A stretch of DNA of 64,000 nt. Source: Demequina sp. B12. Lineage in GTDB: Bacteria > Actinomycetota > Actinomycetes > Actinomycetales > Demequinaceae. Below are positions 1 to 64,000 of the stretch, in pieces; the stretch's first letter is position 1; the number at the start of each line of letters is the position of its first letter. Both the position numbers and the translations under genes were made by a program. The notes under the pieces were generated by a model that worked only from the letters and a program-made list of their open reading frames with translations, was not told the origin of the DNA and did not search any database. The stretch lies in assembly GCF_028823635.1 (NCBI RefSeq), contig NZ_JAPEHU010000001.1, positions 372,001 to 436,000 of the forward strand, in the 5' to 3' direction.

Positions 1-2
1 TT

Positions 3-1940
3 GCCGACCGTGAATCGGTGGAACTGAAGTCCCTCCCCGAGTACGTGCCCCAAGCGTTTGTCGCGGCAGAAGACCGTACGTTCTACACCAACCCGGGTAT
101 CAACGTGCTGGGCATGACGAAGGCACTGTGGGACACCATCGTGCTGGACCAGCCCCGCGGTGGATCCTCCATCACCCAGCAGTATGTGGAGCGCTATTAC
201 GTGGGTGAGACCACGACCTCGATCCCCGGCAAGATCAAGGAAACGCTGCTCGCCCTCAAGATCGACTCCGAGCAGACCAAGGACGAGGTCCTCGAGAACT
301 ACCTCAACACCATCTACTTGGGCCGTGGAGCCTACGGAGTTGAGGCCGCGTCCCGCGAGTTCTTCGACAAGCACGCCGCAGACCTCACCATCGAGGAAGC
401 CGCCATGCTGGCTGCCATCGTTCCCGCGCCCAGCGCGTGGGACCCTGCCGTGGACCCGGAGAAGGCAGAGTCACGTTGGAACTATGTGCTCGACGGCATG
501 GTCGACACCAAGTTCCTGACGCAAACGGAACGTGACGCCATCACCACTTTCCCCGAAACCATTGAGTACTCACGTGAAGACGTGTTCGGTGGAACCCAGG
601 GTTACATCGTTCAGGAAGCCCTCAACGAGGTCGCAGAAGTCTCCGGTATCAGCCGTGAAGAAATCGAATCTCAGGGCTACCGCATCGTCACCACGATCAT
701 TCCGGAGCACCAGCAGGCAGCTGAAGACGCTGTCGCGGAGATGCCCGACGACCACGCGGACAACCTGCAAGTGGCCGCAGTAACCGTGGAAGCTGACACC
801 GGCGCGATCACGTCGATGTACGGCGGTTCCGACTACCTGGAACGCCAACGCAACGCCGTCACCCAGGACGTCGCCCAGGCAGGCTCGACGTTCAAGCCCT
901 TCGCGCTCGTCGGTGGACTGGAGCTCGGCATCGGCCTGGATTCCGAGTACCTGGGCAACAACGAGATGGAGTTCGACGGCTTCGAATCTCCCGTGCGTAA
1001 CTTTGGTGGCTACGACTTTGGCGTGGTCGACCTTGTCGAAGCGACCGAGAAGTCGATCAACACTGCGTATGTGGGGCTTGCGGAAGACATCGGTGCCCAG
1101 ACCGTCATGGACACCGCGATTCGCGCGGGCCTGCCGGAAGACACCCTGGGACTTGAAGCCAACGCCTCCAACGTCTTGGGTACTGCCTCCCCGCACGCCC
1201 TGGACATGGCATCGGCGTACGCCACCTTCGCCACCGGCGGAGTCAGCACTGACCCGTACTTGGTCGCATCTCTCACCGCGCACGACGGCGAAGAGGTCTA
1301 CGCACACGAGGACACCTCGCGCCGCGTCTTCGAAGAAGACGTCATGGCAGACACCACCTACGCCATGCAGCAAGTCATCGAGTCTGGCTCCGGTGTGACG
1401 GCGAAGGAACTTGGCCGTCCGCTGGCTGGCAAGACCGGAACCTCCAACGACAACCGGTCCGCATGGTTCGTTGCATTCTCCCCGCAGATCGTGGGCGCAG
1501 TAGCGATGTACCAGGTGGGTGAAGACGGCTCCACAGAACAGATCACGCCCTTTGGCGGCTACAGCGAAATCACCGGATCCACGGTGCCCGCATCGATCTG
1601 GACGTGGATGATGGGCCCCATCCTCGAGGACTATCCGATCGAGGAGTTCCCCGAGCGCGCGAACGTTGGTACGGGACACACGATGGAACCCACCACGTCA
1701 CCCACGCCCACCGAGAGCCCCTCACCGAGCCCCACGCCCACGCCGTCTGAAACCGAGACGACTGAGCCGCCGGAGCCGGAACCCACGGAAACAGAAACGA
1801 CGGAACCGCCCAAACCACAACCGTCCGAGACCACGGACCCGCCGGACCCGCAACCCTCGGAAACCACGGACCCGCCGGACCCACAACCGTCCTCAGACCC
1901 CGCGGTCTCGGGTGAACCCGTCACGCCTGTACTCCCGTAG
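3..1940 (+). CDS. Class A penicillin-binding protein (bifunctional transglycosylase/transpeptidase), 5' end outside window
   Basis: Polymerises lipid II and cross-links peptidoglycan outside the membrane. The frame is open at the window edge, so the cytoplasmic tail, TM anchor and start lie upstream. The GT51 domain comes first: an EDRTFY motif with the catalytic Glu, GGSSITQQ, and KIKETLLALK. The transpeptidase domain follows with STFK (nucleophile Ser), SIN and KTGTS in the right order. The last ~80 residues are a Pro/Thr/Ser/Glu-rich tail with repeated ETTDPPDPQPS units, typical of actinobacterial PBP1. In GT51 motif 1 the usual His after F-x-x is replaced by Asn (FYTNPG). A small membrane-protein gene follows 9 nt downstream. 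Confidence 0.95.
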   Translation, partial: ADRESVELKSLPEYVPQAFVAAEDRTFYTNPGINVLGMTKALWDTIVLDQPRGGSSITQQYVERYYVGETTTSIPGKIKETLLALKIDSEQTKDEVLENYLNTIYLGRGAYGVEAASREFFDKHAADLTIEEAAMLAAIVPAPSAWDPAVDPEKAESRWNYVLDGMVDTKFLTQTERDAITTFPETIEYSREDVFGGTQGYIVQEALNEVAEVSGISREEIESQGYRIVTTIIPEHQQAAEDAVAEMPDDHADNLQVAAVTVEADTGAITSMYGGSDYLERQRNAVTQDVAQAGSTFKPFALVGGLELGIGLDSEYLGNNEMEFDGFESPVRNFGGYDFGVVDLVEATEKSINTAYVGLAEDIGAQTVMDTAIRAGLPEDTLGLEANASNVLGTASPHALDMASAYATFATGGVSTDPYLVASLTAHDGEEVYAHEDTSRRVFEEDVMADTTYAMQQVIESGSGVTAKELGRPLAGKTGTSNDNRSAWFVAFSPQIVGAVAMYQVGEDGSTEQITPFGGYSEITGSTVPASIWTWMMGPILEDYPIEEFPERANVGTGHTMEPTTSPTPTESPSPSPTPTPSETETTEPPEPEPTETETTEPPKPQPSETTDPPDPQPSETTDPPDPQPSSDPAVSGEPVTPVLP

Positions 1941-1949
1941 GGTTCGGGC

Positions 1950-2444
1950 ATGACATATGGAGCCGTTGCGGCGATTGTGGTGATGGCTGCGGTGGCGTGG
2001 GGAACTGCGCGTGCCGTGAAGCGTCGCCACACTCGCGCGATCGGCTGGCCGTGGGCACTCATCGGAGTGCTCGCGCTCGGCCCCGTCCTGTACCCGCCCT
2101 ACACCCCGCTGGGGTCGGTGATCTTCGAGTTTTCGAACGGTTGGTGGGGTCTCGCTACGTGGGTCGCCATTGCTGGCACCTGGCTGTGGGTGACCTTCGT
2201 GACCGTGGAACGCCGTGGCTTTGGCGCGCCGGTCGCGCATACCGCCCGCGTGATCCTGGTGTGGTGCGGTCAGGTGTGGATCTGGGTGCTGGTGATTGCC
2301 GGGGCCCCAGAGTCCGGGGAAACTCCCGGGTTCTTCGACTCGTGGACCACGGTGGCGCTCTGGGTCAGCGCAGTCGCCGCGGTCGTCTGCCTCGCGATTC
2401 TCGCGTTGCGGAAGGTCCCCGCCCCGGAACTGCGTCGCAACTAA
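1950..2444 (+). CDS. Small multi-pass membrane protein, unknown function
   Basis: This 164-residue protein has about four predicted hydrophobic helices (residues ~3-17, 33-50, 66-85, 92-112 and a last one near 125-153), Trp-rich loops and a basic C-terminus (ALRKVPAPELRRN). It starts 9 nt after the PBP stop with no good ribosome site, so it is probably translated from the same mRNA. I recognise no family. Its role may be linked to the preceding cell-wall enzyme only by position. Confidence 0.7.
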   Translation: MTYGAVAAIVVMAAVAWGTARAVKRRHTRAIGWPWALIGVLALGPVLYPPYTPLGSVIFEFSNGWWGLATWVAIAGTWLWVTFVTVERRGFGAPVAHTARVILVWCGQVWIWVLVIAGAPESGETPGFFDSWTTVALWVSAVAAVVCLAILALRKVPAPELRRN

Positions 2445-2498
2445 CGCGCGGCTACGGTCCCGCCGCACAGGCGAGAGCCGTGGCCGCCGTGGTTGCTG

Positions 2499-3536
2499 CT
2501 AGCGGCCCAGTGCCCGCTTGAGCTTCAGGGCCCACACCAATGCCCGGTAACGCAGCGGCTTGACTGGCACATCCCATGCGCCGTCGACCTCGACGATCTC
2601 GCCGAACTGTGCCTTGAAGTCGCGTACGCCCATCAACGTGGGTGCACGCTCGGAGCCCACCCCCATGAGGTCGTACTGAGTGACTCCTTCCGCCTTGAGT
2701 CGCAGCAGGATCTCCCACTTCAAGCGGATTGCTGCGTTGGTGGCGAACGCCTCCGCGTTGGATCCGCCGTACACGTCGCAGCCAGCGTTGTCGTACACCG
2801 TTGAGATGATCCATGACACGGCCCGGCCGGGTTTGCGATCGCCGTCAGGCCCGGTGTCATGACGGCGGGCTACCCACACGCGGGCGTTCTCGCCCAGCGC
2901 CTCAATCATGTTGAGGTACACCTCAATGGGGAAGATGCCAAAGCCATCACGCTCCGCCGTTTCCCGGTAAATCTCGTACAGCTCCGCGAAGTCCTCAGCC
3001 GAGATGCCCGACTCATCCGTGACCACCATGTCCGTGTCACGCAATGTGCGGCGGACCTTCTTGCGGCCCGTCTTGGAGAAGGACCCCAGGATCGCTTCTT
3101 CATCCGGCGTGAGGTCGATCACGACGGTTCGGTCGTACGTGACGGTCTGCAACAGCTCCCGCAGGTCAGAGTCCGCAGTGGCGGCGTGCAGGCGAATGAA
3201 CGCCGCCCACGGCGCCTCTGCTTTCACATACGCCACGAGCGCACGGCGCACCATCTTTGCCCGCGCTGACGTCTGCTCTGCCACCCAGACGGGACCGTGA
3301 CGCGCCCACAGGTAGCGGAAGCCGCGGCCCTCGTAGGCAGACAGCGAGATCACAGCGACTGCATCGTCCCCAGCCTTCAGGACCAGCCTGCGCCAATGCG
3401 CGCGTCCCTCGACCGCCTCGTCGTACGCATCCCACACGGGGGCTTGTTCGATCGGGACAGGATGGTTGGCACGGCGCGCAAGATCCACAAACTCCTGGTC
3501 GCCGATCTCGCTCACAGTCAAAGGCAGGGCAGTCAC
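2499..3536 (-). CDS. FemAB/FemX-family aminoacyltransferase (peptidoglycan interpeptide bridge)
   Basis: The 345-residue protein has the double-GNAT layout of Fem transferases. These use aminoacyl-tRNA to add an amino acid to the diamino acid of lipid II at the cytoplasmic membrane face. Visible marks are an N-terminal GNAT half with YLWARHGPVW, a central linker FSKTGRKKVRRTLRD, and the C-terminal half with YGGSNAEAF and WEILLRLKAEGVTQYDLMG. There is no long coiled-coil arm, as in FemX/MurM-like members rather than FemA of staphylococci. It lies 89 nt downstream of an ATP-grasp ligase gene on the same strand, which fits joint action on a branched cross-bridge. The amino acid added cannot be read from the sequence. 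Confidence 0.85.
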   Translation of the reverse strand: MTALPLTVSEIGDQEFVDLARRANHPVPIEQAPVWDAYDEAVEGRAHWRRLVLKAGDDAVAVISLSAYEGRGFRYLWARHGPVWVAEQTSARAKMVRRALVAYVKAEAPWAAFIRLHAATADSDLRELLQTVTYDRTVVIDLTPDEEAILGSFSKTGRKKVRRTLRDTDMVVTDESGISAEDFAELYEIYRETAERDGFGIFPIEVYLNMIEALGENARVWVARRHDTGPDGDRKPGRAVSWIISTVYDNAGCDVYGGSNAEAFATNAAIRLKWEILLRLKAEGVTQYDLMGVGSERAPTLMGVRDFKAQFGEIVEVDGAWDVPVKPLRYRALVWALKLKRALGR

Positions 3537-3594
3537 AGAGGCCAGCCTAGACGGGGGAACTCTCAGACGGCCGATGCGAACGGCCGCGCCGCTT

Positions 3595-3618
3595 CATCCA
3601 CGACAGCCGTCGTGGATG
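3595..3618 (-). other. Hairpin between the ATP-grasp and FemX-like genes
   Basis: Perfect 10-bp inverted repeat CATCCACGAC / GTCGTGGATG with a 4-nt loop, lying in the 89-nt gap. There is no U-tract on the minus strand, so it is more likely a processing or partial attenuation structure than a full terminator. Confidence 0.4.
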
Positions 3619-3625
3619 GGCGGGG

Positions 3626-4897
3626 CTACAGGCCGTCAGCCGTGGGCTCCGGGTAGAACTCCTTGTACTTGCGGGCGAGACGCATGTCGAGAAGGCGCAC
3701 GTAGATACGGCGCTTGAGTGAAGCATCGGCCCCATAACGCAGCGGGTGGGCGATCCCGTGACGTTTGCGAGCATCGTCCACCTTGGCGCGCAGCGCGTCG
3801 TCCAGCAGGTACCGCTTCAACAGTCGCCACGGCACCACGGAGTACAGCACTTCCTTGGTGGGCGTCAGCGCGGGCGCGTCGCCAGTCGCGTACTGGGGAA
3901 GCAAGTCGCGGGCCAAGACCTCGGCCACATTCACGCCCGCGGCAGTGACGTAGTGGTTGTTCCGGCCGATGCGCGGATTGACCTCGAAGAACACGTTCTC
4001 TCCCGTACGGGAGGAGACCTTGTAGTCAAAGTTCGCGAAGCCCGTGTAGCCCGCAGCGTCCAGAAGGCGGCGCGCATCATCAAAGGCCGGCTGATCCACG
4101 CCCGTGAGGATCGCAGCAGGAATGCCCAGCGTGCCCGGAGTGTGTTCCTCCAGCAGCACCTGTCCACCCGCCAGCAGCGAGGTTTCACCGCTGGAGTCCC
4201 GGTACGCCGTCAGCGACCGCATGTGAGTCTCATCCCCAGGAACAAACTCCTGCACCAAGAACTCGGACGGATAGTTCCGCTCTGCCAAGTGCTCCAGCAC
4301 CTCACGCAGCTCCGCGGTGGAGTGGAAGTGGTGGATCTTCAACTTGCCGGGGAAATCCACCTCAAACCAGTCAGCGCTCGCCGACGGCTTGCCGATCAGA
4401 GGGAACTCCAGGCCCCGGGCCTCGATCTGCTCCACAGCACTGTCTGGGGTCAGCGCGCCCGCCGCCACGGCACTGGCCGTAAAGCCCACATCCAACGTCA
4501 CCGGCGTACGAATCCCCAGGTCGTCACACAAGGTCTGGAAACCTGTCTTGGAGCTGACCTTGTCAAACGCCTCCAGGCTGCACAGCGGCACATGCCACCG
4601 CGGATCCAAGTGCTCCCGCTGCTGAATGATGGCGCGCACCGTCCAGTCAAGGTTCGTGAACAGCACCAGCTCGTGATCCGGATTGTCCGCAGCAATACCG
4701 TTCAGACGGTCGCGCAGCGCCACCGGATCCGCCATGTTCGGCTCGTGAATCCACTCGCTCAACGTCGAGTACCGCATAAAGGTGGTCACCACCTTCGACA
4801 CCACCGCGGTACGCCACCCCAACCCTTCATGAGCGGCACGCAAAAACGCGTACACACCAATGTCGCCACCAAGGCCCACGACCAGAACAGGCTTCAC
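3626..4897 (-). CDS. ATP-grasp ligase, possibly D-amino-acid ligase for the peptidoglycan cross-bridge
   Basis: This is a 423-residue ATP-grasp enzyme. The N-terminal pre-ATP-grasp fold starts KPVLVVGLGGDIGVYAFLRAA. A central ATP-binding lobe has FPLIGKPSASADWF and EFLVQEFVPGDETHM. The C-terminal metal-binding motif is FFEVNPRIGRNNHYV (Glu and Asn ligate Mg). Its length and architecture match the D-aspartate ligase (Aslfm) type of ATP-grasp enzyme, which adds a D-amino acid to the side chain of the stem peptide. With the downstream FemX-like gene this suggests an interpeptide bridge of the A4 type; that assignment is inference. Other amide ligases of the same fold cannot be excluded. Confidence 0.7.
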   Translation of the reverse strand: MKPVLVVGLGGDIGVYAFLRAAHEGLGWRTAVVSKVVTTFMRYSTLSEWIHEPNMADPVALRDRLNGIAADNPDHELVLFTNLDWTVRAIIQQREHLDPRWHVPLCSLEAFDKVSSKTGFQTLCDDLGIRTPVTLDVGFTASAVAAGALTPDSAVEQIEARGLEFPLIGKPSASADWFEVDFPGKLKIHHFHSTAELREVLEHLAERNYPSEFLVQEFVPGDETHMRSLTAYRDSSGETSLLAGGQVLLEEHTPGTLGIPAAILTGVDQPAFDDARRLLDAAGYTGFANFDYKVSSRTGENVFFEVNPRIGRNNHYVTAAGVNVAEVLARDLLPQYATGDAPALTPTKEVLYSVVPWRLLKRYLLDDALRAKVDDARKRHGIAHPLRYGADASLKRRIYVRLLDMRLARKYKEFYPEPTADGL

Positions 4898-5071
4898 ATC
4901 TACCTCACGAAATTCAGTCGGCTACCGCTGCGCCGCCAGTCTAGGCGGGTCGCCTGACAGGTTCCCGCTGTGACGGCCCCCACAAGGGCTGGCGTGGGCC
5001 ACACGGGACAGGTATCCTTTTCCGTGGCTCATTGGGCCGCCACCCGGCAGTCCAAGACGCCAAGCATCAAC

Positions 5072-5115
5072 CCTCCTGCCACGGAACGTCCGTGGCCGCA
5101 TGAGTCCAAAGGAGG
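5072..5115 (+). promoter_or_regulatory. Structured leader of the rpsF operon with possible SD sequestration
   Basis: A perfect 8-bp hairpin (GCCACGGA, loop ACG, TCCGTGGC; 5078-5096) stands just before the rpsF ribosome site. CCTCCT at 5072-5077 is fully complementary to AGGAGG at 5110-5115, so the two can pair around the hairpin and hide the SD. rpsF leaders in several phyla bind the S6-S18 complex for autoregulation; whether this one does is inference. Confidence 0.45.
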
Positions 5116-5126
5116 TGGGTTTCACG

Positions 5127-5417
5127 ATGCGTCAGTACGAGATGATGGTCATCCTCGATCCCGAGGTGGACGAGCGTACGGTTCAGCCCTCGCTCGACAA
5201 GTACCTGAACGTGGTCACGACCGACAAGGGCACCGTCGACAACGTCGACATCTGGGGCCGCCGTCGCCTGGCCTACCCGATCAAGAAGAAGAACGACGGA
5301 ATCTACGCGGTCATTAACTTCACCGCAGAGTCCGCCACCGCTAAGGAACTCGAGCGTCAGCTCGGCCTGAACGAGACGATTCTTCGCACCAAGCTGCTGC
5401 GTCCCGACGCCAAGTAG
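5127..5417 (+). CDS. rpsF: 30S ribosomal protein bS6
   Basis: 96 residues starting [19 protein letters not shown], the canonical bS6 N-terminus, with [20 protein letters not shown] in the middle. It binds bS18 on the 30S platform. The ATG at 5127 is chosen over an in-frame one 27 nt upstream because AAAGGAGG (5108-5115) sits 11 nt before it and the family begins here. First gene of the rpsF-ssb-rpsR-rplI operon. Confidence 0.98.
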
Positions 5418-5468
5418 CACTGATCCCGACTGCACTAAATACTCAACACGAAACTAAGGGGAACATCC

Positions 5469-5939
5469 ATGGCAGGCGAAACTCCGATCACCGTTGTCGG
5501 AAACCTCACCGCTGACCCGGAACTGCGATTCATCCAGTCCGGCGCAGCAGTCGTGAACTTCACCGTGGCATCCACGCCGCGCACCTTCGACCGTCAGTCG
5601 AATGAGTGGAAGGACGGCGACACCCTGTTCATGCGTTGCTCGCTTTGGCGCGAAGCCGCAGAAAACGTGGCCGAGTCGCTCACCAAGGGAACCCGCGTCA
5701 TCGTGACCGGCCGCCTGGTGCAGCGTTCGTTTGAGTCCAACGGGGAAAAGCGCTCGGTAGTCGAGCTCCAGGTCGACGAGGTTGGTCCCTCGCTGCGTTA
5801 CGCCACCGCCAAGGTGAACCGTACCCAGCGTTCGGGCGGCCCCGGCGGCGGTGGTGGCTTCGGCGGTGGCGCCCCGGCAGGCGGCTCCTCGAACGACCCG
5901 TGGGCAACCGCCCCCGCGTCGGACGAGCCTCCGTTCTAA
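5469..5939 (+). CDS. ssb: Single-stranded DNA-binding protein
   Basis: 156 residues. An N-terminal OB fold ([18 protein letters not shown] to [13 protein letters not shown], residues ~4-120) is followed by a Gly-rich flexible linker and the acidic tip DEPPF that recruits replication and repair partners. Coats ssDNA during replication, recombination and repair. SD-like AAGGGG precedes the ATG. Placed between rpsF and rpsR as in most bacteria. Confidence 0.98.
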
Positions 5940-5967
5940 ACACTTATCCACTTCAGGAGCATTAACA

Positions 5968-6204
5968 ATGGCTAAGCACGACATCCGCAAGCCGCGGAAG
6001 AAGGTGAACCCGCTCAAGGCGGCCAAGGTCGACAAGATCGACTACAAGGACACCGCTCTTCTGCGTAAGTTCATCTCGGACCGTGGCAAGATCCGTTCGC
6101 GTCGCGTGACCGGTGTGTCCGTCCAGGAGCAGCGCGAGATCGCGCGCGCGATCAAGGTCGCCCGCGAACTGGCACTGCTTCCCTACGCCGGCTCCGGCCG
6201 CTGA
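5968..6204 (+). CDS. rpsR: 30S ribosomal protein bS18, zinc-independent form
   Basis: 78 residues ([20 protein letters not shown]...). It has no cysteine at all: the usual N-terminal zinc-binding pair and the later CxxH are replaced by NPLK and VSVQEQ. This is the C-minus bS18, which needs no zinc; Micrococcales commonly carry it as the housekeeping copy. Partner of bS6. ATG 5968 follows AGGAG by 9 nt. Confidence 0.97.
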
Positions 6205-6217
6205 TAGGGGGTCAGAC

Positions 6218-6664
6218 ATGGCAAAGCTCATCCTGACCCACGAGGTCTCTGGCCTCGGCATCGCCGGTGACGTCGTTGACGTCAAGGACGGCTACGCACG
6301 CAACTACCTGGTTCCTCGCAAGCTGGCCACCCCGTGGTCCGCTGGTGCCGAGAAGCAGATCGAGGGCATCCGCAAGGCACAGCGTGCCAAGGAAATTGCG
6401 TCCGTGGAAGAGGCACAGGCAGCTCGTAACACGCTGCAGTCCTCGCCCGTCAAGGTCACCGCTAAGGCTGGCAAGTCCGGTCGCCTCTTCGGCGCCGTGA
6501 CCCCCGCCGACATCGCAGCCGCGATCGGTGACTCCGCGAAGGTCGACAAGCGCCGCATCCACATCGGCCAGCCCATCAAGGCGCTGGGCGAGTACCAGGT
6601 GGAGGTTTCCCTTCACTCGGAGATCTCCGCAACCGTGACCGTTCAGGTCGTGGCCGCGAAGTAA
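6218..6664 (+). CDS. rplI: 50S ribosomal protein bL9
   Basis: 148 residues with the N-terminal rRNA-binding domain (KLILTHEVSGLGIAGDVVDVKDGYARNYLVP), the long connecting helix, and a C-terminal domain ending VTVQVVAAK. Start 6218 is 13 nt after the rpsR stop, behind GGGGGT. Last gene of the operon, followed by a clear terminator. Confidence 0.98.
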   Translation: MAKLILTHEVSGLGIAGDVVDVKDGYARNYLVPRKLATPWSAGAEKQIEGIRKAQRAKEIASVEEAQAARNTLQSSPVKVTAKAGKSGRLFGAVTPADIAAAIGDSAKVDKRRIHIGQPIKALGEYQVEVSLHSEISATVTVQVVAAK

Positions 6665-6682
6665 CGCGCTTTACGCTCACGA

Positions 6683-6720
6683 GGCCCGGTTCCCCTTGCG
6701 GGGGGCCGGGCCTTGTTGTG
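6683..6720 (+). terminator. Intrinsic terminator after rplI
   Basis: GC-rich hairpin GGCCCGG..CCCC / GGGG..CCGGGCC (6683-6712) followed by a T/G-rich tract TTGTTGTG, 19 nt after the rplI stop. Confidence 0.8.
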
Positions 6721-6978
6721 TTCCTGGCGGCCCCAGTGGCGGGTTGGTGGCTGCGTGCGTTCCGTCCTCGGCGCGCTCCCCGCCGGCCCAAAGTGACTGA
6801 ACTGACCCCGCGGGACCCGCAACACACCGGCGAGTCACGCATCGGCTCCCAAATCTCAGTCAGTTGGGGACACGCGCACCAGGCAATCGCTGCCGACCCC
6901 GCAAGGGACTCAACTTCGCCACCCCATACGAGACAACCAACCAAGCCCTGTTGCAATAGCCCATTGAATCCGCCTGCG

Positions 6979-7005
6979 AAAAGTGACACCAGATAACTGC
7001 CAGGA
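6979..7005 (+). repeat. Dispersed 27-bp repeat, copy 1
   Basis: This 27-mer (core AAGTGACACCAGAT, then A/G, then ACTGCCAGGA) matches 49637-49663 at 26 of 27 positions. In copy 1 no inverted partner is seen nearby; in copy 2 it forms one arm of a long hairpin. Function unknown. Confidence 0.75.
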
Positions 7006-7126
7006 GGCTGGGGATGGCGCAGGCGGCAGCCAGTTGCGACACGCCGATGCGCGACACGCCCGGGAGTTTTCCACTCGGGTTTTCCCCAGGTCAGTTTTCA
7101 CTATCTACCCTGGTAAAGCAGGCAAT

Positions 7127-7231
7127 GGTGGACAACTGGGGTAGATATCCACACCTGCATCCACAGGCTGTGGGCACGCGTCCACAGCCTGACCCCCCGG
7201 TTGTTCACAGGATGTTCACAAGTTGTCCACG
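7127..7231. other. DnaA-box-like cluster upstream of dnaB
   Basis: At least seven 9-mers resemble the TTRTNCACA box: TTGTCCACC on the minus strand (7127-7135), ATATCCACA (7145-7153), GCATCCACA (7157-7165), GCGTCCACA (7178-7186), TTGTTCACA (7201-7209, exact), ATGTTCACA (7212-7220), TTGTCCACG (7223-7231). They lie in non-coding DNA 110-215 nt before the dnaB start. Confidence 0.6.
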
Positions 7232-7340
7232 GCATCGGCGCATCTCAACTTGTGAAGTAGCGTCCCGCGCCATAACTTGGCGTGTCACACCTGTCAGGGA
7301 CACTGGGCCTCAAGCCCACATCAGGGAGGTCCACCGCTTT

Positions 7341-8708
7341 ATGTCAGTCGACGAGCTCGAAGCTTCATACGGTCAGGAACCGCCCTCCTATGAGCGGCTC
7401 CCTCCGCAGAACCTTGAGGCCGAACAGTCGGTGCTGGGCTCCATGCTGCTGTCCAAGGACGCTATGGCTGACGTCATTGAGATGGTGCGCGCGGATGACT
7501 TCTACAAGCCCGCCCACGAACTGATCTTCGACTGCGCCGTCAAGCTCTACAACGGCGGTGACCCGGTGGACGCGCTGACGGTGGGCGCGGAACTACAGCG
7601 CACCAACCAGCTGAGTCGCGCCGGGGGAGCGGAGTACCTCCACACGTTGATCTCGGTGGTGCCGTCGGCGGCATCGGCGGGCTACTACGCCAAGCTGGTC
7701 CGCGAGCAGTCCATCCTTCGTCGCCTCGTCGAGGCCGGCACGCGCATTGCGGGCATGGGCTACGACGGTGACGGCTCAGAAATTGACGCCGTCGTTGACG
7801 GCGCACAAGCGGAGATCTTCAAGGTCACGGAACGTCGCAACACCCAGGACTACCTGTCACTCGGGGACGTCATGGAGCAGACGCTCGAGCAGGTGGATGC
7901 CGCGTCGAGCCGTGACGGCGAAATGCTGGGTGTTCCCACCGGCTTCCGGGACCTCGATGAGCTGACAGGTGGCCTCCAGGGCGGTCAGATGATCGTGATC
8001 GCGGCACGTCCCGCCGTGGGTAAGTCAACCCTGGGCTTGGACATTGCACGGTCCGCGTCGATTCACCACAACCGGGCGTCCGTCATCTTCTCGCTCGAAA
8101 TGAGCCGCGAAGAAATCACCAAGCGCATGCTGTCCGCAGAGGCGAGCGTCAAACTGTCCAAGCTGACAAAGGGGCCGATGGGTCCCAATGACTGGGAGCG
8201 CCTGGCCCACACTGCCGCGCGGCTCGCCAAGGCACCGCTGTTCATCGACGACTCCCCGAACATGACGCTCATGGAGATTCGTGCCAAGTGTCGCCGCCTC
8301 AAGCAGCAGCACAACTTGGGTTTGGTGGTGCTGGACTACCTGCAGCTGATGAGTTCGGGACGCAAGGTGGAGTCGCGCCAGCAAGAGGTGTCCGAGTTCT
8401 CGCGTGCGTTGAAGCTTTTGGCGAAGGAGATCGAGGTCCCTGTGATCGCGATCTCGCAGCTGAACCGCGGTTCTGAACAGCGCACGGAGAAGAAGCCGAT
8501 GCTGTCTGACATGCGTGAGTCCGGCGCCATCGAGCAGGACGCAGACATCGTGATCTTGCTGCACCGTGACGATGTGTATGACCGCGACAACCGTCCGGGC
8601 GAGGCGGACTTCATTGTGGCGAAGCACCGTGCCGGCCCCACCGACACGATCGCGGTCGCGTTCAAGAAGGATTACGCCCACTTCACCGACATGGCGCCCG
8701 ACATGTAG
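7341..8708 (+). CDS. dnaB: Replicative DNA helicase DnaB
   Basis: 455 residues. N-terminal helical domain (residues ~18-120, PPQNLEAEQSVLGSMLL) binds primase. The RecA-like C-terminal motor has Walker A ARPAVGKST (~222-230), Walker B VVLDYLQLM, and ISQLNRGSE and SGAIEQDADIV motifs. Unwinds DNA as a hexamer at the fork. Start 7341 is chosen because GGGAGGT lies 10 nt upstream and the family begins here. No intein interrupts the P-loop or the downstream motifs, which are frequent intein sites in actinobacterial dnaB. Confidence 0.97.
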   Translation: MSVDELEASYGQEPPSYERLPPQNLEAEQSVLGSMLLSKDAMADVIEMVRADDFYKPAHELIFDCAVKLYNGGDPVDALTVGAELQRTNQLSRAGGAEYLHTLISVVPSAASAGYYAKLVREQSILRRLVEAGTRIAGMGYDGDGSEIDAVVDGAQAEIFKVTERRNTQDYLSLGDVMEQTLEQVDAASSRDGEMLGVPTGFRDLDELTGGLQGGQMIVIAARPAVGKSTLGLDIARSASIHHNRASVIFSLEMSREEITKRMLSAEASVKLSKLTKGPMGPNDWERLAHTAARLAKAPLFIDDSPNMTLMEIRAKCRRLKQQHNLGLVVLDYLQLMSSGRKVESRQQEVSEFSRALKLLAKEIEVPVIAISQLNRGSEQRTEKKPMLSDMRESGAIEQDADIVILLHRDDVYDRDNRPGEADFIVAKHRAGPTDTIAVAFKKDYAHFTDMAPDM

Positions 8709-8828
8709 CTCGCACTCGCGTGCGGAACCCATCCGGGTGGGCTGTGACTTCGAATACTGCGCAGGACTCGGCGCGAGCATGCGCTGGGGACGTGACGTAC
8801 CGTGACCAATGAACCCCGGGAGGCCACC

Positions 8829-9518
8829 ATGGCTGTGACAACAATGCAGGCTCGCACCAGGACAGCGGTGTCGAGGAAGACGCTCATGACTCTTGCTGCG
8901 GTGGGCGTCGCAAGTTTCACCTTGACTGCGTGTGCAAGTGACGCGGAGCCGGCGGACGCGATGTCCGGCTCGGAAGATGCGATGGAGTCCACGCACGACT
9001 CCATGGAGTCGACCACTGAGGCGACCGCCACCGCGGACGCCATGGAAGACGACGCCATGGACAAGGACGACGACGAGTCCTCCGACGACGCCATGGCCGC
9101 CGATGTCCCCACCGAACTGGACTTCACCGCCACGACACTGATGGACGGCGCCGAGTTCGCTGGCGCAGACCTTGCCGGCCAGGACACGATCTTGTGGGCA
9201 TGGGCATCGTGGTGCCCGATCTGCCAGGGCGAGGCGCCGGATGTGGCGGCTGCGAATGCCGCACTGCCGGACGGTGTCACGCTGTATGGCCTGCCCGGCC
9301 AGGCAGATGTGGACTCCTCACAGGGGTTCGTTGACACGTATGGCCTGGGCGACTTCCAGCACATCTTTGATGAGGATGGCTCGCTGTGGTCCGGGTTCGG
9401 TGTGAGCTACCAGCCGGCCTTTGTGCTGATCAATGATGACGGCACGATCGAGACCGTGGCCGGATCGCTCGACACGGACGAGATCGTTGCAGCGGCGGAG
9501 GATCTGGCTTCGCGTTAA
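8829..9518 (+). CDS. Thioredoxin-like (redoxin/DsbE-type) lipoprotein
   Basis: 229 residues. Signal peptide with lipobox LTAC, lipidated Cys35. Residues 36-92 are a low-complexity Asp/Met/Ser/Glu linker with repeated DAM units. The thioredoxin fold has the active site WCPIC (Cys129, Cys132) and the cis-Pro segment SYQPAFVLI. It probably acts as an extracytoplasmic thiol-disulfide oxidoreductase anchored to the membrane. The converging CcdA-like gene would supply electrons. ATG 8829 is chosen because CGGGAGG (8817-8823) precedes it; the upstream GTG has no such site. Confidence 0.85.
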   Translation: MAVTTMQARTRTAVSRKTLMTLAAVGVASFTLTACASDAEPADAMSGSEDAMESTHDSMESTTEATATADAMEDDAMDKDDDESSDDAMAADVPTELDFTATTLMDGAEFAGADLAGQDTILWAWASWCPICQGEAPDVAAANAALPDGVTLYGLPGQADVDSSQGFVDTYGLGDFQHIFDEDGSLWSGFGVSYQPAFVLINDDGTIETVAGSLDTDEIVAAAEDLASR

Positions 9519-9551
9519 GCCTGCTCCTCGCGCTCACACGCTCAGCGTGCG

Positions 9552-9585
9552 AAAGTGCCGGAACATTGAGGGGTTCCGGCACTTT
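9552..9585. terminator. Bidirectional terminator between redoxin and CcdA-like genes
   Basis: Perfect 13-bp stem AAAGTGCCGGAAC / GTTCCGGCACTTT with an 8-nt loop. The A/T ends give a U-rich run on both strands, as expected between convergent genes. Confidence 0.85.
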
Positions 9586-9648
9586 TGTGTACGTAGCGGG
9601 CTTGAGGGTAGCGGGCCTAGGACAGATGCGGCAGTGGCGGCCGTAGCG

Positions 9649-10587
9649 TCACAGCTTGTCTTTGATGGAGTCCAGCGTGCTGGCGTCGGCCACGCGGATG
9701 GTGGAGGCCGGTGCCGGCGTTTCCCGGGCATCGGCCCGTCCCGTGACGAACGCCCACACGACGGCGGCGAGCGCTACTGCGCCCAAGGCGATCAGTACGG
9801 GCGTTCCCCAGGAGGACACGGCCGCGGAGACTGCCTGCTGGGCGGAGATGGTGACTTCCAGGACTGGTTCGAGCGCGTGGACGCCGTAGCGGGGGAGGAC
9901 CTCGGCGAGGCCGAACACGGCGACGTAGACACCCGCGAGGACCATGAGAACACCGCCCGCACGCATGATGGCAACAGTGTGGCGTCGCAGTCCGGCGGCG
10001 AGTCCGGAGCCCAGGAGCGCGGCAAGGATGGAGACCAAGACGACGGCTGTGCCCATGCCGAGTGCGTAGGCCAGGAAGGGGACCACGGCGTTGGCGGGGT
10101 TGGTGGCGTTGAGTGCTTGCGTGACGACCACGAGGAACAGGCCGATGGTGCAGCTCAGCGACGCGATGGCGAATGCTGCGCCGTAGCCCACTTGGGACCA
10201 GAACGTGGTCCGGGGGGCGCGGCCGTCGAGCCGGAGGCCGGGTCCGCTCATTTCGCCCCGCACAGTCAGGACCACGCCCAGGGCGGCGAGCGCCACACCA
10301 ATGACGATGGTGACGTAGGACACGTACGGCAGGATCGATGCTTGGAGAGCGAGGTTCACTCCGCCAAAGAGCAGCCCTAGCAGGAGGAACACGGCCAGGA
10401 AGCCTGCGCTCATCGCGACGCCGAAGCGGATAGCGCGCCGTAAGGCCGTGGTGCGGGGGACCGATGAGTCCGCGCTACCGGTGACGAGTGCGGTGATGTA
10501 GGCGGGTAGGAGCGCGAAGCCGCAGGGATTGAATGCGGCTACTGCGCCTAGGACCAGGGCGTATGCCGCTGCGGCCGTGTCAAGCAT
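9649..10587 (-). CDS. CcdA/DsbD-family transmembrane thiol-reductant transporter
   Basis: 312 residues with about seven membrane helices. Two conserved cysteines sit in the right places: NPCGFALLP (Cys22, TM1) and SLSCTIGLFL (~Cys165). CcdA passes reducing equivalents from cytoplasmic thioredoxin across the membrane to extracytoplasmic thioredoxins for cytochrome c maturation or disulfide repair. It converges on a redoxin lipoprotein gene, its likely acceptor. A strong AGGAGG is at 10592-10597. The C-terminus carries an extra helix and short hydrophilic tail (STLDSIKDKL). Confidence 0.85.
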   Translation of the reverse strand: MLDTAAAAYALVLGAVAAFNPCGFALLPAYITALVTGSADSSVPRTTALRRAIRFGVAMSAGFLAVFLLLGLLFGGVNLALQASILPYVSYVTIVIGVALAALGVVLTVRGEMSGPGLRLDGRAPRTTFWSQVGYGAAFAIASLSCTIGLFLVVVTQALNATNPANAVVPFLAYALGMGTAVVLVSILAALLGSGLAAGLRRHTVAIMRAGGVLMVLAGVYVAVFGLAEVLPRYGVHALEPVLEVTISAQQAVSAAVSSWGTPVLIALGAVALAAVVWAFVTGRADARETPAPASTIRVADASTLDSIKDKL

Positions 10588-10740
10588 GTGTCCTCCTGGT
10601 GTGGGATGCCTGCGGTGTTCGGAGCGGATGGGCGTGTGGATGCCTGGTGTGGCCAGGGTACTGCGGGGGCTGCACTGGGGCCGGTGCCGCGGGGCGACGC
10701 CGTGGGGCCGATGGTGGGGTCGCCCGGCCGGGCCATCTTG

Positions 10741-10763
10741 AGAATGAGAATGATTACTATTCT
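10741..10763. promoter_or_regulatory. Fur/Zur-type operator upstream of the AztD-like gene
   Basis: A 23-bp imperfect palindrome centred on G10752 with arms AGAATGAGAAT and ATTACTATTCT (8 of 11 pairs match) and core AATGATT, the core typical of Fur-family (Zur, Fur) boxes. It lies in the 341-bp gap between the divergent ccdA-like and aztD-like genes. TACTAT at 10755-10760 could be a -10 inside it. Confidence 0.6.
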
Positions 10764-10928
10764 GTGGTACGGTCGTGCCAGCGGCCAGGGTGTGACTGCA
10801 GCCCGCCCCGGCCGCCCATCAACGGAGAAGCGACCCGCGCTGAGCGGACCCGCACTCACCCCCACGTGCCGGGCTTGACCACGAGCCCCCAACACTAGGA
10901 AGGCAAGTCCTACCAGGGCTTACACATC

Positions 10929-12239
10929 ATGAAACTGAACCACGCCACCGCCGGCTCCGCAGTCGGCATTGCCGCGCTGATCGCGCTCGCCGCCTGTGCT
11001 CCCGCTGACAGCGACGCCGAGGCCACTGCAGGCACCACCGCCGACGCCCACGAAGAGCACGCTGACGACCACCACGACGAAAACGCCGGGTCCTCGGCAC
11101 AGGAAGCCTCCGCACGCACCCCGCGCCTGGTTGCCACCTACGACGGTGGAGTAGTGGTGCTGGACGCCACCACACTGGAAGTGGAAGGCGACATCGCGAT
11201 CGACGGTTTCAACCGCGTGTCTCCCGCGGGCGACGGTCGCCACGTGGCTGTCTCCACTGAGGGTGGCTGGGCCATCCTGGACGCCGGCACCTGGTCTCAG
11301 GAGCACGGCGACCACTACCACTACTACGTGGCGGACCCTGCCCTGACGGATCTGTTCATCGACGCGACCACCCCCGGCCACGTGGTCCCTCACGACGGCC
11401 TCACCGCACTGTGGGATGACGGCACCGGCAAGGTCCAGGTTGTTGAGACGTCCGAGTGGACCGACATGGTGGAGCACGAACACCTGCACACCATCCGCGA
11501 ATGGACGGCAGAAGAAGCGCACCACGGCGTGGCTGCGGTATCCGAAACTGGCGAACTGCTGGTGACGCGCGGAAACGAAGACGAGCGCACCGGCGCAATG
11601 CTGCTGGACGCTGAGGACGCGGTCCTGGCCTCGAGTGACGAATGCCCGGGTGTCCACGGCGAGACTGCCTTCACGAACGCTGAAGGCGAAGAGTTCTTCA
11701 TGGTCGGCTGCCAGGACGGTGCGCTCGCTTTCCACGGCGAGCACGTCCACAAGCTGAGCGTTGACGGAGACTTTGGTCGCATCGGCAACCTGCACGCCTT
11801 TGATGGCTCGGATGTGGTCCTGGGTGACTACAAGTCCGACCCTGAGGGCGGCCTGGGTTTGAGCGAAATCTCTATCCTGAACCCGGAAGAGGAAACCATC
11901 ACCGTGGTCAACCCCTTCGGTGACGCCGATGCCACCTACACCTGGCGTGGAATCCGCCGCGGTTCCGAGGGTGAACTGTTGGTGTTGGGATCCGATGGTG
12001 TGCTGCGCACCCTGGACGAGTCCGGTGAGGTGCTGACCGAGACTGCCGTGATTGACGCGTGGGAGGTGCCCGAGGAGTGGCAGACCGCCCACCCGTCCCT
12101 CACCATCGTTGATGGCATGGCGTACATCGCAGACCCGGCCACGGAGACGGTCCACATCGTGGACTACGTGACAGGCGAGGTCTGGAAGTCCGTCGAGGTG
12201 GGCTTCGCACTGAACGAAGTCACCTCCGTCACCGGATAA
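10929..12239 (+). CDS. AztD-like zinc metallochaperone lipoprotein
   Basis: 436 residues. Signal peptide and lipobox LAAC (Cys23), then a His/Asp/Glu-rich mobile segment HEEHADDHHDE (residues 41-51), then repeated beta-propeller-like blades with several His clusters (HGDHYHYY, EHEHLHTI, HGEHVH). This matches AztD, which carries extracytoplasmic zinc and hands it to the AztC binding protein of the AztABC importer. aztABC is not in the window, so this copy is an orphan. A Zur-type palindrome lies 166 nt upstream, consistent with induction by zinc starvation (inference). The ribosome site is weak. Confidence 0.8.
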   Translation: MKLNHATAGSAVGIAALIALAACAPADSDAEATAGTTADAHEEHADDHHDENAGSSAQEASARTPRLVATYDGGVVVLDATTLEVEGDIAIDGFNRVSPAGDGRHVAVSTEGGWAILDAGTWSQEHGDHYHYYVADPALTDLFIDATTPGHVVPHDGLTALWDDGTGKVQVVETSEWTDMVEHEHLHTIREWTAEEAHHGVAAVSETGELLVTRGNEDERTGAMLLDAEDAVLASSDECPGVHGETAFTNAEGEEFFMVGCQDGALAFHGEHVHKLSVDGDFGRIGNLHAFDGSDVVLGDYKSDPEGGLGLSEISILNPEEETITVVNPFGDADATYTWRGIRRGSEGELLVLGSDGVLRTLDESGEVLTETAVIDAWEVPEEWQTAHPSLTIVDGMAYIADPATETVHIVDYVTGEVWKSVEVGFALNEVTSVTG

Positions 12240-12248
12240 CTGTTCACC

Positions 12249-12283
12249 CGCCCAGTTCCACCGCTCTCCTGGTGGGCTGGGCG
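12249..12283. terminator. Imperfect hairpin between convergent aztD-like and methyltransferase genes
   Basis: CGCCCAG-TT-CCACC pairs with GGTGG-G-CTGGGCG. The stem is GC-rich but there is no clear U-tract, so termination efficiency is uncertain. Confidence 0.45.
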
Positions 12284-12320
12284 AGCGTGAGCGCACGGCA
12301 CCGGCCGTCGTTGAGCTTCC

Positions 12321-13751
12321 TTACGGGAGCACAGCGGCGGCTGATGCTGTGTCTGGGGTGCGTTGCAAAGCGTCGAGCCGCTCTGCAACCGCCTCCCGCG
12401 GTAGGTCGGGGGCGGACGACACCATGGCGTAGATGGCGCGGCCGCGCTCGGTGGCGAGCAACAGGTGCTTGTCGCGTTCGCAGTGCGCTTTGAGGACTTG
12501 GTTTACGACACCCACGTTGACGCCGTTGCCCATCTGTTTGTAGGTCAAGGCGTCACGCTGGGTTCCGAAGGAGAAATTGTCGGGTAGCCCTTGGAGCCGC
12601 GCCGCTTCGCGCGCGGAGAGTTTCCGCTTGAGTGGTCCGATGATGGGGGTCTGCGTGATGGCGACCAGCGCAGGCAAGTGGGTGGGGCGTTTGACCCTCA
12701 GCCCAGACGGCCTGAATGAGATCACGCAGTCCCACATGGACTCAGCGTCCTGGGCCTGCCACTCCAGTTTGCGCCGTGACTCTGGGAACTGGCGAACCCT
12801 ACGAAGCCACTTGCCCATCTCTTTCGCTCCAAGGAACTCCCGTAAGCCGTCGTACAGGTCAAAGTTCTTCTTGAGAAAGCCAGCCTTCCAGGCTGGGGCG
12901 CCATCGAGAAGACGCTCACGCTCAGCTGAAGTCGATACCCAAGCATCGGCCCAGATCGGGTGGCCGGGAAGTCTCCTGATGGGCTCGCCGGTGCGGCGTG
13001 ATTGATCGGCGCGCCACGCCCGCATGAAGACCACCATCTGCTCCCAGTGATCAACCCATGCGCGCTCATCTAGTGAAATCTCGGTACCGGCCACATTGCG
13101 GGAAGCGTCCATGGGTAGATCCTCGACGAGGTTCCATTCACGGTGCATCAGCACGTGTTCGGGGAGCGCAACTGGGGCCGGGTCTGGATCCATGACCATG
13201 TGCTCCGGGACCAGAGTCGCCGTGATGAAGACGCGCTCTCTCACCTGCGGTGAGCCGCCAAAGTCTGGTGCGATGAGGTGCGGCGAGAACACCGCGCTCT
13301 CCTCCGCGACCTGGTAGCCGGCGTTGCGCAGGTGTTCGATGATGACCTGCCACTCATGCTTGTGGCGGGGGCCAGCGAGGTTGCGCACGTTCTCGAGGCA
13401 GATGAGCGTGGGCTTGCGTTCGCGCACGATCTTCTCGATGTTCCAAAAGAGTGTGCCGCGGACCTCATCCATGCCGCGTTGTGCGCCTGACTTGGAGAAG
13501 GGCTGGCAGGGAAAACCGCCCGTGATGACGTCATGTGGAGGCACTGTGACGCCAGCGTCGTTGGCGTCCTTGGTGACGTCGCCAAGCGCCGGGTGCTTCC
13601 AGTTTTCCTCGTAGACCGCAGCGGCGTGCTTGTCGATCTCCACTGCATACGCATGCTCGGCACCCATTGCTGAAAGCGCTGCCGCGAAGCCACCGACTCC
13701 GGCAAAAAGGTCTGCGAAGGTGACGGCACCGGGGGCTTGCTGAGTGGGCAT
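12321..13751 (-). CDS. Type II DNA (cytosine-5) methyltransferase
   Basis: 476 residues with the ordered C5-methylase motifs: I DLFAGVGGF (~14-22, SAM binding), IV GGFPCQPFS (catalytic Cys82), VI ENVRNL (~120-125), VIII QVRERVFI, IX RLQGLPDNF, X QMGNGVNVGVV. The target-recognition region (~260-370) lies between VIII and IX. It methylates cytosine in the site cut by the partner enzyme. Divergently paired with the adjacent PD-(D/E)xK-like gene at 13902, separated by 150 bp. The recognition sequence cannot be deduced. No Vsr or C-protein gene is present. Confidence 0.93.
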   Translation of the reverse strand: MPTQQAPGAVTFADLFAGVGGFAAALSAMGAEHAYAVEIDKHAAAVYEENWKHPALGDVTKDANDAGVTVPPHDVITGGFPCQPFSKSGAQRGMDEVRGTLFWNIEKIVRERKPTLICLENVRNLAGPRHKHEWQVIIEHLRNAGYQVAEESAVFSPHLIAPDFGGSPQVRERVFITATLVPEHMVMDPDPAPVALPEHVLMHREWNLVEDLPMDASRNVAGTEISLDERAWVDHWEQMVVFMRAWRADQSRRTGEPIRRLPGHPIWADAWVSTSAERERLLDGAPAWKAGFLKKNFDLYDGLREFLGAKEMGKWLRRVRQFPESRRKLEWQAQDAESMWDCVISFRPSGLRVKRPTHLPALVAITQTPIIGPLKRKLSAREAARLQGLPDNFSFGTQRDALTYKQMGNGVNVGVVNQVLKAHCERDKHLLLATERGRAIYAMVSSAPDLPREAVAERLDALQRTPDTASAAAVLP

Positions 13752-13901
13752 GAAGATAGCTTACGTGCTGGGTCCGACATCGCCTAGTTGGCTCTCCGTG
13801 CGGCGATCTGATGACTCCATGTGGGTGTCACTGATGGGCCCTGGGAGGCGTTCCGCCACGGCAAGAACTGGTTCCCAACGGTTGTCTGGTAGGAAAGTGC
13901 C

Positions 13902-15101
13902 ATGGGAAGCATTGAGGTCGACCAGATCCTTGTCGACGGGTCGGTGGCCGCGGATGTTGACACCACCCTCAGACCCACGGAGAAGTCCGCGTTGCTGCTG
14001 AATGCGCTTCCCGGTGCGGTAGTCGAGCAGTTCAGCGGTACTCGAGTGGTGAGGATCAACGATCAGGTGATCCTCAGCGCCCAAGTGACCCACTTGGGAA
14101 ACCCCTGGCCGGGGTTCAAGAAGCGCATCCAGATCCCCAACCGCTGGGTCGATGTCTACAGGGCTGCGATCGAGAGTGGCTTAGTTCCTCGCTTCGTGGG
14201 CATCTACCACTATCGAGACGTCACGGTCTTTGTCGACTTTGAACCGCACGCCTACGTCCAGAGGAAGGCGAACAACTCTGCGGCTCACGTCGCCACCAAT
14301 GACCTGCACCAGGCACAGACCGCTGGCGTGTTTTCCCGAGTCGACAGTGCCGGGAACCGACTCACCAGCGTCCGTGCCGATGGCTTTGCTGCGTACATCG
14401 AGGGGCGTCTCGCTGACTTCAACCCCCATGTTGAAGTCTTCGATCAGTTCAACAACGAGTTCCTCAGTAGGGCCCGGTTGGACGCACTTCCCGCGGTCCA
14501 GGAAATGTATGCCGCCCGCTGGCCGGACACGATGCAGGGGGAGTGGGCTGGCTTCTACCTGGAGTACCGGTTCCAGGAGTTCCTGGCGCGTAGTAAGAAC
14601 GACAGGTACGTGTCATTCCAGAAGGCCAAACGCCGCGGAGAGCTTGACTACGACCTTGCGTTCCGGGTTGGACAGGAGGTGGCCTTCTACGGTGACCTTA
14701 AGGCGTCCGCGACGAGTTCCCGGGAGTCGCCCGGAAACGATGCGGCCGACCTCATCGAGTGCGTGCGTAAGTACGGCCAGTTCTGGTACGTCATCTACGA
14801 GCACGAAACGTGGCACAGCAAGGACGAAGACGACTTGCCTGTCATGGAGTGGAACGAGTGGCGCCGATCTGTCGGCCACGTGGGGCGTGGGGAGTTCAAC
14901 CCAAGGTCCTACTCAACGCGGTTCAAGTCTGCGGTTCGGTTTGTCGGAATGAAGATCCTTGAGGTAAACGAGGCGAACTTCCACGTGGTCCTGGGGGACT
15001 TCAACCAGGGACGTCAGCCCGATGGCGCAGACCGTGCGGTCAAGGTCATGATCTCCAAGCGCAACATCGACAACTTCCTGGTGTACTCGCGGAGTATCTA
15101 A
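13902..15101 (+). CDS. Probable type II restriction endonuclease (PD-(D/E)xK-like)
   Basis: 399 residues without a family I can name. Residues ~246-267 read GELDYDLAF then YGDLKAS, which gives an acidic residue in a predicted beta strand followed by D265-x-K267, the layout of a PD-(D/E)xK nuclease core. It faces the C5-methyltransferase gene across a 150-bp shared promoter region, the usual arrangement of a restriction-modification pair, and ends at a strong bidirectional terminator. The assignment rests on context plus this motif, so the exact nuclease class is uncertain. Confidence 0.7.
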   Translation: MGSIEVDQILVDGSVAADVDTTLRPTEKSALLLNALPGAVVEQFSGTRVVRINDQVILSAQVTHLGNPWPGFKKRIQIPNRWVDVYRAAIESGLVPRFVGIYHYRDVTVFVDFEPHAYVQRKANNSAAHVATNDLHQAQTAGVFSRVDSAGNRLTSVRADGFAAYIEGRLADFNPHVEVFDQFNNEFLSRARLDALPAVQEMYAARWPDTMQGEWAGFYLEYRFQEFLARSKNDRYVSFQKAKRRGELDYDLAFRVGQEVAFYGDLKASATSSRESPGNDAADLIECVRKYGQFWYVIYEHETWHSKDEDDLPVMEWNEWRRSVGHVGRGEFNPRSYSTRFKSAVRFVGMKILEVNEANFHVVLGDFNQGRQPDGADRAVKVMISKRNIDNFLVYSRSI

Positions 15102-15198
15102 CAAGTCCTGTGTGTTGACTCGCACGGAGGCCAGGATATGTCGTCAGTCAAGACGTGATTTGAGTTGACAGCACCCGAAACCGTCTCACCGCAAGACG

Positions 15199-15240
15199 CA
15201 TAGGGGCTCTCGACTGCGCGAGCAGTCGAGAGCCCCTATG
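15199..15240. terminator. Strong bidirectional terminator
   Basis: Perfect 19-bp stem (15199-15217 with 15222-15240; starts CATAGGGGCTCTC) with loop GCGA, between the convergent restriction gene and the zinc-ribbon gene. Confidence 0.9.
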
Positions 15241-15256
15241 TTGAGAAGTGAGTGCG

Positions 15257-15373
15257 TTAACGCACTCGGAACGGCTTACCGCACCTAGTGCATCGGAAGG
15301 CGCCAGAGACCCGCGAAAACGGCCCATACTTAGTGCGACAGTACGGGCACGTCACCACGATTCCGCGGGCCAT
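15257..15373 (-). CDS. 38-residue zinc-ribbon microprotein
   Basis: A very short gene: MARGIVVTCPYC near the N-terminus and CTRCGKPFRVR at the end give two CxxC knuckles (Cys9/Cys12 and Cys28/Cys31), a complete minimal zinc ribbon. Its ATG shares one base with the TGA of the upstream YjzC-like gene (TGATG), so translation is coupled. It ends 17 nt before the terminator stem. Likely a nucleic-acid-binding or protein-docking module; function unknown. Confidence 0.7.
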   Translation of the reverse strand: MARGIVVTCPYCRTKYGPFSRVSGAFRCTRCGKPFRVR

Positions 15374-15561
15374 CAGCGGCGCCCCTTCGTCTTTGTGGCG
15401 TCGACCATCTTGAACGTCATGCCCGGTTGCAACGTCGGGGGAAGGGTCTCTCCCTTCACCACGGTGCGCTCCACTCCGGTGTCGCGTCCACGCGGACCGA
15501 ACATTCCATACTGGCCAGAGGCGGGAGCGCTCTGGCCAGGCTTGAGGGGTTTGTTACTCAT
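15373..15561 (-). CDS. YjzC-like small protein
   Basis: 62 residues: SNKPLKPGQSAPASGQYG, then a middle loop with an ERTVVKGETLPP turn and a final FKMVDATKTKGRR. This resembles the YjzC family (KPGQxAPxSGxY... KGExxPP... F... basic tail), small cytoplasmic proteins of unknown function. GAAAGGG lies about 13 nt before the ATG. It forms a two-gene unit with the zinc-ribbon microprotein through a 1-nt overlap and lies between the restriction-modification pair and the ABC-3C operon. Confidence 0.65.
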   Translation of the reverse strand: MSNKPLKPGQSAPASGQYGMFGPRGRDTGVERTVVKGETLPPTLQPGMTFKMVDATKTKGRR

Positions 15562-16332
15562 AAGGTCTCTTGACCCTTTCTGCTCATGGTGAGCAAGACA
15601 ACCGCCAATGTGGACATGGCCACACTGGCTGGACTTGGCTCGTCCGCAGGGGGCTAGGATCAAAGACACCTTGAGCCGCTAACTTTTGGTGCCTGCGAGC
15701 CCGATCCCCCAGCAAAACCGGAGGGACCGGGCTTGCCGTGCTTCTAAGCCGTCTCGGGCGGAGTTGCCTTCGACATGACCACTATATCTAGTGGTCGCTC
15801 GCAGTCGCCACCACAACATGCTGTGTTTCTCCCCAACTTGCTCACAATTTATCCACAGAGTTGTCCACAGGTGCTGCGATCGGCATCTGGTCAGCAATCG
15901 TGACGGGCACAGGTTCCGCGTAGCCCCGTTTGCGCAACACGCAGGGCCCCGAGGGATGAGTTCCACGACTTGTAGATTGCTGGACTCTTGTCAGTACTGC
16001 TTCAGCGCAGTGCGAGTCGTGAGTACCCCAGTTATGACCTGGCCGACGGGAGCTGTGAGTTCGAGCGTGTGTCCGCGAACACGTGGCTTGTGAGTCCAGT
16101 TGAGTCGGGATGCGTCGCGACGGCTCCTTGTCCCCCTTGTCAGTTCCTCTCCTGGGTCGGCACTGTGCTGGGTTGCGTCACGCACGAAGTGTGTGTGGAG
16201 CCGTCTCCCACCGCGACGCTACATCTCAGCAAAACCTTGAGAAGCCATCTACGAGCCATTATGGCGGCCGAGAGATCCGAGCCTCTGAGCGCTCACCTGC
16301 TTGATTGGCGGTGAGGATTGCGTGTGACGGGC
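15562..16332. other. 771-bp spacer between the YjzC-like gene and the ABC-3C operon
   Basis: No supported gene. It holds three DnaA-box-like sites (15838-15869) and a weak hairpin near 15696-15731 (AGCCCG...CGGGCT). Open frames on both strands look like random translation. Confidence 0.6.
15838..15869 (+). other. DnaA-box trio in the defence island
   Basis: TTGCTCACA (15838-15846), TTATCCACA (15849-15857, the exact classical box) and TTGTCCACA (15861-15869, exact to TTRTNCACA) in the same orientation, 11-12 nt apart, in non-coding DNA. Confidence 0.6.
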
Positions 16333-18285
16333 CTACTTGTCGTCGGGGTCGACTGTCGTCGTGGCCTTCTTCGGCTGCGGCCACGACTCCGGGATGAGAA
16401 CTTCTCCTTCTCGCCAATTGTGTGCGACCGCATCCTGGAACCACGGGTCCTTGTAGTTCGCGTGGTCGATGACGATGAGCTGGAAGGCGTCGCCCTTGTC
16501 CGCGGCGTAGCGAGCGAACTGTCTGAACATGTTGCGCACGGTCTCTCGGTCAGGATCAGCCTTGTCGTGCGGCGAGTCCGACTGAAAGTGCGCTTTGCTT
16601 GGCTGATCGATCATGAGAAAGCGAGGTACGGGGCGCTGCTGGTCAATGAAGAACTCATGCAGCGCCAGATGGGTGGCAACGTGATAGCCGACCCAGTTCT
16701 CGCCGCTCCCGATGTTCTCAAGAGGCAGAGGCCCCGAGCTGGTGTCGACGACAATAGTCAGGTCCTCTACGTCGAGTCGGATCGGATCATCCGCTTGCTC
16801 TAGGTTCAGGTCCCGCGCGTATCTTTCGAGCATGACGCTCAGGGCATTCAACCTTGAGAGCAGTTGTTCGCGCACGCTTCCTGAATTGAGTTCGCCCTCA
16901 AGTGCCTTCACCGTGGCCGCCTTCGAGGAGCGCTGGTGGACCAGTTCCGCTAGACCCTCGTCATTGAACGCTTTCAAGCGACTTAGGATCGCATCCACTC
17001 GCCCGCGTACGAACTCCTGGCTCGCCTCAAGCGACTCGCTACGGTCGACGGTCGCGTTCGTGGTCAGCCACGCGTCGACGATGTTCACTTCGCGTCGCAC
17101 GTCTTTGATCTTGGCGTCGATGTCGCCGACCGCCTTCTGCGTACGGGGTCGGCGGCTCGATACCTCGTGCAATTCCGTTTTCAAGCGCGTGAGGCGTTCG
17201 GACATCTGCGAAACAGTGGGATCGGCACGCTCCAACGGCTGCGCACAAACGGGACATGCGTTGCTGTCTCCGTGGTCTGCGGGCATGAGGCCGAGCACCG
17301 CAAGCCTCCCGGCTTGGGCATCCAGAGAACTGTCGTATCCGTCCTCACCGTCCCGCTCGTCCAGGAGCAAGTCTCTGTGCGCGATGAGCGAACGTAGTTC
17401 GGTCGACAACTCCAAACGGCGTCCTTCCTTCGCGCGTCGCTCGTCGTGCAGGCTGATGTCCGCGTCCTCGGTGACGACTTTGCGACTCCTGTCGAACCGA
17501 ATCCTGTTGAGCACAGTGAGTGGATCGGAATCGTCGGTGAGGTCTTCGACCAGTTGAACGGATCGGGCTTCTGCTAGAAGCTCCCGTAACTCTTGCTCCC
17601 ACCCCTTTCTCTCTTCCTCGGCCGCCCCGATGGAAGCTTCGATTCGCCGCAACTGAGATCGGGCTTCGCGCAGTTGGCTCCTCTTCGCTGCCTGCTGCCC
17701 GTCAACTGCTCCGAGGAAGAAGGGCAGGCTGTCTCTGAGGCCTACTTGTATGCCTCGCTCGTTCTGACGGTGGAAGAGGATGCTCTTGCTGTCGATCTCA
17801 TGCTGTTCCTGAAGTGTGAGCGGGACAGCGTGGCCGAGGGTGATGGCCACGGATGATCGCGTTGACTGCTCGCTCGACTCCAGGCGTACATCTGCGAGGC
17901 CCATTCGTGCCCCGAGGTGCGTTCGGAGGCTGGCAGTATCGCTGTTCAGATGTAGATCTGCGTGTAGCGGTGGTTCAAGCGCGGGGCCACCGAACTCCAG
18001 CATCGCCCGGCTACTGGTGTGACCTGCCACAGGTGCTTCCCTTGCGGCTATGGCGCGGCTGCCGTCCTGGAACTGGACGAGTAGGGCGTACCAGGAGATC
18101 TTCTTGAACGGCGCTGTCTGGGGTATTGAGGACTTCTTCCGCCCGAGACAATAGTCGACGATGCTGATCAGGGCGCTCTTGCCGGTTTTCGAATCCCCAG
18201 TCACGATATTCAGTGCGCCGGGGGTGAACCTGACCGACCGCTCTTCACCCTCGTGACTGTAGATGCTTACGCTGATGATCTGCAC
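16333..18285 (-). CDS. ABC-3C system ATPase (DUF3732, SMC/Rad50-like)
   Basis: 650 residues. Walker A GDSKTGKSALIS (~30-41) follows a short beta region as in SMC-type ATPases. Long charged helices (~220-290 and ~360-460) flank a CPVC hook (~343-346) like the Rad50 zinc hook. The C-terminal lobe has the signature region ENIGSGENWVGYH and Walker B LMIDQPSKAHF, with Gln instead of the catalytic Glu, as is common in DUF3732 proteins. In ABC three-component conflict systems this ATPase is thought to sense invading nucleic acid and license a linked effector. Last gene of the operon; its ATG overlaps the middle-component stop. Confidence 0.85.
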   Translation of the reverse strand: MQIISVSIYSHEGEERSVRFTPGALNIVTGDSKTGKSALISIVDYCLGRKKSSIPQTAPFKKISWYALLVQFQDGSRAIAAREAPVAGHTSSRAMLEFGGPALEPPLHADLHLNSDTASLRTHLGARMGLADVRLESSEQSTRSSVAITLGHAVPLTLQEQHEIDSKSILFHRQNERGIQVGLRDSLPFFLGAVDGQQAAKRSQLREARSQLRRIEASIGAAEEERKGWEQELRELLAEARSVQLVEDLTDDSDPLTVLNRIRFDRSRKVVTEDADISLHDERRAKEGRRLELSTELRSLIAHRDLLLDERDGEDGYDSSLDAQAGRLAVLGLMPADHGDSNACPVCAQPLERADPTVSQMSERLTRLKTELHEVSSRRPRTQKAVGDIDAKIKDVRREVNIVDAWLTTNATVDRSESLEASQEFVRGRVDAILSRLKAFNDEGLAELVHQRSSKAATVKALEGELNSGSVREQLLSRLNALSVMLERYARDLNLEQADDPIRLDVEDLTIVVDTSSGPLPLENIGSGENWVGYHVATHLALHEFFIDQQRPVPRFLMIDQPSKAHFQSDSPHDKADPDRETVRNMFRQFARYAADKGDAFQLIVIDHANYKDPWFQDAVAHNWREGEVLIPESWPQPKKATTTVDPDDK

Positions 18286-18776
18286 TAGGGTGACACTCCG
18301 AAGATGGTGTAGATGTTCGTGCTCGTGCCTGCACGGCCGAGCATTCTGCCAAGACTGGCGGACGAGCGAAGAATCTCGGCCAACTCTGTATTTGCGCCTA
18401 CTTTAGTGCCAGTTGGAATGTTGGCCAGGAGGTGTCCATCCGCGATAGCGAGGATCTCCGTACGCAATGCAAATCGCAGTCCCTCGTCGACATGGGGGCG
18501 AAAGCGGCGCGTACGGTCTGCGAACGTGACTAGCTCCGCCGGGTGATTCCCCACCCATGACGACAAGTGAGTCTTTGAGACGTGAGCCAACCCTTGGCGG
18601 GTCTCGCGGTGGAGAACCAACGGTGGGACGAGGTAGCAGAGCTCCCATGGCATCGCGTGTGAAGTTTCCTGGTGGTATCGAGCCGTGCACCAGGCAATTG
18701 CCGCGCCGACCAGGGCAGGGTTGATCATGGTGGCGGTAAGTGAGGGGCGAGTGTCCCACGGAAGGAGTGCTGTCAC
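18285..18776 (-). CDS. ABC-3C system middle component
   Basis: 163 residues, mostly helical: NPALVGAAIAWCTARYHQET near the N-terminus, CYLVPPLVLHRETR, then LSSWVGNHPAELVTFADRTRRF. This is the pattern of the middle component of ABC three-component systems, which bridges the ATPase and the CTD-bearing effector. It overlaps the upstream gene by 4 nt (ATGA) and the downstream ATPase gene by 1 nt, so the three proteins should be made in a fixed ratio. Confidence 0.75.
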   Translation of the reverse strand: MTALLPWDTRPSLTATMINPALVGAAIAWCTARYHQETSHAMPWELCYLVPPLVLHRETRQGLAHVSKTHLSSWVGNHPAELVTFADRTRRFRPHVDEGLRFALRTEILAIADGHLLANIPTGTKVGANTELAEILRSSASLGRMLGRAGTSTNIYTIFGVSP

Positions 18777-19960
18777 GCGGACACTCCGAGAAGTTCCTCA
18801 AGTTTCGCCTTGAAGTCCGGATGCCAACCGATGTCCCCACGGTCCGCCAGAATGTGGCGGGAGCCATTTGTTAGGAAGTTCTCGGCGAACGTCGCGCGGA
18901 TTCGTACGACGTTCGCATCATAGAGTGAATTGAACAACGCGCGACCGGCTTGCACCTTGCCAAGTTCAGTGAGCTCGCCGTCGAGTTCGAGTTGGTCGCA
19001 CATGTTCTCGAACTGGATCTCCCACTCATCAATGAGATCTCGCTCGAATTTCGTAAGGTCTTCTTCAACGAGATCGCCGTCCTGCACCCACTTCGACGTT
19101 TGTGAGTATGCCCGGTGGTAGTTGACGATGGCTTTTCTCAGGTTGTTGCCGTGAACTCTGACCCATCCGAGTTGCGCGACGAATGGTCTGCTGCTGAGTC
19201 CCTCAATGATCTCGTCTTCGACGTCTGCCAGTGACATATCGAGGGGCAGCGCATCGGCCAGGAACTCATCGCGAAGCGAGTGGATTTGGTTGTAGAGCAT
19301 GTCTGCGGAGATCGTTTCGACGTCCTCTGCGAGCAGCACCTTGAACGTGATGCGGTGCCACCATCCCATGAGCCGTTCAATCAGCAGGTCGACGTGCTCG
19401 TCCCGTACAGCTGTCGCGAGCTCCTCTCTGAGGAGTTGATCTGTCTCGGAAGCATGGGGGGCGTCAGTGACGATAGTGACGCGCTGTAGTACGCCGAGCT
19501 GCTCTGCCGACGTAGCGGCCAACCAGGCCTCGCGGCCCTTCTTGGTCTCCTCGGCCGTGAAAGTGTTGGCCAGGCTCGTGAGCAACTCGCTCGCGGCTTG
19601 AGGTTCGTGGTGCTCGGTTGTGAGGAGCGAGACTGCGGAGCCTGCGCTGGCGGTCGCTGTGGTGAGAAGAAAGAGCCGCGGCCCCGACGCATCTTTGAGG
19701 CTTGGGGTCTCTAGCCACACGCGGAGCGTCTTCCAAAGGTCGGGGCTTCCATCGGTGAGAGTTGAATCGCCTTGGTGGTGCTTCACTTGCTCGGCCGTGT
19801 CGAGAGTCCCGTCGGCTCGAAGCAAAGCGACGTCGTCATAGGCCTCAAGCGATACTCGTATCGCCTTGTCTTTCCTGCCAGCGCGGAGCAGTTCGAGTAG
19901 TGCCCAGTGCAGTTGGTGGAGGTGCCCGACAGCGGAGGCGGACGCATCAAACTTGCTCAC
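18773..19960 (-). CDS. ABC-3C system CTD-containing effector component
   Basis: 395 residues. The N-terminal half (HLHQLHWALLELLRA, VSLEAYDDVALL, AEQVKHHQ, LFLLTTATASAGS) resembles the restriction-endonuclease-like effector domain at the front of many ABC-3C proteins: Glu, Asp and the EQVKHH segment could form the catalytic site. The C-terminal ~170 residues (IHSLRDEFLADALPLDM ... AYSQTSKWVQDGDL ... GWHPDFKAKLEELL) match the shared C-terminal domain that docks to the middle component. First clear gene of the operon. Likely nuclease activity against foreign DNA is inferred from the family. Confidence 0.75.
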   Translation of the reverse strand: MSKFDASASAVGHLHQLHWALLELLRAGRKDKAIRVSLEAYDDVALLRADGTLDTAEQVKHHQGDSTLTDGSPDLWKTLRVWLETPSLKDASGPRLFLLTTATASAGSAVSLLTTEHHEPQAASELLTSLANTFTAEETKKGREAWLAATSAEQLGVLQRVTIVTDAPHASETDQLLREELATAVRDEHVDLLIERLMGWWHRITFKVLLAEDVETISADMLYNQIHSLRDEFLADALPLDMSLADVEDEIIEGLSSRPFVAQLGWVRVHGNNLRKAIVNYHRAYSQTSKWVQDGDLVEEDLTKFERDLIDEWEIQFENMCDQLELDGELTELGKVQAGRALFNSLYDANVVRIRATFAENFLTNGSRHILADRGDIGWHPDFKAKLEELLGVSA

Positions 19961-20205
19961 TGAACTCCCCCAGGAATCTGCGCAACACGTCGGCCGCCAT
20001 TCTGAATGTCACTGCCCCTGCCCAAAATAGCCATTGGGAATGGCGAAGGGATTGGCGCAACGCCGGTGGAGGCGGAACCGGACTGCCGCTGGTTGTTAGT
20101 CGCAGGACCTATAGTCGCGTTCGCAAGAGAGAACCCCGCTCTGCTCGACAGGGCGAGGAGCTCTGGAGTGGCAGGTCGGGGTTCGGTGTCTTTGCTGAGA
20201 CTCAT
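19957..20205 (-). CDS. Small leading gene of the ABC-3C operon, unknown
   Basis: 82 residues rich in Ser, Gly, Pro, Arg and Asn, ending PMAILGRGSDIQNGGRRVAQIPGGVQ. It overlaps the next gene by exactly 4 nt (ATGA), like the other junctions of this operon, which supports it as a translated member. Against it: no good ribosome site before the ATG at 20205, no recognisable fold and low complexity. It may be an accessory subunit or a leader that couples translation. Confidence 0.45.
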   Translation of the reverse strand: MSLSKDTEPRPATPELLALSSRAGFSLANATIGPATNNQRQSGSASTGVAPIPSPFPMAILGRGSDIQNGGRRVAQIPGGVQ

Positions 20206-20294
20206 CGGACTCTAGCGGTTCTGCAACGGCGCAGCGAATCGGCGTGAGTCGACTCCGTCGGCCTGTGATCGCACCTCAACGAGAGGAGCACGCT

Positions 20295-20405
20295 ATGGCT
20301 TAGCCTTCGAAGGCAGCACTCAGCAAGGCGGGGAAGACGCTTGCGTCGGACTCGTCGAGCAAGGGCGCGAAGTCCAAGGCCGGCTCAACGCTCGGAAAGG
20401 GCTGA
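20295..20405 (+). pseudogene. Small Lys/Ser/Ala-rich protein gene interrupted by TAG at codon 3
   Basis: A good ribosome site (GAGAGGAG, 20281-20288) precedes ATG 20295, but codon 3 is TAG (20301-20303). After it the frame stays open for 33 codons of ordered, repetitive sequence (PSKAALSKAGKTLAS ... KSKAGSTLGKG) and ends 4 nt before a perfect terminator hairpin. AAG to TAG is a single change and would restore MAKPSK. No other start codon exists inside. Either a recent nonsense mutation, a sequencing error, or amber readthrough. Confidence 0.55.
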
Positions 20406-20409
20406 GCAA

Positions 20410-20447
20410 GTGGAGGGGACGGCGGCGAGAGCCGCCGTCCCCTCCAC
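20410..20447. terminator. Strong hairpin terminator
   Basis: Perfect 17-bp stem GTGGAGGGGACGGCGGC / GCCGCCGTCCCCTCCAC with loop GAGA, just after the interrupted small gene and just past the 3' end of the convergent zinc-ribbon gene. Confidence 0.85.
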
Positions 20448-20451
20448 GCCG

Positions 20452-22299
20452 TTAGGCAGCCACGAGAACGCCAGGGTCACTCGGGAGCCGCCTCTCCCCG
20501 GGCTTGGCCCGCCGGGCGATGCGCGCCTCCGGCGGGCATGCGGTGCAGCCGCCACCCTGGAGTCGCTCATGAACCGCCATGAGCTGGACGTGGTCTAAGG
20601 CGCAACGCCACCACCACCTGCCGCGGCCGGGCACGGTCTCGTTCGCATGGAGCGGGTTGAGGTCCTCGTCCCGCTCCGTGGCGAGTTCGGGAACCTTCGT
20701 GGCGATGTCGTTGATGCCGGGTACGAGGAGCCTGCCGTTGCAGACGGGGCAACTCGGCGTCGCGCGGCGGGCCATGTATCCGACCTTTTGCGTGAAGTGG
20801 TGGTCGTAGGGGCAGTGCCACGTGGCGCGGAACGTCGCGCCGGCGCTCACGTCGTTCGGTGCCAGCGGGGAGTTGGCGGTGTGGTCCCACCGCGTGACGA
20901 GGTCGGGGTGAGTGGTTGCGAGGTCATTGATGCCGGGCGTGAGAGTGCGTCCTTCGCAATAGGGGCAAGACGGGGCTGCAACGAGTCGTGCAGGTGATCG
21001 GACCCACGTGTGTCCGGACGGGCAGCGCAAATGGATCCGCACTCCCGTGTGACGGGCGGAGACTTCGTGGGGCTGTCGTTGCTCGACGGTGCCGTCCCAG
21101 AGCGCCGCCAGGTGCGGGTGAGTGGTTGCGATGTCCTGTTCACCGGTCACGATGGCGGTGCCAGCGCAATAGGGGCAGCCGGAGTGCTTGCGCGTGCGGG
21201 AGTCGGGGGTGGCTGACCAGGCGTGTCCCGCATCGCAGCTCCACCAGAAAGGTGTTCGCGATCCTGGCAGCACGTCACTAGGCGTCGAAGGGCTGTTGCG
21301 CCCCCAGTTCCACTGCGCAGCGACCTCAGGATGCGTTGCGGCCAGCGAAGTGATCGAGGCAATGAGCCGTGTCCCCCTGCACACGGCACAGTGGAAGCCG
21401 CCGTCTGCCCGGTCGCGGGCGCGGCGCGGATCCGCGAACTGGACATGGCCCTGGGCGCAGGCCAGCACCCAATGTGGCGGTCCTGCCTGCGGTGCTCGAC
21501 GGGCCACCGCGTACCTGTCTCGCCACCGGGACTCGCTGAGGCGCGAACTGCGGTCGCCGTCGAGCAGCTCCGCAGGTGCGATCGGCCATGCGAACTCTCG
21601 GAAACGGAGGTAAGACGCCGATCCGCCGAGCGCGAGCACGGTGTCGAACTTCGTGCCGCACAGAACCCTGCGTTCCTCGGCCTCGGCGTACGTCATGGGG
21701 TGCACGCCGGCGAGGTGCTTGTGCTTCCACACAAGTTCGTTGAGCATCGCCGTCGACGGGTCGATGCCGACGTACCGCGCCGGATCCGCAAGGCCGAGGT
21801 CTAGCGGAAGCCCCGTTCCGCATCCGATATCCAGTGTTCGCCAGAGCTTGTCTACGAACACCTCGCGGATCAGGTCAGCGGTTGCGGCCTTCTCGTCGTC
21901 GGTCATGCCGAAGTCGGAGTCCCACTCGGAAGCGTATGCGTCGTACGGCGACTCGAACCCCGACGCGGTCCGCGGCTGGTTCTGTGCGCCGTAGACATGG
22001 TCGGCGCGGCCGCGGTTGATGATGGTGGTTTCGCGCACGTCCTTGTCGAGTGGGAAGTACTTCCAGCCATCGTCGAGCGTGAGGTAGATGTTCGTCGCCT
22101 TGTAGAACGTCATCGGCTCGCCGAAGGTGCGGATTGCGCGCGCCGCACGGACGCAGTCCTCTTTGGTGAAACCCGGGGTCTTTTCGGGGACCACGTACTC
22201 GTGAGGAGCTCCCTCGGCGTACGTCGTTGCGAACACCCAGTCGAGCTCAGCCGACTTCTCGCGCCACCAGTCCAGATCAGCCTTTGTGATCATCTTCAT
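20452..22299 (-). CDS. Chimeric protein: truncated SAM methyltransferase fused to five zinc ribbons (DUF4379-like)
   Basis: 615 residues. Residues 1-~235 are a class I methyltransferase start: LDIGCGTGLPLDLGLADP (motif I), YVGIDPSTAMLNELV (motif II), and FDTVLALGGSASYL (motif IV), after which the fold stops short. From ~270 on come five treble-clef/zinc-ribbon repeats of the DUF4379 type, each C-x2-x-H ... CxxC (CAQGH/CAVC, CDAGH/CPYC, CPSGH/CPYC, CPYDH/CPVC, CALDH/CTAC), joined by linkers such as LAATHPEVAAQWNWGRNSP. The junction (~21590) contains non-homologous filler, suggesting fusion by deletion. DUF4379 arrays often occur with nucleases in defence contexts. Start 22299 follows AGAGAG. 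Confidence 0.75.
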   Translation of the reverse strand: MKMITKADLDWWREKSAELDWVFATTYAEGAPHEYVVPEKTPGFTKEDCVRAARAIRTFGEPMTFYKATNIYLTLDDGWKYFPLDKDVRETTIINRGRADHVYGAQNQPRTASGFESPYDAYASEWDSDFGMTDDEKAATADLIREVFVDKLWRTLDIGCGTGLPLDLGLADPARYVGIDPSTAMLNELVWKHKHLAGVHPMTYAEAEERRVLCGTKFDTVLALGGSASYLRFREFAWPIAPAELLDGDRSSRLSESRWRDRYAVARRAPQAGPPHWVLACAQGHVQFADPRRARDRADGGFHCAVCRGTRLIASITSLAATHPEVAAQWNWGRNSPSTPSDVLPGSRTPFWWSCDAGHAWSATPDSRTRKHSGCPYCAGTAIVTGEQDIATTHPHLAALWDGTVEQRQPHEVSARHTGVRIHLRCPSGHTWVRSPARLVAAPSCPYCEGRTLTPGINDLATTHPDLVTRWDHTANSPLAPNDVSAGATFRATWHCPYDHHFTQKVGYMARRATPSCPVCNGRLLVPGINDIATKVPELATERDEDLNPLHANETVPGRGRWWWRCALDHVQLMAVHERLQGGGCTACPPEARIARRAKPGERRLPSDPGVLVAA

Positions 22300-22451
22300 C
22301 TCTCTCTAGTCAGACACGGCCCACGAAGTCCGTGCGTTTCTACTGTCGCAGCGACCACTGACAAGCGACCGGGGGCACCTCGTCGATGGATGCAGGGACC
22401 TGACGCCAAGGTCGATCGGCAGGACTCGCGCGCCAGCGTGAGAGTTCCGAT

Positions 22452-22859
22452 ATGAGGAAGGACGAACTCGTCGCGGGCCACCTGTATGCCTATCGCCCCA
22501 AGGAAGCAAACGATGGCCGGACCTTTCTCAAAGTGAAGCATCTCGGCCCCGCGCGCGCCCGCCAGTGCAGGGTGCGGTACATGGATGGTGAATGGGAAGG
22601 CCTTGAGGAATGGGTGCCGACCCGTCAGGTCGCGTGCGCGTGGGGTGAACGCAAAGCGCTCCTGCGTGACGAGGAGCGAGCCGCCCGCCTGGCGGATGTG
22701 TCCGCCTCGATCTGGGACCCGGTGACCGAGGAGGCGATCTCGTCGGTGATGACGGCAAGCGGCGAGTACGGCGGCTTCATTCGCCGCTGGGATACAGACG
22801 AAGGGTCCGCGGACCGCTATTGGGCGCGCCGGGCTGTCCGGCACGCCACTCGAAAATGA
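22452..22859 (+). CDS. Hypothetical protein, 135 residues
   Basis: Starts MRKDELVAGHLYAYRP, followed by a small beta-rich module (FLKVKHLGPARARQCRVRYMDGEWEGLEEWVPTRQV) resembling an SH3- or Tudor-like barrel, then a charged helical tail ending ARRAVRHATRK. No family recognised. Its stop TGA overlaps the beginning of a second open frame, which may be the next gene or a frame-shifted continuation. Confidence 0.65.
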   Translation: MRKDELVAGHLYAYRPKEANDGRTFLKVKHLGPARARQCRVRYMDGEWEGLEEWVPTRQVACAWGERKALLRDEERAARLADVSASIWDPVTEEAISSVMTASGEYGGFIRRWDTDEGSADRYWARRAVRHATRK

Positions 22860-22956
22860 TCCCGCCAACTATCGCGACCGGCACGGCCAGCTCCATCTCA
22901 CATACGCGACGGCGCTGAAGGCGGCCCGGGCCTTCGCCGCAGCGGAGCCTGAACTT

Positions 22957-23220
22957 GTGGATCTGTACCTCAGGGGCTGGGAAGAGCGACTGCGCGCCGA
23001 GGGATTCGATCCTGGCCAGCAGCACGCGCACGAACTCCTTCGCGAGTGGGCACCGAGCTTCGCTTTGGCGCGCTCGTGGTCACAGGAGCCTCGCGGGTTC
23101 GCTGCCGAGCACGAGGTCGAGCGCCTTCAGCGACTAGTCAGGGAAGCGATTGGAGCGCTGCGCGCGGCAGGGGAGGATCACGTGGCGTCGCGGATCGAAC
23201 GCGGTCTCCGGGGGCGGTAG
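22957..23220 (+). CDS. Hypothetical protein, start uncertain (possible frameshifted gene)
   Basis: From GTG 22957 the product has 87 residues, all helical and charged (LRGWEERLRAEGFDP ... VERLQRLVREAIGALRAAGEDH). The frame is open back to 22753, and the codons from about 22849 (END PANYRDRHGQLHLTYATALKAARAF in translation) look coding, yet contain no ATG, GTG or TTG. The gene has therefore either lost its start, uses CTG, or was joined to the preceding gene before a frameshift near 22,850. Confidence 0.5.
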   Translation: MDLYLRGWEERLRAEGFDPGQQHAHELLREWAPSFALARSWSQEPRGFAAEHEVERLQRLVREAIGALRAAGEDHVASRIERGLRGR

Positions 23221-23327
23221 GGCTTCTACTGTCCGACCGGCTCCGTGCAACCTGGCAAATGCCAAACTAGATTGACCAGATTGCCGAACTAGCGTCCATT
23301 GCCAACCTAGAGCGCGAACTTACACCC

Positions 23328-25817
23328 CTACAACTCACCCTTGCGTTGCAGCCAGGTCATGGCGCCCCAGCCCAGGGGGATGCGTAGCCAGTAGGTGATG
23401 AAGCGGTAGATGAGGACCACGGAGGTGGCGACTCCGACGGGGACGCCAGCGGAGGTCAGACCTGTTCCGAGTGCGAGTTCCACCGCGCCCAGACCACCGG
23501 GGGTGGGGACTACGGCGCCTACGGCGTTGGACAGGAAGTAGACGACTGCGACGTCCATGATGGCGAGGTCTTGGCCGAACGCTTCGAGGGTGCAGTAGAA
23601 CGCTCCCACGTATGCGGCGGTTTGGAGCAGGTTGCCGGTGAGGCCCAGGGCGAGGCGCCAGGGCTGGCCCAGGATCTGCACTAGGCGCGGCCAGGTTTGG
23701 CGGATGGGCGGCATGATCTTGGCGAGTACCCAACGGCGGACCTTGGGGACCAGCATGAATGCCACGACCACGGCAGCGACAACGCCCAGGCCAATGAGCA
23801 CCGAGGTTGAGGGGAGTGACGCGAGCGTCCCTTCCGAGCCGGTGAACAACGTCAGGATGAGCAGGCCCAGTACGGTCACGATGACGGCGGACACCTGAAC
23901 CAATGCCACGGTGGCGACACCGAGTGGCGTGGGAACGCGGCGTTTGGTGAGGAGCCGCAGGTTCAGTGCAGCGGGTCCGATGCCGGCCGGTACAGCGACA
24001 GCGATGTAGGCCGCGGCTACTTGGGCGAGCATGACGCGCCACGGTGGCAGGTTGACGGGGGAGAACGCCAGGAGCGCCAGCCCGGCACCCACAAAGGTGA
24101 GCATGCCCCAGAAGATGGCGCCACCAATCCACCACCAGTTGGCTTCCTGGAGTGCCTCAATGATCTGTTGCGTGTTGAGGCTGGCGATCACCACGGAGCC
24201 GGCGACGATCAGCGCTGCGACAGTGAAAATCGTGCGCCACCCGAACCTGGCGATGTTCTGCTCTTGAACCTCGGCATCGGGCACCTGCGCCACGATCTCG
24301 CTGCGGAGGTCCTGCATGAGGCTCTTGTTCGCTTTGACGGTGGCGCGGGTGTCGCGGGGCAGCACGATGGACTGCAGCAGGGGTGCAACTTGCTCCACGA
24401 CGCTTTCACCCAATGCCCTGAAGGCCGATGCCGCGGCGCGTTCCGCTCCCACCAGGGAGCCGAGCGCGACAAGGAGTTGCACGTTGTCGAGGCGTCGCGA
24501 CAGGGTGGAGGTGGCGACTTCGCCCAGGTCCCAGGATGTGATCCACACGACTGGTGCACCGTAGCCGTCGGAGTCGCTGACGAGGATGGTGTCGGCGCTG
24601 AGTTTGCGGTGTGCGATACCCGCATTGTGGGCATGGCCCAGTTGTGCCCAGGTGGCGTCAAGGACTTCGTCGGTGATGTCGTCGACGGGCGTTTCCGACA
24701 GGGGCTGTACCGCGGTGGGGCGTTGGTAGACGATCAGCATGGTGTCGCGGGTTTGGCTCATGCCTAGGACGCGTGCGGTGCGGACGCCGGCGGTGCGGGC
24801 TGCGTGGGACACCAGTGCGGTGGATTCTGCGGTTTGGCGCAGGCTGACGTCGGTGCGTGCGTCGATGCCGCGGAAGCGGACGGTCTGCCAGAACTTGTTG
24901 AGGAAGCCTGCGGCTTGTTGGTCGCCGTCGAGCGCGAGGACCACCAGGTGGTGGCCTTCCACGGTGGTGACGGCGTAGACGCGCCCGGCACGGGTGCGGC
25001 CGAGCGCAGCTGACACCGCATCGGCTTCTTCGGGTTCGTAGCCGTCGTTGCGGTCGGCTCGCACGATGCGGCGGGGCTCGAATCCTGCACGGCGGATGCC
25101 GTCGGCGAGCGCGCCCCCATAGGCACGGTCGGCGGAGGACCCCAGCAGGTAGCGCAACGTCAGGCCGGTGGCGCGTCCGATGAGCACCACCACGATCGCT
25201 GCTGGCAGAGTGACGATGCCGGACACCACGCCCACGGCGCCGGAGATCCACAGCAGCGGCCACGACCAGGCGAGCACGGCGCGCGTGGAACGGAGCCCGG
25301 CCGCGGTCAGCATGGCACCCACGGCTGCGAGGTAGGCGGGCAACTGCACCACCATTTCGCCCTCGGCGCCCGGGACGGAGAGGCTGGCCAGGAGCTCTTC
25401 CGATCCCCACGCCAGCGTGGTGAACGCGGAAATGACCGTCGCGATGAAGGCGAGCACGCCGCTACCCAAGACTTCAAGGATGCGTCGCGGCTCCCGACGG
25501 ATCGCAAGATCCGTGATGATCGCAGCCGGAACGACCAGCGTGACGATGCCGGAGAACAAGTTCACGGGTGCGACCAAGAGGCGCTGAAGCACGCGGGCAA
25601 TGCCCTGCACGTCTTCAGTGAAACCGGCGGTGGTGGCGTTGCCATAGGCGCCCAGCAGCAGCACCACAACGATGCCCACCAGAGTGGCGACAGCCGTCAG
25701 CAAGTCAGTAAAACGATGGACGCGCTGCTGGGGCACGTCGAACACCGTCACCCCCTGCAACGGATCTGGCTGTTCCGTTGGCGCAGGCGACTCCTGCGTC
25801 TCCTCGGAACCGGCCAT
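23328..25817 (-). CDS. LPG-synthase-type transmembrane protein (UPF0104/flippase) with kinase-like central domain
   Basis: 829 residues. An N-terminal block of about six TM helices (residues ~35-230) is followed by a cytoplasmic domain (~230-500) resembling a protein kinase or aminoglycoside phosphotransferase, and a C-terminal bundle of about eight TM helices (~520-825) like the flippase half of MprF (VVPTPGGLGAVELAL). In the kinase-like part the catalytic loop reads HRKLSADTIL: the Asp of HRD and the downstream Asn are missing, so it is likely a pseudokinase. Likely moves a lipid across the membrane; the substrate is unknown. Confidence 0.8.
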   Translation of the reverse strand: MAGSEETQESPAPTEQPDPLQGVTVFDVPQQRVHRFTDLLTAVATLVGIVVVLLLGAYGNATTAGFTEDVQGIARVLQRLLVAPVNLFSGIVTLVVPAAIITDLAIRREPRRILEVLGSGVLAFIATVISAFTTLAWGSEELLASLSVPGAEGEMVVQLPAYLAAVGAMLTAAGLRSTRAVLAWSWPLLWISGAVGVVSGIVTLPAAIVVVLIGRATGLTLRYLLGSSADRAYGGALADGIRRAGFEPRRIVRADRNDGYEPEEADAVSAALGRTRAGRVYAVTTVEGHHLVVLALDGDQQAAGFLNKFWQTVRFRGIDARTDVSLRQTAESTALVSHAARTAGVRTARVLGMSQTRDTMLIVYQRPTAVQPLSETPVDDITDEVLDATWAQLGHAHNAGIAHRKLSADTILVSDSDGYGAPVVWITSWDLGEVATSTLSRRLDNVQLLVALGSLVGAERAAASAFRALGESVVEQVAPLLQSIVLPRDTRATVKANKSLMQDLRSEIVAQVPDAEVQEQNIARFGWRTIFTVAALIVAGSVVIASLNTQQIIEALQEANWWWIGGAIFWGMLTFVGAGLALLAFSPVNLPPWRVMLAQVAAAYIAVAVPAGIGPAALNLRLLTKRRVPTPLGVATVALVQVSAVIVTVLGLLILTLFTGSEGTLASLPSTSVLIGLGVVAAVVVAFMLVPKVRRWVLAKIMPPIRQTWPRLVQILGQPWRLALGLTGNLLQTAAYVGAFYCTLEAFGQDLAIMDVAVVYFLSNAVGAVVPTPGGLGAVELALGTGLTSAGVPVGVATSVVLIYRFITYWLRIPLGWGAMTWLQRKGEL

Positions 25818-25847
25818 GCAGGTGAGTCTAGAAGAACAAGGTCCCGA

Positions 25848-26660
25848 TTAGGCGACACCAAGCGCATCAAGCCACGACTCTGGCACCACTTCCGGCCCAA
25901 TGAACGACACCGCATCCAGTGTCCAGTGGGCAAAGATCAGCGGCGCCAAACGCCCCGTGCGGTGGTACCAGTACGCGAACACCACGCCCATGACCACGTT
26001 GCCCAACGCCATCGGCCACCCTTGATACAGGTGGTACGCGCCGCGCAGGAGAGCCGATGCGGCAATCGCCGTCGGCACTCCCCACCCCAGTTGCTTGAGC
26101 CGGGTCAGGAGATACCCCACGGCGATGGTTTCCTCAAGAACCCCGGCCACTGCCGCGGACAAGAGCAGCACCGTCGCCGACCACCAAGCATCCGGCAAAC
26201 CCGAAGTGTCGATGCGGACCGTCTGGCCCAACGCCCGACTCACCGCATACAGCGCCAGCCCCGGGATGCCAATCGCCGCAGCCAGCCCCAGCCCTGTCGC
26301 CACATCACGACCCCAGGTACGAGCCGTACCGGTCAGCCCCAACAACCGCCGCGCACTGTCACCCTGTGCGGACAACAAGTACAGCGCCAACGCCACCGGC
26401 ATCAACAACCACAGTTGATACGTCACCTGCTGAATGAAGTCGATCACATCAATGCTGGAACGAGACCGGTTCAACGTCGTGGTCTGCTGACCAATGGCGG
26501 GCTCCGCCAAGTACCGCTCAATCAACGTCAGTGCCGCGGAGATCGCGTAGTACCCAAGCGACAACCCCAACACGATGAGCACTTCCGCCCGCAGGCGGCG
26601 CGTCGTCACAGCATCGGCTTCCTTCACAGACAAAACCCTACGGCCCACCTCGAAACGCAC
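25848..26660 (-). CDS. CPBP-family intramembrane metalloprotease
   Basis: 270 residues with about seven membrane helices. The CPBP (CAAX/Abi-like) motifs are present in order: EETIAVGYLLTRL (two Glu), RGAYHLYQG (His) and FAHWTLDAVSF (His). These glutamyl metalloproteases cut within the membrane and act in bacteriocin immunity, stress or surface sorting. The start is a GTG at 26660; nearby in-frame GTGs (for example the one at VKEADAVTT) are equally possible. It shares orientation with the flippase gene, 30 nt upstream of it. Confidence 0.8.
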   Translation of the reverse strand: MRFEVGRRVLSVKEADAVTTRRLRAEVLIVLGLSLGYYAISAALTLIERYLAEPAIGQQTTTLNRSRSSIDVIDFIQQVTYQLWLLMPVALALYLLSAQGDSARRLLGLTGTARTWGRDVATGLGLAAAIGIPGLALYAVSRALGQTVRIDTSGLPDAWWSATVLLLSAAVAGVLEETIAVGYLLTRLKQLGWGVPTAIAASALLRGAYHLYQGWPMALGNVVMGVVFAYWYHRTGRLAPLIFAHWTLDAVSFIGPEVVPESWLDALGVA

Positions 26661-27352
26661 CAGGCCACTTCGCGGCCCTGTGCGCCGCTATTGAAGGGGA
26701 GGAACTCATGCCCAGGCTGCGATGGCCGCCACGGGTTGGAAGCAATCTGTGGCGCGTCAAACGATGAGCGTCGAGACGAAAGTAGAACTACTCCGTCTAC
26801 GTCACGTCCCACGGCGCTTCTTCGAGGACGCTCAGGCCGCGCGACTGGCGAAGTGACATGGCCGACGACGATGAACTGGACATGATCTCTGCCGCAAAAC
26901 GGAGGTGCTCGGAGCCCCCTTACCTTAGGCGATGTTGACGCCGCTGCAGAATCAAATCTCCGCAGACGCCTATCTGGAATGATTGGAAGGTGGCAACACC
27001 GGGTGTGGCCCAGGGGTCTGTTGCCCTGATGGGTGACATGTGGTCTGGCTTGCCTCCTCGGGCACTTTGGCAAGATGTTGCGGTACCCAATGCTCACTCG
27101 GGTCAGGCGCGTGAAGATGCCGTGAGGAACCGTAGACCTGGAGTCGTGATTGAGTGGAGTCCGAGGGGCCCGGGAAGTACCTGATTGTGGTGCAGTGGTA
27201 CTCACTCCGTCGGACACCCGACGCTACCCGTTTATGGCGAGGATTACAGGTCATGCGTGCTCAATCACACCTGTGTGTCGATGTTCTGTGAACATTCGTG
27301 ACAACGCTTGCGGCGTGACGGGGGCTGGTGTACGAAGGGAGTCAAGAAGTCA
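26661..27352. other. Spacer of about 690 bp without a supported gene
   Basis: Open frames on the minus strand here look like random translation. No hairpins, tRNAs or repeats were recognised. The octamer GCATCGGC is absent from 26.62 to 30.7 kb, which marks this as part of a second accessory stretch. Confidence 0.5.
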
Positions 27353-27403
27353 ATGAGGGGGGCTTCTTACGCGATGGTAACGCTGATGTTCCTGTTCGCT
27401 TAA
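27353..27403 (+). CDS. Possible 16-residue leader peptide
   Basis: ATG 27353 to TAA 27401-27403 encodes MRGASYAMVTLMFLFA. The stop overlaps the TAAGGAG ribosome site of the following secreted-protein gene, so translation of the leader could modulate it. GGGAG lies about 11 nt upstream. Short and hydrophobic; it may be chance. Confidence 0.3.
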   Translation: MRGASYAMVTLMFLFA

Positions 27404-27415
27404 GGAGAAAAGTCA

Positions 27416-28402
27416 ATGAAGATCAAAGTCAAGACGTGGGCCGCAGCGGCTGGGGTGTCGATCCCGCTATTGGTGGCGTCGTCGATCACGGCAGCAGCGG
27501 ATGATGACACCGGTCACCGAGAGGCCGAAGAGATCGCGCAACTCATCGAGGACGTACGTCCTGACGACGTCGATAACGGCGCTGTTGTTCCTGATGGCAC
27601 GGGTAGGTTGCGGGGTGTGGAAAACGAGATCTCCATTCCTCATACCGGGGACGGGGCAGTCGTGTTGACAGGGAGTTCAGAGGTTCCGATCTCGGTCAGT
27701 TTGCCCGGAAGTGGTGAGTCGGCACGTGTTGCTTCAGACAACACCGTGGTGTTTCCAGCAGATCAGGGGCCCGTGGTCGCCGTTCAAAGCGATGGCAATA
27801 GTGCCCGCGTTCACACGGTGTCAGAGTCGAAGAGTGAGTTAGAGGATCTGACATACAGGTTTGATGGCTTGACGCCTGAGGTGAATGACGATGGCTCGGT
27901 CACTCTCGTCGCTTCCAGCGAGGATGGTGGCGTCCAGTTCGAGGTCGGTTCAGTCGACGCGCCTTGGGCCGCAGATGCCGACGGCAGCCCGCTAGCGACA
28001 CGGTATGTAGTAGATGGTGAGGCGCTGCGCCAGGAGGTCACTACCGATAGCACGACTCGGTTCCCAGTGACGGCTGACCCGGCATTCCAAGGCGACTGTG
28101 GCATCGTGACTTGCACGATCCGGTTCGATCGGGCGTATACAAAGCGGATTCGCGATTTCGGGGGGTCTGTTGGAGCAATGGTGGGCGTGCTTGTGACGGC
28201 TGCGGGATCGATTGGCGGGCCAGTTGGGGTGGCTGTCGCTGGAGCCGCGGGAGCGATTATTTGACTTCGGGCGGGTCAGTTCTCGACGCAAGCCGGGGAC
28301 TTCTATAGCAACGGCAATTGCTTTGGGATCAAGTTCCCTAAGATCTCGCCGACCTATGGGTGGGGCACGCAAGTGCGCCGATACACCTACAACTGTCGGT
28401 AG
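27416..28402 (+). pseudogene. Secreted protein gene split by an in-frame TGA
   Basis: A Sec signal peptide (KIKVKTWAAAAGVSIPLLVASSITAAA) is followed by a beta-rich acidic region, a TC-TIRFDRAYTK segment and a Gly/Ala-rich hydrophobic stretch (GPVGVAVAGAAGAII). There the frame meets TGA at 28262-28264 (codon 283). The same frame then runs on for 45 codons (LRAGQFSTQAGDFYSNGNCFGIKF ... YTYNCR) to TAG 28400-28402. The tail is Cys-containing and compositionally like the body, so the intact gene was about 327 residues. CGA to TGA would explain the break. Ribosome site AAGGAG precedes ATG 27416. Function unknown. Confidence 0.75.
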
Positions 28403-28430
28403 TCCCAAGCGCCTACTGATGGGAGAGATG

Positions 28431-28820
28431 ATGCACAACTTTGAAGCAAGTCCACGCAACGGCGACCGTTCAGAGTCATGGCGGCGACTTGCCATCGGTG
28501 CAGCCGCAGTCGTCATCCCGGCAATGATCGCCGTCCAGATCTACGGCAATAGCGCCGAAACCCGTACTGCGATGCTCGTGGTAATCGCCCTGGGCAGTGC
28601 CGCTGGAATGTACGCTGCTGACGTCACGGCATTGTGGGATCGAGTTTTGTGGGCACTGGCGATAGTAGTAGTCGGGCTTGCGGCATTTGTTCCCGGACTT
28701 GCCTCAAATGCCCCCCTATCCGCGCAAGCAACTGCCACCATTACGGTAGTGGGTTCGCTGCCGCTGTGGATGGTGCTGTGGAAAGGGCTGTCCCGGTTGG
28801 GACATGGCAAGTTGAACTAG
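28431..28820 (+). CDS. Small four-helix membrane protein
   Basis: 129 residues: a hydrophilic N-terminus (HNFEASPRNGDRSESWRR) then four TM helices. Three in-frame ATGs (28419, 28428, 28431) compete. GGGAGAG at 28421-28427 favours the last, though the spacing is short. It starts 28 nt after the split secreted-protein gene and is probably co-transcribed. A two-membrane-partner role (export or immunity) is possible but not shown. Confidence 0.6.
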   Translation: MHNFEASPRNGDRSESWRRLAIGAAAVVIPAMIAVQIYGNSAETRTAMLVVIALGSAAGMYAADVTALWDRVLWALAIVVVGLAAFVPGLASNAPLSAQATATITVVGSLPLWMVLWKGLSRLGHGKLN

Positions 28821-28940
28821 GTGAGGGGCGCAGAATCCTTGACTGGATCATGGTCGCTGGCGCGCGTACTTGGAGGCTTTGTGCGGGCGGGGGACCAGCA
28901 ATGCACACGGGTACACGAGAATCCGACTCCCGAACACCCA

Positions 28941-28972
28941 CCCCGCTCACGCTTTCTTTAGTGTGAGCGGGG
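28941..28972 (+). terminator. Intrinsic terminator
   Basis: CCCCGCTCAC / GTGAGCGGGG, a 10-bp stem around a T-rich loop (GCTTTCTTTAGT), about 120 nt after the small membrane-protein gene. Confidence 0.65.
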
Positions 28973-29181
28973 TCGTCGGGGCCTGGCTTGGAGCGAGAGG
29001 CCGCCGCCGTCCTTGTCGTTCAGACGGCTCGCTTGGCGGATGGCCGATAGAGTGCTTCTGCTCAGCCGCGGCAGTCCGGGGCCCCTACGGGGTTCTATTC
29101 GCATAGCAGGGTTTTCCTCTGTGTGCGCATCGGGCGTGCCAGTGATGGCGGAGTGCGCATAGGAGACGGGTGATCGATGGA

Positions 29182-29670
29182 GGTCACTTTGCCGGGGTGT
29201 GCTCCGAGATGTCCCACAGCCGCACCTTGTTCGGCTCCTCTGCGACGGACTCGTGGCGCGCGATGCCGTCGTGGGCGGTTGCCGCGAGGAGTCGCTCGAG
29301 CGGCGCAGGACCGGCTGGGCCGACCTTGGTTCCTTGCTTGTCCTCGAGCACCTCGGTGACGAGTTTGTAGCCGAGCCGTGCTCGTCGTGGTCTATCTCCA
29401 AGATGACGTCGAGGAAGTGGTCGTCGTTCTGGTCTTGCTAGCTGACGGGATCTTTGAGCCAGTTGGTCTTACCCCTGGGCGATAGTCTCAGCATCCTGCA
29501 ACCGACCGTGGACCGGCACCCGGTGGGGTATGTTCGGCACGGCCATCTCACGCAGGTGCGGGAAAACCGCCTGTTCGGTAGATCCGCTTGTGACAGGTGT
29601 GCGGCTGCACGGCAGAGGACTTCGCTCTGATGCTCGAACAGGACCGACTTGTCGCTTGTCCCCCAGCAAC
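29182..29670 (-). pseudogene. Decayed IS3-family transposase (orfA end and orfB start)
   Basis: On the minus strand the translation reads SVLFEHQSEVLCRAAAHLSQ (the conserved orfA end, compare ENEVLRRAAAYLSQ), then VGCRMLRLSPRGKTNWLKDPVS (compare VTCRVL..RQPYYRWLADPVT of orfB), TAG at 29438-29440, QDQNDDHFLDVILEIDHDE, then a one-base frame shift near 29,375 and LGYKLVTEVLEDKQG ... AHDGIARH ... PNKVRLWDISEHT (compare VHDDLVRR ... PNVLWLTDITEH). It stops at 29182. The catalytic C-terminal two thirds and both terminal repeats are missing, so it is inert. Confidence 0.75.
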
Positions 29671-29933
29671 AAACTGCTGGTGAGTACGGATCCTCAAGTT
29701 CGGATGTCAAACAAACTCGGACCCGACCTGTGCTCGGCTAGACCTAGTGGATTGCTGGCTACTGACACTCCCGATCCCTGGTCTTCCATTGTGAGGTCCA
29801 CGTCAGGCGACCCGACTGGCCACCTCCAGGAGACGTCCCCCAACGTTTCCCCCTCCCACCTGCGTTCTATGCGCGACAATGCCGGCTGACATCCGGATCC
29901 ACAAGACCCGGACTGTCACCAAGGAGAGGTGCC
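29671..29933. other. Spacer upstream of the ECF sigma gene
   Basis: Non-coding by inspection. It should contain the sigma-gene promoter, but no convincing -35/-10 pair was recognised. AGGAGAGG lies just before the start at 29934. Confidence 0.4.
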
Positions 29934-30494
29934 ATGGCCAACTGGGAACCCGTACTCGAGCAGGTGATGCGCGAACGGTCCGCGGGACTCCTGGCGTACG
30001 CCCGGCTCCTCACCGGAAGCGACACCGAAGCGCAGGACGTGCTTCAAGACGCCCTGGTGAAGAGCTTCTCGAAAGGCCGTTCCTTCGCCAACGCGAACAC
30101 CGCGGAAGCGTACGTGCGACGTGCCATCCCCACTGTTTTCATCGATGGGTTGCGCAAACGCAAGGCAGCACAACGCGCCCACGACCAAGTCGTGGACGTG
30201 GAACCTCACCAGCCTGACCGTGCCGCTGTCCTGGATGTACGCGCCGCCCTCACTCGACTATCCCCACGCGAACGCGCCTGCATGGTGCTGCGGTTTTATG
30301 ACGACCTCACCGTGCCGGCGATCTCTCAACAGTTGGGAATCGCAGAAGGAACCGTCAAAAGGTACTTGTCAGACGCATCCGCCCGTATGGCGGAAGAGCT
30401 CGACACCGTTGCGGACTGGAGTGACGGCCCCACGAGCGCACCAGTACGGGCACGCGCGGCAGCGAAGCCCCCAATCACAGGAGCAGTGCGATGA
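29934..30494 (+). CDS. ECF RNA polymerase sigma factor (SigE-like family)
   Basis: 186 residues. Region 2 (LLAYARLLTGSDTEAQDVLQDALVKSF, ~20-46) recognises the -10 element. Region 4 (LSPRERACMVLRFYDDLTVPAISQQLGIAEGTVKRYLSDA, ~108-147) holds the helix-turn-helix for -35 binding. The C-terminal ~35 residues are a hydrophilic extension (GPTSAPVRARAAAKPP). The ribosome site AGGAGAGG sits 7 nt before the ATG. Its stop overlaps the next gene by 4 nt (ATGA), the usual sigma/anti-sigma arrangement. Confidence 0.92.
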   Translation: MANWEPVLEQVMRERSAGLLAYARLLTGSDTEAQDVLQDALVKSFSKGRSFANANTAEAYVRRAIPTVFIDGLRKRKAAQRAHDQVVDVEPHQPDRAAVLDVRAALTRLSPRERACMVLRFYDDLTVPAISQQLGIAEGTVKRYLSDASARMAEELDTVADWSDGPTSAPVRARAAAKPPITGAVR

Positions 30495-31195
30495 GTAACC
30501 TGCATGACTTGATGAAGGAAGCCGGCAGCGCTCGCGGCGGGGCGGAGTCCTTCTCCTCTTCCTATGGCCGCGCCGTGCACGGCAAGATCCGGCGGCGCCG
30601 CGTGGCACGTGCGGCAGGGCTGGGCTCTGCAGCGGCGGTGTCGGCGGGCGCGGTCGCGCTAGGCGTAGGCCAGGTAGCGACGTGGAACGGTGGCGCTGCC
30701 GTAGAGAGCGCCAACCCCGGTTCGGGGGCCGATGCTCCTTCCGTGGTCACCACCTCACCGGACGTGGAGGTGTCCACGTCGCCAGACGCGGCGGTGAGCG
30801 TGGAACCTGCTGTCACCCCGTCACCTGTGGACGACGCTCCCGTGCCGGGACCGTCGCCGGCGGCCGGTGCCACGGTGGATGCGTTCGTGGGCGAGGACGT
30901 CCCCGATGGCACGATCTACGCTGTCCAGCACCACGAGACGGGGGAGACCGTGGCGTGGATGACGCTGGGGGCCGAGCCTGGAACCGCGGTCCTGACACGC
31001 GCTGACGGCAGCGAAGCCCTCGTGCATGCCACGTCTGCGGGAACGTTCGTGTTCTTTGACGAGTCCGTGGGCGCTGATGGCGCGTGGATCGAGGTCGATC
31101 CTGAGCCGGCAGACGGCGCCCAAAACCAGGTCACCGTCCACTATGGCGACTCTCATCCCGGCGGCGAAGAGTCCGTCGTGGAGCCATTGGGCTAA
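30491..31195 (+). CDS. Putative membrane-anchored anti-sigma factor
   Basis: 234 residues: a short cytoplasmic N-terminus with basic patch KIRRRRVARA, one TM helix (AAGLGSAAAVSAGAVALGVG, ~46-65), a Pro/Ser/Val/Thr-rich spacer (~75-135), and an acidic extracytoplasmic domain (VDAFVGEDVPDGTIYAVQHHE onward). No zinc-binding HxxxCxxC motif is present. The 4-nt overlap with the sigma gene and single TM suggest it holds the sigma factor at the membrane. Assignment is by context. Confidence 0.65.
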   Translation: MSNLHDLMKEAGSARGGAESFSSSYGRAVHGKIRRRRVARAAGLGSAAAVSAGAVALGVGQVATWNGGAAVESANPGSGADAPSVVTTSPDVEVSTSPDAAVSVEPAVTPSPVDDAPVPGPSPAAGATVDAFVGEDVPDGTIYAVQHHETGETVAWMTLGAEPGTAVLTRADGSEALVHATSAGTFVFFDESVGADGAWIEVDPEPADGAQNQVTVHYGDSHPGGEESVVEPLG

Positions 31196-31210
31196 CAACC
31201 TGGGCAACGC

Positions 31211-31255
31211 ACAAGGGCCGATGTTCGGGAAAGTCTCCCGAGCATCGGCCCTTGT
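31211..31255. terminator. Bidirectional terminator after the sigma/anti-sigma operon
   Basis: A long, nearly perfect stem (31211-31230 with 31236-31255, beginning ACAAGGGCCGATG) followed by TTTT. It also serves the convergent purB. The right arm contains the octamer GCATCGGC. Confidence 0.85.
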
Positions 31256-31287
31256 TTTGCCGTGACCCCGCGGGGCGTCAGCGACGT

Positions 31288-32724
31288 CTAGACGGACAGG
31301 TAGCGCTCCACGAGCTGCTGCGCGAGTCCCACATAGGTGCCGGGCGTGAGTGCCGCCAGACGGTCCTTGGTGTCGGCGGGCAGCTCGAGACCTGCCACAA
31401 ACTCCCGGATCGCATCCGCATCGATCACATGCCCGCGCGTGAGGTCTTTGAGACGCTCGTACGGGTTCTCCATGCCGGGTACGCCAGCGATCGCAGCAGC
31501 ACGCATCGCGGACTGAATGGGTTCTGCGAGCACCTCCCACGACGAGTCCAGGTCCGCGGCCAGGGCGTCCTCGTTCACGGACAGTGCCTTGAGGCCGCGA
31601 CGTACGTTGTCGATCGCGAGCAGCGAGTGACCGAATGCGACACCAATGTTGCGCTGTGACGTGGAGTCGGTGAGGTCACGCTGAAGACGGCTGGTGACCA
31701 GCGTCGACGCGAGGGTGTCGAACAGCGCGGCCGAGATTTCCAGGTTTGCTTCCGCGTTTTCGAAGCGAATGGGGTTGATCTTGTGCGGCATGGCGCTGGA
31801 ACCGATCGCGCCCTTGACCGCGGCCTGCGCAAAGTAGCCGAGCGAAATGTAGGTCCACACGTCCGTGGCGAGGTTGTGCAGGATGCGCCCGTAGCGGGTG
31901 ACGTCCGCATACAGTTCCGCCTGCCAGTCGTGGCTTTCGATCTGGGTGGTCAGCGGGTTCCACGTGAGGCCCAGCCCCTCGACGAAGGTGCGGGACACCT
32001 CGATCCAGTCGGTCTGCGGAACGGCGGCGGTGTGCGCGCCGAACGTGCCGGTGGCGCCGTTGATCTTGCCCAGGTACTCCTGGCCCTTCACGCGCGTGAG
32101 CTGACGGTTCAGGCGGTGTGCCAGCACGCCGAGTTCCTTGCCCAGGGTGGTGGGGGTTGCGGTCTGGCCGTGGGTGCGCGACAGCATGGGGACAGCGGCC
32201 GATGCGCGTGCCAGTTCGGCGACGTCGCTCACCAGGGCGGTGGCGGCGGGCAGCCAGGCCTGCTCCACTGCGCCCTTGACCATGAGGGCGTAGGACAGGT
32301 TGTTGATGTCTTCTGAGGTGCAGGCAAAGTGCACGAGCTCAGCCAGCGGCTCAAGCGAGGTGCCTTCGATGCGGCGCTTGATGTAGTACTCGACGGCCTT
32401 GACGTCGTGGACGGTGACCTTCTCGATTTCTGCGTGCTCGGCGATGCCGGCGGCGTCGAAGGTGGCGGGGATGGACCGCAGCAGGTCCGTCTCTTCCGCG
32501 GTGAGGGTACGGGCGCCGGGGACGGCGTTGGTGTCGCACAGGTGGATAAACCATTCGACCTCGACGAACAGGCGTGCACGGTTGAGTGCAGGTTCGGAGA
32601 GGTGGTCGACCAGCGGTGCGGCGGCGGCGCGGTAGCGGCCGTCCAGTGGCGTCAGGGCCACGGCGGGTTCGATGTCGGCAAGGGAAGCGTACGCGGCAGG
32701 GTTCCAGGCAGTCACGACCCTCAT
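31288..32724 (-). CDS. purB: Adenylosuccinate lyase
   Basis: 478 residues, the enzyme for two steps of purine synthesis (SAICAR to AICAR, and adenylosuccinate to AMP). Family marks: LTPLDGRYR near the start, FACTSEDINNLSYAL, SRTHGQTATPTTLGKELG, and the fumarase/aspartase-superfamily signature GSSAMPHKINPIRFENAE (~307-324). The ATG at 32724 (RVVTAWNPAAY) is preferred over an in-frame GTG 12 nt upstream; a GTG 9 nt downstream is also possible. Ends at a bidirectional terminator. Confidence 0.96.
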   Translation of the reverse strand: MRVVTAWNPAAYASLADIEPAVALTPLDGRYRAAAAPLVDHLSEPALNRARLFVEVEWFIHLCDTNAVPGARTLTAEETDLLRSIPATFDAAGIAEHAEIEKVTVHDVKAVEYYIKRRIEGTSLEPLAELVHFACTSEDINNLSYALMVKGAVEQAWLPAATALVSDVAELARASAAVPMLSRTHGQTATPTTLGKELGVLAHRLNRQLTRVKGQEYLGKINGATGTFGAHTAAVPQTDWIEVSRTFVEGLGLTWNPLTTQIESHDWQAELYADVTRYGRILHNLATDVWTYISLGYFAQAAVKGAIGSSAMPHKINPIRFENAEANLEISAALFDTLASTLVTSRLQRDLTDSTSQRNIGVAFGHSLLAIDNVRRGLKALSVNEDALAADLDSSWEVLAEPIQSAMRAAAIAGVPGMENPYERLKDLTRGHVIDADAIREFVAGLELPADTKDRLAALTPGTYVGLAQQLVERYLSV

Positions 32725-32818
32725 TGTTCCATGCACAGGTCAACGTCTCCGGCGGCCTTGTCCACAGATGTGTCATGGGCCGATGTGTGGGTGCCGGGAC
32801 GTTTCTAGCGTGGCGACC

Positions 32819-33088
32819 ATGACAGCAGACCTGGACGCCACCGCAGGCTCACTCCCGCGCCTCGACCTCCCGCACTACGAAATCACCCGCGCACTCGAAG
32901 AGATCGAGGTCGCGAGAACAGAGATCGCTCGCGCCCACACCGCCACATGGGTCTCTGCCGCCGCGGACTCCTACCGCGCCGCGCTGGAATCCCTGACCGC
33001 AGACCTCACCGCCTACGAGAACGACGTGCTCGACGCACAGGAGGCTTGCAACGCCGCCCAAACCTTCGCAGACAGGTACGGCCAGTGA
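32819..33088 (+). CDS. WXG-like small helical protein
   Basis: 89 residues forming two predicted helices with a turn at WVSAAADSYRAAL, the W-x-x-AAxxYR pattern of WXG100/ESAT-6-like proteins. A TAGCGT -10-like hexamer 8 nt before the ATG suggests a leaderless mRNA. It overlaps the following hydrolase gene by 4 nt (GTGA). In type VII secretion, WXG-like partners pair with the N-terminal helices of large substrates. No ESX machinery genes are in the window. Confidence 0.6.
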   Translation: MTADLDATAGSLPRLDLPHYEITRALEEIEVARTEIARAHTATWVSAAADSYRAALESLTADLTAYENDVLDAQEACNAAQTFADRYGQ

Positions 33089-34551
33089 GCGGGCAGGAGC
33101 ACCACACCCCCATCTCCGTCAGCGGTGGGGCCGGTGGCACAGAAGCAGTGACCGAGGACCTCCGCGCCGCTGCGCAGATCTTGGACCGCGCCAGCGCAGC
33201 ACTGGAATCCAGCGGCGGGTACCTGGTTGATGCCGCCGCGCAACTCGACCACCAGCGGCCCTTAGCAGGGGAGATGGTGGATGGCTGGGTGCAGCGCACG
33301 CAACAACTGGTGTGGACCGCGAGGTTCGGCAACGGGCTACGCCGCCCCTTGGCAGGAGCGCTGCGGGAGTGTGGCAGCGATCTGCGCGCCACCGCCACCC
33401 ACTATGAAGAGGCAGAAGAGCAGGCGCAGCGCGGCATCTCCTGGCTGAGCGCCACCGGCCGCTACGTCCAGGACGCGCTCGGCGTGAGCACGTGGACCTC
33501 ACGGGTGGGGCTCGGCCTGCTGTGGCGATGGACGCCCCCGGGGATGCTGATGCATCGCAGCGGCAACGACCCGCTGGGTGCTGCGCTCATGCCCAACCGC
33601 GGACCAGCCGTGACAGGCATGGTCAACAGGGGAACCACGACCGGAGTGCTCGGCACCGTCGACGAAATCCCCGTGGGGTCCGGGATGTCGCTGTATCAGG
33701 GCATCGTCCACAGCCTCGCGGCCGCTGGAGGCGCCCTCGAGAACCTGTTCGGAGAGCCCACCATCGTGGGCGTGGAACGTGTGGAACCTCAGGTGCAGCC
33801 GCACCCACCCCTGGACTTCTCCGGCCTCTTTGGGAACCTCAATCAGGCGTGCAACTCAGACGACAGCATCCTGTCGATCGATACGGTGACCCAGGCGGAC
33901 GGATCCGTGGCGTACATCGTCAACATCCCCGGCACCTCCGACAACGGATTCACCGACGCCGACCCCCGCGACTGGCCCAACAACCTCGCCGGCGCCAGCG
34001 GCAGCGATCAAGACGAGGCCGCCCATCTCACCGACTACTCGCTCGCCGTCCTCGCCGCCATGGAAGACGCAGGAATCCCCCCGGACGCCCCCGTCATGCT
34101 GACAGGGCACAGCCAAGGCGCCAACGTTGCCTATGCGTTGGCCTCCCACCCCGATGCCCGCAGCAAGTACAACGTGACCCACGTCGCAGTCGCAGGTTCT
34201 CCCAGCGGCGACACCCCACGCCATCCCGACGTCGAATACCTGGTGCTGTCCGACGTCTCCGACTTCATCCCAGGAATCGACGGCGACAGCGGAAAGCACG
34301 GAGTCAACGAAACCCACGTCTCTGTTGACTCGCGCGGCTCCTCAGACCCCGAGCACGCGGCGGAAGCCACCGGACTGACCTCGGTCCACGCCATGGATCA
34401 GTACGCGACCTCGTCAGAAGCGCTCGACGCTTCCGACTCCGCCTCGCTCACGCACTACAAGCACACGGCCAGCCCCTTCATGGGCGGCGTCGCGGTCGAG
34501 CGCATGGGATACGACGTTGTCGTCGACGCCGACAGCAACGCCGATCAGTGA
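33085..34551 (+). CDS. Large protein with helical N-terminus and alpha/beta-hydrolase domain
   Basis: 488 residues. The first ~150 are helical and WXG-like (LRAAAQILDRASAALESSGGYL ... HYEEAEEQAQRGISWL). A middle region is followed from ~270 by a lipase-type alpha/beta hydrolase with nucleophile elbow GHSQGAN (Ser343), a likely Asp in SDVSDFIPGID, and a late His (HAMDQY or HYKH). Starts with GTG overlapping the WXG-like gene. The pair looks like a type VII-type partner and substrate; lipase or esterase activity is inferred from the fold. Confidence 0.65.
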   Translation: MSGQEHHTPISVSGGAGGTEAVTEDLRAAAQILDRASAALESSGGYLVDAAAQLDHQRPLAGEMVDGWVQRTQQLVWTARFGNGLRRPLAGALRECGSDLRATATHYEEAEEQAQRGISWLSATGRYVQDALGVSTWTSRVGLGLLWRWTPPGMLMHRSGNDPLGAALMPNRGPAVTGMVNRGTTTGVLGTVDEIPVGSGMSLYQGIVHSLAAAGGALENLFGEPTIVGVERVEPQVQPHPPLDFSGLFGNLNQACNSDDSILSIDTVTQADGSVAYIVNIPGTSDNGFTDADPRDWPNNLAGASGSDQDEAAHLTDYSLAVLAAMEDAGIPPDAPVMLTGHSQGANVAYALASHPDARSKYNVTHVAVAGSPSGDTPRHPDVEYLVLSDVSDFIPGIDGDSGKHGVNETHVSVDSRGSSDPEHAAEATGLTSVHAMDQYATSSEALDASDSASLTHYKHTASPFMGGVAVERMGYDVVVDADSNADQ

Positions 34552-34552
34552 C

Positions 34553-34936
34553 CTAGTCCTTGGAACCAGTGATGCCGTTCACGATGCTCGACACAATCGA
34601 AATCACAATCGCAGCCAGGAGGGTCAGCCAGAAGCCACCAATCTCCAAGTGAACCTCAGGGATGTACTCCGTCAGCCATGCCGCCACCCACAGGATGAAC
34701 CAGTTCACCACCAGCATGAACAAGCCCAAGGTCAAGATCGTGATGGGCAACGCAATCACCGTCAGGACGGGCTTCACGATCTGGTTCATGAGCTGCAGCA
34801 GCAGACCCACCGCACCAAACACCAGGACGCGCTTCCACCATTCATCCTCGCCTCCCACCACAGCAATCTCGAGGGGGAGCAGGGTGGTGATCCACACCGC
34901 AACGGCCATGGCAGCGACTCTCAGGACGAACTTCAT
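34553..34936 (-). CDS. Phage-holin-like four-TM membrane protein (PF04020 type)
   Basis: 127 residues with four TM helices and the VLVFGAVGLLLQLMNQIVKPVLTVIALPITILTLGLF segment characteristic of the mycobacterial phage-holin/YvlD-type family; found widely on actinobacterial chromosomes. Function is unproven; it may affect envelope integrity. It converges on the hydrolase gene, which ends 1 nt before it, and diverges from the aminotransferase gene with 36 nt between. Confidence 0.8.
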   Translation of the reverse strand: MKFVLRVAAMAVAVWITTLLPLEIAVVGGEDEWWKRVLVFGAVGLLLQLMNQIVKPVLTVIALPITILTLGLFMLVVNWFILWVAAWLTEYIPEVHLEIGGFWLTLLAAIVISIVSSIVNGITGSKD

Positions 34937-34972
34937 GCCTGTGAGTCTTCCACACCTGTCATATTGGTGTGC

Positions 34973-36049
34973 ATGACTCTCCCCGTCGCACGCCCGTCCG
35001 TCGCTGCGCTTCCGGCATACGTCCCTGGCGCTCGCGGTCAGGTTGACCGCCTCCCGCCCGTGAAACTGTCGTCCAACGAAAACCCGTTCGGCCCCCTGCC
35101 CAGCGTCGTGGAAGCGATCGAGAAGGTCGCGGGAACGGTCAACCGTTATCCCGACATGTTCGCCGTGGAACTCCACGAACGGCTTGCCGAACGATTCTCC
35201 GTAGGTGCGGACCAGGTGGCCGTGGGCGGCGGCTCCGTTGCCGTCCTGCAGCACGTCCTGCAGGCGTACACCGGGGCAGGAGACGAGGTCATCTTCCCCT
35301 GGCGCAGCTTCGAGGCGTACCCGATTCTGACCCCCATCGCCGGCGCCACCGCCGTGCGCGTGCCGCTCAACGACGACGCCACCCACGACCTTGAGGCCAT
35401 GGCCGCTGCCGTCACCGACCGCACCAAAATCGTGATCCTATGCTCGCCCAACAACCCCACCGGGCCGTCGATCCACGAAGACCAGTTCGAGGCCTTCATG
35501 GCTGCCGTCCCACAACGCGTCCTTGTGGTGCTGGACGAGGCCTACGTGGAGTTTGTGCGAGACACCCAGACCGTCGACGGACTCGAAGCGCTCAAGCGCC
35601 ACCCCAACCTCGTGCTGACCCGAACCTTCTCCAAGGCCTACGGACTCGCCGGCTCGCGAGTCGGCTTCGCGCTCGGCTCCGCCGCCCTCATTACCCCCGT
35701 GCGCGCGTGCGTGACCCCGTTCTCCGTGTCCACCGTGGCCCAAGCATCGGCCCTCGCATCGCTGGACGCGACCGACGAACTCCTCGAACGCGTCGACGCG
35801 ATCGTCGCCGAACGCCCACGCCTACGCGATGGCCTCCGCGACCTGGGCTGGAACGTGCCCGTCAGCGAAGGCAACTTTGTGTGGCTACCCGCAGGCGAAC
35901 AGACCGTACGCATCGCCCAAGAACTCGCAGCAGTGGAACCCGCAGTACTGGTGCGCCCCTTCGCCGGTGAAGGCATTCGTGTCACCGTAGGAACCGCGCA
36001 GGAGAACGACGCGCTGCTCGCCGCGATCCGCGGCCTATCAGCCCACTAG
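34973..36049 (+). CDS. Histidinol-phosphate or aromatic aminotransferase (HisC/Pat)
   Basis: 358 residues, fold-type I PLP enzyme. KLSSNENPFGPLPSV at the N-terminus, SPNNPTGP, the LDEAYVEF motif with the PLP Asp, and the Schiff-base lysine in FSKAYGLAGSRVG (Lys221). Transfers amino groups in histidine synthesis or in phenylalanine/tyrosine synthesis. The missing his operon and stand-alone position fit the Pat type, but the two cannot be separated by eye. ATG 34973 is chosen to match the family's start. Confidence 0.88.
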   Translation: MTLPVARPSVAALPAYVPGARGQVDRLPPVKLSSNENPFGPLPSVVEAIEKVAGTVNRYPDMFAVELHERLAERFSVGADQVAVGGGSVAVLQHVLQAYTGAGDEVIFPWRSFEAYPILTPIAGATAVRVPLNDDATHDLEAMAAAVTDRTKIVILCSPNNPTGPSIHEDQFEAFMAAVPQRVLVVLDEAYVEFVRDTQTVDGLEALKRHPNLVLTRTFSKAYGLAGSRVGFALGSAALITPVRACVTPFSVSTVAQASALASLDATDELLERVDAIVAERPRLRDGLRDLGWNVPVSEGNFVWLPAGEQTVRIAQELAAVEPAVLVRPFAGEGIRVTVGTAQENDALLAAIRGLSAH

Positions 36050-36120
36050 CAGGCTGTGTTTCCACAACAACAGCTGCTGTGGCAACGATCCCGTTAGCGT
36101 GGACCATCGGTGATTAGAAT

Positions 36121-36213
36121 GTGGCTGTGCAACCCAACGCTGTTATCGTGTACGGGTTTGAGTGCCTGCGCGAGGACGTCACCGGCACGCTCGCTGCTCA
36201 AGGAGAACTGTGA
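36121..36213 (+). CDS. Possible 30-residue leaderless ORF before the polysaccharide ABC exporter
   Basis: TAGAAT (36115-36120) abuts GTG 36121; a second in-frame GTG lies at 36127. The frame encodes VAVQPNAVIVYGFECLRE then DVTGTLAAQGEL and stops with TGA overlapping the GTG of the permease gene (GTGA). It could be a leaderless small protein that couples translation to the exporter. Chance occurrence is not excluded. Confidence 0.35.
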   Translation: MAVQPNAVIVYGFECLREDVTGTLAAQGEL

Positions 36214-37064
36214 CCGATACTGATCTTGCGCGTCTTGCACGCGAATCGGGCCTAGAACGCGTCGGTGCCCGCCCGCCACTGGGTGAGTACCTCAGCTCTG
36301 TATGGAAGCGGCGCGCCTTTATCTACATGATGGCGCGCTACCGCGTTCAGGCCTCCGTCGAAGAGAACCGCCTAGGCCTGGGCTGGATTGTGTTGAAGCC
36401 CATCCTCAACGCGCTGATCTATGGACTCATCTTCGGCGTGATCATGCCCAGCGACACCCGCCCCGAAAACTTCATCGCGTTCTTGGTCGCCGGGGTCTTT
36501 GTCTTCGAGTACTTCTCGAAGGCGTTCGGGATGGGGTCGCGCGCCATCGTGGGAGATGCCGCGCTAGTGAGGTCGCTGAACTTCCCTCGCATGTTGCTCC
36601 CCGTATCGCTCATTACGAGGCACGTCATCGAGATGGTGCCCATGATGCTGGTCCTGGGCATCATCCTGCTGATCGTCGGCGAGCCCATCACGTGGTGGTG
36701 GCTGATGTCGATCCCGGTACTGGCCGTCATGACAATGTTCAACCTTGGCGTCGCGCTCGTCGTGGCACGCCTCACCGTTCACCTGCGTGACGTCAGCCAG
36801 ATCATTCCCATGATCACCCGCCTGTTCTTCTACGCGTCAGGGATCTTCTACTCGCTCGAAGCAGTGATCGACGACCCACGACTGCTCAAACTTGCGCAGC
36901 TCAACCCTGTTCACGACTTCATCTCACTCATCCGCGGTTACATGGTGTCGGGCAACCCGATCAACAGTTTCATGTGGACCGTCGCCATCGTCTCCGCGGT
37001 AGTGATGCTCGTGTTCGGAATCTGGTTCTTCTGGAAGGCCGAGGAGCGTTATGGCCACGACTGA
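36210..37064 (+). CDS. ABC-2 type polysaccharide/teichoic acid exporter permease
   Basis: 284 residues with six membrane helices of the TagG/Wzm type; amphipathic N-terminal segment (LGEYLSSVWKRRAFIYMMARYRVQASVEENRLGLGW) and a LNPVHDFISLIRGYMVSG loop before the last helix. Exports an undecaprenyl-linked polymer. GTG 36210 follows AAGGAGA by 3-4 nt; the ATPase gene overlaps its 3' end by 14 nt. Confidence 0.88.
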   Translation: MTDTDLARLARESGLERVGARPPLGEYLSSVWKRRAFIYMMARYRVQASVEENRLGLGWIVLKPILNALIYGLIFGVIMPSDTRPENFIAFLVAGVFVFEYFSKAFGMGSRAIVGDAALVRSLNFPRMLLPVSLITRHVIEMVPMMLVLGIILLIVGEPITWWWLMSIPVLAVMTMFNLGVALVVARLTVHLRDVSQIIPMITRLFFYASGIFYSLEAVIDDPRLLKLAQLNPVHDFISLIRGYMVSGNPINSFMWTVAIVSAVVMLVFGIWFFWKAEERYGHD

Positions 37065-37797
37065 CATCAAGCTCGGCGCACCCACGGTGATCGCCGACGA
37101 CGTCCACATTCACTACAAGACCTTCGCCTCCGGCAAGGCTGCACAAAACAGCCGCAACCTGATGCGTCGCCAGCGTGGCGTCCGCATTGTTCGCGCAGTC
37201 CGGGGCGTGTCCTTTGTGGTTCGCGAGGGCGAAAGCATCGGCGTGATCGGCCACAACGGCTCCGGCAAGTCCACGTTGATGCGCGCCATCGCCGGGCTTC
37301 AGTCGCCTGCGCAGGGAACCATCTACGCGTCGTCGCGCCCCGCTCTGCTGGGCGTGAACGCCGCACTGCTGGGCGAACTCTCGGGTGAGAAGAACGTCAT
37401 CCTTGGTTCGCTCGCACTGGGTCACTCCATGGCGGAAGCCCAAGAAACGTACGAAGAAATCGTCGACTTCTCCGGCTTGGGTGAGTTCATCGACATGCCG
37501 ATGAAAACGTACTCCTCGGGAATGTCGGCCCGCCTGCGATTCTCGATCGCCGTGTCCCGCGACCACCGCATCTTGCTCGTGGACGAGGCACTTGCGGTGG
37601 GCGACAAGGACTTCAAGGCCAAGAGCGAGAAGCGTATCCGTGACCTGCGGGAGCGCGCGGGCACGGTGTTCCTGGTGAGCCACTCCATGAGTTCGATCCG
37701 CGATACCTGCAACCGCGTGCTGTGGATTGACCACGGGGAGCTCAAGATGGACGGCGATCCAGATGAGGTTATTGCCGCGTACCAAGCGCACAAGTAG
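37051..37797 (+). CDS. ABC exporter ATPase for polysaccharide/teichoic acid (TagH/Wzt-like)
   Basis: 248 residues. Walker A GHNGSGKST (~69-77), signature YSSGMSARLRFSIAV, Walker B ILLVDEALAVGDKDF, H-loop VSHS. The long pre-Walker N-terminus (HIHYKTFASGKAAQNSRNLM) is typical of the TagH/RfbE group. There is no C-terminal carbohydrate-binding domain, so substrate selection should rest on the permease or a glycan cap enzyme elsewhere. Forms an operon with the permease. Confidence 0.92.
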   Translation: MATTDIKLGAPTVIADDVHIHYKTFASGKAAQNSRNLMRRQRGVRIVRAVRGVSFVVREGESIGVIGHNGSGKSTLMRAIAGLQSPAQGTIYASSRPALLGVNAALLGELSGEKNVILGSLALGHSMAEAQETYEEIVDFSGLGEFIDMPMKTYSSGMSARLRFSIAVSRDHRILLVDEALAVGDKDFKAKSEKRIRDLRERAGTVFLVSHSMSSIRDTCNRVLWIDHGELKMDGDPDEVIAAYQAHK

Positions 37798-37841
37798 TGC
37801 GTTACGCCGTCTTCGCGAGACCGCGAGCACGGTGAGAGTTG

Positions 37842-37872
37842 AAGGCCGGGACACCATTCGTGTTCCGGCCTT
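37842..37872 (+). terminator. Intrinsic terminator after the ABC exporter genes
   Basis: Stem AAGGCCGGGACAC / GTGTTCCGGCCTT (one G-T pair), 5-nt loop, then TTTGGC, 45 nt after the ATPase stop. Confidence 0.75.
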
Positions 37873-37925
37873 TGGCGTCTCTGCACGGGCTGCGCGGTCA
37901 CCAAGCCGGGGGTCATGTTGCGAAC

Positions 37926-37954
37926 CTACGGTGGCGTAGCCTACGCTGGCGTAA
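37926..37954. promoter_or_regulatory. Two tandem CTACG-N4-CGTA operators in the bkd operon promoter
   Basis: CTACGGTGGCGTAG (37926-37939, perfect inverted repeat around GTGG) and CTACGCTGGCGTAA (37941-37954), 15 bp apart. Such 14-bp palindromes are typical of TetR-family repressors. A possible -35 TTGCGA (37918-37923) and -10 TACGCT (37942-37947) place the sites over the promoter of the E1-alpha gene. No tetR gene lies next to it. Confidence 0.6.
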
Positions 37955-38004
37955 GTTATCCACGAGGGGGCTACCGCGCCCTCCCCAACCGAGAAGGAGC
38001 ACGC

Positions 38005-39135
38005 GTGAGCGCATCGGGCCCCTTGTCGACCGACGGCCTCGTTCAGGTGTTGACCCACACTGGCCAACCCGTCGATCACCCCACCTTTTCTGCCTACGCC
38101 GCCCAACTAGGCGCAGAAGAACTGCGCGAGATGTGGCGCGACATGATGCTCGTGCGTGCCTTCGACAACGAAGCCACGAGCCTCCAGCGCCAAGGCGAAC
38201 TGGGCCTGTGGGTGCAGTCGCTCGGCCAGGAAGCCGCCCAGGTGGGCTCCGGTCGCGCACTCAACGGCAACGACTTCGTCTTCCCGTCCTACCGCGAACA
38301 CGGCGTCGCCTACACGCGCGGCGTCGACCTCGTGGAGGTGCTGCGCATCTTCCGCGGGCTCCAGCACGGCGCCTGGGACCCCCAAGCTCACAACTTCCAC
38401 CTCTACACGCTCGTCATCGGTTCGCACGCCCTGCACGCCACCGGCTACGCGATGGCCATGAGCCGCGACGGCATGGTCGGCAACGGAGACGCAGACAAAG
38501 ACGGCGCGGTCGTCGCCTACTTTGGCGACGGTGCCACCTCCCAAGGTGACGTCAGCGAAGCGCTGACCTTCGCCACCGTCTACGACGCACCCGTGGTGTT
38601 CTTCTGCCAAAACAACCAGTACGCCATCTCCGAATCCGTCATCCGCCAAAGCCGTGTGCCCATCGCGGAACGCGCCAGGGGCGTCGGCATGCCCAGCGTG
38701 CGGGTCGACGGTAACGACGTCATCGCTTGCTACGCCGTGACGCAGTGGGCACTGGACCACGCCCGCTCCGGCCAAGGCCCCGTGTTTGTCGAAGCGCTCA
38801 CCTACCGCATGGGTGCGCACACCACCTCCGATGACCCCACCCGCTACCGCGATCGCGCCGAAGAGGACTACTGGTCGGAACGCGACCCAATCGCCCGCCT
38901 CGATGCGTACCTGACCGCACGCGGAGAGCTCAGCGACGACTACCGCGAGTCCGTTGCCGCAGAAGCGAAGGCGCTCGGCGAGCGAACCCGCACCACGGTG
39001 AGGTCGTGGGAACGCCCCGACCTGCTCACCATGTTTGACGACGTCTACGCACTCCCACACTCCGGTGTGGAAGCAGAACGTGCCTGGTTCGAGCGCTACC
39101 AGCGTTCCTTCGACCTGCAGGGGGCAGCGCAGTGA
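38005..39135 (+). CDS. Branched-chain 2-oxoacid (or pyruvate) dehydrogenase E1 alpha subunit
   Basis: 376 residues. ThDP-binding motif GDGATSQGDVSEAL (~174 on) through CQNNQYAIS; E1-alpha landmarks QSLGQEAAQVGSGRAL, YREHGVAYTRG, and the phosphorylation-loop-like YRMGAHTTSDDPTRYR. With E1 beta it decarboxylates the 2-oxo acid and reductively acylates the E2 lipoyl group. GTG 38005 is selected because AGAAGGAG lies 5 nt upstream. Start of a three-gene operon. Branched-chain specificity is inferred from family layout. Confidence 0.9.
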   Translation: MSASGPLSTDGLVQVLTHTGQPVDHPTFSAYAAQLGAEELREMWRDMMLVRAFDNEATSLQRQGELGLWVQSLGQEAAQVGSGRALNGNDFVFPSYREHGVAYTRGVDLVEVLRIFRGLQHGAWDPQAHNFHLYTLVIGSHALHATGYAMAMSRDGMVGNGDADKDGAVVAYFGDGATSQGDVSEALTFATVYDAPVVFFCQNNQYAISESVIRQSRVPIAERARGVGMPSVRVDGNDVIACYAVTQWALDHARSGQGPVFVEALTYRMGAHTTSDDPTRYRDRAEEDYWSERDPIARLDAYLTARGELSDDYRESVAAEAKALGERTRTTVRSWERPDLLTMFDDVYALPHSGVEAERAWFERYQRSFDLQGAAQ

Positions 39136-40145
39136 CCACGATGACGATGGCAGGGGCCATCAACGCTGGCCTGCGCGCCGCCATGGACCGCGACCCCAAG
39201 GTCACGCTCATGGGAGAAGACATCGGCAAGCTCGGAGGCGTGTTCCGTGTCACCGACGGCCTCCACAAAGACTTCGGCGATGACCGTGTCATGGACAGCC
39301 CCTTGGCAGAGTCCGGAATCGTTGGCACCGCGATCGGCATGGCGATGCGCGGCTACCGCCCCGTCATCGAGATCCAGTTCGACGGCTTCATCTTCCCCGC
39401 CTACGACCAGATCACCACCCAGCTGGCGAAGATGCACTACCGCTCGCGCGGCATGATTCAACTTCCCGTGGTCATCCGCGTGCCGTTCGCCGGTGGAATC
39501 GGTGCCGTCGAGCACCACTCCGAGAGTCCCGAAGCGCTGTTCGCCCACACCGCCGGACTTCGCATCGTCTCTCCCGCCACCCCGCAGGACGCCTACGACC
39601 TCATCCAGCAGTCGATCGCGTGCCCCGACCCGGTCATGTTCTTTGAGCCCAAGGCCCGCTACTGGGACAAGGGTGAGGTCGACGAGACGCGCGTGGCCGC
39701 ACAGCTCGACGCCATCAACGGTCACGCCGCGGGCACCGCAGAAATGGGCAGCGCCCGGGTGGCCCGCGAAGGTCAAGATGTGACGCTCGTGGCGTACGGC
39801 CCCACGGTCCGCCTGGCGCTCCAAGCGGCAGAAATCGCGGGACAAGACGGCACCAGCGTTGAGGTCATCGACCTGCGCTCCATCTCCCCGATGGACTCCG
39901 ACTCCGTGGTGAAGTCGGTCAAGCGCACCGGGCGCGCGGTTGTCGTTCACGAGGCACCGACCAACTTTGGTTCCGGCGCAGAACTGTCCGCACGCGTCAC
40001 CGAGCAGGCGTTCTTCCACCTCCACGCACCCGTACTCCGAGTAGGCGGATTTGCTACGCCCTACCCTGGAGCCAAGTTTGAACACGACTACCTGCCTGAC
40101 GTTGACCGAGTGCTTGACGCCGTCGACCGTGTGATGCAGCACTAG
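39132..40145 (+). CDS. 2-oxoacid dehydrogenase E1 beta subunit
   Basis: 337 residues; starts TTMTMAGAINAGLRAAMDRDPKV, with GEDIGKLGGVFRVTDGL, DSPLAESGIVGTAIGMAMRGYRPVIEIQF and the C-terminal VVHEAPTNFGSGAELSARV. Contributes the ThDP cofactor pocket with E1 alpha. Its ATG/GTG overlaps the E1-alpha stop by 4 nt. Confidence 0.93.
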   Translation: MTTMTMAGAINAGLRAAMDRDPKVTLMGEDIGKLGGVFRVTDGLHKDFGDDRVMDSPLAESGIVGTAIGMAMRGYRPVIEIQFDGFIFPAYDQITTQLAKMHYRSRGMIQLPVVIRVPFAGGIGAVEHHSESPEALFAHTAGLRIVSPATPQDAYDLIQQSIACPDPVMFFEPKARYWDKGEVDETRVAAQLDAINGHAAGTAEMGSARVAREGQDVTLVAYGPTVRLALQAAEIAGQDGTSVEVIDLRSISPMDSDSVVKSVKRTGRAVVVHEAPTNFGSGAELSARVTEQAFFHLHAPVLRVGGFATPYPGAKFEHDYLPDVDRVLDAVDRVMQH

Positions 40146-40154
40146 GAGCCGCAG

Positions 40155-41567
40155 ATGCCTACCTTTGAGCAGTTCAACCTCCCCGACGCGGGTGAAGGCC
40201 TCACCGAAGCAGACATCGTCACCTGGCACATTGCCGTGGGCGACACGATCGAAGTGAACCAAGCGATCGTCGAAATCGAGACCGCAAAGTCGCTCGTGGA
40301 ACTTCCCAGCCCTTTCTCCGGCGTGGTCACCCGGCTGCTGGTGGAGGTCGGCGACACCGTCGAGGTGGGAGCACCCATCCTGGAAGTGGACGTTGACCCC
40401 GACGGCCCCGCAGCGCCTGTTGCTGAGGCGGATGCCGGCGCTGCCGACGTGAGTGAGGACCCGGTTGCGGTGACCGCGAGTTCGGTTCCCGAACCGACGG
40501 CGATCCCCGTCCCCGCCGCTGCACCCGCCCCGGACGCCCCAGCCGAATCCGCCAGCGGCGCGGTCCTGGTGGGATACGGCGTCAAAGCTGGCTCCGCCAA
40601 GCGTCGCCCCCGAGTGTCTGATGCACTCGACCCCGTGGGCGGTGAACAAGACGCTCACGAGTACCCGGTGCTGGCCAAGCCTCCTGTACGCAAGCTCGCC
40701 AAGGAACTCGGGGTGGACCTCACCACGGTGACCCCGTCTGGTCCGGGTGGACTGGTGACTCGTGAGGACGTCGAGCTTCACGTGAAGGCCACCGCCGCTC
40801 AGACCTTGGCCACCTACCCCGAGGATGAGCAGCCCTGGCTTGAAGCAGGCACCACCGCCACCGATGGTCGTTCGACTCGTGTCGCGGTGAAGTCCGTGCG
40901 CAAGCGCACCGCGGAAGCCATGGTGCACAGCGCCTTCTCCGCACCACACGTGACCGAGTTCCTGACGGTGGACGTCACCGAGACCATGAACCTGGTGAAG
41001 CGTCTGAAGCAGGACCGCGACTTCGCTGACGTCCGCGTGACCCCGCTGCTGATTGTCGCGAAGGCACTGCTGCTCGCTGTGCGCCGTCACCCTGAGGTCA
41101 ACGCGTCATGGGATGACGCGGCTCAGGAAATTGTGTACAAGCACTACGTGAACCTGGGGATTGCGGCCTCGACTCCGCGTGGCCTGGTGGTGCCGAACAT
41201 CAAGGACGCGCACCGACTGCCATTGCATGCGCTCGCGATCGAGCTGCAGGAACTGACCGCTGCCGCCCGCAATGGACGCACCACCCCTGCGGCGATGTCC
41301 GACGGCACCATCACGATTACCAACGTGGGTGCCTTGGGGATCGACACCGGAACACCCATTTTGAACCCCGGCGAGGCAGCGATCCTGGCGTTTGGTTCGA
41401 TCCGCCAGCAGCCCTGGGTTCACGAGGGCGAGATCCAGATCCGTTGGGTCACCCAACTTGCATTGAGTTTCGATCACCGCCTCGTCGACGGCGAGCTGGG
41501 CGCCCGCGTCCTTGCCGACGTAGGCCGTGTGATGAATGACCCCTCTCAGGGGTTGGTCTGGGCCTAA
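40155..41567 (+). CDS. 2-oxoacid dehydrogenase E2 (dihydrolipoamide acyltransferase)
   Basis: 470 residues: one lipoyl domain (residues 1-80) with lipoylated Lys45 in IETAKSLVE; an Ala/Pro linker (~85-140); an E3-binding domain (AKPPVRKLAKELGVDLTTVTPSGPGGLVTREDV, ~174-205); and a catalytic domain (~240-470) with FDHRLVDG as the active-site motif. Transfers the acyl group to CoA. No E3 gene follows, so the shared lipoamide dehydrogenase must be elsewhere. 9 nt from E1 beta. Confidence 0.93.
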   Translation: MPTFEQFNLPDAGEGLTEADIVTWHIAVGDTIEVNQAIVEIETAKSLVELPSPFSGVVTRLLVEVGDTVEVGAPILEVDVDPDGPAAPVAEADAGAADVSEDPVAVTASSVPEPTAIPVPAAAPAPDAPAESASGAVLVGYGVKAGSAKRRPRVSDALDPVGGEQDAHEYPVLAKPPVRKLAKELGVDLTTVTPSGPGGLVTREDVELHVKATAAQTLATYPEDEQPWLEAGTTATDGRSTRVAVKSVRKRTAEAMVHSAFSAPHVTEFLTVDVTETMNLVKRLKQDRDFADVRVTPLLIVAKALLLAVRRHPEVNASWDDAAQEIVYKHYVNLGIAASTPRGLVVPNIKDAHRLPLHALAIELQELTAAARNGRTTPAAMSDGTITITNVGALGIDTGTPILNPGEAAILAFGSIRQQPWVHEGEIQIRWVTQLALSFDHRLVDGELGARVLADVGRVMNDPSQGLVWA

Positions 41568-41573
41568 GAGCCT

Positions 41574-42692
41574 TCAGACCCACCGCACCTCAGCCGGCTG
41601 CCCCACAAAGGTGCCGTAGGAGGTGAAGGCGCGCTCGGCGGCGCGGCGATCCTGCACGCCGAGCCGCCTGAGGGTGTCTACCTCAACGACGCAGGCCTTT
41701 GCCGTGAGGGTCCGCTTCCACGTCGCCACCACCTCTCCTCGATGCACCAGAGTCGCACGGAACACCCCGTTCTTTCCTGGCACGACCTTCTCGAAGTCAT
41801 CGGGCGTCAAGAAGGCGCTGCGATCGGCGTAGCCCAGCATGTACTCGTCAAACCCTGGTGGGATAGCCCACTCCCACTGTTCGTCGCGGTCCCGTAGCGG
41901 GCCTAGGTCCAGTGCCTCTGCAGCCATCACCATGGGTCCCGCCTCGGTAGTGACCTGCGCGATGTCCGCTCCCAAGGCCGCGATGCCCGCACGACAGTCA
42001 CGCACGCCTAGCCCCGTCCATCGGGCCAGGTCCTTCACGGTCACCGGCCCGTGACTACGCACGAACCGCCGGGCGATCGTCGCAAGCGCCTCTTCCCGGT
42101 CAAGCGTGACCTGGTCGGGCGCCCACTCAGACAGCAACGCAAAGGTCTGCTCGCCGTCCACGGACGGGGTAATGCAGGTGACGCCGAGCTGAGCGGCAAA
42201 CCACAGCAGGTGATAGCCCACCTGACCCGAGACCTCAACCCCTGCCTCCTGGATGACCTGAATGCACTCCGTGCGGGACAGCCGCCCGCTGCGGGACAAC
42301 GCCGTCTCCAAAGCTTCAACAGCCTGGTGCGCGGACTCCTCCGTCACGCCCAAGTACTCGCGGCGCTTCACCGCTCCCGCCAAGGGCTTGGCGCCCAGCA
42401 CGTCCAGCATCCATCGGGCGTCCCGGGCCGGCACCAGGTGGATCGTGCCGCGCATCGGCCACGTCCGCAGCGCTTCGCCACTTTCCAAGGCTGCTTCCAC
42501 GTCTGCGGCCACCACGGCATCGGCCCCTTGCGGAGTGTCGAGGCGCATCCCCAGCGACCACAACGCGCTGCTCAGGTCTTGGGCCTGCATAGCGCCACAC
42601 CACGTGACGATGCCGTCCACGCTGGACTGTGAGGTGCCGTCAAGAAGCAAGGAGCGCATGCGAAAGGCGCGGATCTGGGCGGTGGAGAGCAT
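41574..42692 (-). CDS. Winged-helix DNA-binding protein of the AlkZ/YcaQ family
   Basis: 372 residues matching HTH_42 proteins: R-x-x-L-L start (AFRMRSLLLDG), QAQDLSSALWSLGMRL carrying the Q-x-Q motif that forms the AlkZ glycosylase site, RTWPMRGTIHLVP, and tandem winged helices. Some members unhook interstrand crosslinks. Activity here is inferred from the motif. It converges on the E2 gene (6 nt between stops). Confidence 0.8.
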   Translation of the reverse strand: MLSTAQIRAFRMRSLLLDGTSQSSVDGIVTWCGAMQAQDLSSALWSLGMRLDTPQGADAVVAADVEAALESGEALRTWPMRGTIHLVPARDARWMLDVLGAKPLAGAVKRREYLGVTEESAHQAVEALETALSRSGRLSRTECIQVIQEAGVEVSGQVGYHLLWFAAQLGVTCITPSVDGEQTFALLSEWAPDQVTLDREEALATIARRFVRSHGPVTVKDLARWTGLGVRDCRAGIAALGADIAQVTTEAGPMVMAAEALDLGPLRDRDEQWEWAIPPGFDEYMLGYADRSAFLTPDDFEKVVPGKNGVFRATLVHRGEVVATWKRTLTAKACVVEVDTLRRLGVQDRRAAERAFTSYGTFVGQPAEVRWV

Positions 42693-42775
42693 GAGGTCAC
42701 GGTAGCGATGCGGTGTGACACGGCGCGGGCAGCCCTGCGTGCCTTGCTGTCACCGGGTCCGCGTACCCTTGTCGC

Positions 42776-44626
42776 GTGCCCATCGACACCCTTGTCACCA
42801 TGACGGGTGCCGTGCGGGATATTGCCTTAGGGGTAACCGCCGGCGCTCTCATCATGATTGCTGCGATCGTTCCCGCGCGCCACGCGGCTGCCGAACGTGC
42901 GTCGCTGATCGCGCGTATCGCGGCAGGGATCTGGGCATTGTCTGCTGTGGCCTACGTCTTTGTGTCGTACGCCTACATCCGCAATGACGCAATCCCGCCT
43001 GAACGATTCGTCGAAGAAGTGTGGTCCTTCGCGACCACCATCCCGCTGGGCCAGGCCTACTCACAGATGGCTATCGCCGCCTTGCTCGTGTCCGTGATTG
43101 CTGGTTTTGTCCGCAAACCTGCAGGCGCCGCATGGACGCTCCTCCCGATCGCATGGGCCCTGGGCTGGCAGGCACAAACCGGTCACGCGGCAGGCGCCAC
43201 CGACCACCACCTCGCCACCTCCGCAATGTTCCTGCATCTGGCCGGATCAGCCCTATGGATGGGCATGCTGGGAGCACTCGCACTGATGCGCACGCCACTA
43301 GGCCTGGACGCGAAAGCCACCGTGATCCGCAGCTCCAAGGTCATGATCTGGGCCGCCGCAGCGCTGGTCGTTTCCGGCGCCGCGAACGCATGGGTGCGCA
43401 TGGACTCACCCGCAGACTTTGTCACCACCACCTACGGATGGCTACTGACCGCCAAGATCGCCCTGATGGCGCTCGCCGTAGCGCTTGCCGCATGGCATCG
43501 CCGAGTCTCGTTGCCCCGGCTTGCTGAGTCCGCGGTGCGCGACCGGTTCTGGCGCATCCTGCTCGTGGACGTCGCCGCCATTGCCGCCGTCATCGTCATC
43601 GCAGTGGTGATGTCCGGCACCGCCCCGCCTGTGCCCATTGCCGCGGTCGACGACCCCACCCCCGCCTACTTCCTCACCGGCTACGACCTGCCGCCCGCAC
43701 CCAGTGCACTGAACTGGATCGTGCTGTGGCGTCTCGAAATCCTCACCGCCTGCGCCGTCGCAGTAGCGGCCATCACTTACCTGCGTTGGGTGCGCCGTCT
43801 GCACAAGCGCGGCGACGCGTGGCCCTGGTACCGCACCGCATCGTTCCTCCTGGGTGTCGCCATCATGGCGTGGATCACCCAAGGTGCGCCCACGATCTAC
43901 GGCATGGTGACGTTCTCCGGGCACATGGTCGAACACATGATGCTGGTGATGATGGCCCCCATCCCGCTCGCACTCGGCGCACCTGTGACGCTGGCATTGC
44001 GTGCCCTCACGCCCCGTAAGGACGGCACCCGCGGGCCGCGCGAATGGATCCGAGTCATCGTGGAATCCCGCTGGATCCGGTTCTTCGCGAACCCGATCGT
44101 GGCCGCGGCGAACTTCGCAGGCTCGCTTGTGGTGTTCTACTACTCGCCGCTGTTTGAGTTCGCCTTGCGCAACCACGTGGGCCACCTGGGCATGGTGCTC
44201 CACTTCACGCTCGTGGGGTACTTCTTTGCGAACGCGCTCGTAGGGATCGACCCCGGGCCCAAACGCCCCGGCTATCCCATGCGCATCGTTTTGCTGTTCG
44301 CAACCATGGCGTTCCACGCGTTCTTTGGTGTGTCGCTCGCGGCGTCTGAGGTGTTGCTTGCGCCCACCTGGTTTGGGTTGATGGGCCGCACTTGGGGGCC
44401 CGATGCGATCACAGACCAGCAGTACGGCGGCAACATTGCGTGGGGGATTGGTGAGCTCCCGGTGCTGGCGCTCGCGATCGGCGTGATCATTGCGTGGCGG
44501 CTGTCAGACGAGAAGGAAGCACGGCGCAAGGACCGGCAGGCCGAGCGCGACGAAGACGCCGAACTCAAGGCTTACAACGCCATGTTGGCGCAGGTGGCCG
44601 AACGCGACCGCAGGTCGGAGCAGTAG
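42776..44626 (+). CDS. CopD-CtaG fusion: copper transport and cytochrome c oxidase assembly membrane protein
   Basis: 616 residues. The first ~300 are a CopD-like domain with eight or so TM helices (ATSAMFLHLAGSALWMGML). After a linker (PTPAYFLTGYDLPPAP) residues ~330-600 form a caa3-type CtaG domain with HMVEHMMLVMMAPIPLALGAPVTLAL and HLGMVLHFTLVGYFFANALVGIDPGPKRP. Moves or chaperones copper for the oxidase. GTG start 42776. The charged C-terminus (KEARRKDRQAERDEDAE) is cytoplasmic. Confidence 0.9.
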   Translation: MPIDTLVTMTGAVRDIALGVTAGALIMIAAIVPARHAAAERASLIARIAAGIWALSAVAYVFVSYAYIRNDAIPPERFVEEVWSFATTIPLGQAYSQMAIAALLVSVIAGFVRKPAGAAWTLLPIAWALGWQAQTGHAAGATDHHLATSAMFLHLAGSALWMGMLGALALMRTPLGLDAKATVIRSSKVMIWAAAALVVSGAANAWVRMDSPADFVTTTYGWLLTAKIALMALAVALAAWHRRVSLPRLAESAVRDRFWRILLVDVAAIAAVIVIAVVMSGTAPPVPIAAVDDPTPAYFLTGYDLPPAPSALNWIVLWRLEILTACAVAVAAITYLRWVRRLHKRGDAWPWYRTASFLLGVAIMAWITQGAPTIYGMVTFSGHMVEHMMLVMMAPIPLALGAPVTLALRALTPRKDGTRGPREWIRVIVESRWIRFFANPIVAAANFAGSLVVFYYSPLFEFALRNHVGHLGMVLHFTLVGYFFANALVGIDPGPKRPGYPMRIVLLFATMAFHAFFGVSLAASEVLLAPTWFGLMGRTWGPDAITDQQYGGNIAWGIGELPVLALAIGVIIAWRLSDEKEARRKDRQAERDEDAELKAYNAMLAQVAERDRRSEQ

Positions 44627-44628
44627 TT

Positions 44629-44694
44629 CTTTCCACAGATTTTGTCCACAGGGTTGTGAACAGGACGTGAACATGGGGGAACGGCTGTGGAAAA
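44629..44694. other. DnaA-box-like cluster downstream of copD-ctaG
   Basis: CTTTCCACA (44629-44637), TTGTCCACA (44642-44650, exact to TTRTNCACA), CTGTTCACA on the minus strand (44655-44663), ATGTTCACG on the minus strand (44666-44674), TTTTCCACA on the minus strand (44686-44694). Five sites in 66 bp on both strands. Confidence 0.55.
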
Positions 44695-45113
44695 ACCTGC
44701 GGAGAAACTCGGGTTGAAAATCTCACCCCGAACTGGGTTGCGCCCACGCCCCGACGCGAGTGCGACTAGTTCCATCGGGTAGCACAGTCCATCGTGGGGC
44801 AGGCCTCAGAAGGGCCGGTGCGTGAACACCCGGGCACTGGCGTGCGCAAGGATTGCGGGCGTCATGCCTGGTAAAAGCGTGTGTGCAGACGTTGATGGGG
44901 TGGCTATCCGGGCGAACAGGAGAACGGGAGTCCACCGGACGCCGAGGCACTGGATTACCAGGCCAAAGCAACCACTGCGGGTGACGGCGCAGGGACTCGC
45001 GGCACCGTTCGTCGGCCGAGAGGTCGTTGTCCACATGGGCATCGAAGCCGCATCGTCAATCGCGGCCATCGCGCCGGGTTATCCCCAGGCTGCGAGAACT
45101 CTCGAGCCTAGGC

Positions 45114-45146
45114 AAGGCCCCCCGGGCCCGAACTCCGGGGGGCCTT
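45114..45146 (+). terminator. GC-rich terminator-like hairpin
   Basis: Perfect 12-bp stem AAGGCCCCCCGG / CCGGGGGGCCTT with a 9-nt loop. It follows no recognised gene on the plus strand within 480 nt, so it may close an unannotated transcript. Confidence 0.65.
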
Positions 45147-45385
45147 CGCCTTGCTCACACCCACTCGCTCGGAGCGGTGCTGCACCCAAGGTAAAGCCCA
45201 CCTGTGACAACGCCACGGTGCGACACGCATCGGCCCGTCTGCACCGCCGCTTCCCGTCACTGCCGACGCTTTCGGGGATGTCCCAGATGTCCTATCTGCG
45301 TGACTAGCCGTCCACCCTCCTGCATGCCTGCCTGGGCTCGGGGTACGTTGGCAGCGTTAAGGGTTCGCGTTGAAGGAGCATCATG

Positions 45386-46333
45386 ATGGACACCCCACCG
45401 AGCGCCCAGTCGCCCGACCGCGACCCCTCGCTCCCCACCCGGAGAGAAGTGCGCGAAGCCAACGAAGCCGCAGTGCGCGACGATCTTGGACTCGATGCCG
45501 CACCCACGCCCGTGGCGCCTGGAATGCTGACCCCCGGCACTGCCGAATCCGACCCCGAACTGCTCGAGGCCAACGCCGCAGCCAACGCGGCAGCCGGGTC
45601 CGCTGACGCGGACGCTGCTAGCCCCCAGGCCGTCCGCACTGAGACTGCCGGCGCCGAAGCCCACACCGTGGTGCTCGACCCGGTGGACGGCACCCAGCCC
45701 ACCGCCGTCATGGAATCCGTGCCGCCCGTGGTCATCCCCACCGAACGCGACGATGCTCCGGACGCGGCTGTGGAAAACGGACCCGAACCTTCCGGAGTCG
45801 CGCACATCAACGACCCCGCCGACGGCCCCGCACCCGATTCCGCCAACTGGATGGGCCTGAGCGCGTTCGTCGCCGGAATCCTGGCACTGTCTCCCATTGC
45901 GATCATCCTGGGCCATCTGGGTCTCAGCGCCGCCAAGAAGGGCCGCGCCACCAATGGGTCCTTCGCGCTCGCGGGCGCCGTGCTCGGATGGATCGGGTTG
46001 GTGGCCACGGGGATTGGCGTGTGGCTGTACCTGCAGGGCCCGTCGGCCGAGCAGATCGACATCCACGCCAAGCAAGACATCCATGCCGTGGGTGCGGAGG
46101 TCGCAACTCAGGTGGTCGCCACCAACGAGTTGCCGCTGCTTGCGGACACGGGTGATGCGTACACCGTGGGCGACGTCACGTTGGAGCAGCACCTCGAGAC
46201 TTCCCACGACATGTCCCTCACCGGAACCGCACCCGTGGACTGGTGCCTCCAACTCACGTTCGACGACGGCACCGTGCCGGCGTACAGCTATCTCCCCACT
46301 GAGGGCGTGGTCGAAGGGACCTGCGCAGGCTAG
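45386..46333 (+). CDS. DUF4190-type membrane protein with acidic N-terminus
   Basis: 315 residues. A long disordered, Ala/Pro/Asp/Glu-rich cytoplasmic region (1-~150) is followed by the DUF4190 two-helix module (MGLSAFVAGILALSPIAIILGHLGLSAAKKGRATNGSFALAGAVLGWIGL, ~155-203) and an extracellular domain with two cysteines (WCLQLTF, GTCAG). Tandem ATGs lie at 45383 and 45386; AAGGAG at 45373-45378 favours the second. It overlaps the convergent NmrA-like gene by 4 nt. Confidence 0.75.
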   Translation: MDTPPSAQSPDRDPSLPTRREVREANEAAVRDDLGLDAAPTPVAPGMLTPGTAESDPELLEANAAANAAAGSADADAASPQAVRTETAGAEAHTVVLDPVDGTQPTAVMESVPPVVIPTERDDAPDAAVENGPEPSGVAHINDPADGPAPDSANWMGLSAFVAGILALSPIAIILGHLGLSAAKKGRATNGSFALAGAVLGWIGLVATGIGVWLYLQGPSAEQIDIHAKQDIHAVGAEVATQVVATNELPLLADTGDAYTVGDVTLEQHLETSHDMSLTGTAPVDWCLQLTFDDGTVPAYSYLPTEGVVEGTCAG

Positions 46334-47214
46334 CCCTGAGGCGTGTGTGCCGGCTTCCATGCGTCCGCATGTGTGCCGGCCCATGTGGTGAAGTCCGTGG
46401 GCGCCTCACCCGTGACCGTCATGACGTCTTGGGTTGTCCCCGCGGCTTTCCCCGCGCGGGCGATCGAGTAGATCGCGGTAGTGACGAGCACCATGCCCCA
46501 CGGCATCGACAGGGTGCGGCGCGCGTGGCGGGCGTACGCGAACACCCCGGGCCGGGTGTAGTGAATGGGCCGGTCCATCACCCGTGTCAGGGTGGCGCAC
46601 ACCTGGGAGTAGGTCAGCGCTTCAGGGCCGGTAGCGGTCCAGGCTTTGCCTGCGTGCGCCTCCGGGTCAAGAAGTGCGGCCGATGCGACGGCGGCAACGT
46701 CACTAGCCGCCACAAAACTGGTGGCTCCGGTACCGGCAGGGACGATGAGGCAGTCGCGATCCCGGATGTCACTCACATGGGTGGTGGTGAGGTTCTCCAT
46801 GAAGAACGACGGGCGGACAAAGGTCCAGTGGAGTCCTGAGTTTCGCAGCCATTGTTCGACCTTGGCGTGCGGGACTACGCGGTTGGATTCTGCGCCTTGG
46901 AGGGACAGGAACACGATGTGCGTGACTCCCGCGGCCTTTGCCGCTTCCAGTGCGGGGAACATGTCGCGCTTCATGTTCGACAGGTGGGGTGGGCGCATGA
47001 GGAACACGGTGGTGATGCCGGCGAAGGCTTGTGGCCAGGTGGAGGCGTCGGTGAAATCGAGCGACACGGCGCTGACGCGGTCGCCCCAGAGGCGGGACAC
47101 ATCGTGTCCGTCCCGCGATGCGGCGCGGACTGGCGCTCCTGCGGCGAGCAGGTTCTCAGTCACAGCGCGGCCGATGTTTCCGGTGGCTCCGGTCACCAGG
47201 ACGGTGGGGGTCAT
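46330..47214 (-). CDS. NmrA-like NAD(P)-binding protein
   Basis: 294 residues, an atypical short-chain dehydrogenase: TPTVLVTGATGNIGRAVTENLL gives the Rossmann GxxGxxG, followed by VRAASRDG and FLSLQGAESN. The catalytic Tyr-x-x-x-Lys is absent, as in NmrA/QOR2 sensors or quinone reductases. Start 47214 follows GGAGA. Divergent from a marR gene with 57 bp between; the palindrome there probably controls both. Confidence 0.82.
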   Translation of the reverse strand: MTPTVLVTGATGNIGRAVTENLLAAGAPVRAASRDGHDVSRLWGDRVSAVSLDFTDASTWPQAFAGITTVFLMRPPHLSNMKRDMFPALEAAKAAGVTHIVFLSLQGAESNRVVPHAKVEQWLRNSGLHWTFVRPSFFMENLTTTHVSDIRDRDCLIVPAGTGATSFVAASDVAAVASAALLDPEAHAGKAWTATGPEALTYSQVCATLTRVMDRPIHYTRPGVFAYARHARRTLSMPWGMVLVTTAIYSIARAGKAAGTTQDVMTVTGEAPTDFTTWAGTHADAWKPAHTPQG

Positions 47215-47253
47215 GCAGTCTCCAGACACAGGGGTGAGGCAACACGTGGATAC

Positions 47254-47266
47254 TTGTATGATACAA
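47254..47266. promoter_or_regulatory. MarR-type operator
   Basis: Perfect palindrome TTGTATGATACAA. TATGAT (47257-47262) inside it can serve as the -10 for the marR gene, whose ATG lies 9 nt later, so repressor binding would block transcription directly. Autoregulation and control of the divergent NmrA-like gene are inferred. Confidence 0.75.
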
Positions 47267-47271
47267 ACAAT

Positions 47272-47808
47272 ATGACGCAGCCGAATGGGACCACCGACCC
47301 CCACCAAGCCCAGGACACCCTGGTCCAGATCGACACCGCGCTCCTGCGCCTGCGACGGTTCCTCTCCAAGCCGGTCGAACGCTCCCACGAACCCGCCGCC
47401 GAGCGTGCCGAGCTTCAGGTGGACCTCTCCACCGTCCTCGTCGTCGACGCCGTATCCCGCGCCAACAGTGACGACACCGCCCCCACGGTCACTGCCATCG
47501 GCGCCCAGATGGCCGTCACGGCCTCAACCGCGACCCGGCTGATCGACCGTGCCGCCCACGCCGGCATGGTGACCCGCCAGCCCAGCCCCACAGACGCGCG
47601 CGCCACCCACATCGTCCTCACCGCGCAAGGCCACCAACTCGACGCCCAAGCACTCCAGTTCCGGCTGGGCCACCTCGCAGCCATCCTCGACGACTGGACC
47701 CCGGACGACATCGCGCGGTTCGCCACCGACCTCACCAGGTTCGCCCACCACGCGTCCAGCGACACCCCACCCCGCACCGCACCCACGCCTCACGGAGACC
47801 CCACATGA
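47272..47808 (+). CDS. MarR-family transcriptional regulator
   Basis: 178 residues. The winged helix spans ~65-125 (TVTAIGAQMAVTASTATRLIDRAAHAGMVTRQPSPTDARATHIVLTAQG, with the D-x-R wing). Flanking helices serve dimerisation. Likely leaderless: the -10 TATGAT ends 9 nt before the ATG. Overlaps the downstream doxX-like gene by 4 nt. Electrophile or quinone sensing would fit its NmrA and DoxX neighbours, but the ligand is unknown. Confidence 0.85.
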   Translation: MTQPNGTTDPHQAQDTLVQIDTALLRLRRFLSKPVERSHEPAAERAELQVDLSTVLVVDAVSRANSDDTAPTVTAIGAQMAVTASTATRLIDRAAHAGMVTRQPSPTDARATHIVLTAQGHQLDAQALQFRLGHLAAILDDWTPDDIARFATDLTRFAHHASSDTPPRTAPTPHGDPT

Positions 47809-48182
47809 GCATCGCCCTATGGACTGCCCAGATTCTGCTCGCACTCGCCATCGGCGCCGCCGGCTTCACCAAACTCAAAGACTCCCGCGAGGTGTACGCC
47901 AACGCGCGGCCACCCATGACCACCTTTGCCGCACACATGCCAACATGGCTGTTCAAAGCGCTCGGCGTGGTGGAGATCGCGGCCGCGATCGGCCTCATCC
48001 TGCCCTGGGCAACCGGAATCGCATCCATCCTCACGCCGATCGCCGCCACGGGCGTACTCGTCATCATGGTCCTCGCGTTCGCCGACCATGCCCGGCGCAA
48101 AGAAACCCAGGCCTACCCCGTCAACGTCATCCTGGGCGCGATCGCGCTCTTCGTGGCGCTGGGTCGATTCCTCGGTTGGTGA
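47805..48182 (+). CDS. DoxX-family membrane protein
   Basis: 125 residues with four TM helices and the DoxX pattern LLALAIGAAGFTKLKDSREVYA ... LGVVEIAAAIGLILPW. DoxX proteins accompany thiol or quinone oxidation systems. Translationally coupled to marR by ATGA. Confidence 0.8.
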   Translation: MSIALWTAQILLALAIGAAGFTKLKDSREVYANARPPMTTFAAHMPTWLFKALGVVEIAAAIGLILPWATGIASILTPIAATGVLVIMVLAFADHARRKETQAYPVNVILGAIALFVALGRFLGW

Positions 48183-48199
48183 ACCGCAGGCGTGTGCCG

Positions 48200-49570
48200 C
48201 TAGGCCAGGTGCGTCCCGTCGGCCACATGCCCGCTACCGGTGAGTGTGACGTCCCCGGTGACCACAACATCGGCCCCAAAGGACCAATCTCCATGCACCG
48301 TAAGAGACGCGGCATTGCGTAGCGACGGTGCACCATGCGGGAAGCGCGCATCAAAGTCGGAGATGGTCTTGAAGAACTCAGGGTCCAGGTCGACGATCGG
48401 GGCCGCCGCCACGTCCAGGCGTAGCGCCCCGTCCGCATCCAACCGGTAGGCATCCGAGCGAAGTACCAGCAGATCGTTCGTGGTCTTCACCGGCAAGAAC
48501 CGTTCGCGGCTCACCGCAATCGCGGTCGCACCCTCAAACACCTCGATCGCGGCACCCATCGCAGACTCAATCTGGAACACCTCAGGCGAGGATGCATCCG
48601 TGGGGTCCACAGTCTTGCGGTTGCGAATGAGGGGCAGGCCCAGGACGGCACCACGCTCCGTGAGCGCCTTCTTGAGCGCCGCCAAGTCAAACCACAAGTT
48701 GTTGGTGTGGAAGTAAGGGTGGCGGTATTCGTCGGTGAAGAAGTGCATCTGATCAGGCGGCGTCTGCGCCGTGTCGCGCAAAATCAGCTGGTTGTCCGCA
48801 GAGCGGATCGCGAGGTGCCCGCCCTTCCGGTCCGCGGCCGTCCGCGTACATAGTTCTGCCGCGTATGGCGCACCAGAGGCCGCAAACCACCCGGCGATTC
48901 GCGCATCTGGAATGGCGCCCAAGTTGTCCGAGTTCGACGCACTCGCATACCGGAAGCCCGCCTCGAGCAACGCATCCAGCACGCCCGACGCCAGCAGCGC
49001 GGTGTAGATGTCGCCGTGGCCCGGAGGGCACCACTCCAGGTCCGGATCCGTGGGCCACTGCACAGGCGTCAGGTCATCCACGCGGAGTTTGGGCTCTTTG
49101 TTTTGCAAGAAGTCCAGGGGCAGCCCGTCGACCTCGATGCCGTCGTGGGCGCTGAGGGCCGCGAGGGAGTCGTCGCGGGTGCGAAACGAGTTCATCAGCA
49201 CCAACGGCAGGGGGGCGCCGGTGGTGGCGCGTGCCCGCTGGACCTGTGCCGCGATGATGTCCAGGAACGACTGGCCGTCCCGCACCGGCAGCAACGACTT
49301 GGCCCGGTCCATGCCCATGGACGTGCCAAGGCCGCCATTGAGTTTGATGACCGCGGTCGCGGCGAGCGCGTCATTCGCATCCGTGTCAGGGATGTCGATG
49401 TCAGCGAGCTGCGTGGGGTCCAGCAGGGGAGTGATGGTCTCTTCCGGGATCAGGCCGGTCGCGCCCGCCTCAAGCTCGCCGTAGTAGTGGGAGAACACGT
49501 CGATCGCGGCTGGGCTCACACCCGCATTGCGCATCTTGTTCTGGGCCTGCCGTAGTCCCTCAGCACTCAT
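48200..49570 (-). CDS. UTP--glucose-1-phosphate uridylyltransferase (UDPGP family)
   Basis: 456 residues of the eukaryotic-type UDPGP family: VIKLNGGLGTSMGMDRAKSLLPV (~73-95, the nucleotide-binding loop and Lys), PLVLMNSFRTRDDS, WCPPGHGDIYTALL, and SNSDNLGA with the metal-binding Asp. A left-handed beta-helix lies at the C-terminus (DWSFGADVVVTGDVTLTGSG). Makes UDP-glucose for envelope glycans and trehalose/glycogen. ATG 49570 follows the family start; the open frame further upstream lacks similarity and crosses an inverted repeat. Confidence 0.92.
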   Translation of the reverse strand: MSAEGLRQAQNKMRNAGVSPAAIDVFSHYYGELEAGATGLIPEETITPLLDPTQLADIDIPDTDANDALAATAVIKLNGGLGTSMGMDRAKSLLPVRDGQSFLDIIAAQVQRARATTGAPLPLVLMNSFRTRDDSLAALSAHDGIEVDGLPLDFLQNKEPKLRVDDLTPVQWPTDPDLEWCPPGHGDIYTALLASGVLDALLEAGFRYASASNSDNLGAIPDARIAGWFAASGAPYAAELCTRTAADRKGGHLAIRSADNQLILRDTAQTPPDQMHFFTDEYRHPYFHTNNLWFDLAALKKALTERGAVLGLPLIRNRKTVDPTDASSPEVFQIESAMGAAIEVFEGATAIAVSRERFLPVKTTNDLLVLRSDAYRLDADGALRLDVAAAPIVDLDPEFFKTISDFDARFPHGAPSLRNAASLTVHGDWSFGADVVVTGDVTLTGSGHVADGTHLA

Positions 49571-49906
49571 GATGACCAGCCTACGGTGCATGCCGGGCCC
49601 TGCGCGCTGGCAGTCATCTGGTGCCACATCTAGCCCAAAAGTGACACCAGATGACTGCCAGGATGCAGTTGGTCTGGAGTCGCAACCGAGGCCCGTGCCG
49701 TCCCTGACATCTGGCGGCGGGCGGCACGGCGCGCCATGCGTAACTCGCCGGTCCTCGCACCCGGCACGTGTCAGGCACGGCACACGGCACCGATGGCCGG
49801 CGGGGGTGCCTTGTGTGAAGGAAACCGTGGGGGCTAGACCGGAGCGCATGCTGGTGTGTTGCGTGCTTCAGGGGGCCTCGGGGCGGCTGTGCCGCGCCTC
49901 ACCGAA
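49571..49906. other. 336-bp spacer upstream of the UDPGP gene
   Basis: Contains a large inverted repeat (49607-49661), whose right arm is the second copy of the dispersed 27-bp repeat, and otherwise nothing recognised. Any promoter for the UDPGP gene should lie here. Confidence 0.6.
49607..49663. repeat. 21-bp inverted repeat containing dispersed 27-bp repeat copy 2
   Basis: Left arm 49607-49627 (starts CTGGCAGTCATCTGG) pairs with 49641-49661 at 20 of 21 positions around a 13-nt loop. Positions 49637-49663 match 6979-7005 at 26 of 27. It starts 37 nt upstream of the UDPGP start codon. Confidence 0.85.
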
Positions 49907-49909
49907 TGG

Positions 49910-49980
49910 AGCGGGTGACGGGAATCGAACCCGCGCTATCAGCTTGGGAAGCTGAAGTTCTACCATTGAACTACACCCGC
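49910..49980 (-). tRNA. tRNA-Gly (anticodon CCC)
   Basis: Cloverleaf on the minus strand: acceptor GCGGGTG/CACCCGC, D-arm GTTCAATGGTAGAAC, anticodon stem TCAGC/GCTGA with loop TTCCCAA (CCC at 34-36, reads GGG), T-arm CGGGTTCGATTCCCG, discriminator T. The 3' CCA is encoded (49907-49909). Single tRNA, no neighbours. Confidence 0.95.
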
Positions 49981-50037
49981 GCGGCCGCTCAGGAAGCGAC
50001 GCTCAGCCCATACTAGCGGCCCTGCGCAACGGCGCAC

Positions 50038-50958
50038 TCACGTGAGGTCTGTGGCCGTCATCGCGAACGACGCGGTGCGGGTTTCTCCTGGTTGCAGGAG
50101 GAACAGGCCGGTGCCGGGCACGCCGTCTTCGTCGAGGTTGAAGGCGTCGTTGGCGTTGGAGACGGGTTCGAGGGCGAAGAAGTCGCGGCCTGGCGGGATG
50201 TACAGCACGGCGTGTTCAAGGAGTGCGTCGGCGGTGATGTCGATGCGTACGGCGCCCGGCCATTCCACGGTGGCGAGGTGGTCGCCGGTGCGCCCGGTGA
50301 AGCAGTCGTCGACAAACTCGGTGCCCAGTTCCCGTGCGGTGCGGAAGTCTGCGGCGGCCCGGATGGGGCCTGCTTCGCCTGTGGCCATGCAGTCCACCAG
50401 GTCGTAGGCGCGTTCCACGTCCAACTGGAGGTGCGCATCGGCTGATCCAGCGACTGACCGCAGGAAGTACGGGTGGTGACCGAAGCCGGCGGGGAAGGTT
50501 TCGTGGGAGGTGTTGGTGAGTGCGTAGGTCCAGCGGAAGGTGTCGCCGTCGAGCGCGTAGGTGAACGCAGCGGTGAATGACCAGGGCCAGTTCACGCCGT
50601 AGACGTCGTGGGACATGAACTCGAGTGTGGCGGCGGAGTCGCTGTGGGCCGTGACGTTCCAGGGGTAATCCCAGCCTGCGCCGTGGATGGCGGTGCCGTC
50701 GGGCCAGTTGCGGCGCAGTTGGTACTCGCGTCCGTTGAAGCGCAGCAGGCCGTCGCGAATGCGGTTGGACCAGGGCACGAGCGGGTAGGACGCCGTGCGG
50801 TTGGGGATCACCGCGTCTGCCGGCGTGGGGCGCAGAAGGTGCTGCCGTTGCCCGCCGATGGTGACCTCTCCGGTGGCGACGGCGCCGCCCAGGCCGGGAA
50901 GCAGTCCGATGCGCCAGCGGTCGTTCTCAATAGTCACGGTGGAGGTCATGGTGTCCAT
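50038..50958 (-). CDS. Aldose 1-epimerase family protein
   Basis: 306 residues, beta-sandwich mutarotase: substrate loop PLVPWSNRIRDGLLRFNGREYQL, HGAGWDYPW, acid His in GFGHHPYFL, and the catalytic Glu in FALEPVSNANDAFN. Interconverts alpha and beta anomers of a sugar such as galactose or glucose-6-phosphate. The close second ATG (MTSTV) could be the true start. Confidence 0.88.
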   Translation of the reverse strand: MDTMTSTVTIENDRWRIGLLPGLGGAVATGEVTIGGQRQHLLRPTPADAVIPNRTASYPLVPWSNRIRDGLLRFNGREYQLRRNWPDGTAIHGAGWDYPWNVTAHSDSAATLEFMSHDVYGVNWPWSFTAAFTYALDGDTFRWTYALTNTSHETFPAGFGHHPYFLRSVAGSADAHLQLDVERAYDLVDCMATGEAGPIRAAADFRTARELGTEFVDDCFTGRTGDHLATVEWPGAVRIDITADALLEHAVLYIPPGRDFFALEPVSNANDAFNLDEDGVPGTGLFLLQPGETRTASFAMTATDLT

Positions 50959-51022
50959 TGTGTCGTATCGATTCGATTCGAGTCGGCTGACACGTCGTTA
51001 ACGTTCACAGAGGCGCGATAGG

Positions 51023-51055
51023 GGAGCCCCGGTCGCACGCGCGAACCGGGGCTCC
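51023..51055. terminator. Terminator between LURP-one and epimerase genes
   Basis: Stem GGAGCCCCGGT / ACCGGGGCTCC with an 11-nt loop, 27 nt after the LURP-one gene's stop on the minus strand. The U-tract is poor. Confidence 0.65.
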
Positions 51056-51081
51056 GAAGCGGGGGACAGCGGCGACAGGGC

Positions 51082-51642
51082 CTAGCGGTCCTGAAGCGAG
51101 TCCAGTGCGACCATGAGCGACAACACCACACGCTCGTCATAGCGGGTGTCGTACACGGCCACGCGGTACAAGTCCCGCACGCCACCCTTGCGCTTGATGG
51201 TCATGGCATCCGACCCGTCCGGGGCGTGGATGGAGAAGTTGTACGGAATGAGGTTGATGAAGCGCCGCGCAATGGCCTTGCCCGTGGAGTCTTCGTTTGC
51301 GGTGAGCTGCGGCAGTCCTGGGATTTCGAGGTACCACGTGGAGTTCAGCAGGGACTTGGCAAAGTCCTTGGAAAACGTGCCGATGGGCTGGTGGTTCTCG
51401 TCGAACACGTCCACCACGGACTTCACATCCATGACGTTGCGTGCCTTGAAGGAGAACACCCGTTCCGCTTTGGTGTCGTCCTTGTAGAAGACAATCTCTT
51501 CCTTGAGCTTCATGCGCTTCTGCTGCGCGAAAGCAATCTGCTCGCCGCCCTCAAAATCCTCGCCAGTGCGGCGGATTTCGTAGCGGTTGACTCCCAGCGT
51601 GTAACGCTGCTTGATCGTGTAGAACTCCGGCGTTGCGTTCAT
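51082..51642 (-). CDS. LURP-one-related/scramblase-like protein
   Basis: 186 residues, a beta-barrel around a central hydrophobic helix; YTIKQRYTLGVNRYEIRR and IVFYKDDTKAERVFSFKARNVMDV at the N-terminus match LURP-one/phospholipid-scramblase-like proteins. Role unknown in bacteria. Confidence 0.8.
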   Translation of the reverse strand: MNATPEFYTIKQRYTLGVNRYEIRRTGEDFEGGEQIAFAQQKRMKLKEEIVFYKDDTKAERVFSFKARNVMDVKSVVDVFDENHQPIGTFSKDFAKSLLNSTWYLEIPGLPQLTANEDSTGKAIARRFINLIPYNFSIHAPDGSDAMTIKRKGGVRDLYRVAVYDTRYDERVVLSLMVALDSLQDR

Positions 51643-51810
51643 AGGGTCACAGTAGCGAGGCAGGGGCGTCCTGGGAATATCTGAGAGCCACGAGCGTGTT
51701 AACCCACTCGCAGACGCTATCCAGGGGAACGTCCCCGACCGCTGAGACAGTGACTGAGAAGTTGCGGCCAGTGGCCAGATAGCGCCGTCCCTTTGGGAGG
51801 AGCAAGAGCA

Positions 51811-52062
51811 ATGGCAATCGGTTCCGGCATTTTTCTTATCGCAGTCGGTGCGATCCTGACTTTCGCCCTCAACGAGTCAGTCGAAGCAATCAATCTGGGC
51901 CTGGTGGGCTGGATCCTGATGGGCGCGGGTGCGCTCGGGATCATCATTTCGCTCGTCGTCAACGGTCAGCGCCGCAACACGACCCACACGGAGGTCAAGG
52001 AGCAGCACGTGGACTCGCGCGAGCACATCGACTCGCAGCAGAATCCCCCGGCAGCGCGCTAG
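51811..52062 (+). CDS. DUF6458-type small membrane protein
   Basis: 83 residues: two TM helices (IGSGIFLIAVGAILTFAL and LGLVGWILMGAGALGIIISLVV) and a polar tail (RRNTTHTEVKEQHVDS). This is a common actinobacterial small protein of unknown role. GGGAGGAG precedes the ATG by 8 nt. A long terminator follows. Confidence 0.85.
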   Translation: MAIGSGIFLIAVGAILTFALNESVEAINLGLVGWILMGAGALGIIISLVVNGQRRNTTHTEVKEQHVDSREHIDSQQNPPAAR

Positions 52063-52081
52063 CGCTCCGCGCACACTGCAC

Positions 52082-52125
52082 GCGCGAAAGGGCCGGAACT
52101 CGCCAGGGTTCCGGCCCTTTCGCGC
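52082..52125. terminator. Bidirectional terminator
   Basis: Perfect 18-bp stem GCGCGAAAGGGCCGGAAC / GTTCCGGCCCTTTCGCGC with an 8-nt loop, between convergent genes at 51811 and 52148. Confidence 0.9.
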
Positions 52126-52147
52126 GCTCAGCGGGAGTAGCCGCGCG

Positions 52148-53476
52148 CTACGGCTGGCTGGAGATGTCCTCGTCCTGCTGGGCGCGCAGCCTCAGCAGCG
52201 CATCGTCCCTGGTGTTCACCTGGCGAGGGTAGGTGACGTCCAGCAAGGGCCGATGCCGGTGATAGGTCACCTCAAGGTTCCAGTACCGCACTACCCACAG
52301 GGCTGCGCCGACAGCCACGATGATCGCGGCGATCGCGCCCACCCAGATTGACCAGCGTGGGCCCACCTCTTCGCCGATCCAGCCCACAATCGGTGAACCA
52401 ATGGGGGTGGACCCCATGAGGACCATGGAGTACAACGCCATGACACGGCCGCGCATGGCAGGGGCGGTGGTGGTTTGAATGAGTGCGTTCGCACTGGTCA
52501 GCATGGTCAGTGCGGAGAAGCCCACGGCGACGGATACCACCATGTACAGCTCGTAGGTGGGCATGGCTGCCATGACGGCGCTCGACACACCGAACAGGAA
52601 CGCCGCGCCCAGGGGCAGCCGCAAGCGGATATGGGTGCGCCGTGCCGCAACCAACGCTCCCGCCAATGAGCCGATCGCTACGACTGAACCCATCAGGCCG
52701 TATGCCTCCGGGCCTTTATCGAATGCGACCCGGGCCATCAGCGCGCTGGTCATTTGGAAGTTCAACCCAAAGGCCGCCACCACTGACACCACGATCATCA
52801 CGACGATCAGCTCTGGCCTGCGCTTGATGTACCGCACGCCCTCCATGACCTGACCGGGCTGGCGTGGCGCCCGCTCCATCACCCACAACTCGCGCACCCG
52901 CATCGCGAGCAGCGCCACCACGGTCGCAATGAACGTGAAGCCGTTGATGATGAACACCCAGCCGATGCCGACCCACGCCACCGTCAAGCCCGCCACCGCG
53001 GGACCCACCAGGCGTGCGCCATTGAAGGCCGCCGCGTTGAGCCCCACCGCGTTGGCCAGTCCGTCTGGTGGCACCAGGGCTGCCACATAGGTTTGGCGGG
53101 CGGGGGTGTCGACCGCACCCACGAGTCCCAACGCGAAAGCGAACCCGTATACGTGCCACAGTTCCGCATTGCCGGTCAGCACCAGGGCTCCCAGGCTTAG
53201 GCCCAGCCCGGCTGCGATGACCTGGGTGGTGATGAGGAGTTTGCGTTGATCCACGCGGTCCGCCAGCAGGCCCGCCCACGGCCCCAGGAGCAGGAACGGC
53301 AGGAACTGCAGCGCCGTCGTGATGCCGACCGCGATCCCTGAGTCATCTGTCAGGTGGGTCAGTACCAGCCAGTCTTGGGCCACCCGCTGCATCCAGGTGC
53401 CCACGTTGGACACCAGTGCGCCAGCGAACCAGAGCCTGTAGTTGAAGTATCCGAGCGACGCGAAGGTCCGGCTCAT
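52148..53476 (-). CDS. MFS transporter (EntS/MFS_3 type)
   Basis: 442 residues, twelve TM helices. The N-terminus SLGYFNYRLWFAGALVSNVGTWMQRVAQDWLVLTHLT and GPWAGLLADRVDQRKLL (motif A) are typical of the MFS_3 exporter group. Exports an unidentified small molecule. Divergent from the gene at 53571. Confidence 0.88.
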   Translation of the reverse strand: MSRTFASLGYFNYRLWFAGALVSNVGTWMQRVAQDWLVLTHLTDDSGIAVGITTALQFLPFLLLGPWAGLLADRVDQRKLLITTQVIAAGLGLSLGALVLTGNAELWHVYGFAFALGLVGAVDTPARQTYVAALVPPDGLANAVGLNAAAFNGARLVGPAVAGLTVAWVGIGWVFIINGFTFIATVVALLAMRVRELWVMERAPRQPGQVMEGVRYIKRRPELIVVMIVVSVVAAFGLNFQMTSALMARVAFDKGPEAYGLMGSVVAIGSLAGALVAARRTHIRLRLPLGAAFLFGVSSAVMAAMPTYELYMVVSVAVGFSALTMLTSANALIQTTTAPAMRGRVMALYSMVLMGSTPIGSPIVGWIGEEVGPRWSIWVGAIAAIIVAVGAALWVVRYWNLEVTYHRHRPLLDVTYPRQVNTRDDALLRLRAQQDEDISSQP

Positions 53477-53570
53477 GGCAGGCCAAAGCAGGACGAAGAG
53501 GGCATGCCACTAACTTACGTCGAAATTTCCTGACGAGGCGCAGGGCCGATGCTTGCTAGCCTCTGGCGTC

Positions 53571-54398
53571 ATGACTGACCCCACGACTGGTGCGACGGCG
53601 GACGAGGAAGAGTTGAACCGCCGCGCGACGAACGCGCGCTATCGCGTCCACGGTGCGTTGGCGCTGTTCATCTTTGCGATTGGTGGGTGGATCGGCGCGT
53701 TCTTCACGGCGATCTTTTACTTCTTCCCCATCGATGACCACTGGCCCGTGTGGCTGGCGATCGTCACGGGCGTGTTGTCCATCGCGTGCCCTCTGGGGGC
53801 GTGGTGGGTCATGCGAGGTGCGGTGAGGGACCTCCTCGCGGTGCAACAGGCACGGGAGCTGCCGGGGCTGCGCTCGGTAACGGGCGACCTGCCGCTGTGG
53901 GACGTGGCCGCACCGGTGGACGACCTCGTCGAGCACCTGGAGTCGTTAAGCGAAAACGACGTGCCGTACGTGGTCTACGCGGAGAGGTCTGGTCGGGCTG
54001 TGAGAATAACGGCGCAGTGGTTGTCCGAGGAGCTGCGGTGGCGGACATTCATGCAGCGAGGCCGTGCGGTGCGGCGGTGGCGCATGGTGGTCACGTTGAA
54101 TGTCGACCGCGGCACATACACCTTCACGGAGTATCAGGCATCGTCCCAGATCGTCGGAGACCTGGCGCGTGGCACGCTCAGTGGAGTGAAGTCGTGGAGT
54201 CGCGGCAAGACCATGGGCGCCGGTCACGTTACGCAGGTGTGGGCTGCCGGTCAGGTGACGTCACCTGAGGGACGTGGCATGCACGGAAGGATTGCGTTGA
54301 CTCCGGCCGATGCGAAAGTCCCGGTGTTCACGATCTTGCGTGCCTACGGTTGGCGACCTAAGCGAGACACCACGTTTGCTCGTGCCTGGGAGTTCTGA
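53571..54398 (+). CDS. Membrane protein of unknown function
   Basis: 275 residues: two TM helices near the N-terminus (LALFIFAIGGWIGAFFTAIFYFF and PVWLAIVTGVLSIACPLGAWWVM) and a large cytoplasmic domain with repeated beta strands (VRITAQWLSEELRW, YTFTEYQASSQIVGDLARG). A TAGCCT -10-like hexamer about 9 nt before the ATG suggests a leaderless transcript. Confidence 0.75.
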   Translation: MTDPTTGATADEEELNRRATNARYRVHGALALFIFAIGGWIGAFFTAIFYFFPIDDHWPVWLAIVTGVLSIACPLGAWWVMRGAVRDLLAVQQARELPGLRSVTGDLPLWDVAAPVDDLVEHLESLSENDVPYVVYAERSGRAVRITAQWLSEELRWRTFMQRGRAVRRWRMVVTLNVDRGTYTFTEYQASSQIVGDLARGTLSGVKSWSRGKTMGAGHVTQVWAAGQVTSPEGRGMHGRIALTPADAKVPVFTILRAYGWRPKRDTTFARAWEF

Positions 54399-54505
54399 CG
54401 ATAGACCGTGCGCGATCCTTGGCAGCCGTGGGGGTATGTTGTGGGGGCCAAGGCCCGGGGGCCCGCGGCACAGGAAACGCCATCATCGATAGAGGGGGAC
54501 CAATC

Positions 54506-54817
54506 ATGACTTCTGTACGGACATCGCTCGTAGCGTGCGCGGCGCTCGCCGTGGGGCTCGCGGGCTGCAGCGCGAACGTTACCGTCGCCCCGGAGGACGT
54601 CGAGACGACCGTCGAGGACAGTCTCGAGGCGCAGTTCGGCATCCGCCCAGTGATCGATTGCGGTGATGACAACATCGATCTCGTCGTTGACGAGCAGGTG
54701 ACGTGCCTGTTGAGCACGGAGGATGACCCGACTGAGTTCGATGTCGACGTCGTGTTCACCGAGGTCGACGGTACGGAGTTCTCGCTCGACTACCAGGTTG
54801 CCGAAGAGCCCAACTAG
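54506..54817 (+). CDS. DUF4333 lipoprotein
   Basis: 103 residues: signal peptide with lipobox LAGC (Cys21), then a DUF4333 domain with two further cysteines (VIDCGDD, VTCLLSTE) likely in a disulfide. ATG 54506 follows GAGGGGGAC. Such lipoproteins are common in actinobacteria; function is unknown. 107 nt after the preceding gene. Confidence 0.85.
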   Translation: MTSVRTSLVACAALAVGLAGCSANVTVAPEDVETTVEDSLEAQFGIRPVIDCGDDNIDLVVDEQVTCLLSTEDDPTEFDVDVVFTEVDGTEFSLDYQVAEEPN

Positions 54818-54827
54818 ATGGCGCCGG

Positions 54828-55814
54828 TCACGTGGGTGAGACGCTCAACACTAGCTTTCCGCCCACGTGACCTTCTTCGAGGCGAGTGAACGCTTCCCGA
54901 GCATCGCCCCACGGATACACCCGTTCAATGACTGGGGTCAACGTGCCGTCCTCGGTCCACGCCATCACCCGCGCCAGGTCCGGACCACAACCGCGCAGCC
55001 GAGCGGACACGGGGGCGGTTCGGACGTGTGCGAGTGGCTTTTGCAGCTGAGTGCGAGCCATCGCCCACGCCGGACCCAGCAGTTTCCCGCCGCCCACAGC
55101 CCCGGCCGGCGCGTACACGCCATCGTCGTTCAGCAGGTGACGCAACCGCAGCAAAGACTCCGTCGCCACCGTGTCGTAAATCACGTCGAACTTCTCGCCA
55201 CAATCCCGGACCGATGCCGTGCGATAGTCGATCACACGGTCGGCGCCCAGCCCTTCAAGCATCGGCTGACGCGCACCCGACGCCACGGCCACCACGCGTG
55301 CCGCACCCAAGGCCCGGGCTATCTGCACCGCCATGTGGCCTACGCCTCCGGACGCGCCGATCACCAGGACCGATGCGCCCTCCTGGAGCCGTGCGCCCTC
55401 AAGGCCGTGCAACGCGGTTAGGGACGTCATGGGCAACGCTGCCGCCTGCGCGGCCGTGAGGGATACCGGGACCTGAGCCGCAGCATCGGCCCTCACCACG
55501 GCCTGCTCCGCTAACGCGCCCGCACGCACCATGCCCGCGATCCGGTCGCCCACGGACACGCCGGACACGTTCGCGCCCACCGCGTTCACCACGCCGGTGA
55601 CGTCCGCGCCCACGACCAGGCCGCCAGGGGAGCGCCACCCGAACGACGGTCGCACAATCCACGGGTCGGCCCGGTAGATGTGCCAGTCATACGGGTTGAT
55701 GCTGACTGCTTGAACCCAGACACGAACCTCGTCGGGACCTGGCTCCGGCACTGGGGCGTCACCCCATCTCAGCGCGTCCGGCGGGCCATACTGGTCCGCA
55801 ATCCAGGCCTTCAC
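54828..55814 (-). CDS. Zinc-independent MDR alcohol dehydrogenase / quinone oxidoreductase-like
   Basis: 328 residues: GroES-like N-terminal domain (WIADQYGPPDALRWGD, PGPDEVRVWVQAVSINPYD) and Rossmann domain with LVIGASGGVGHMAVQIARALGA. No structural or catalytic zinc ligands are seen. Reduces quinones or enones with NADPH. Last gene of a coupled three-gene operon (4-nt overlaps). Confidence 0.88.
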   Translation of the reverse strand: MKAWIADQYGPPDALRWGDAPVPEPGPDEVRVWVQAVSINPYDWHIYRADPWIVRPSFGWRSPGGLVVGADVTGVVNAVGANVSGVSVGDRIAGMVRAGALAEQAVVRADAAAQVPVSLTAAQAAALPMTSLTALHGLEGARLQEGASVLVIGASGGVGHMAVQIARALGAARVVAVASGARQPMLEGLGADRVIDYRTASVRDCGEKFDVIYDTVATESLLRLRHLLNDDGVYAPAGAVGGGKLLGPAWAMARTQLQKPLAHVRTAPVSARLRGCGPDLARVMAWTEDGTLTPVIERVYPWGDAREAFTRLEEGHVGGKLVLSVSPT

Positions 55815-56830
55815 GGCAGGACCACCACCTTCCCGCGTGCGTGCCCGTCGGCAACGCTTTGCACAGCGGCCGATGCTTCACTCAAGGGCCGTACTGCACC
55901 GATCAGTGGGGTCAGGTCGCCGGCGGCGAGGAGCGCACCCAACAGGTCCAAATCCGCGGCCTTGGGTGCGGAGTAGAAACTGCTGATGGGACGGCGCCGC
56001 ACCTGCCCATGCCACGTGGCCTTCGCCACCCGCATCAGGCCTCCGCCGTCAGCTCCGTCCGTGCCGGCATTCGGCAACAGCATGCCTCCGGGCGCCACCA
56101 GCGTCACAAGGTCCGCCATGCGATTGGCGCCCACATTGTCGAAGATCAGGTCGAAGCCCGGTTCGAGCTCCAGCACATCCTCCTGGGCATAGTCGACCGT
56201 GCGGTCAGCACCCAAGGCGCGTACAGCATCGGCCGCACCTCCAGACGCCACTCCCGTCACCGTCGCACCCGCGTGTGCTGCCATCTGCACCACAAACGAG
56301 CCGATGCCACCGCCAGCCCCAATGACAAGGACACGCTTCCCGGCCAGGGCAGCGGGGTCGTGACGCCCCTGCGGGTAGGGGTCCAGCCCGGCGTGACGCA
56401 GCCCGTGTAGTGCAGCAAGTGCAGCCATGACCGATGCTGCGCCAGCCCGGGCCTCCACACCCGCGGGAAGCGCCGCAATCCGGTCCTCCTTCGCCACAGT
56501 GAACTCAGCCAACGACCCGCGAGTCTCACCAAAGACCCGGTCGCCCACCTGCCACCGCGTCACCTTGCCGCCCACCGCGACCACGGTGCCCGCAGCATCG
56601 GTCCCGCGCACCGGCTGGCGTGGCCGGAACAGGCCTCCCATCAGGCGCAACATTGCCGGTGAGCCCGTCATCATGAAGATGTCAGCAGGGTTCAACGCTG
56701 CCGCATCCACGCGCATCAGCACCTCATGCGCGCCCGGCACCGGAACGGGACACTGCGTCACCCGGATCTCATCCGCGGTGCCGTAACGGTGCTGCACCGC
56801 CGCTGTCATCTCTGCAGGGATGGTGGTCAT
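55811..56830 (-). CDS. MDR quinone oxidoreductase-like dehydrogenase
   Basis: 339 residues with the same fold: QHRYGTADEIRVTQCPVPVPGAHEVLMRVDAAALNPAD, GTDAAGTVVAVGGKV, and LVIGAGGGIGSFVVQMAAHAG. Overlaps its downstream neighbour and the upstream membrane gene by 4 nt each. The two dehydrogenases are distant paralogues, not a recent duplication. Confidence 0.88.
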   Translation of the reverse strand: MTTIPAEMTAAVQHRYGTADEIRVTQCPVPVPGAHEVLMRVDAAALNPADIFMMTGSPAMLRLMGGLFRPRQPVRGTDAAGTVVAVGGKVTRWQVGDRVFGETRGSLAEFTVAKEDRIAALPAGVEARAGAASVMAALAALHGLRHAGLDPYPQGRHDPAALAGKRVLVIGAGGGIGSFVVQMAAHAGATVTGVASGGAADAVRALGADRTVDYAQEDVLELEPGFDLIFDNVGANRMADLVTLVAPGGMLLPNAGTDGADGGGLMRVAKATWHGQVRRRPISSFYSAPKAADLDLLGALLAAGDLTPLIGAVRPLSEASAAVQSVADGHARGKVVVLP

Positions 56831-57576
56831 TGTGCGCTCCTGACTGCAACCTCCACGCTACGTCCACGGATGCCCACTGTCAGCAGATAGCCGATCATCC
56901 ACAACTCGCCCACGGTCGCAGGCATCGCAGCCGCCTCGGCCAACCACGACGGTGCCGCAGCCACACCCCAGGCCAACAGGCCAGACACCACGTAGCCCAC
57001 GCCACCCACGACCAAAATCCAGCCCATCACCACCGGGAAGCGCGCCGTCGTGATCGCCGCCCACCCCATCGGGATCAGCCACAACCCAAAGAACAAGTTC
57101 CCCATGCCCCACGACGCCTCGCTGAGCTGAGTGAGCGTGCCCACCACACCCGCAGCATCGGCCCCCGCCACGATCGACGGATCCTGACCCACCGCCGCGG
57201 CCGCCCCCATGAACGCCCCCGACGCCATGATCGCCGCCGCATTCATCAACCCGAACGTCGCCACCGCAAACGCCGCCACCGGACGGACCTCCCGCAACAG
57301 GCGGTAGAAGCCAATCGCCACCAACGCCTGCGACAGCACCACGCCCATTTCCAGCAGCACCACGGTCGACGCCAACTCCGGACGTTCACTCAAGTTCGCC
57401 AGCGTCTCAGCGGCATCGTCGGTAAAGATCTGCGGCCGCAGCACCAGGAAACCCAGCATCCCGGTCACGGCCAGCGACAGATAGGCCAGGCCCGTCCATC
57501 GGCCCGCCCGCACCGTATCCGTGGGCGGGCGAGTGTCCGCGGCATGTGCCCTGCTTGTGGTGGCGTTGGTTGTCAT
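56827..57576 (-). CDS. DUF4386-type membrane protein
   Basis: 249 residues, six TM helices; GLAYLSLAVTGMLGFLVLRPQIF, LLEMGVVLSQALVAIGFYRLLREV and LFFGLWLIPMGW match DUF4386. First gene of an operon with two MDR dehydrogenases. A tandem 15-bp repeat (57610-57639) lies 34 nt upstream. Confidence 0.8.
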   Translation of the reverse strand: MTTNATTSRAHAADTRPPTDTVRAGRWTGLAYLSLAVTGMLGFLVLRPQIFTDDAAETLANLSERPELASTVVLLEMGVVLSQALVAIGFYRLLREVRPVAAFAVATFGLMNAAAIMASGAFMGAAAAVGQDPSIVAGADAAGVVGTLTQLSEASWGMGNLFFGLWLIPMGWAAITTARFPVVMGWILVVGGVGYVVSGLLAWGVAAAPSWLAEAAAMPATVGELWMIGYLLTVGIRGRSVEVAVRSAQ

Positions 57577-57609
57577 GATGTCTCCTTGAATGTTGGTACG
57601 GCAGCACCC

Positions 57610-57639
57610 GTTTTTGGGTGCACTGTTTTTGGGTGCACT
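57610..57639. promoter_or_regulatory. Tandem 15-bp direct repeat upstream of the DUF4386-MDR operon
   Basis: GTTTTTGGGTGCACT occurs twice head to tail with no gap. Each unit contains GTGCAC, so the pair offers two regulator half-sites 15 bp apart, on the promoter side of the operon. Confidence 0.6.
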
Positions 57640-57687
57640 GAGTAGAGCCCACCTGCGGTGAGCGTGATTGCAGGGAGAGGAGTCGGC

Positions 57688-57915
57688 CTAGACCTGTGCT
57701 TCCTCGGGATAGTGGAAAACGTCATCGAGCGAGACGCCAAGCGCACGCGCGATCTGGAACGCCATCTCCAGCGAAGGCGAATACTTGCCTTGCTCGATGG
57801 CAATGACCGTCTGCCGGGTCACGCCCACACGGCGTGCCAGCTCGGCCTGAGTCATCTCGTCACGCGCAAAACGCAGTTGACGAATGGAGTTCGTGACCAG
57901 GGTTGACTTGCCCAT
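57688..57915 (-). CDS. XRE-family regulator, 75 residues
   Basis: Essentially one Cro/CI-type helix-turn-helix: TQAELARRVGVTRQTVIAIEQGKYSPSLEMAFQIARALGVSLDDVF (~21-66). Third gene of an operon with two DUF2178-like membrane proteins, joined by TGATG. It is the probable repressor acting on the GATGTCAAA palindrome upstream of the operon. Confidence 0.9.
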   Translation of the reverse strand: MGKSTLVTNSIRQLRFARDEMTQAELARRVGVTRQTVIAIEQGKYSPSLEMAFQIARALGVSLDDVFHYPEEAQV

Positions 57916-58427
57916 CAGAACCCCCGGCGGTAGGCGCGAATCTTCACCACGGCCTCAACAACGCCACTGACCACACCGAAGGCGAAAATGGCGTTCCCAA
58001 TCCAGAACGCGTCCGCATCGAGCATGGCCAAGGCCAATGCGACCGCCGTGCCGACACCCAAGATGCCCTGGCTCTTGCGGGAGCCGTAGCGTTCAATCTC
58101 CTTGTCGCGCTCATCCGAACCCATCTCCACCTGGGGGTCTCGGCCACGTGCCGCAAGCCCCACCGCAGAACCGATCGCCGCGACAATCGAACCCACAATG
58201 GTGCCCACGATCTGCGCGCCAATGGCCCACAGCATCGGCACTACCCAGGACACTTCCTCGATGGGTCCTTCGAATGCGCGGGGAACCACCACGGCGGCAT
58301 AGGTCGTCGCTGCGGCAATGTTGCACACCAAGAACACCCACACGCCGCGCTCTTCCATGGTCATGGTGAGCTTCTCGTCGTCTGCGGGTCCGGTGAAGTC
58401 ACCGTGACCGTGTGTGGGGGCGTTCAT
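57915..58427 (-). CDS. Membrane protein (DUF2178-like), second gene of XRE operon
   Basis: 170 residues, four TM helices in two pairs separated by a charged loop (GSDERDKEIERYGSRKSQG) of the DUF2178 kind. Overlaps its upstream neighbour by 4 nt and the regulator gene by 1 nt. Confidence 0.75.
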   Translation of the reverse strand: MNAPTHGHGDFTGPADDEKLTMTMEERGVWVFLVCNIAAATTYAAVVVPRAFEGPIEEVSWVVPMLWAIGAQIVGTIVGSIVAAIGSAVGLAARGRDPQVEMGSDERDKEIERYGSRKSQGILGVGTAVALALAMLDADAFWIGNAIFAFGVVSGVVEAVVKIRAYRRGF

Positions 58428-58873
58428 GCCAGTCCCTTTCGGTAGCCGCTCATCACCACGCCTGCTTGGGCGAGTGTGCCCAGCCAGGTGGTGAGGAGCA
58501 GAACATTTGCAACCCAGAACACTGGCACATCGAGCGCCAGCATGACCAATGTGGCCAGGACGGCGAGGCCCACGATTGAGGAGTTCGCCTGTTCACCTGC
58601 GGCACGGATGCGGTCGTCGCGTTCGTCGGTGACGGTGTGGCCGCGGCTGCGCACACGCAGCGCGATGAAGGTCACGGTGTAGAGGAAACCGCCAGCGCCG
58701 ATGCAGAGGAGCAGCGGACCCTGCCACGCGACCTCCGCGAGGGGGGCGTCGTCGGTGAGGGCACGCACGGTCACGACGACCAGGTAGGCGGTCATTGCGG
58801 CCAGGCCGAGTGCGAGTGCGGCTGCAGTGTGGCGTTCCTCGTAGCTGGCCTCGTAGGTGGCGTCTTTCGCCAT
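58424..58873 (-). CDS. Membrane protein (DUF2178-like), first gene of XRE operon
   Basis: 149 residues with the same plan: two TM pairs around TDERDDRIRAAGEQANSS. The two membrane proteins look like ancient duplicates. CAGGAGAA precedes the ATG. The promoter and operator are described separately. Confidence 0.75.
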   Translation of the reverse strand: MAKDATYEASYEERHTAAALALGLAAMTAYLVVVTVRALTDDAPLAEVAWQGPLLLCIGAGGFLYTVTFIALRVRSRGHTVTDERDDRIRAAGEQANSSIVGLAVLATLVMLALDVPVFWVANVLLLTTWLGTLAQAGVVMSGYRKGLA

Positions 58874-58896
58874 GGCGGTTCTCCTGTGACGAGTCT

Positions 58897-58950
58897 GATG
58901 TCAAACTTCTTTGACATCACGAAGGTAAGCCCTGTTTGACTCCGTGTCAA
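58897..58950 (-). promoter_or_regulatory. Promoter and operator of the XRE/DUF2178 operon
   Basis: On the minus strand: -35 TTGACA (58945-58950), 17-nt spacer, -10 TACCTT (58922-58927). Just downstream, at the start-site region, is the palindrome GATGTCAAA / TTTGACATC (58897-58918, 4-bp centre). A degenerate second copy (TGTCAA...TTTACA, ~58945-58962) overlaps the -35. Confidence 0.75.
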
Positions 58951-59188
58951 GAGTTCTTTACATCTCTCCTCGTGTCCTCCCGCCCGCTCCTCCCGCCCCT
59001 CCCCGTCAAATGGAGCCATCTTCCTGTTTTAGAGCGCCAAAACAACCAAATGGAGCCATTTGGCGGGGAAGAAGGGCCGCCGGACGGGGAAGAAGGGCCG
59101 CCGGGCCCAGGGGGGAGCGGGGGTCCAGGCCGGTCATGAACCGATGCGCGTAACAGGGGGGATACCTGAGCGCTCTAGGCTGGGTCGT
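58951..59188. repeat. Repeat-rich spacer upstream of the GMC oxidoreductase gene
   Basis: CAAATGGAGCCAT occurs at 59007-59019 and 59047-59059; the second is inside a perfect palindrome CCAAATGG-AG-CCATTTGG (59046-59063). Two 21-bp tandem units starting CGGGGAAGAAGGG follow directly (59064-59084, 59085-59105; 20 of 21 identical). These are operator-like, but no regulator is known. Confidence 0.65.
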
Positions 59189-61180
59189 ATGACAGGGGAG
59201 GTCAACCTCGCAACGTGGGCGGGGGCGGTGATGCCAGCCGGTGCATGGCCGTCGTCAGAGAACGACGACGTCGTGCGCCGTCTACGTATGGTGCTCGAAC
59301 ACGATCACCCCCAATGGGAAGAACGCCTGGCCGCGCTCGCGAACCGCATGGCACCCCACGACCTGGTGCACCACGCCGACGACCGCGACGTGCGCTGGTT
59401 CGCTGGACTCGTGGGCCAAGTAGCCGTCACCCACAAGAGTTCGTGGCGTGCCCTGGGCTGGACCCCGTCCGTGGAGCACATGCCCGAAGGCACCGATATC
59501 CCCGATGAGGTCGTGGCCGCAGTCGTGGACCGCCGCGGGCTCCTGGGACGGTACGACGCGATCGTGATCGGCTCCGGCGCAGGCGGCGGTGTTGCCGCCC
59601 AAGAGCTGTCCGAAGCAGGCCGCACCGTCCTGGTCGTGGAACGCGGAGGCGCCCCACCCACAGGCGAACTCGCCCGCGATCACCTGCGCTCACCCACCGC
59701 ACACAGCCGCGTGGGCACCCCTGACCCTGACCTCGTAGGCCCCAGCGATCCCCGGTGGGGAGCGAGCGCCTTTGGCCTGGGAGGTGGAACCCGCGTCTAC
59801 GGGGCCCAGGCGTGGCGTTTTGCCCCGCAAGACTTCGCGATGGCCAGCACGTACGGCGAGGTGGCGGACTCGGGCCTCGCGGACTGGCCCGTCAGTTACG
59901 ACGAGATGGAGCCTTACTACGCGCTCGCGGAGTTCGAGTGGGGAGTGAGCGGTGCCCCCGGCCCGCCCGGAACTGAAGGCCACCGGTCCGTGCCGTTCCC
60001 GCTGCCGCCTTTGCCGCGAACCAAGCCGGCATCGGCCCTCCTGGCGGGGGCGGAGAAGCTGGGCTGGCGCACGCTCCCTACGCCCATGCTGATCAACTCT
60101 GAGCCGTATCGAGGCCGCGCAGCGTGTGTCCGATGCTCGCAGTGCTTGGGTTTCGCCTGCCCGGTGGGCGCGAAGGCCGGGTCGCAGAACACGGCGTTGT
60201 GGAGGGCGTCCCGAACGGGGCGGACCAGTTTTGTGTTGAGTGCGCGGGTGGTGGAGTTGGTGACCACCAAGGACGGCACCGTGACGGGCGCGCTAATCCG
60301 TGGCGTTGACGATCAGGGGCCGTGGGAGCGGCGCATTGATGCCGACGAGATCGTCATTGCGGCTGGTGCGGTGGAGAGTGCGCGGCTGCTGTTGTCCTCG
60401 CGGTCTGCGGCACATCCCCATGGCCTGGGCAATGGTCGCGACCAGGTGGGCCGCTACCTGCAAGGGCAGGCGCAGGTGGGCGCCATCGGGATTTTTGAAG
60501 ATGCGGTCACGGACCTCTTGGGACCGGGCGCGGGTATCGCCACCGCGGACTTCCGGCACGGAAACGCGGGCCTCACGGGTGGCGGAATCCTCACCAACGA
60601 CTATGTCCCCACGCCAGCGTCGGCGTTGCGTCAACTCCAGGGTGCGGGACTGCTGCCGTTCGCTGGGCCCGATCTGATGCCACGTTTTGCTCGGCTTCTG
60701 CCGCGTCTGCAGCGCATCATGGCTACCGCTCATGAAGTTCCTATGGCCGATGCCAGGGTCACTTTGGACATTCGGGTGAAGGACGAGTGGGGGATTCCCA
60801 TTCCGCGGTTGCATGGCGATCTGCATGCGGAAGATGTGAAGACTCGTAACTTCCTCTCGGGCAAGGCGGCGCGATGGCTGCATGAGGCGGGCGCGTCTCA
60901 GGTGGTGCGCATTGATCCGCGCAGTGGTGCGGGCGGTCCGGTGGTGAGCCGGTTCCAGGCGGGCACTGCACGTATGGGAACGGATGAGGGTTCATCAGTG
61001 GTGGACCCGTGGGGCCGGTTGTGGGGGCACGCCAATGTGCGCGTGGTGGACGCTGCCACTCACGTGTCTAATGGTGGTGCAACGCCGGTGTTGACGACGG
61101 TCGCGAACGCATACCGAGTGATGGCGGACATGGTGGGTGCGTCCAAGGATGAAGATGGGTTCGACTCCAGCATCTTTTGA
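59189..61180 (+). CDS. GMC-family FAD oxidoreductase
   Basis: 663 residues. FAD-binding GSGAGGGVAAQELSEAG (~127-143); a cysteine cluster CVRCSQCLGFAC (~313-324) typical of gluconate/fructose dehydrogenase-like GMC members; and the C-terminal catalytic region GTARMGTD ... HVSNGGATPVLTTVANAYR with the active-site pair. A helical N-terminal domain (1-~110) resembles gluconate-2-dehydrogenase subunit 3 fused in. TAGGCT ends 8 nt before the ATG: probably leaderless. Substrate (sugar, alcohol or sterol) unknown. Confidence 0.88.
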   Translation: MTGEVNLATWAGAVMPAGAWPSSENDDVVRRLRMVLEHDHPQWEERLAALANRMAPHDLVHHADDRDVRWFAGLVGQVAVTHKSSWRALGWTPSVEHMPEGTDIPDEVVAAVVDRRGLLGRYDAIVIGSGAGGGVAAQELSEAGRTVLVVERGGAPPTGELARDHLRSPTAHSRVGTPDPDLVGPSDPRWGASAFGLGGGTRVYGAQAWRFAPQDFAMASTYGEVADSGLADWPVSYDEMEPYYALAEFEWGVSGAPGPPGTEGHRSVPFPLPPLPRTKPASALLAGAEKLGWRTLPTPMLINSEPYRGRAACVRCSQCLGFACPVGAKAGSQNTALWRASRTGRTSFVLSARVVELVTTKDGTVTGALIRGVDDQGPWERRIDADEIVIAAGAVESARLLLSSRSAAHPHGLGNGRDQVGRYLQGQAQVGAIGIFEDAVTDLLGPGAGIATADFRHGNAGLTGGGILTNDYVPTPASALRQLQGAGLLPFAGPDLMPRFARLLPRLQRIMATAHEVPMADARVTLDIRVKDEWGIPIPRLHGDLHAEDVKTRNFLSGKAARWLHEAGASQVVRIDPRSGAGGPVVSRFQAGTARMGTDEGSSVVDPWGRLWGHANVRVVDAATHVSNGGATPVLTTVANAYRVMADMVGASKDEDGFDSSIF

Positions 61181-61246
61181 CGGGTGACATTCGCCACGCC
61201 TGAACAGATCAGGAATGGTTGACGTCTCCACTGTGTTGCGTGGGGC

Positions 61247-61912
61247 GTGACTTCAGAGAGCCTCCCCGCCCAGACCACCGCACCCGCTCCCGTGACCGTT
61301 GACGTGTGGGCGGACATCGTGTGCCCGTTTTGCTACATCGGGGAAGCACGCCTTCGCAAGGCAGCTGATCCTGCCGTGGTGATTCACCCCCGAGCCTTCC
61401 AACTCAACCCGGACGGTGGCGAACGCGAGTCCGTCATGAGCTACCTGGCACGCAAGTTTGGTTCCACGGAGGAGCAGGTGCGGGAATCTCAGCAGCGCAT
61501 CGTGGACTTGGCGCGGGCTGAAGGTCTGCCGTTCACGAACGACCGTGTGGTGGGTGACACGATGAACTCGCACCGGCTGGTGTTGGCCGCGCTCGGTGAG
61601 GGCGGGCCGGCGCTAGCGCTGGACGTGCGTGAAGCGATCCAGCGCGGCCACTTTGGTGGCACGCTCGACATCACTGACGCCGATGCGCTCGTTGACACCG
61701 CCGTGAAGGTGGGCTTGGACGTGGACCTGGCTCGCGCGGCGATCGACAACGACGACCTTGCCCAGTTGGTGCGGGCGGAACACCAGCAGGCCTCGCAAAT
61801 GGGTGCCACAGGGGTGCCGTTCACTGTGGTGGGAGAGCGCTTTGGCATCCCCGGCATGGTGGAGACGGATCAGTATGCGGAGGTCATTGCGCGCGTGCGT
61901 GAAGCCCACTAG
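61247..61912 (+). CDS. DsbA-family (FrnE-like) oxidoreductase
   Basis: 221 residues; WADIVCPFCYIGEARL carries the CPFC active site (Cys26, Cys29) and VPFTVVGERFGIPGM the cis-Pro loop. FrnE-like proteins lack a signal peptide and act in the cytoplasm. GTG start 61247. Ordinary core gene. Confidence 0.9.
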   Translation: MTSESLPAQTTAPAPVTVDVWADIVCPFCYIGEARLRKAADPAVVIHPRAFQLNPDGGERESVMSYLARKFGSTEEQVRESQQRIVDLARAEGLPFTNDRVVGDTMNSHRLVLAALGEGGPALALDVREAIQRGHFGGTLDITDADALVDTAVKVGLDVDLARAAIDNDDLAQLVRAEHQQASQMGATGVPFTVVGERFGIPGMVETDQYAEVIARVREAH

Positions 61913-61938
61913 CCCTGGCCGTAGATACTCGGCGGTGT

Positions 61939-62607
61939 TCAGTGCGCGTGATGCGCCTGGCCGTCGATCATTGTCACAACCCGGGAGAACCGTTCCACAT
62001 GGCGCTGCTCATGCGTCACCAACACGGTGGCGCATGAGCGGTCCGCTGTTTGCTGGGCAATCACATCGATCACCGCATCCCCACGTTGCATATCGAGAGC
62101 ACTGGTGGGTTCATCCACCAGGAGCACCTGCGGCGCTGCCGCAAGAGCGCGAGCAAGACTGACACGTTGACGTTGGCCCCCAGATAGCGCCTGAGGAAGC
62201 CGATGCGCCAAGGCCGCGACACCCACTGCGTCCAGGAGTTCCATGGCATAGGCCACGGGAACCACCGGGCCACCGCTCATCCGGGACACAATGCGTACCT
62301 GTTCCACGACGGTGAGAGTGGGGATGAGTTGGGGCTGCTGAAACATGATTCCCACCTGGGTACGGCGAATCCTGTCCACCTCATCGTGAGGGAGGGCTGC
62401 CAGATCATCAGAGCCGATGCGCACCGTTCCAGAGTCCGGCTGCGTCAGCCCAGCAGCAACAGATAGCAGGCTGGATTTTCCGGAGCCCGATGCCCCTGTC
62501 ACTACCGTGACCTGCCCCGGCTCCGCGGTAAAGGACACACGGTCCAGTGCGGTGACCTGCGAGGTGCCGTCGGGATACGTCAGGGTGACGTCGGTCAGTG
62601 TGATCAT
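61939..62607 (-). CDS. ABC transporter ATPase (LolD/MacB-like)
   Basis: 222 residues: Walker A GASGSGKSS (~40-48), Q-loop MFQQPQLIPTLT, signature LSGGQRQRVSLARALA, Walker B VLLVDEPTSALD, H-loop VTHE. Pairs with the FtsX-type permease by a 4-nt overlap. The C-terminal QAHHAH might bind metal, but this is speculative. Confidence 0.93.
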   Translation of the reverse strand: MITLTDVTLTYPDGTSQVTALDRVSFTAEPGQVTVVTGASGSGKSSLLSVAAGLTQPDSGTVRIGSDDLAALPHDEVDRIRRTQVGIMFQQPQLIPTLTVVEQVRIVSRMSGGPVVPVAYAMELLDAVGVAALAHRLPQALSGGQRQRVSLARALAAAPQVLLVDEPTSALDMQRGDAVIDVIAQQTADRSCATVLVTHEQRHVERFSRVVTMIDGQAHHAH

Positions 62608-63650
62608 GACAAAGCTCCAAGTGCGTTCAGCGGGTTGACCCTGGTGACAGAGCGGGTGGCAAGTGCCGATCCGGCAAGGGCGAGTAGCGCGACAATGACG
62701 GCAGGCAGGGCGATGGTCCACGGGGAGACCACCACCGGAAGGGCGGCGCCAGCCAGCGCAATCCCACCCACTGCCAGCGCAACTCCACCCACAGTGCCGA
62801 TGGTGACAACGATGGCCGCCTGGCTCATGGCATCTCGCTTGAGCCGCTGCCGCGGGACACCCAGGGCCCGCAAAATAGTGAGTGCGGGAGTTCGCTGCGT
62901 GGTCCACACCATGAAGAAGGCTCCGGTGACCACTGCGCTGATGACGACCAACATGCCAATGATGAGTGTCAAGGAGCCCACCTCGCCCTTGAACGACGGC
63001 ACCGCAAGCATCGACTCCACTGTCGATAGCGCCGCCGTGTCACTGAGATCGCCGATGGTGTTCCACTCGGGAGCGCCCCAGACCAGCAGTGCAGACGGCT
63101 CTGCATGCAACATTCCAGAGCTTGCAGCTGCGTCCCGTGGAACGAACACCACAGGCATATGGCCATGGGATGCGTGACCCGCAGGCTCACCCACAGTCCA
63201 CTCGTGTCCCGCAATCATGACGCGATCGCCTTGGTCCACGCCCAGGTCCTCCATCGCTGCATCGGACAAGCTCACTGTGCCGTCGGTGGGAGTAGCACCC
63301 ACCCCTGCGGGCAGCGCAAAGACAGCGACCGACTGAGCAGTGCCGCCAGCTGAGGCGGGTACAACCACCACATCGAGTGCCGCAGTGTCCGTCACCCCGT
63401 CAGCATTAGCCCAGGTATCGACCTGGGCAGCGGTCAATGCTGACTCGTTGAAGGTGACCTCAACCGATGCGGGACCACTGAGGACCACTCGGTCCCCAGG
63501 CAAGTTCGCCACAGCAGATACCGACTCGGCCCCCAGGCCAGCGGTCAGCGCCGAGAGGAACGACACCAGCATCGATACGAGCGCCACAATCCCTGCGAGC
63601 AACGCAAATCGCAGTGGTGCCCTGCGGATTTCTGACCAGGCGAGCGCCAT
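62604..63650 (-). CDS. ABC transporter permease, FtsX/MacB type
   Basis: 348 residues: one TM near the N-terminus (FALLAGIVALVSMLVSFLSAL), a large extracytoplasmic domain (~45-215) and three TM helices at the C-terminus, with the VNPLNALGALS tail typical of the family. Start 63650 (MALAWSEIRRAPLRF) is selected because GGAGG (63656-63660) lies 5 nt upstream; longer starts lack one. Confidence 0.88.
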   Translation of the reverse strand: MALAWSEIRRAPLRFALLAGIVALVSMLVSFLSALTAGLGAESVSAVANLPGDRVVLSGPASVEVTFNESALTAAQVDTWANADGVTDTAALDVVVVPASAGGTAQSVAVFALPAGVGATPTDGTVSLSDAAMEDLGVDQGDRVMIAGHEWTVGEPAGHASHGHMPVVFVPRDAAASSGMLHAEPSALLVWGAPEWNTIGDLSDTAALSTVESMLAVPSFKGEVGSLTLIIGMLVVISAVVTGAFFMVWTTQRTPALTILRALGVPRQRLKRDAMSQAAIVVTIGTVGGVALAVGGIALAGAALPVVVSPWTIALPAVIVALLALAGSALATRSVTRVNPLNALGALS

Positions 63651-63802
63651 GAATGCCTCCAAAGTTTCGGTGACTTCCATGCTGGCAACGGTCCAGAACT
63701 GAGGCATCGGCCATGCGGCCACATTTTGCCTCCAAGAGGAGTGACGTTGACGTCCAACTTTCGGTTGATGCGTCACACCGGTAGGCACGTCACAATGACA
63801 AG

Positions 63803-64000
63803 GTGGACACCACATTGCGGCCTGTCGCGGCAACCCTGCGGATAGGGCTGCATGGCATCGTCGCTGCCCTCTGTGGTGTGGTGATCGCCCGCGCGTGGAT
63901 ATCTACACCTCACGTTCCGTGGCCGGCCATCCTTGGGGTGGCACTTGTCGCAGCGATCTATGCGGGTGGAGGCTGGGCGCTGCGGCGCGGCTGGGTGACA
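63803..64000 (+). CDS. N-terminal part of a membrane protein (possibly a sensor kinase), truncated by window end
   Basis: GTG 63803 opens a frame still open at the window end (66 codons) with two TM helices (IVAALCGVVIARAW, WPAILGVALVAAIYAGGGW). CACAAT (63791-63796) lies 6 nt upstream, suggesting a leaderless mRNA. Divergent from the ABC operon. A histidine kinase is a common neighbour of such ABC pairs, but nothing here proves it. Confidence 0.5.
   Translation, partial: MDTTLRPVAATLRIGLHGIVAALCGVVIARAWISTPHVPWPAILGVALVAAIYAGGGWALRRGWVT

Follow-up and report, generated by a model that had tools for sequence, protein, structure and literature searches.

Conserved DnaA-box-like sites and a second shared operator upstream of dnaB in Demequina: a probable composite promoter

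Introduction

What does a dense run of DnaA-box-like sites do directly upstream of the gene for the replicative helicase? To our knowledge, little is established about how actinobacteria match their supply of initiator, helicase and dNTPs to division. Such a run was found in a 64,000-nucleotide stretch of DNA (the window; C10:372001-436000 of a 2.33-Mb genome) from Demequina, which belongs to the Demequinaceae (Micrococcales). The initial annotation offered three roles for it: coupling of dnaB expression to DnaA, titration of DnaA, or marking of an origin-proximal site. Here, the spacer upstream of dnaB is compared with its counterparts in relatives.

The rplI-dnaB spacer contains the densest run of DnaA-box-like sites in 104 kb

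The genes are ordered rpsF-ssb-rpsR-rplI, followed by a 676-bp spacer and dnaB; the first four were named from their translations and dnaB from the TIGR00665 model. The spacer, initially given as 620 bp, was measured between ORF ends (rplI 6664, dnaB 7341). Among the matches listed, the best named match to dnaB was that of Demequina sp. NBRC 110051 (L002, 90% identical), and a ribosome site, GGGAGG, precedes the gene. dnaA is found at C10:346159-347586 on the opposite strand. The dnaA-dnaN spacer (approximately C10:345641-346155), which is oriC by gene order, lies 33 kb off the cluster. Elsewhere in the window, an ORF resembling a cytosine-5 DNA methyltransferase (GGFPCQPFS) and an opposite-strand ORF lie side by side (12321-13751 and 13902-15101), a possible restriction-modification pair.

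Eight DnaA-like 9-mers were found at 7127-7231 (Table 1): one matches TTRTNCACA exactly, five have at most one mismatch, and all eight have at most two with a CAC core. The initial description of these sites as TTRTNCACA-like holds as far as a dense run is meant; the strict consensus is fitted at 7201-7209 only. A 105-bp frame moved base by base along C10:332001-436000 (104 kb, oriC included; 103,896 positions) indicated that the coordinates 7127-7231 are right and delimit the densest 105 bp. At up to one mismatch the cluster ranked first with five boxes, followed by the dnaA start with four and by window positions 15838 and 44642 with three; at up to two mismatches it was top with eight, and oriC was runner-up with six. 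Neither count was matched in first-order Markov simulations of the spacer (0/1000). The DnaA-box cluster upstream of dnaB is real. Further groups of strong DnaA boxes were observed up to about 75 kb from oriC, at window positions 44642-44650 and 45027-45035 and at C10:316537-316736.

Table 1. Features in and around the rplI-dnaB spacer (positions in the window; mm, mismatch to TTRTNCACA).
Feature	Position	Strand	Remark
rplI	6218-6664		ORF list
rplI-dnaB spacer, 676 bp	6665-7340	+	ORFs on either side
CGACACGCC, tandem copy 1	7037-7045	+	tandem at dnaB in 44/47 Demequinaceae genomes
CGACACGCC, tandem copy 2, period 15	7052-7060	+	
Weak DnaA-like box TTTTCCCCA, conserved; NTNTCCMCA-like in relatives	7080-7088	+	TCC.CA columns almost invariant across the 27-row alignment
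Conserved CCCTGGTAAA element	7108-7117	+	12-sequence and 27-row alignments
DnaA-like box TTGTCCACC, 1 mm	7127-7135	-	
DnaA-like box ATATCCACA, 1 mm	7145-7153	+	position conserved
DnaA-like box GCATCCACA, 2 mm	7157-7165	+	TCCACA almost invariant
DnaA-like box GTGCCCACA, 2 mm	7169-7177	-	
DnaA-like box GCGTCCACA, 2 mm	7178-7186	+	
DnaA box TTGTTCACA, exact TTRTNCACA	7201-7209	+	
DnaA-like box ATGTTCACA, 1 mm	7212-7220	+	
DnaA-like box TTGTCCACG, 1 mm	7223-7231	+	common among relatives
Putative -35, TTGTGA	7250-7255	+	conserved TTTGTG-type block, 17 nt 5' of -10
Putative -10, TAACTT	7273-7278	+	TA and last T invariant in relatives
Inverted operator copy, GGCGTGTCA = TGACACGCC	7279-7287	-	at predicted transcription start
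GACAC, inverted partner	7299-7303	+	17 nt past GTGTC (7282)
dnaB, replicative DNA helicase, 455 aa	7341-8708	+	TIGR00665 DnaB, 527.5 bits, above cut-off

The DnaA boxes are conserved and end at a predicted promoter

The best 80 of 589 confirmed dnaB loci were compared with the window, giving 81 upstream regions. In this set, whose counts are not independent trials because the loci are related, an unbiased count of k-mers ranked DnaA boxes first among the signals 5' of dnaB: TCCACA was present in 81/81 regions (24 expected), TTGTCCACA in 37/81 and TTATCCACA in 32/81 (0.5 and 0.1 expected). Across the best 80 of 589 loci, TTRTCCACA occurred 92 times in the 47,884 bp preceding dnaB (57/80 loci) versus 4 times in 504,673 bp elsewhere, a roughly 240-fold higher density ahead of the gene; 73 copies were on the + strand relative to dnaB and 19 on the - strand. 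The Demequinaceae spacers were aligned for 27/30 loci, leaving out L126, L127 and L137, whose dnaB start was unparsed (L137 was read separately). These 27 Demequina-type genomes carried a mean of 3.7 boxes with at most one mismatch per spacer (1-6), versus 0.06-0.48 in simulated spacers, with 93 boxes directed towards dnaB (+) and 7 in the other orientation (-). Box positions drift across species, and certain relatives retain just one or two boxes at this threshold.

In the 27 aligned genomes, the DnaA boxes stop directly 5' of a conserved, sigma-70-type promoter-like pair. A consensus promoter scan of 6600-7400 reported none; the putative -35 and -10 were assigned because they are conserved in relatives. 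DnaA affinity sequencing in M. tuberculosis placed the dnaB upstream region among five strong sites in vitro, and ChIP-seq in M. smegmatis recovered the homologous five sites, including this region; the DnaA I282T substitution reduced binding upstream of dnaB, and the mutant had lower dnaB expression (available text of PMC7738170, which also refers to Caulobacter). Coupling of dnaB to DnaA is the best supported of the three roles offered initially, because the boxes lie just upstream of a conserved promoter, are mostly co-directional and have a counterpart bound by DnaA in mycobacteria (PMC7738170). The mycobacterial binding and I282T data also favour activation as the probable sign of DnaA control in Demequina. 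Since DnaA binding upstream of dnaB is known in mycobacteria, the cluster adds one more case to an established class and is of an ordinary type; the part worth following is the proposed composite promoter together with the shared operator described below.

A second operator is conserved upstream of dnaB

The span 7127-7231 singled out by the initial annotation misses a second conserved operator, CGACACGCC, which is located outside it. When the window was aligned with 11 relatives (L002-L007, L009-L013), copy 1 of the tandem was invariant, as was copy 2 save for one base in L011, and a script count found GTGTC 3' of the -10 in 20/27 aligned rows. The dnaB tandem is the sole match to CGACACGCC N2-12 CGACACGCC in its own genome. 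A pattern search detected CGACACGCC pairs in 45/47 Demequinaceae genomes, versus 3/47 for the reversed pattern, and positions compared by eye placed the pair approximately 270-370 bp upstream of dnaB in 44/47 genomes. The exact tandem is missing at dnaB in G012, G037 and G046; the second copy in G012 has one mismatch. Among the more distant 68 of the best 80 of 589 loci, CGACACGCC was found 15 times in the 40,800 bp preceding dnaB (13 loci) and 5 times in the other 429,891 bp, a 31.6-fold higher density upstream, while the reversed word, used as a control, occurred once upstream of dnaB. That CGACACGCC is a mere repeat was rejected, since the dnaB tandem occupies one orthologous place in 44/47 genomes.

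Two repeat families containing the word were observed. An intergenic family with CGACACGCC N2 CGACACGCC occurs in G018, G023 (L148-L160) and G042, followed in G018 by GTGTGGA...TGA units; G018 has 30 CGACACGCC pair matches over all spacings. A dispersed palindromic intergenic element contains an inverted CGACACGCC pair, mostly of a fixed 48-49 bp (C10:336564-336612 in the own genome, L247 1201-1249; L228-L246), within an outer inverted repeat (CAACGGA...TCCGTTG in G006, GAACC-type in G000, G002 and G016). It is present in 27/47 Demequinaceae genomes, in up to 19 copies (0 for the reversed-pattern control), and 13/23 inspected copies lie between convergent genes.

The operator recurs at dnaA, ribonucleotide reductase and division genes

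In the Demequina genome that holds the window, the nrdH promoter contains, in this order, three GGCGTGTC copies, TCCACA boxes and a box that we take to be NrdR-like from its resemblance to the consensus, followed by nrdH, nrdI, nrdE and nrdF. A close nrdH match was found in 19/47 genomes, and 19/19 of these promoters carry one to four full CGACACGCC copies approximately 155-205 bp upstream; at least two DnaA-like boxes (up to one mismatch) were counted in 14/19 and none in 5/19 within the stretch counted. At dnaA, for which 46 genomes had a match and 30 loci were counted, the core GACACG was present in 30/30 promoters and the full 9-mer in 15/30, the offset of GACACG being equal within 1 bp in the 25 loci with a recognised anchor. 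Other copies in the own genome lie upstream of nrdD (186 bp), recA (175), sepF (73), greA (98) and rpsJ (69), and further ones adjoin genes without a link to replication. In relatives, tandems were found beside pyrG (G003, G017; L090, L103) and folC (G008, G014, G023, G042). Genome-wide, the single word is not over-represented (41 copies versus 47 of the reversed word). With genes called by a simple codon-usage method, 24/41 copies fall outside called genes versus 17.4% non-coding sequence in the stretches concerned (P 3.9e-9 if copies are independent); the corresponding count for the reversed word was 1/5.

Three further observations concern these promoters. G011, rated 50% complete, has a CGACACGCC pair inside its dnaA-dnaN spacer, oriC by gene order (L098 1501-1520). 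A partial copy of the nrdH promoter lies on the minus strand of the window at 15777-15870, with 29 identical bases, an NrdR-like CCACTATATCTAGTGG and two strong DnaA boxes (15849, 15861); no nrd gene stands behind it in the ORF list. Many of the dnaA promoters (L248-L277) have a conserved GGTAACGA...GTGACA-type tandem right after CGACACGC, which presumably resembles MtrA boxes.

Beyond the Demequinaceae, 65/149 genomes of an order-wide sample contain a CGACACGCC pair (11 of the 149 are Demequinaceae). Pair loci from other families (39) were tested with 13 query proteins, which placed 6/39 pairs at nrdH-nrdI-nrdE (G109, G118, G142, G156, G073, G130), 5/39 at dnaB (G155, G053, G180, G141, G115) and 1/39 at sepF (G117); as 20/39 were picked by hand, the hit fraction is no random estimate. 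The remaining 27/39 match none of the 13 query proteins. Eight of these 27 fall inside called genes, one lies between whiB (144 bp; L328) and a cofD-like gene, and one is 394 bp from rpsJ (L358). Six others of the 27, from six genomes of three families, are tandem CGACACGCC copies 320-445 bp from an lnt-like gene (L324, L325, L356, L359, L360, L362; Pfam checked for one). A literature search (GACACGCC, dnaB and dnaA promoters, WhiA, ribonucleotide reductase, Demequina) found no description of the operator in titles or abstracts, subscription papers being mostly outside its scope. The sites, their conservation and the operator common to these genes are matters of observation.

WhiA is the leading candidate for the protein that reads the operator

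We know of no sporulation in Demequina-type organisms. In S. venezuelae, WhiA recognises the motif GACAC as a monomer and with no fixed orientation, and targets named in the available text include pyrG (the largest peak), nrdR, sepF3, rpsJ (75 bp) and wblH (PMC3781837). Binding of WhiA and WhiB in vivo is mutually dependent according to the available text of PMC4850268, and the WhiB orthologue of C. glutamicum has a stimulating effect on WhiA at the promoter of ftsZ (PMC6282962, part of the text). In B. subtilis, a whiA mutation shows synthetic lethality with the loss of ParB or of YabA, an inhibitor of replication, and WhiA is described, in the text available, as regulating no division or segregation gene (PMC10714963). 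The dnaB promoter contains GACAC at 7038, 7053 and 7299 and, inverted, at 7282, a frequent 5-mer that is weak alone. CGACACGCC is found at WhiA-type targets, namely pyrG (L090, L103), sepF (L189, L339), rpsJ (L175, L358), whiB (L328) and nrd genes. It is this overlap with part of the published S. venezuelae regulon that makes WhiA the first candidate, and we put the odds that WhiA, with WhiB, reads CGACACGCC at roughly even. Neither dnaA nor dnaB appears in the main texts of the S. venezuelae studies, as far as these are available (PMC3781837, PMC4850268).

The chance that another regulator binds CGACACGCC falls just short of even. The conserved motif spans 9 bp versus the published 5 bp, and the array periods of approximately 11-16 bp are compatible with many factors; against this, the targets shared with WhiA (pyrG, sepF, rpsJ, ribonucleotide reductase control and whiB-like genes) and the asymmetric sites in both orientations with variable spacing fit monomeric WhiA (PMC3781837, available text).

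A DnaA reservoir, an RNA element or a second origin fits less well

The cluster could instead be mainly a DnaA reservoir with dnaB as a mere neighbour. Clusters such as datA, DARS and those of Streptomyces titrate or convert DnaA, and with oriC 33 kb away the eight weak boxes would be duplicated early. TCCACA pairs also gather near oriC (8/21 within C10:316-417 kb; 11 genome-wide for the reversed pattern). We nevertheless consider this unlikely, since in many loci the array is retained beside dnaB and its promoter, mostly aimed at the gene, and in the mycobacterial DnaA mutant binding and dnaB expression go together (PMC7738170, available text).

An RNA element or terminator, in which the repeats fold as nested hairpins in the dnaB leader, was rejected as highly improbable: although 7100-7345 folds strongly (z -4.9) and contains the perfect inverted repeats I11 and I12, such strong folding is seen in the window copy alone, the matching span giving z -2.95 there versus -1.3 to +0.7 in 26 relatives. 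The predicted transcription start is downstream of the cluster, and no Rfam match at gathering thresholds was found in the rplI-dnaB spacer.

Least probable of all is a second or ancestral replication origin, rejected despite a DnaA-box density no lower than that of oriC and an adjacent helicase gene, because the dnaA-dnaN spacer, with boxes of its own, sits 33 kb away and the dnaB spacer has no AT-rich unwinding trough below that of oriC (lowest 100-bp GC 0.53 versus 0.49). The initial term origin-proximal is literally correct as to distance, but the site does not look like an origin; local GC skew, proposed as a check, was uninformative.

Discussion

We consider it likely that the spacer is a composite dnaB promoter, in which a DnaA array is combined with a second operator common to replication, dNTP and division genes. 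The promoter itself, binding in Demequina, the sign of regulation and the identity of the CGACACGCC binder are what we infer. In the proposed composite control element, DnaA would bind weak, mostly co-directional boxes directly 5' of the -35 and most likely activate dnaB, so that helicase supply would track DnaA availability. A second protein would occupy CGACACGCC, as a tandem some 210 bp 5' of the -10 element and as an inverted copy at the predicted start. The presence of the operator at dnaA, nrdHIEF, nrdD, sepF and pyrG would place dnaB in a replication, dNTP and division regulon, and DnaA and a WhiA-type factor may jointly control helicase, initiator and dNTP supply.

A broader reading, which we advance tentatively and rate somewhat below an even chance, is that WhiA/WhiB reads CGACACGCC in Demequinaceae and other families of the order and acts with DnaA as a replication-phase regulator, the sporulation role in Streptomyces being derived from an older cell-cycle regulator. 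If so, this regulator would switch on or restrain dnaA, dnaB, ribonucleotide reductase genes, sepF and pyrG, and WhiA may have a cell-cycle role outside sporulating species. Should the binder not be WhiA, an unnamed replication regulator is still to be found. A 9-bp operator common to dnaA, dnaB and nrdHIEF beside DnaA boxes is a concrete, testable handle.

The array resembles datA, DARS and the Streptomyces DnaA-box clusters in placing boxes outside oriC; unlike them, it is tied to a promoter and a gene. E. coli nrdAB is controlled by DnaA, and in both cases the promoter of a ribonucleotide reductase carries initiator boxes, whereas here the genes are nrdHIEF, of class Ib, and their boxes are accompanied by NrdR-like ones and by arrays of CGACACGCC. 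The mycobacterial dnaB upstream region likewise has DnaA sites 5' of dnaB, those in Demequina being predicted from sequence; the available text of PMC7738170 mentions no CGACACGCC operator there, in contrast to its presence in Demequinaceae. With the S. venezuelae WhiA/WhiB regulon, as given in the available texts of PMC3781837 and PMC4850268, the sites share a GACAC core, asymmetry and use in either orientation, together with pyrG, sepF3, rpsJ, ribonucleotide reductase control and whiB-like targets; they differ from it in spanning 9 bp (CGACACGCC), in frequently forming tandems and in lying at dnaB, dnaA, nrdHIEF and nrdD.
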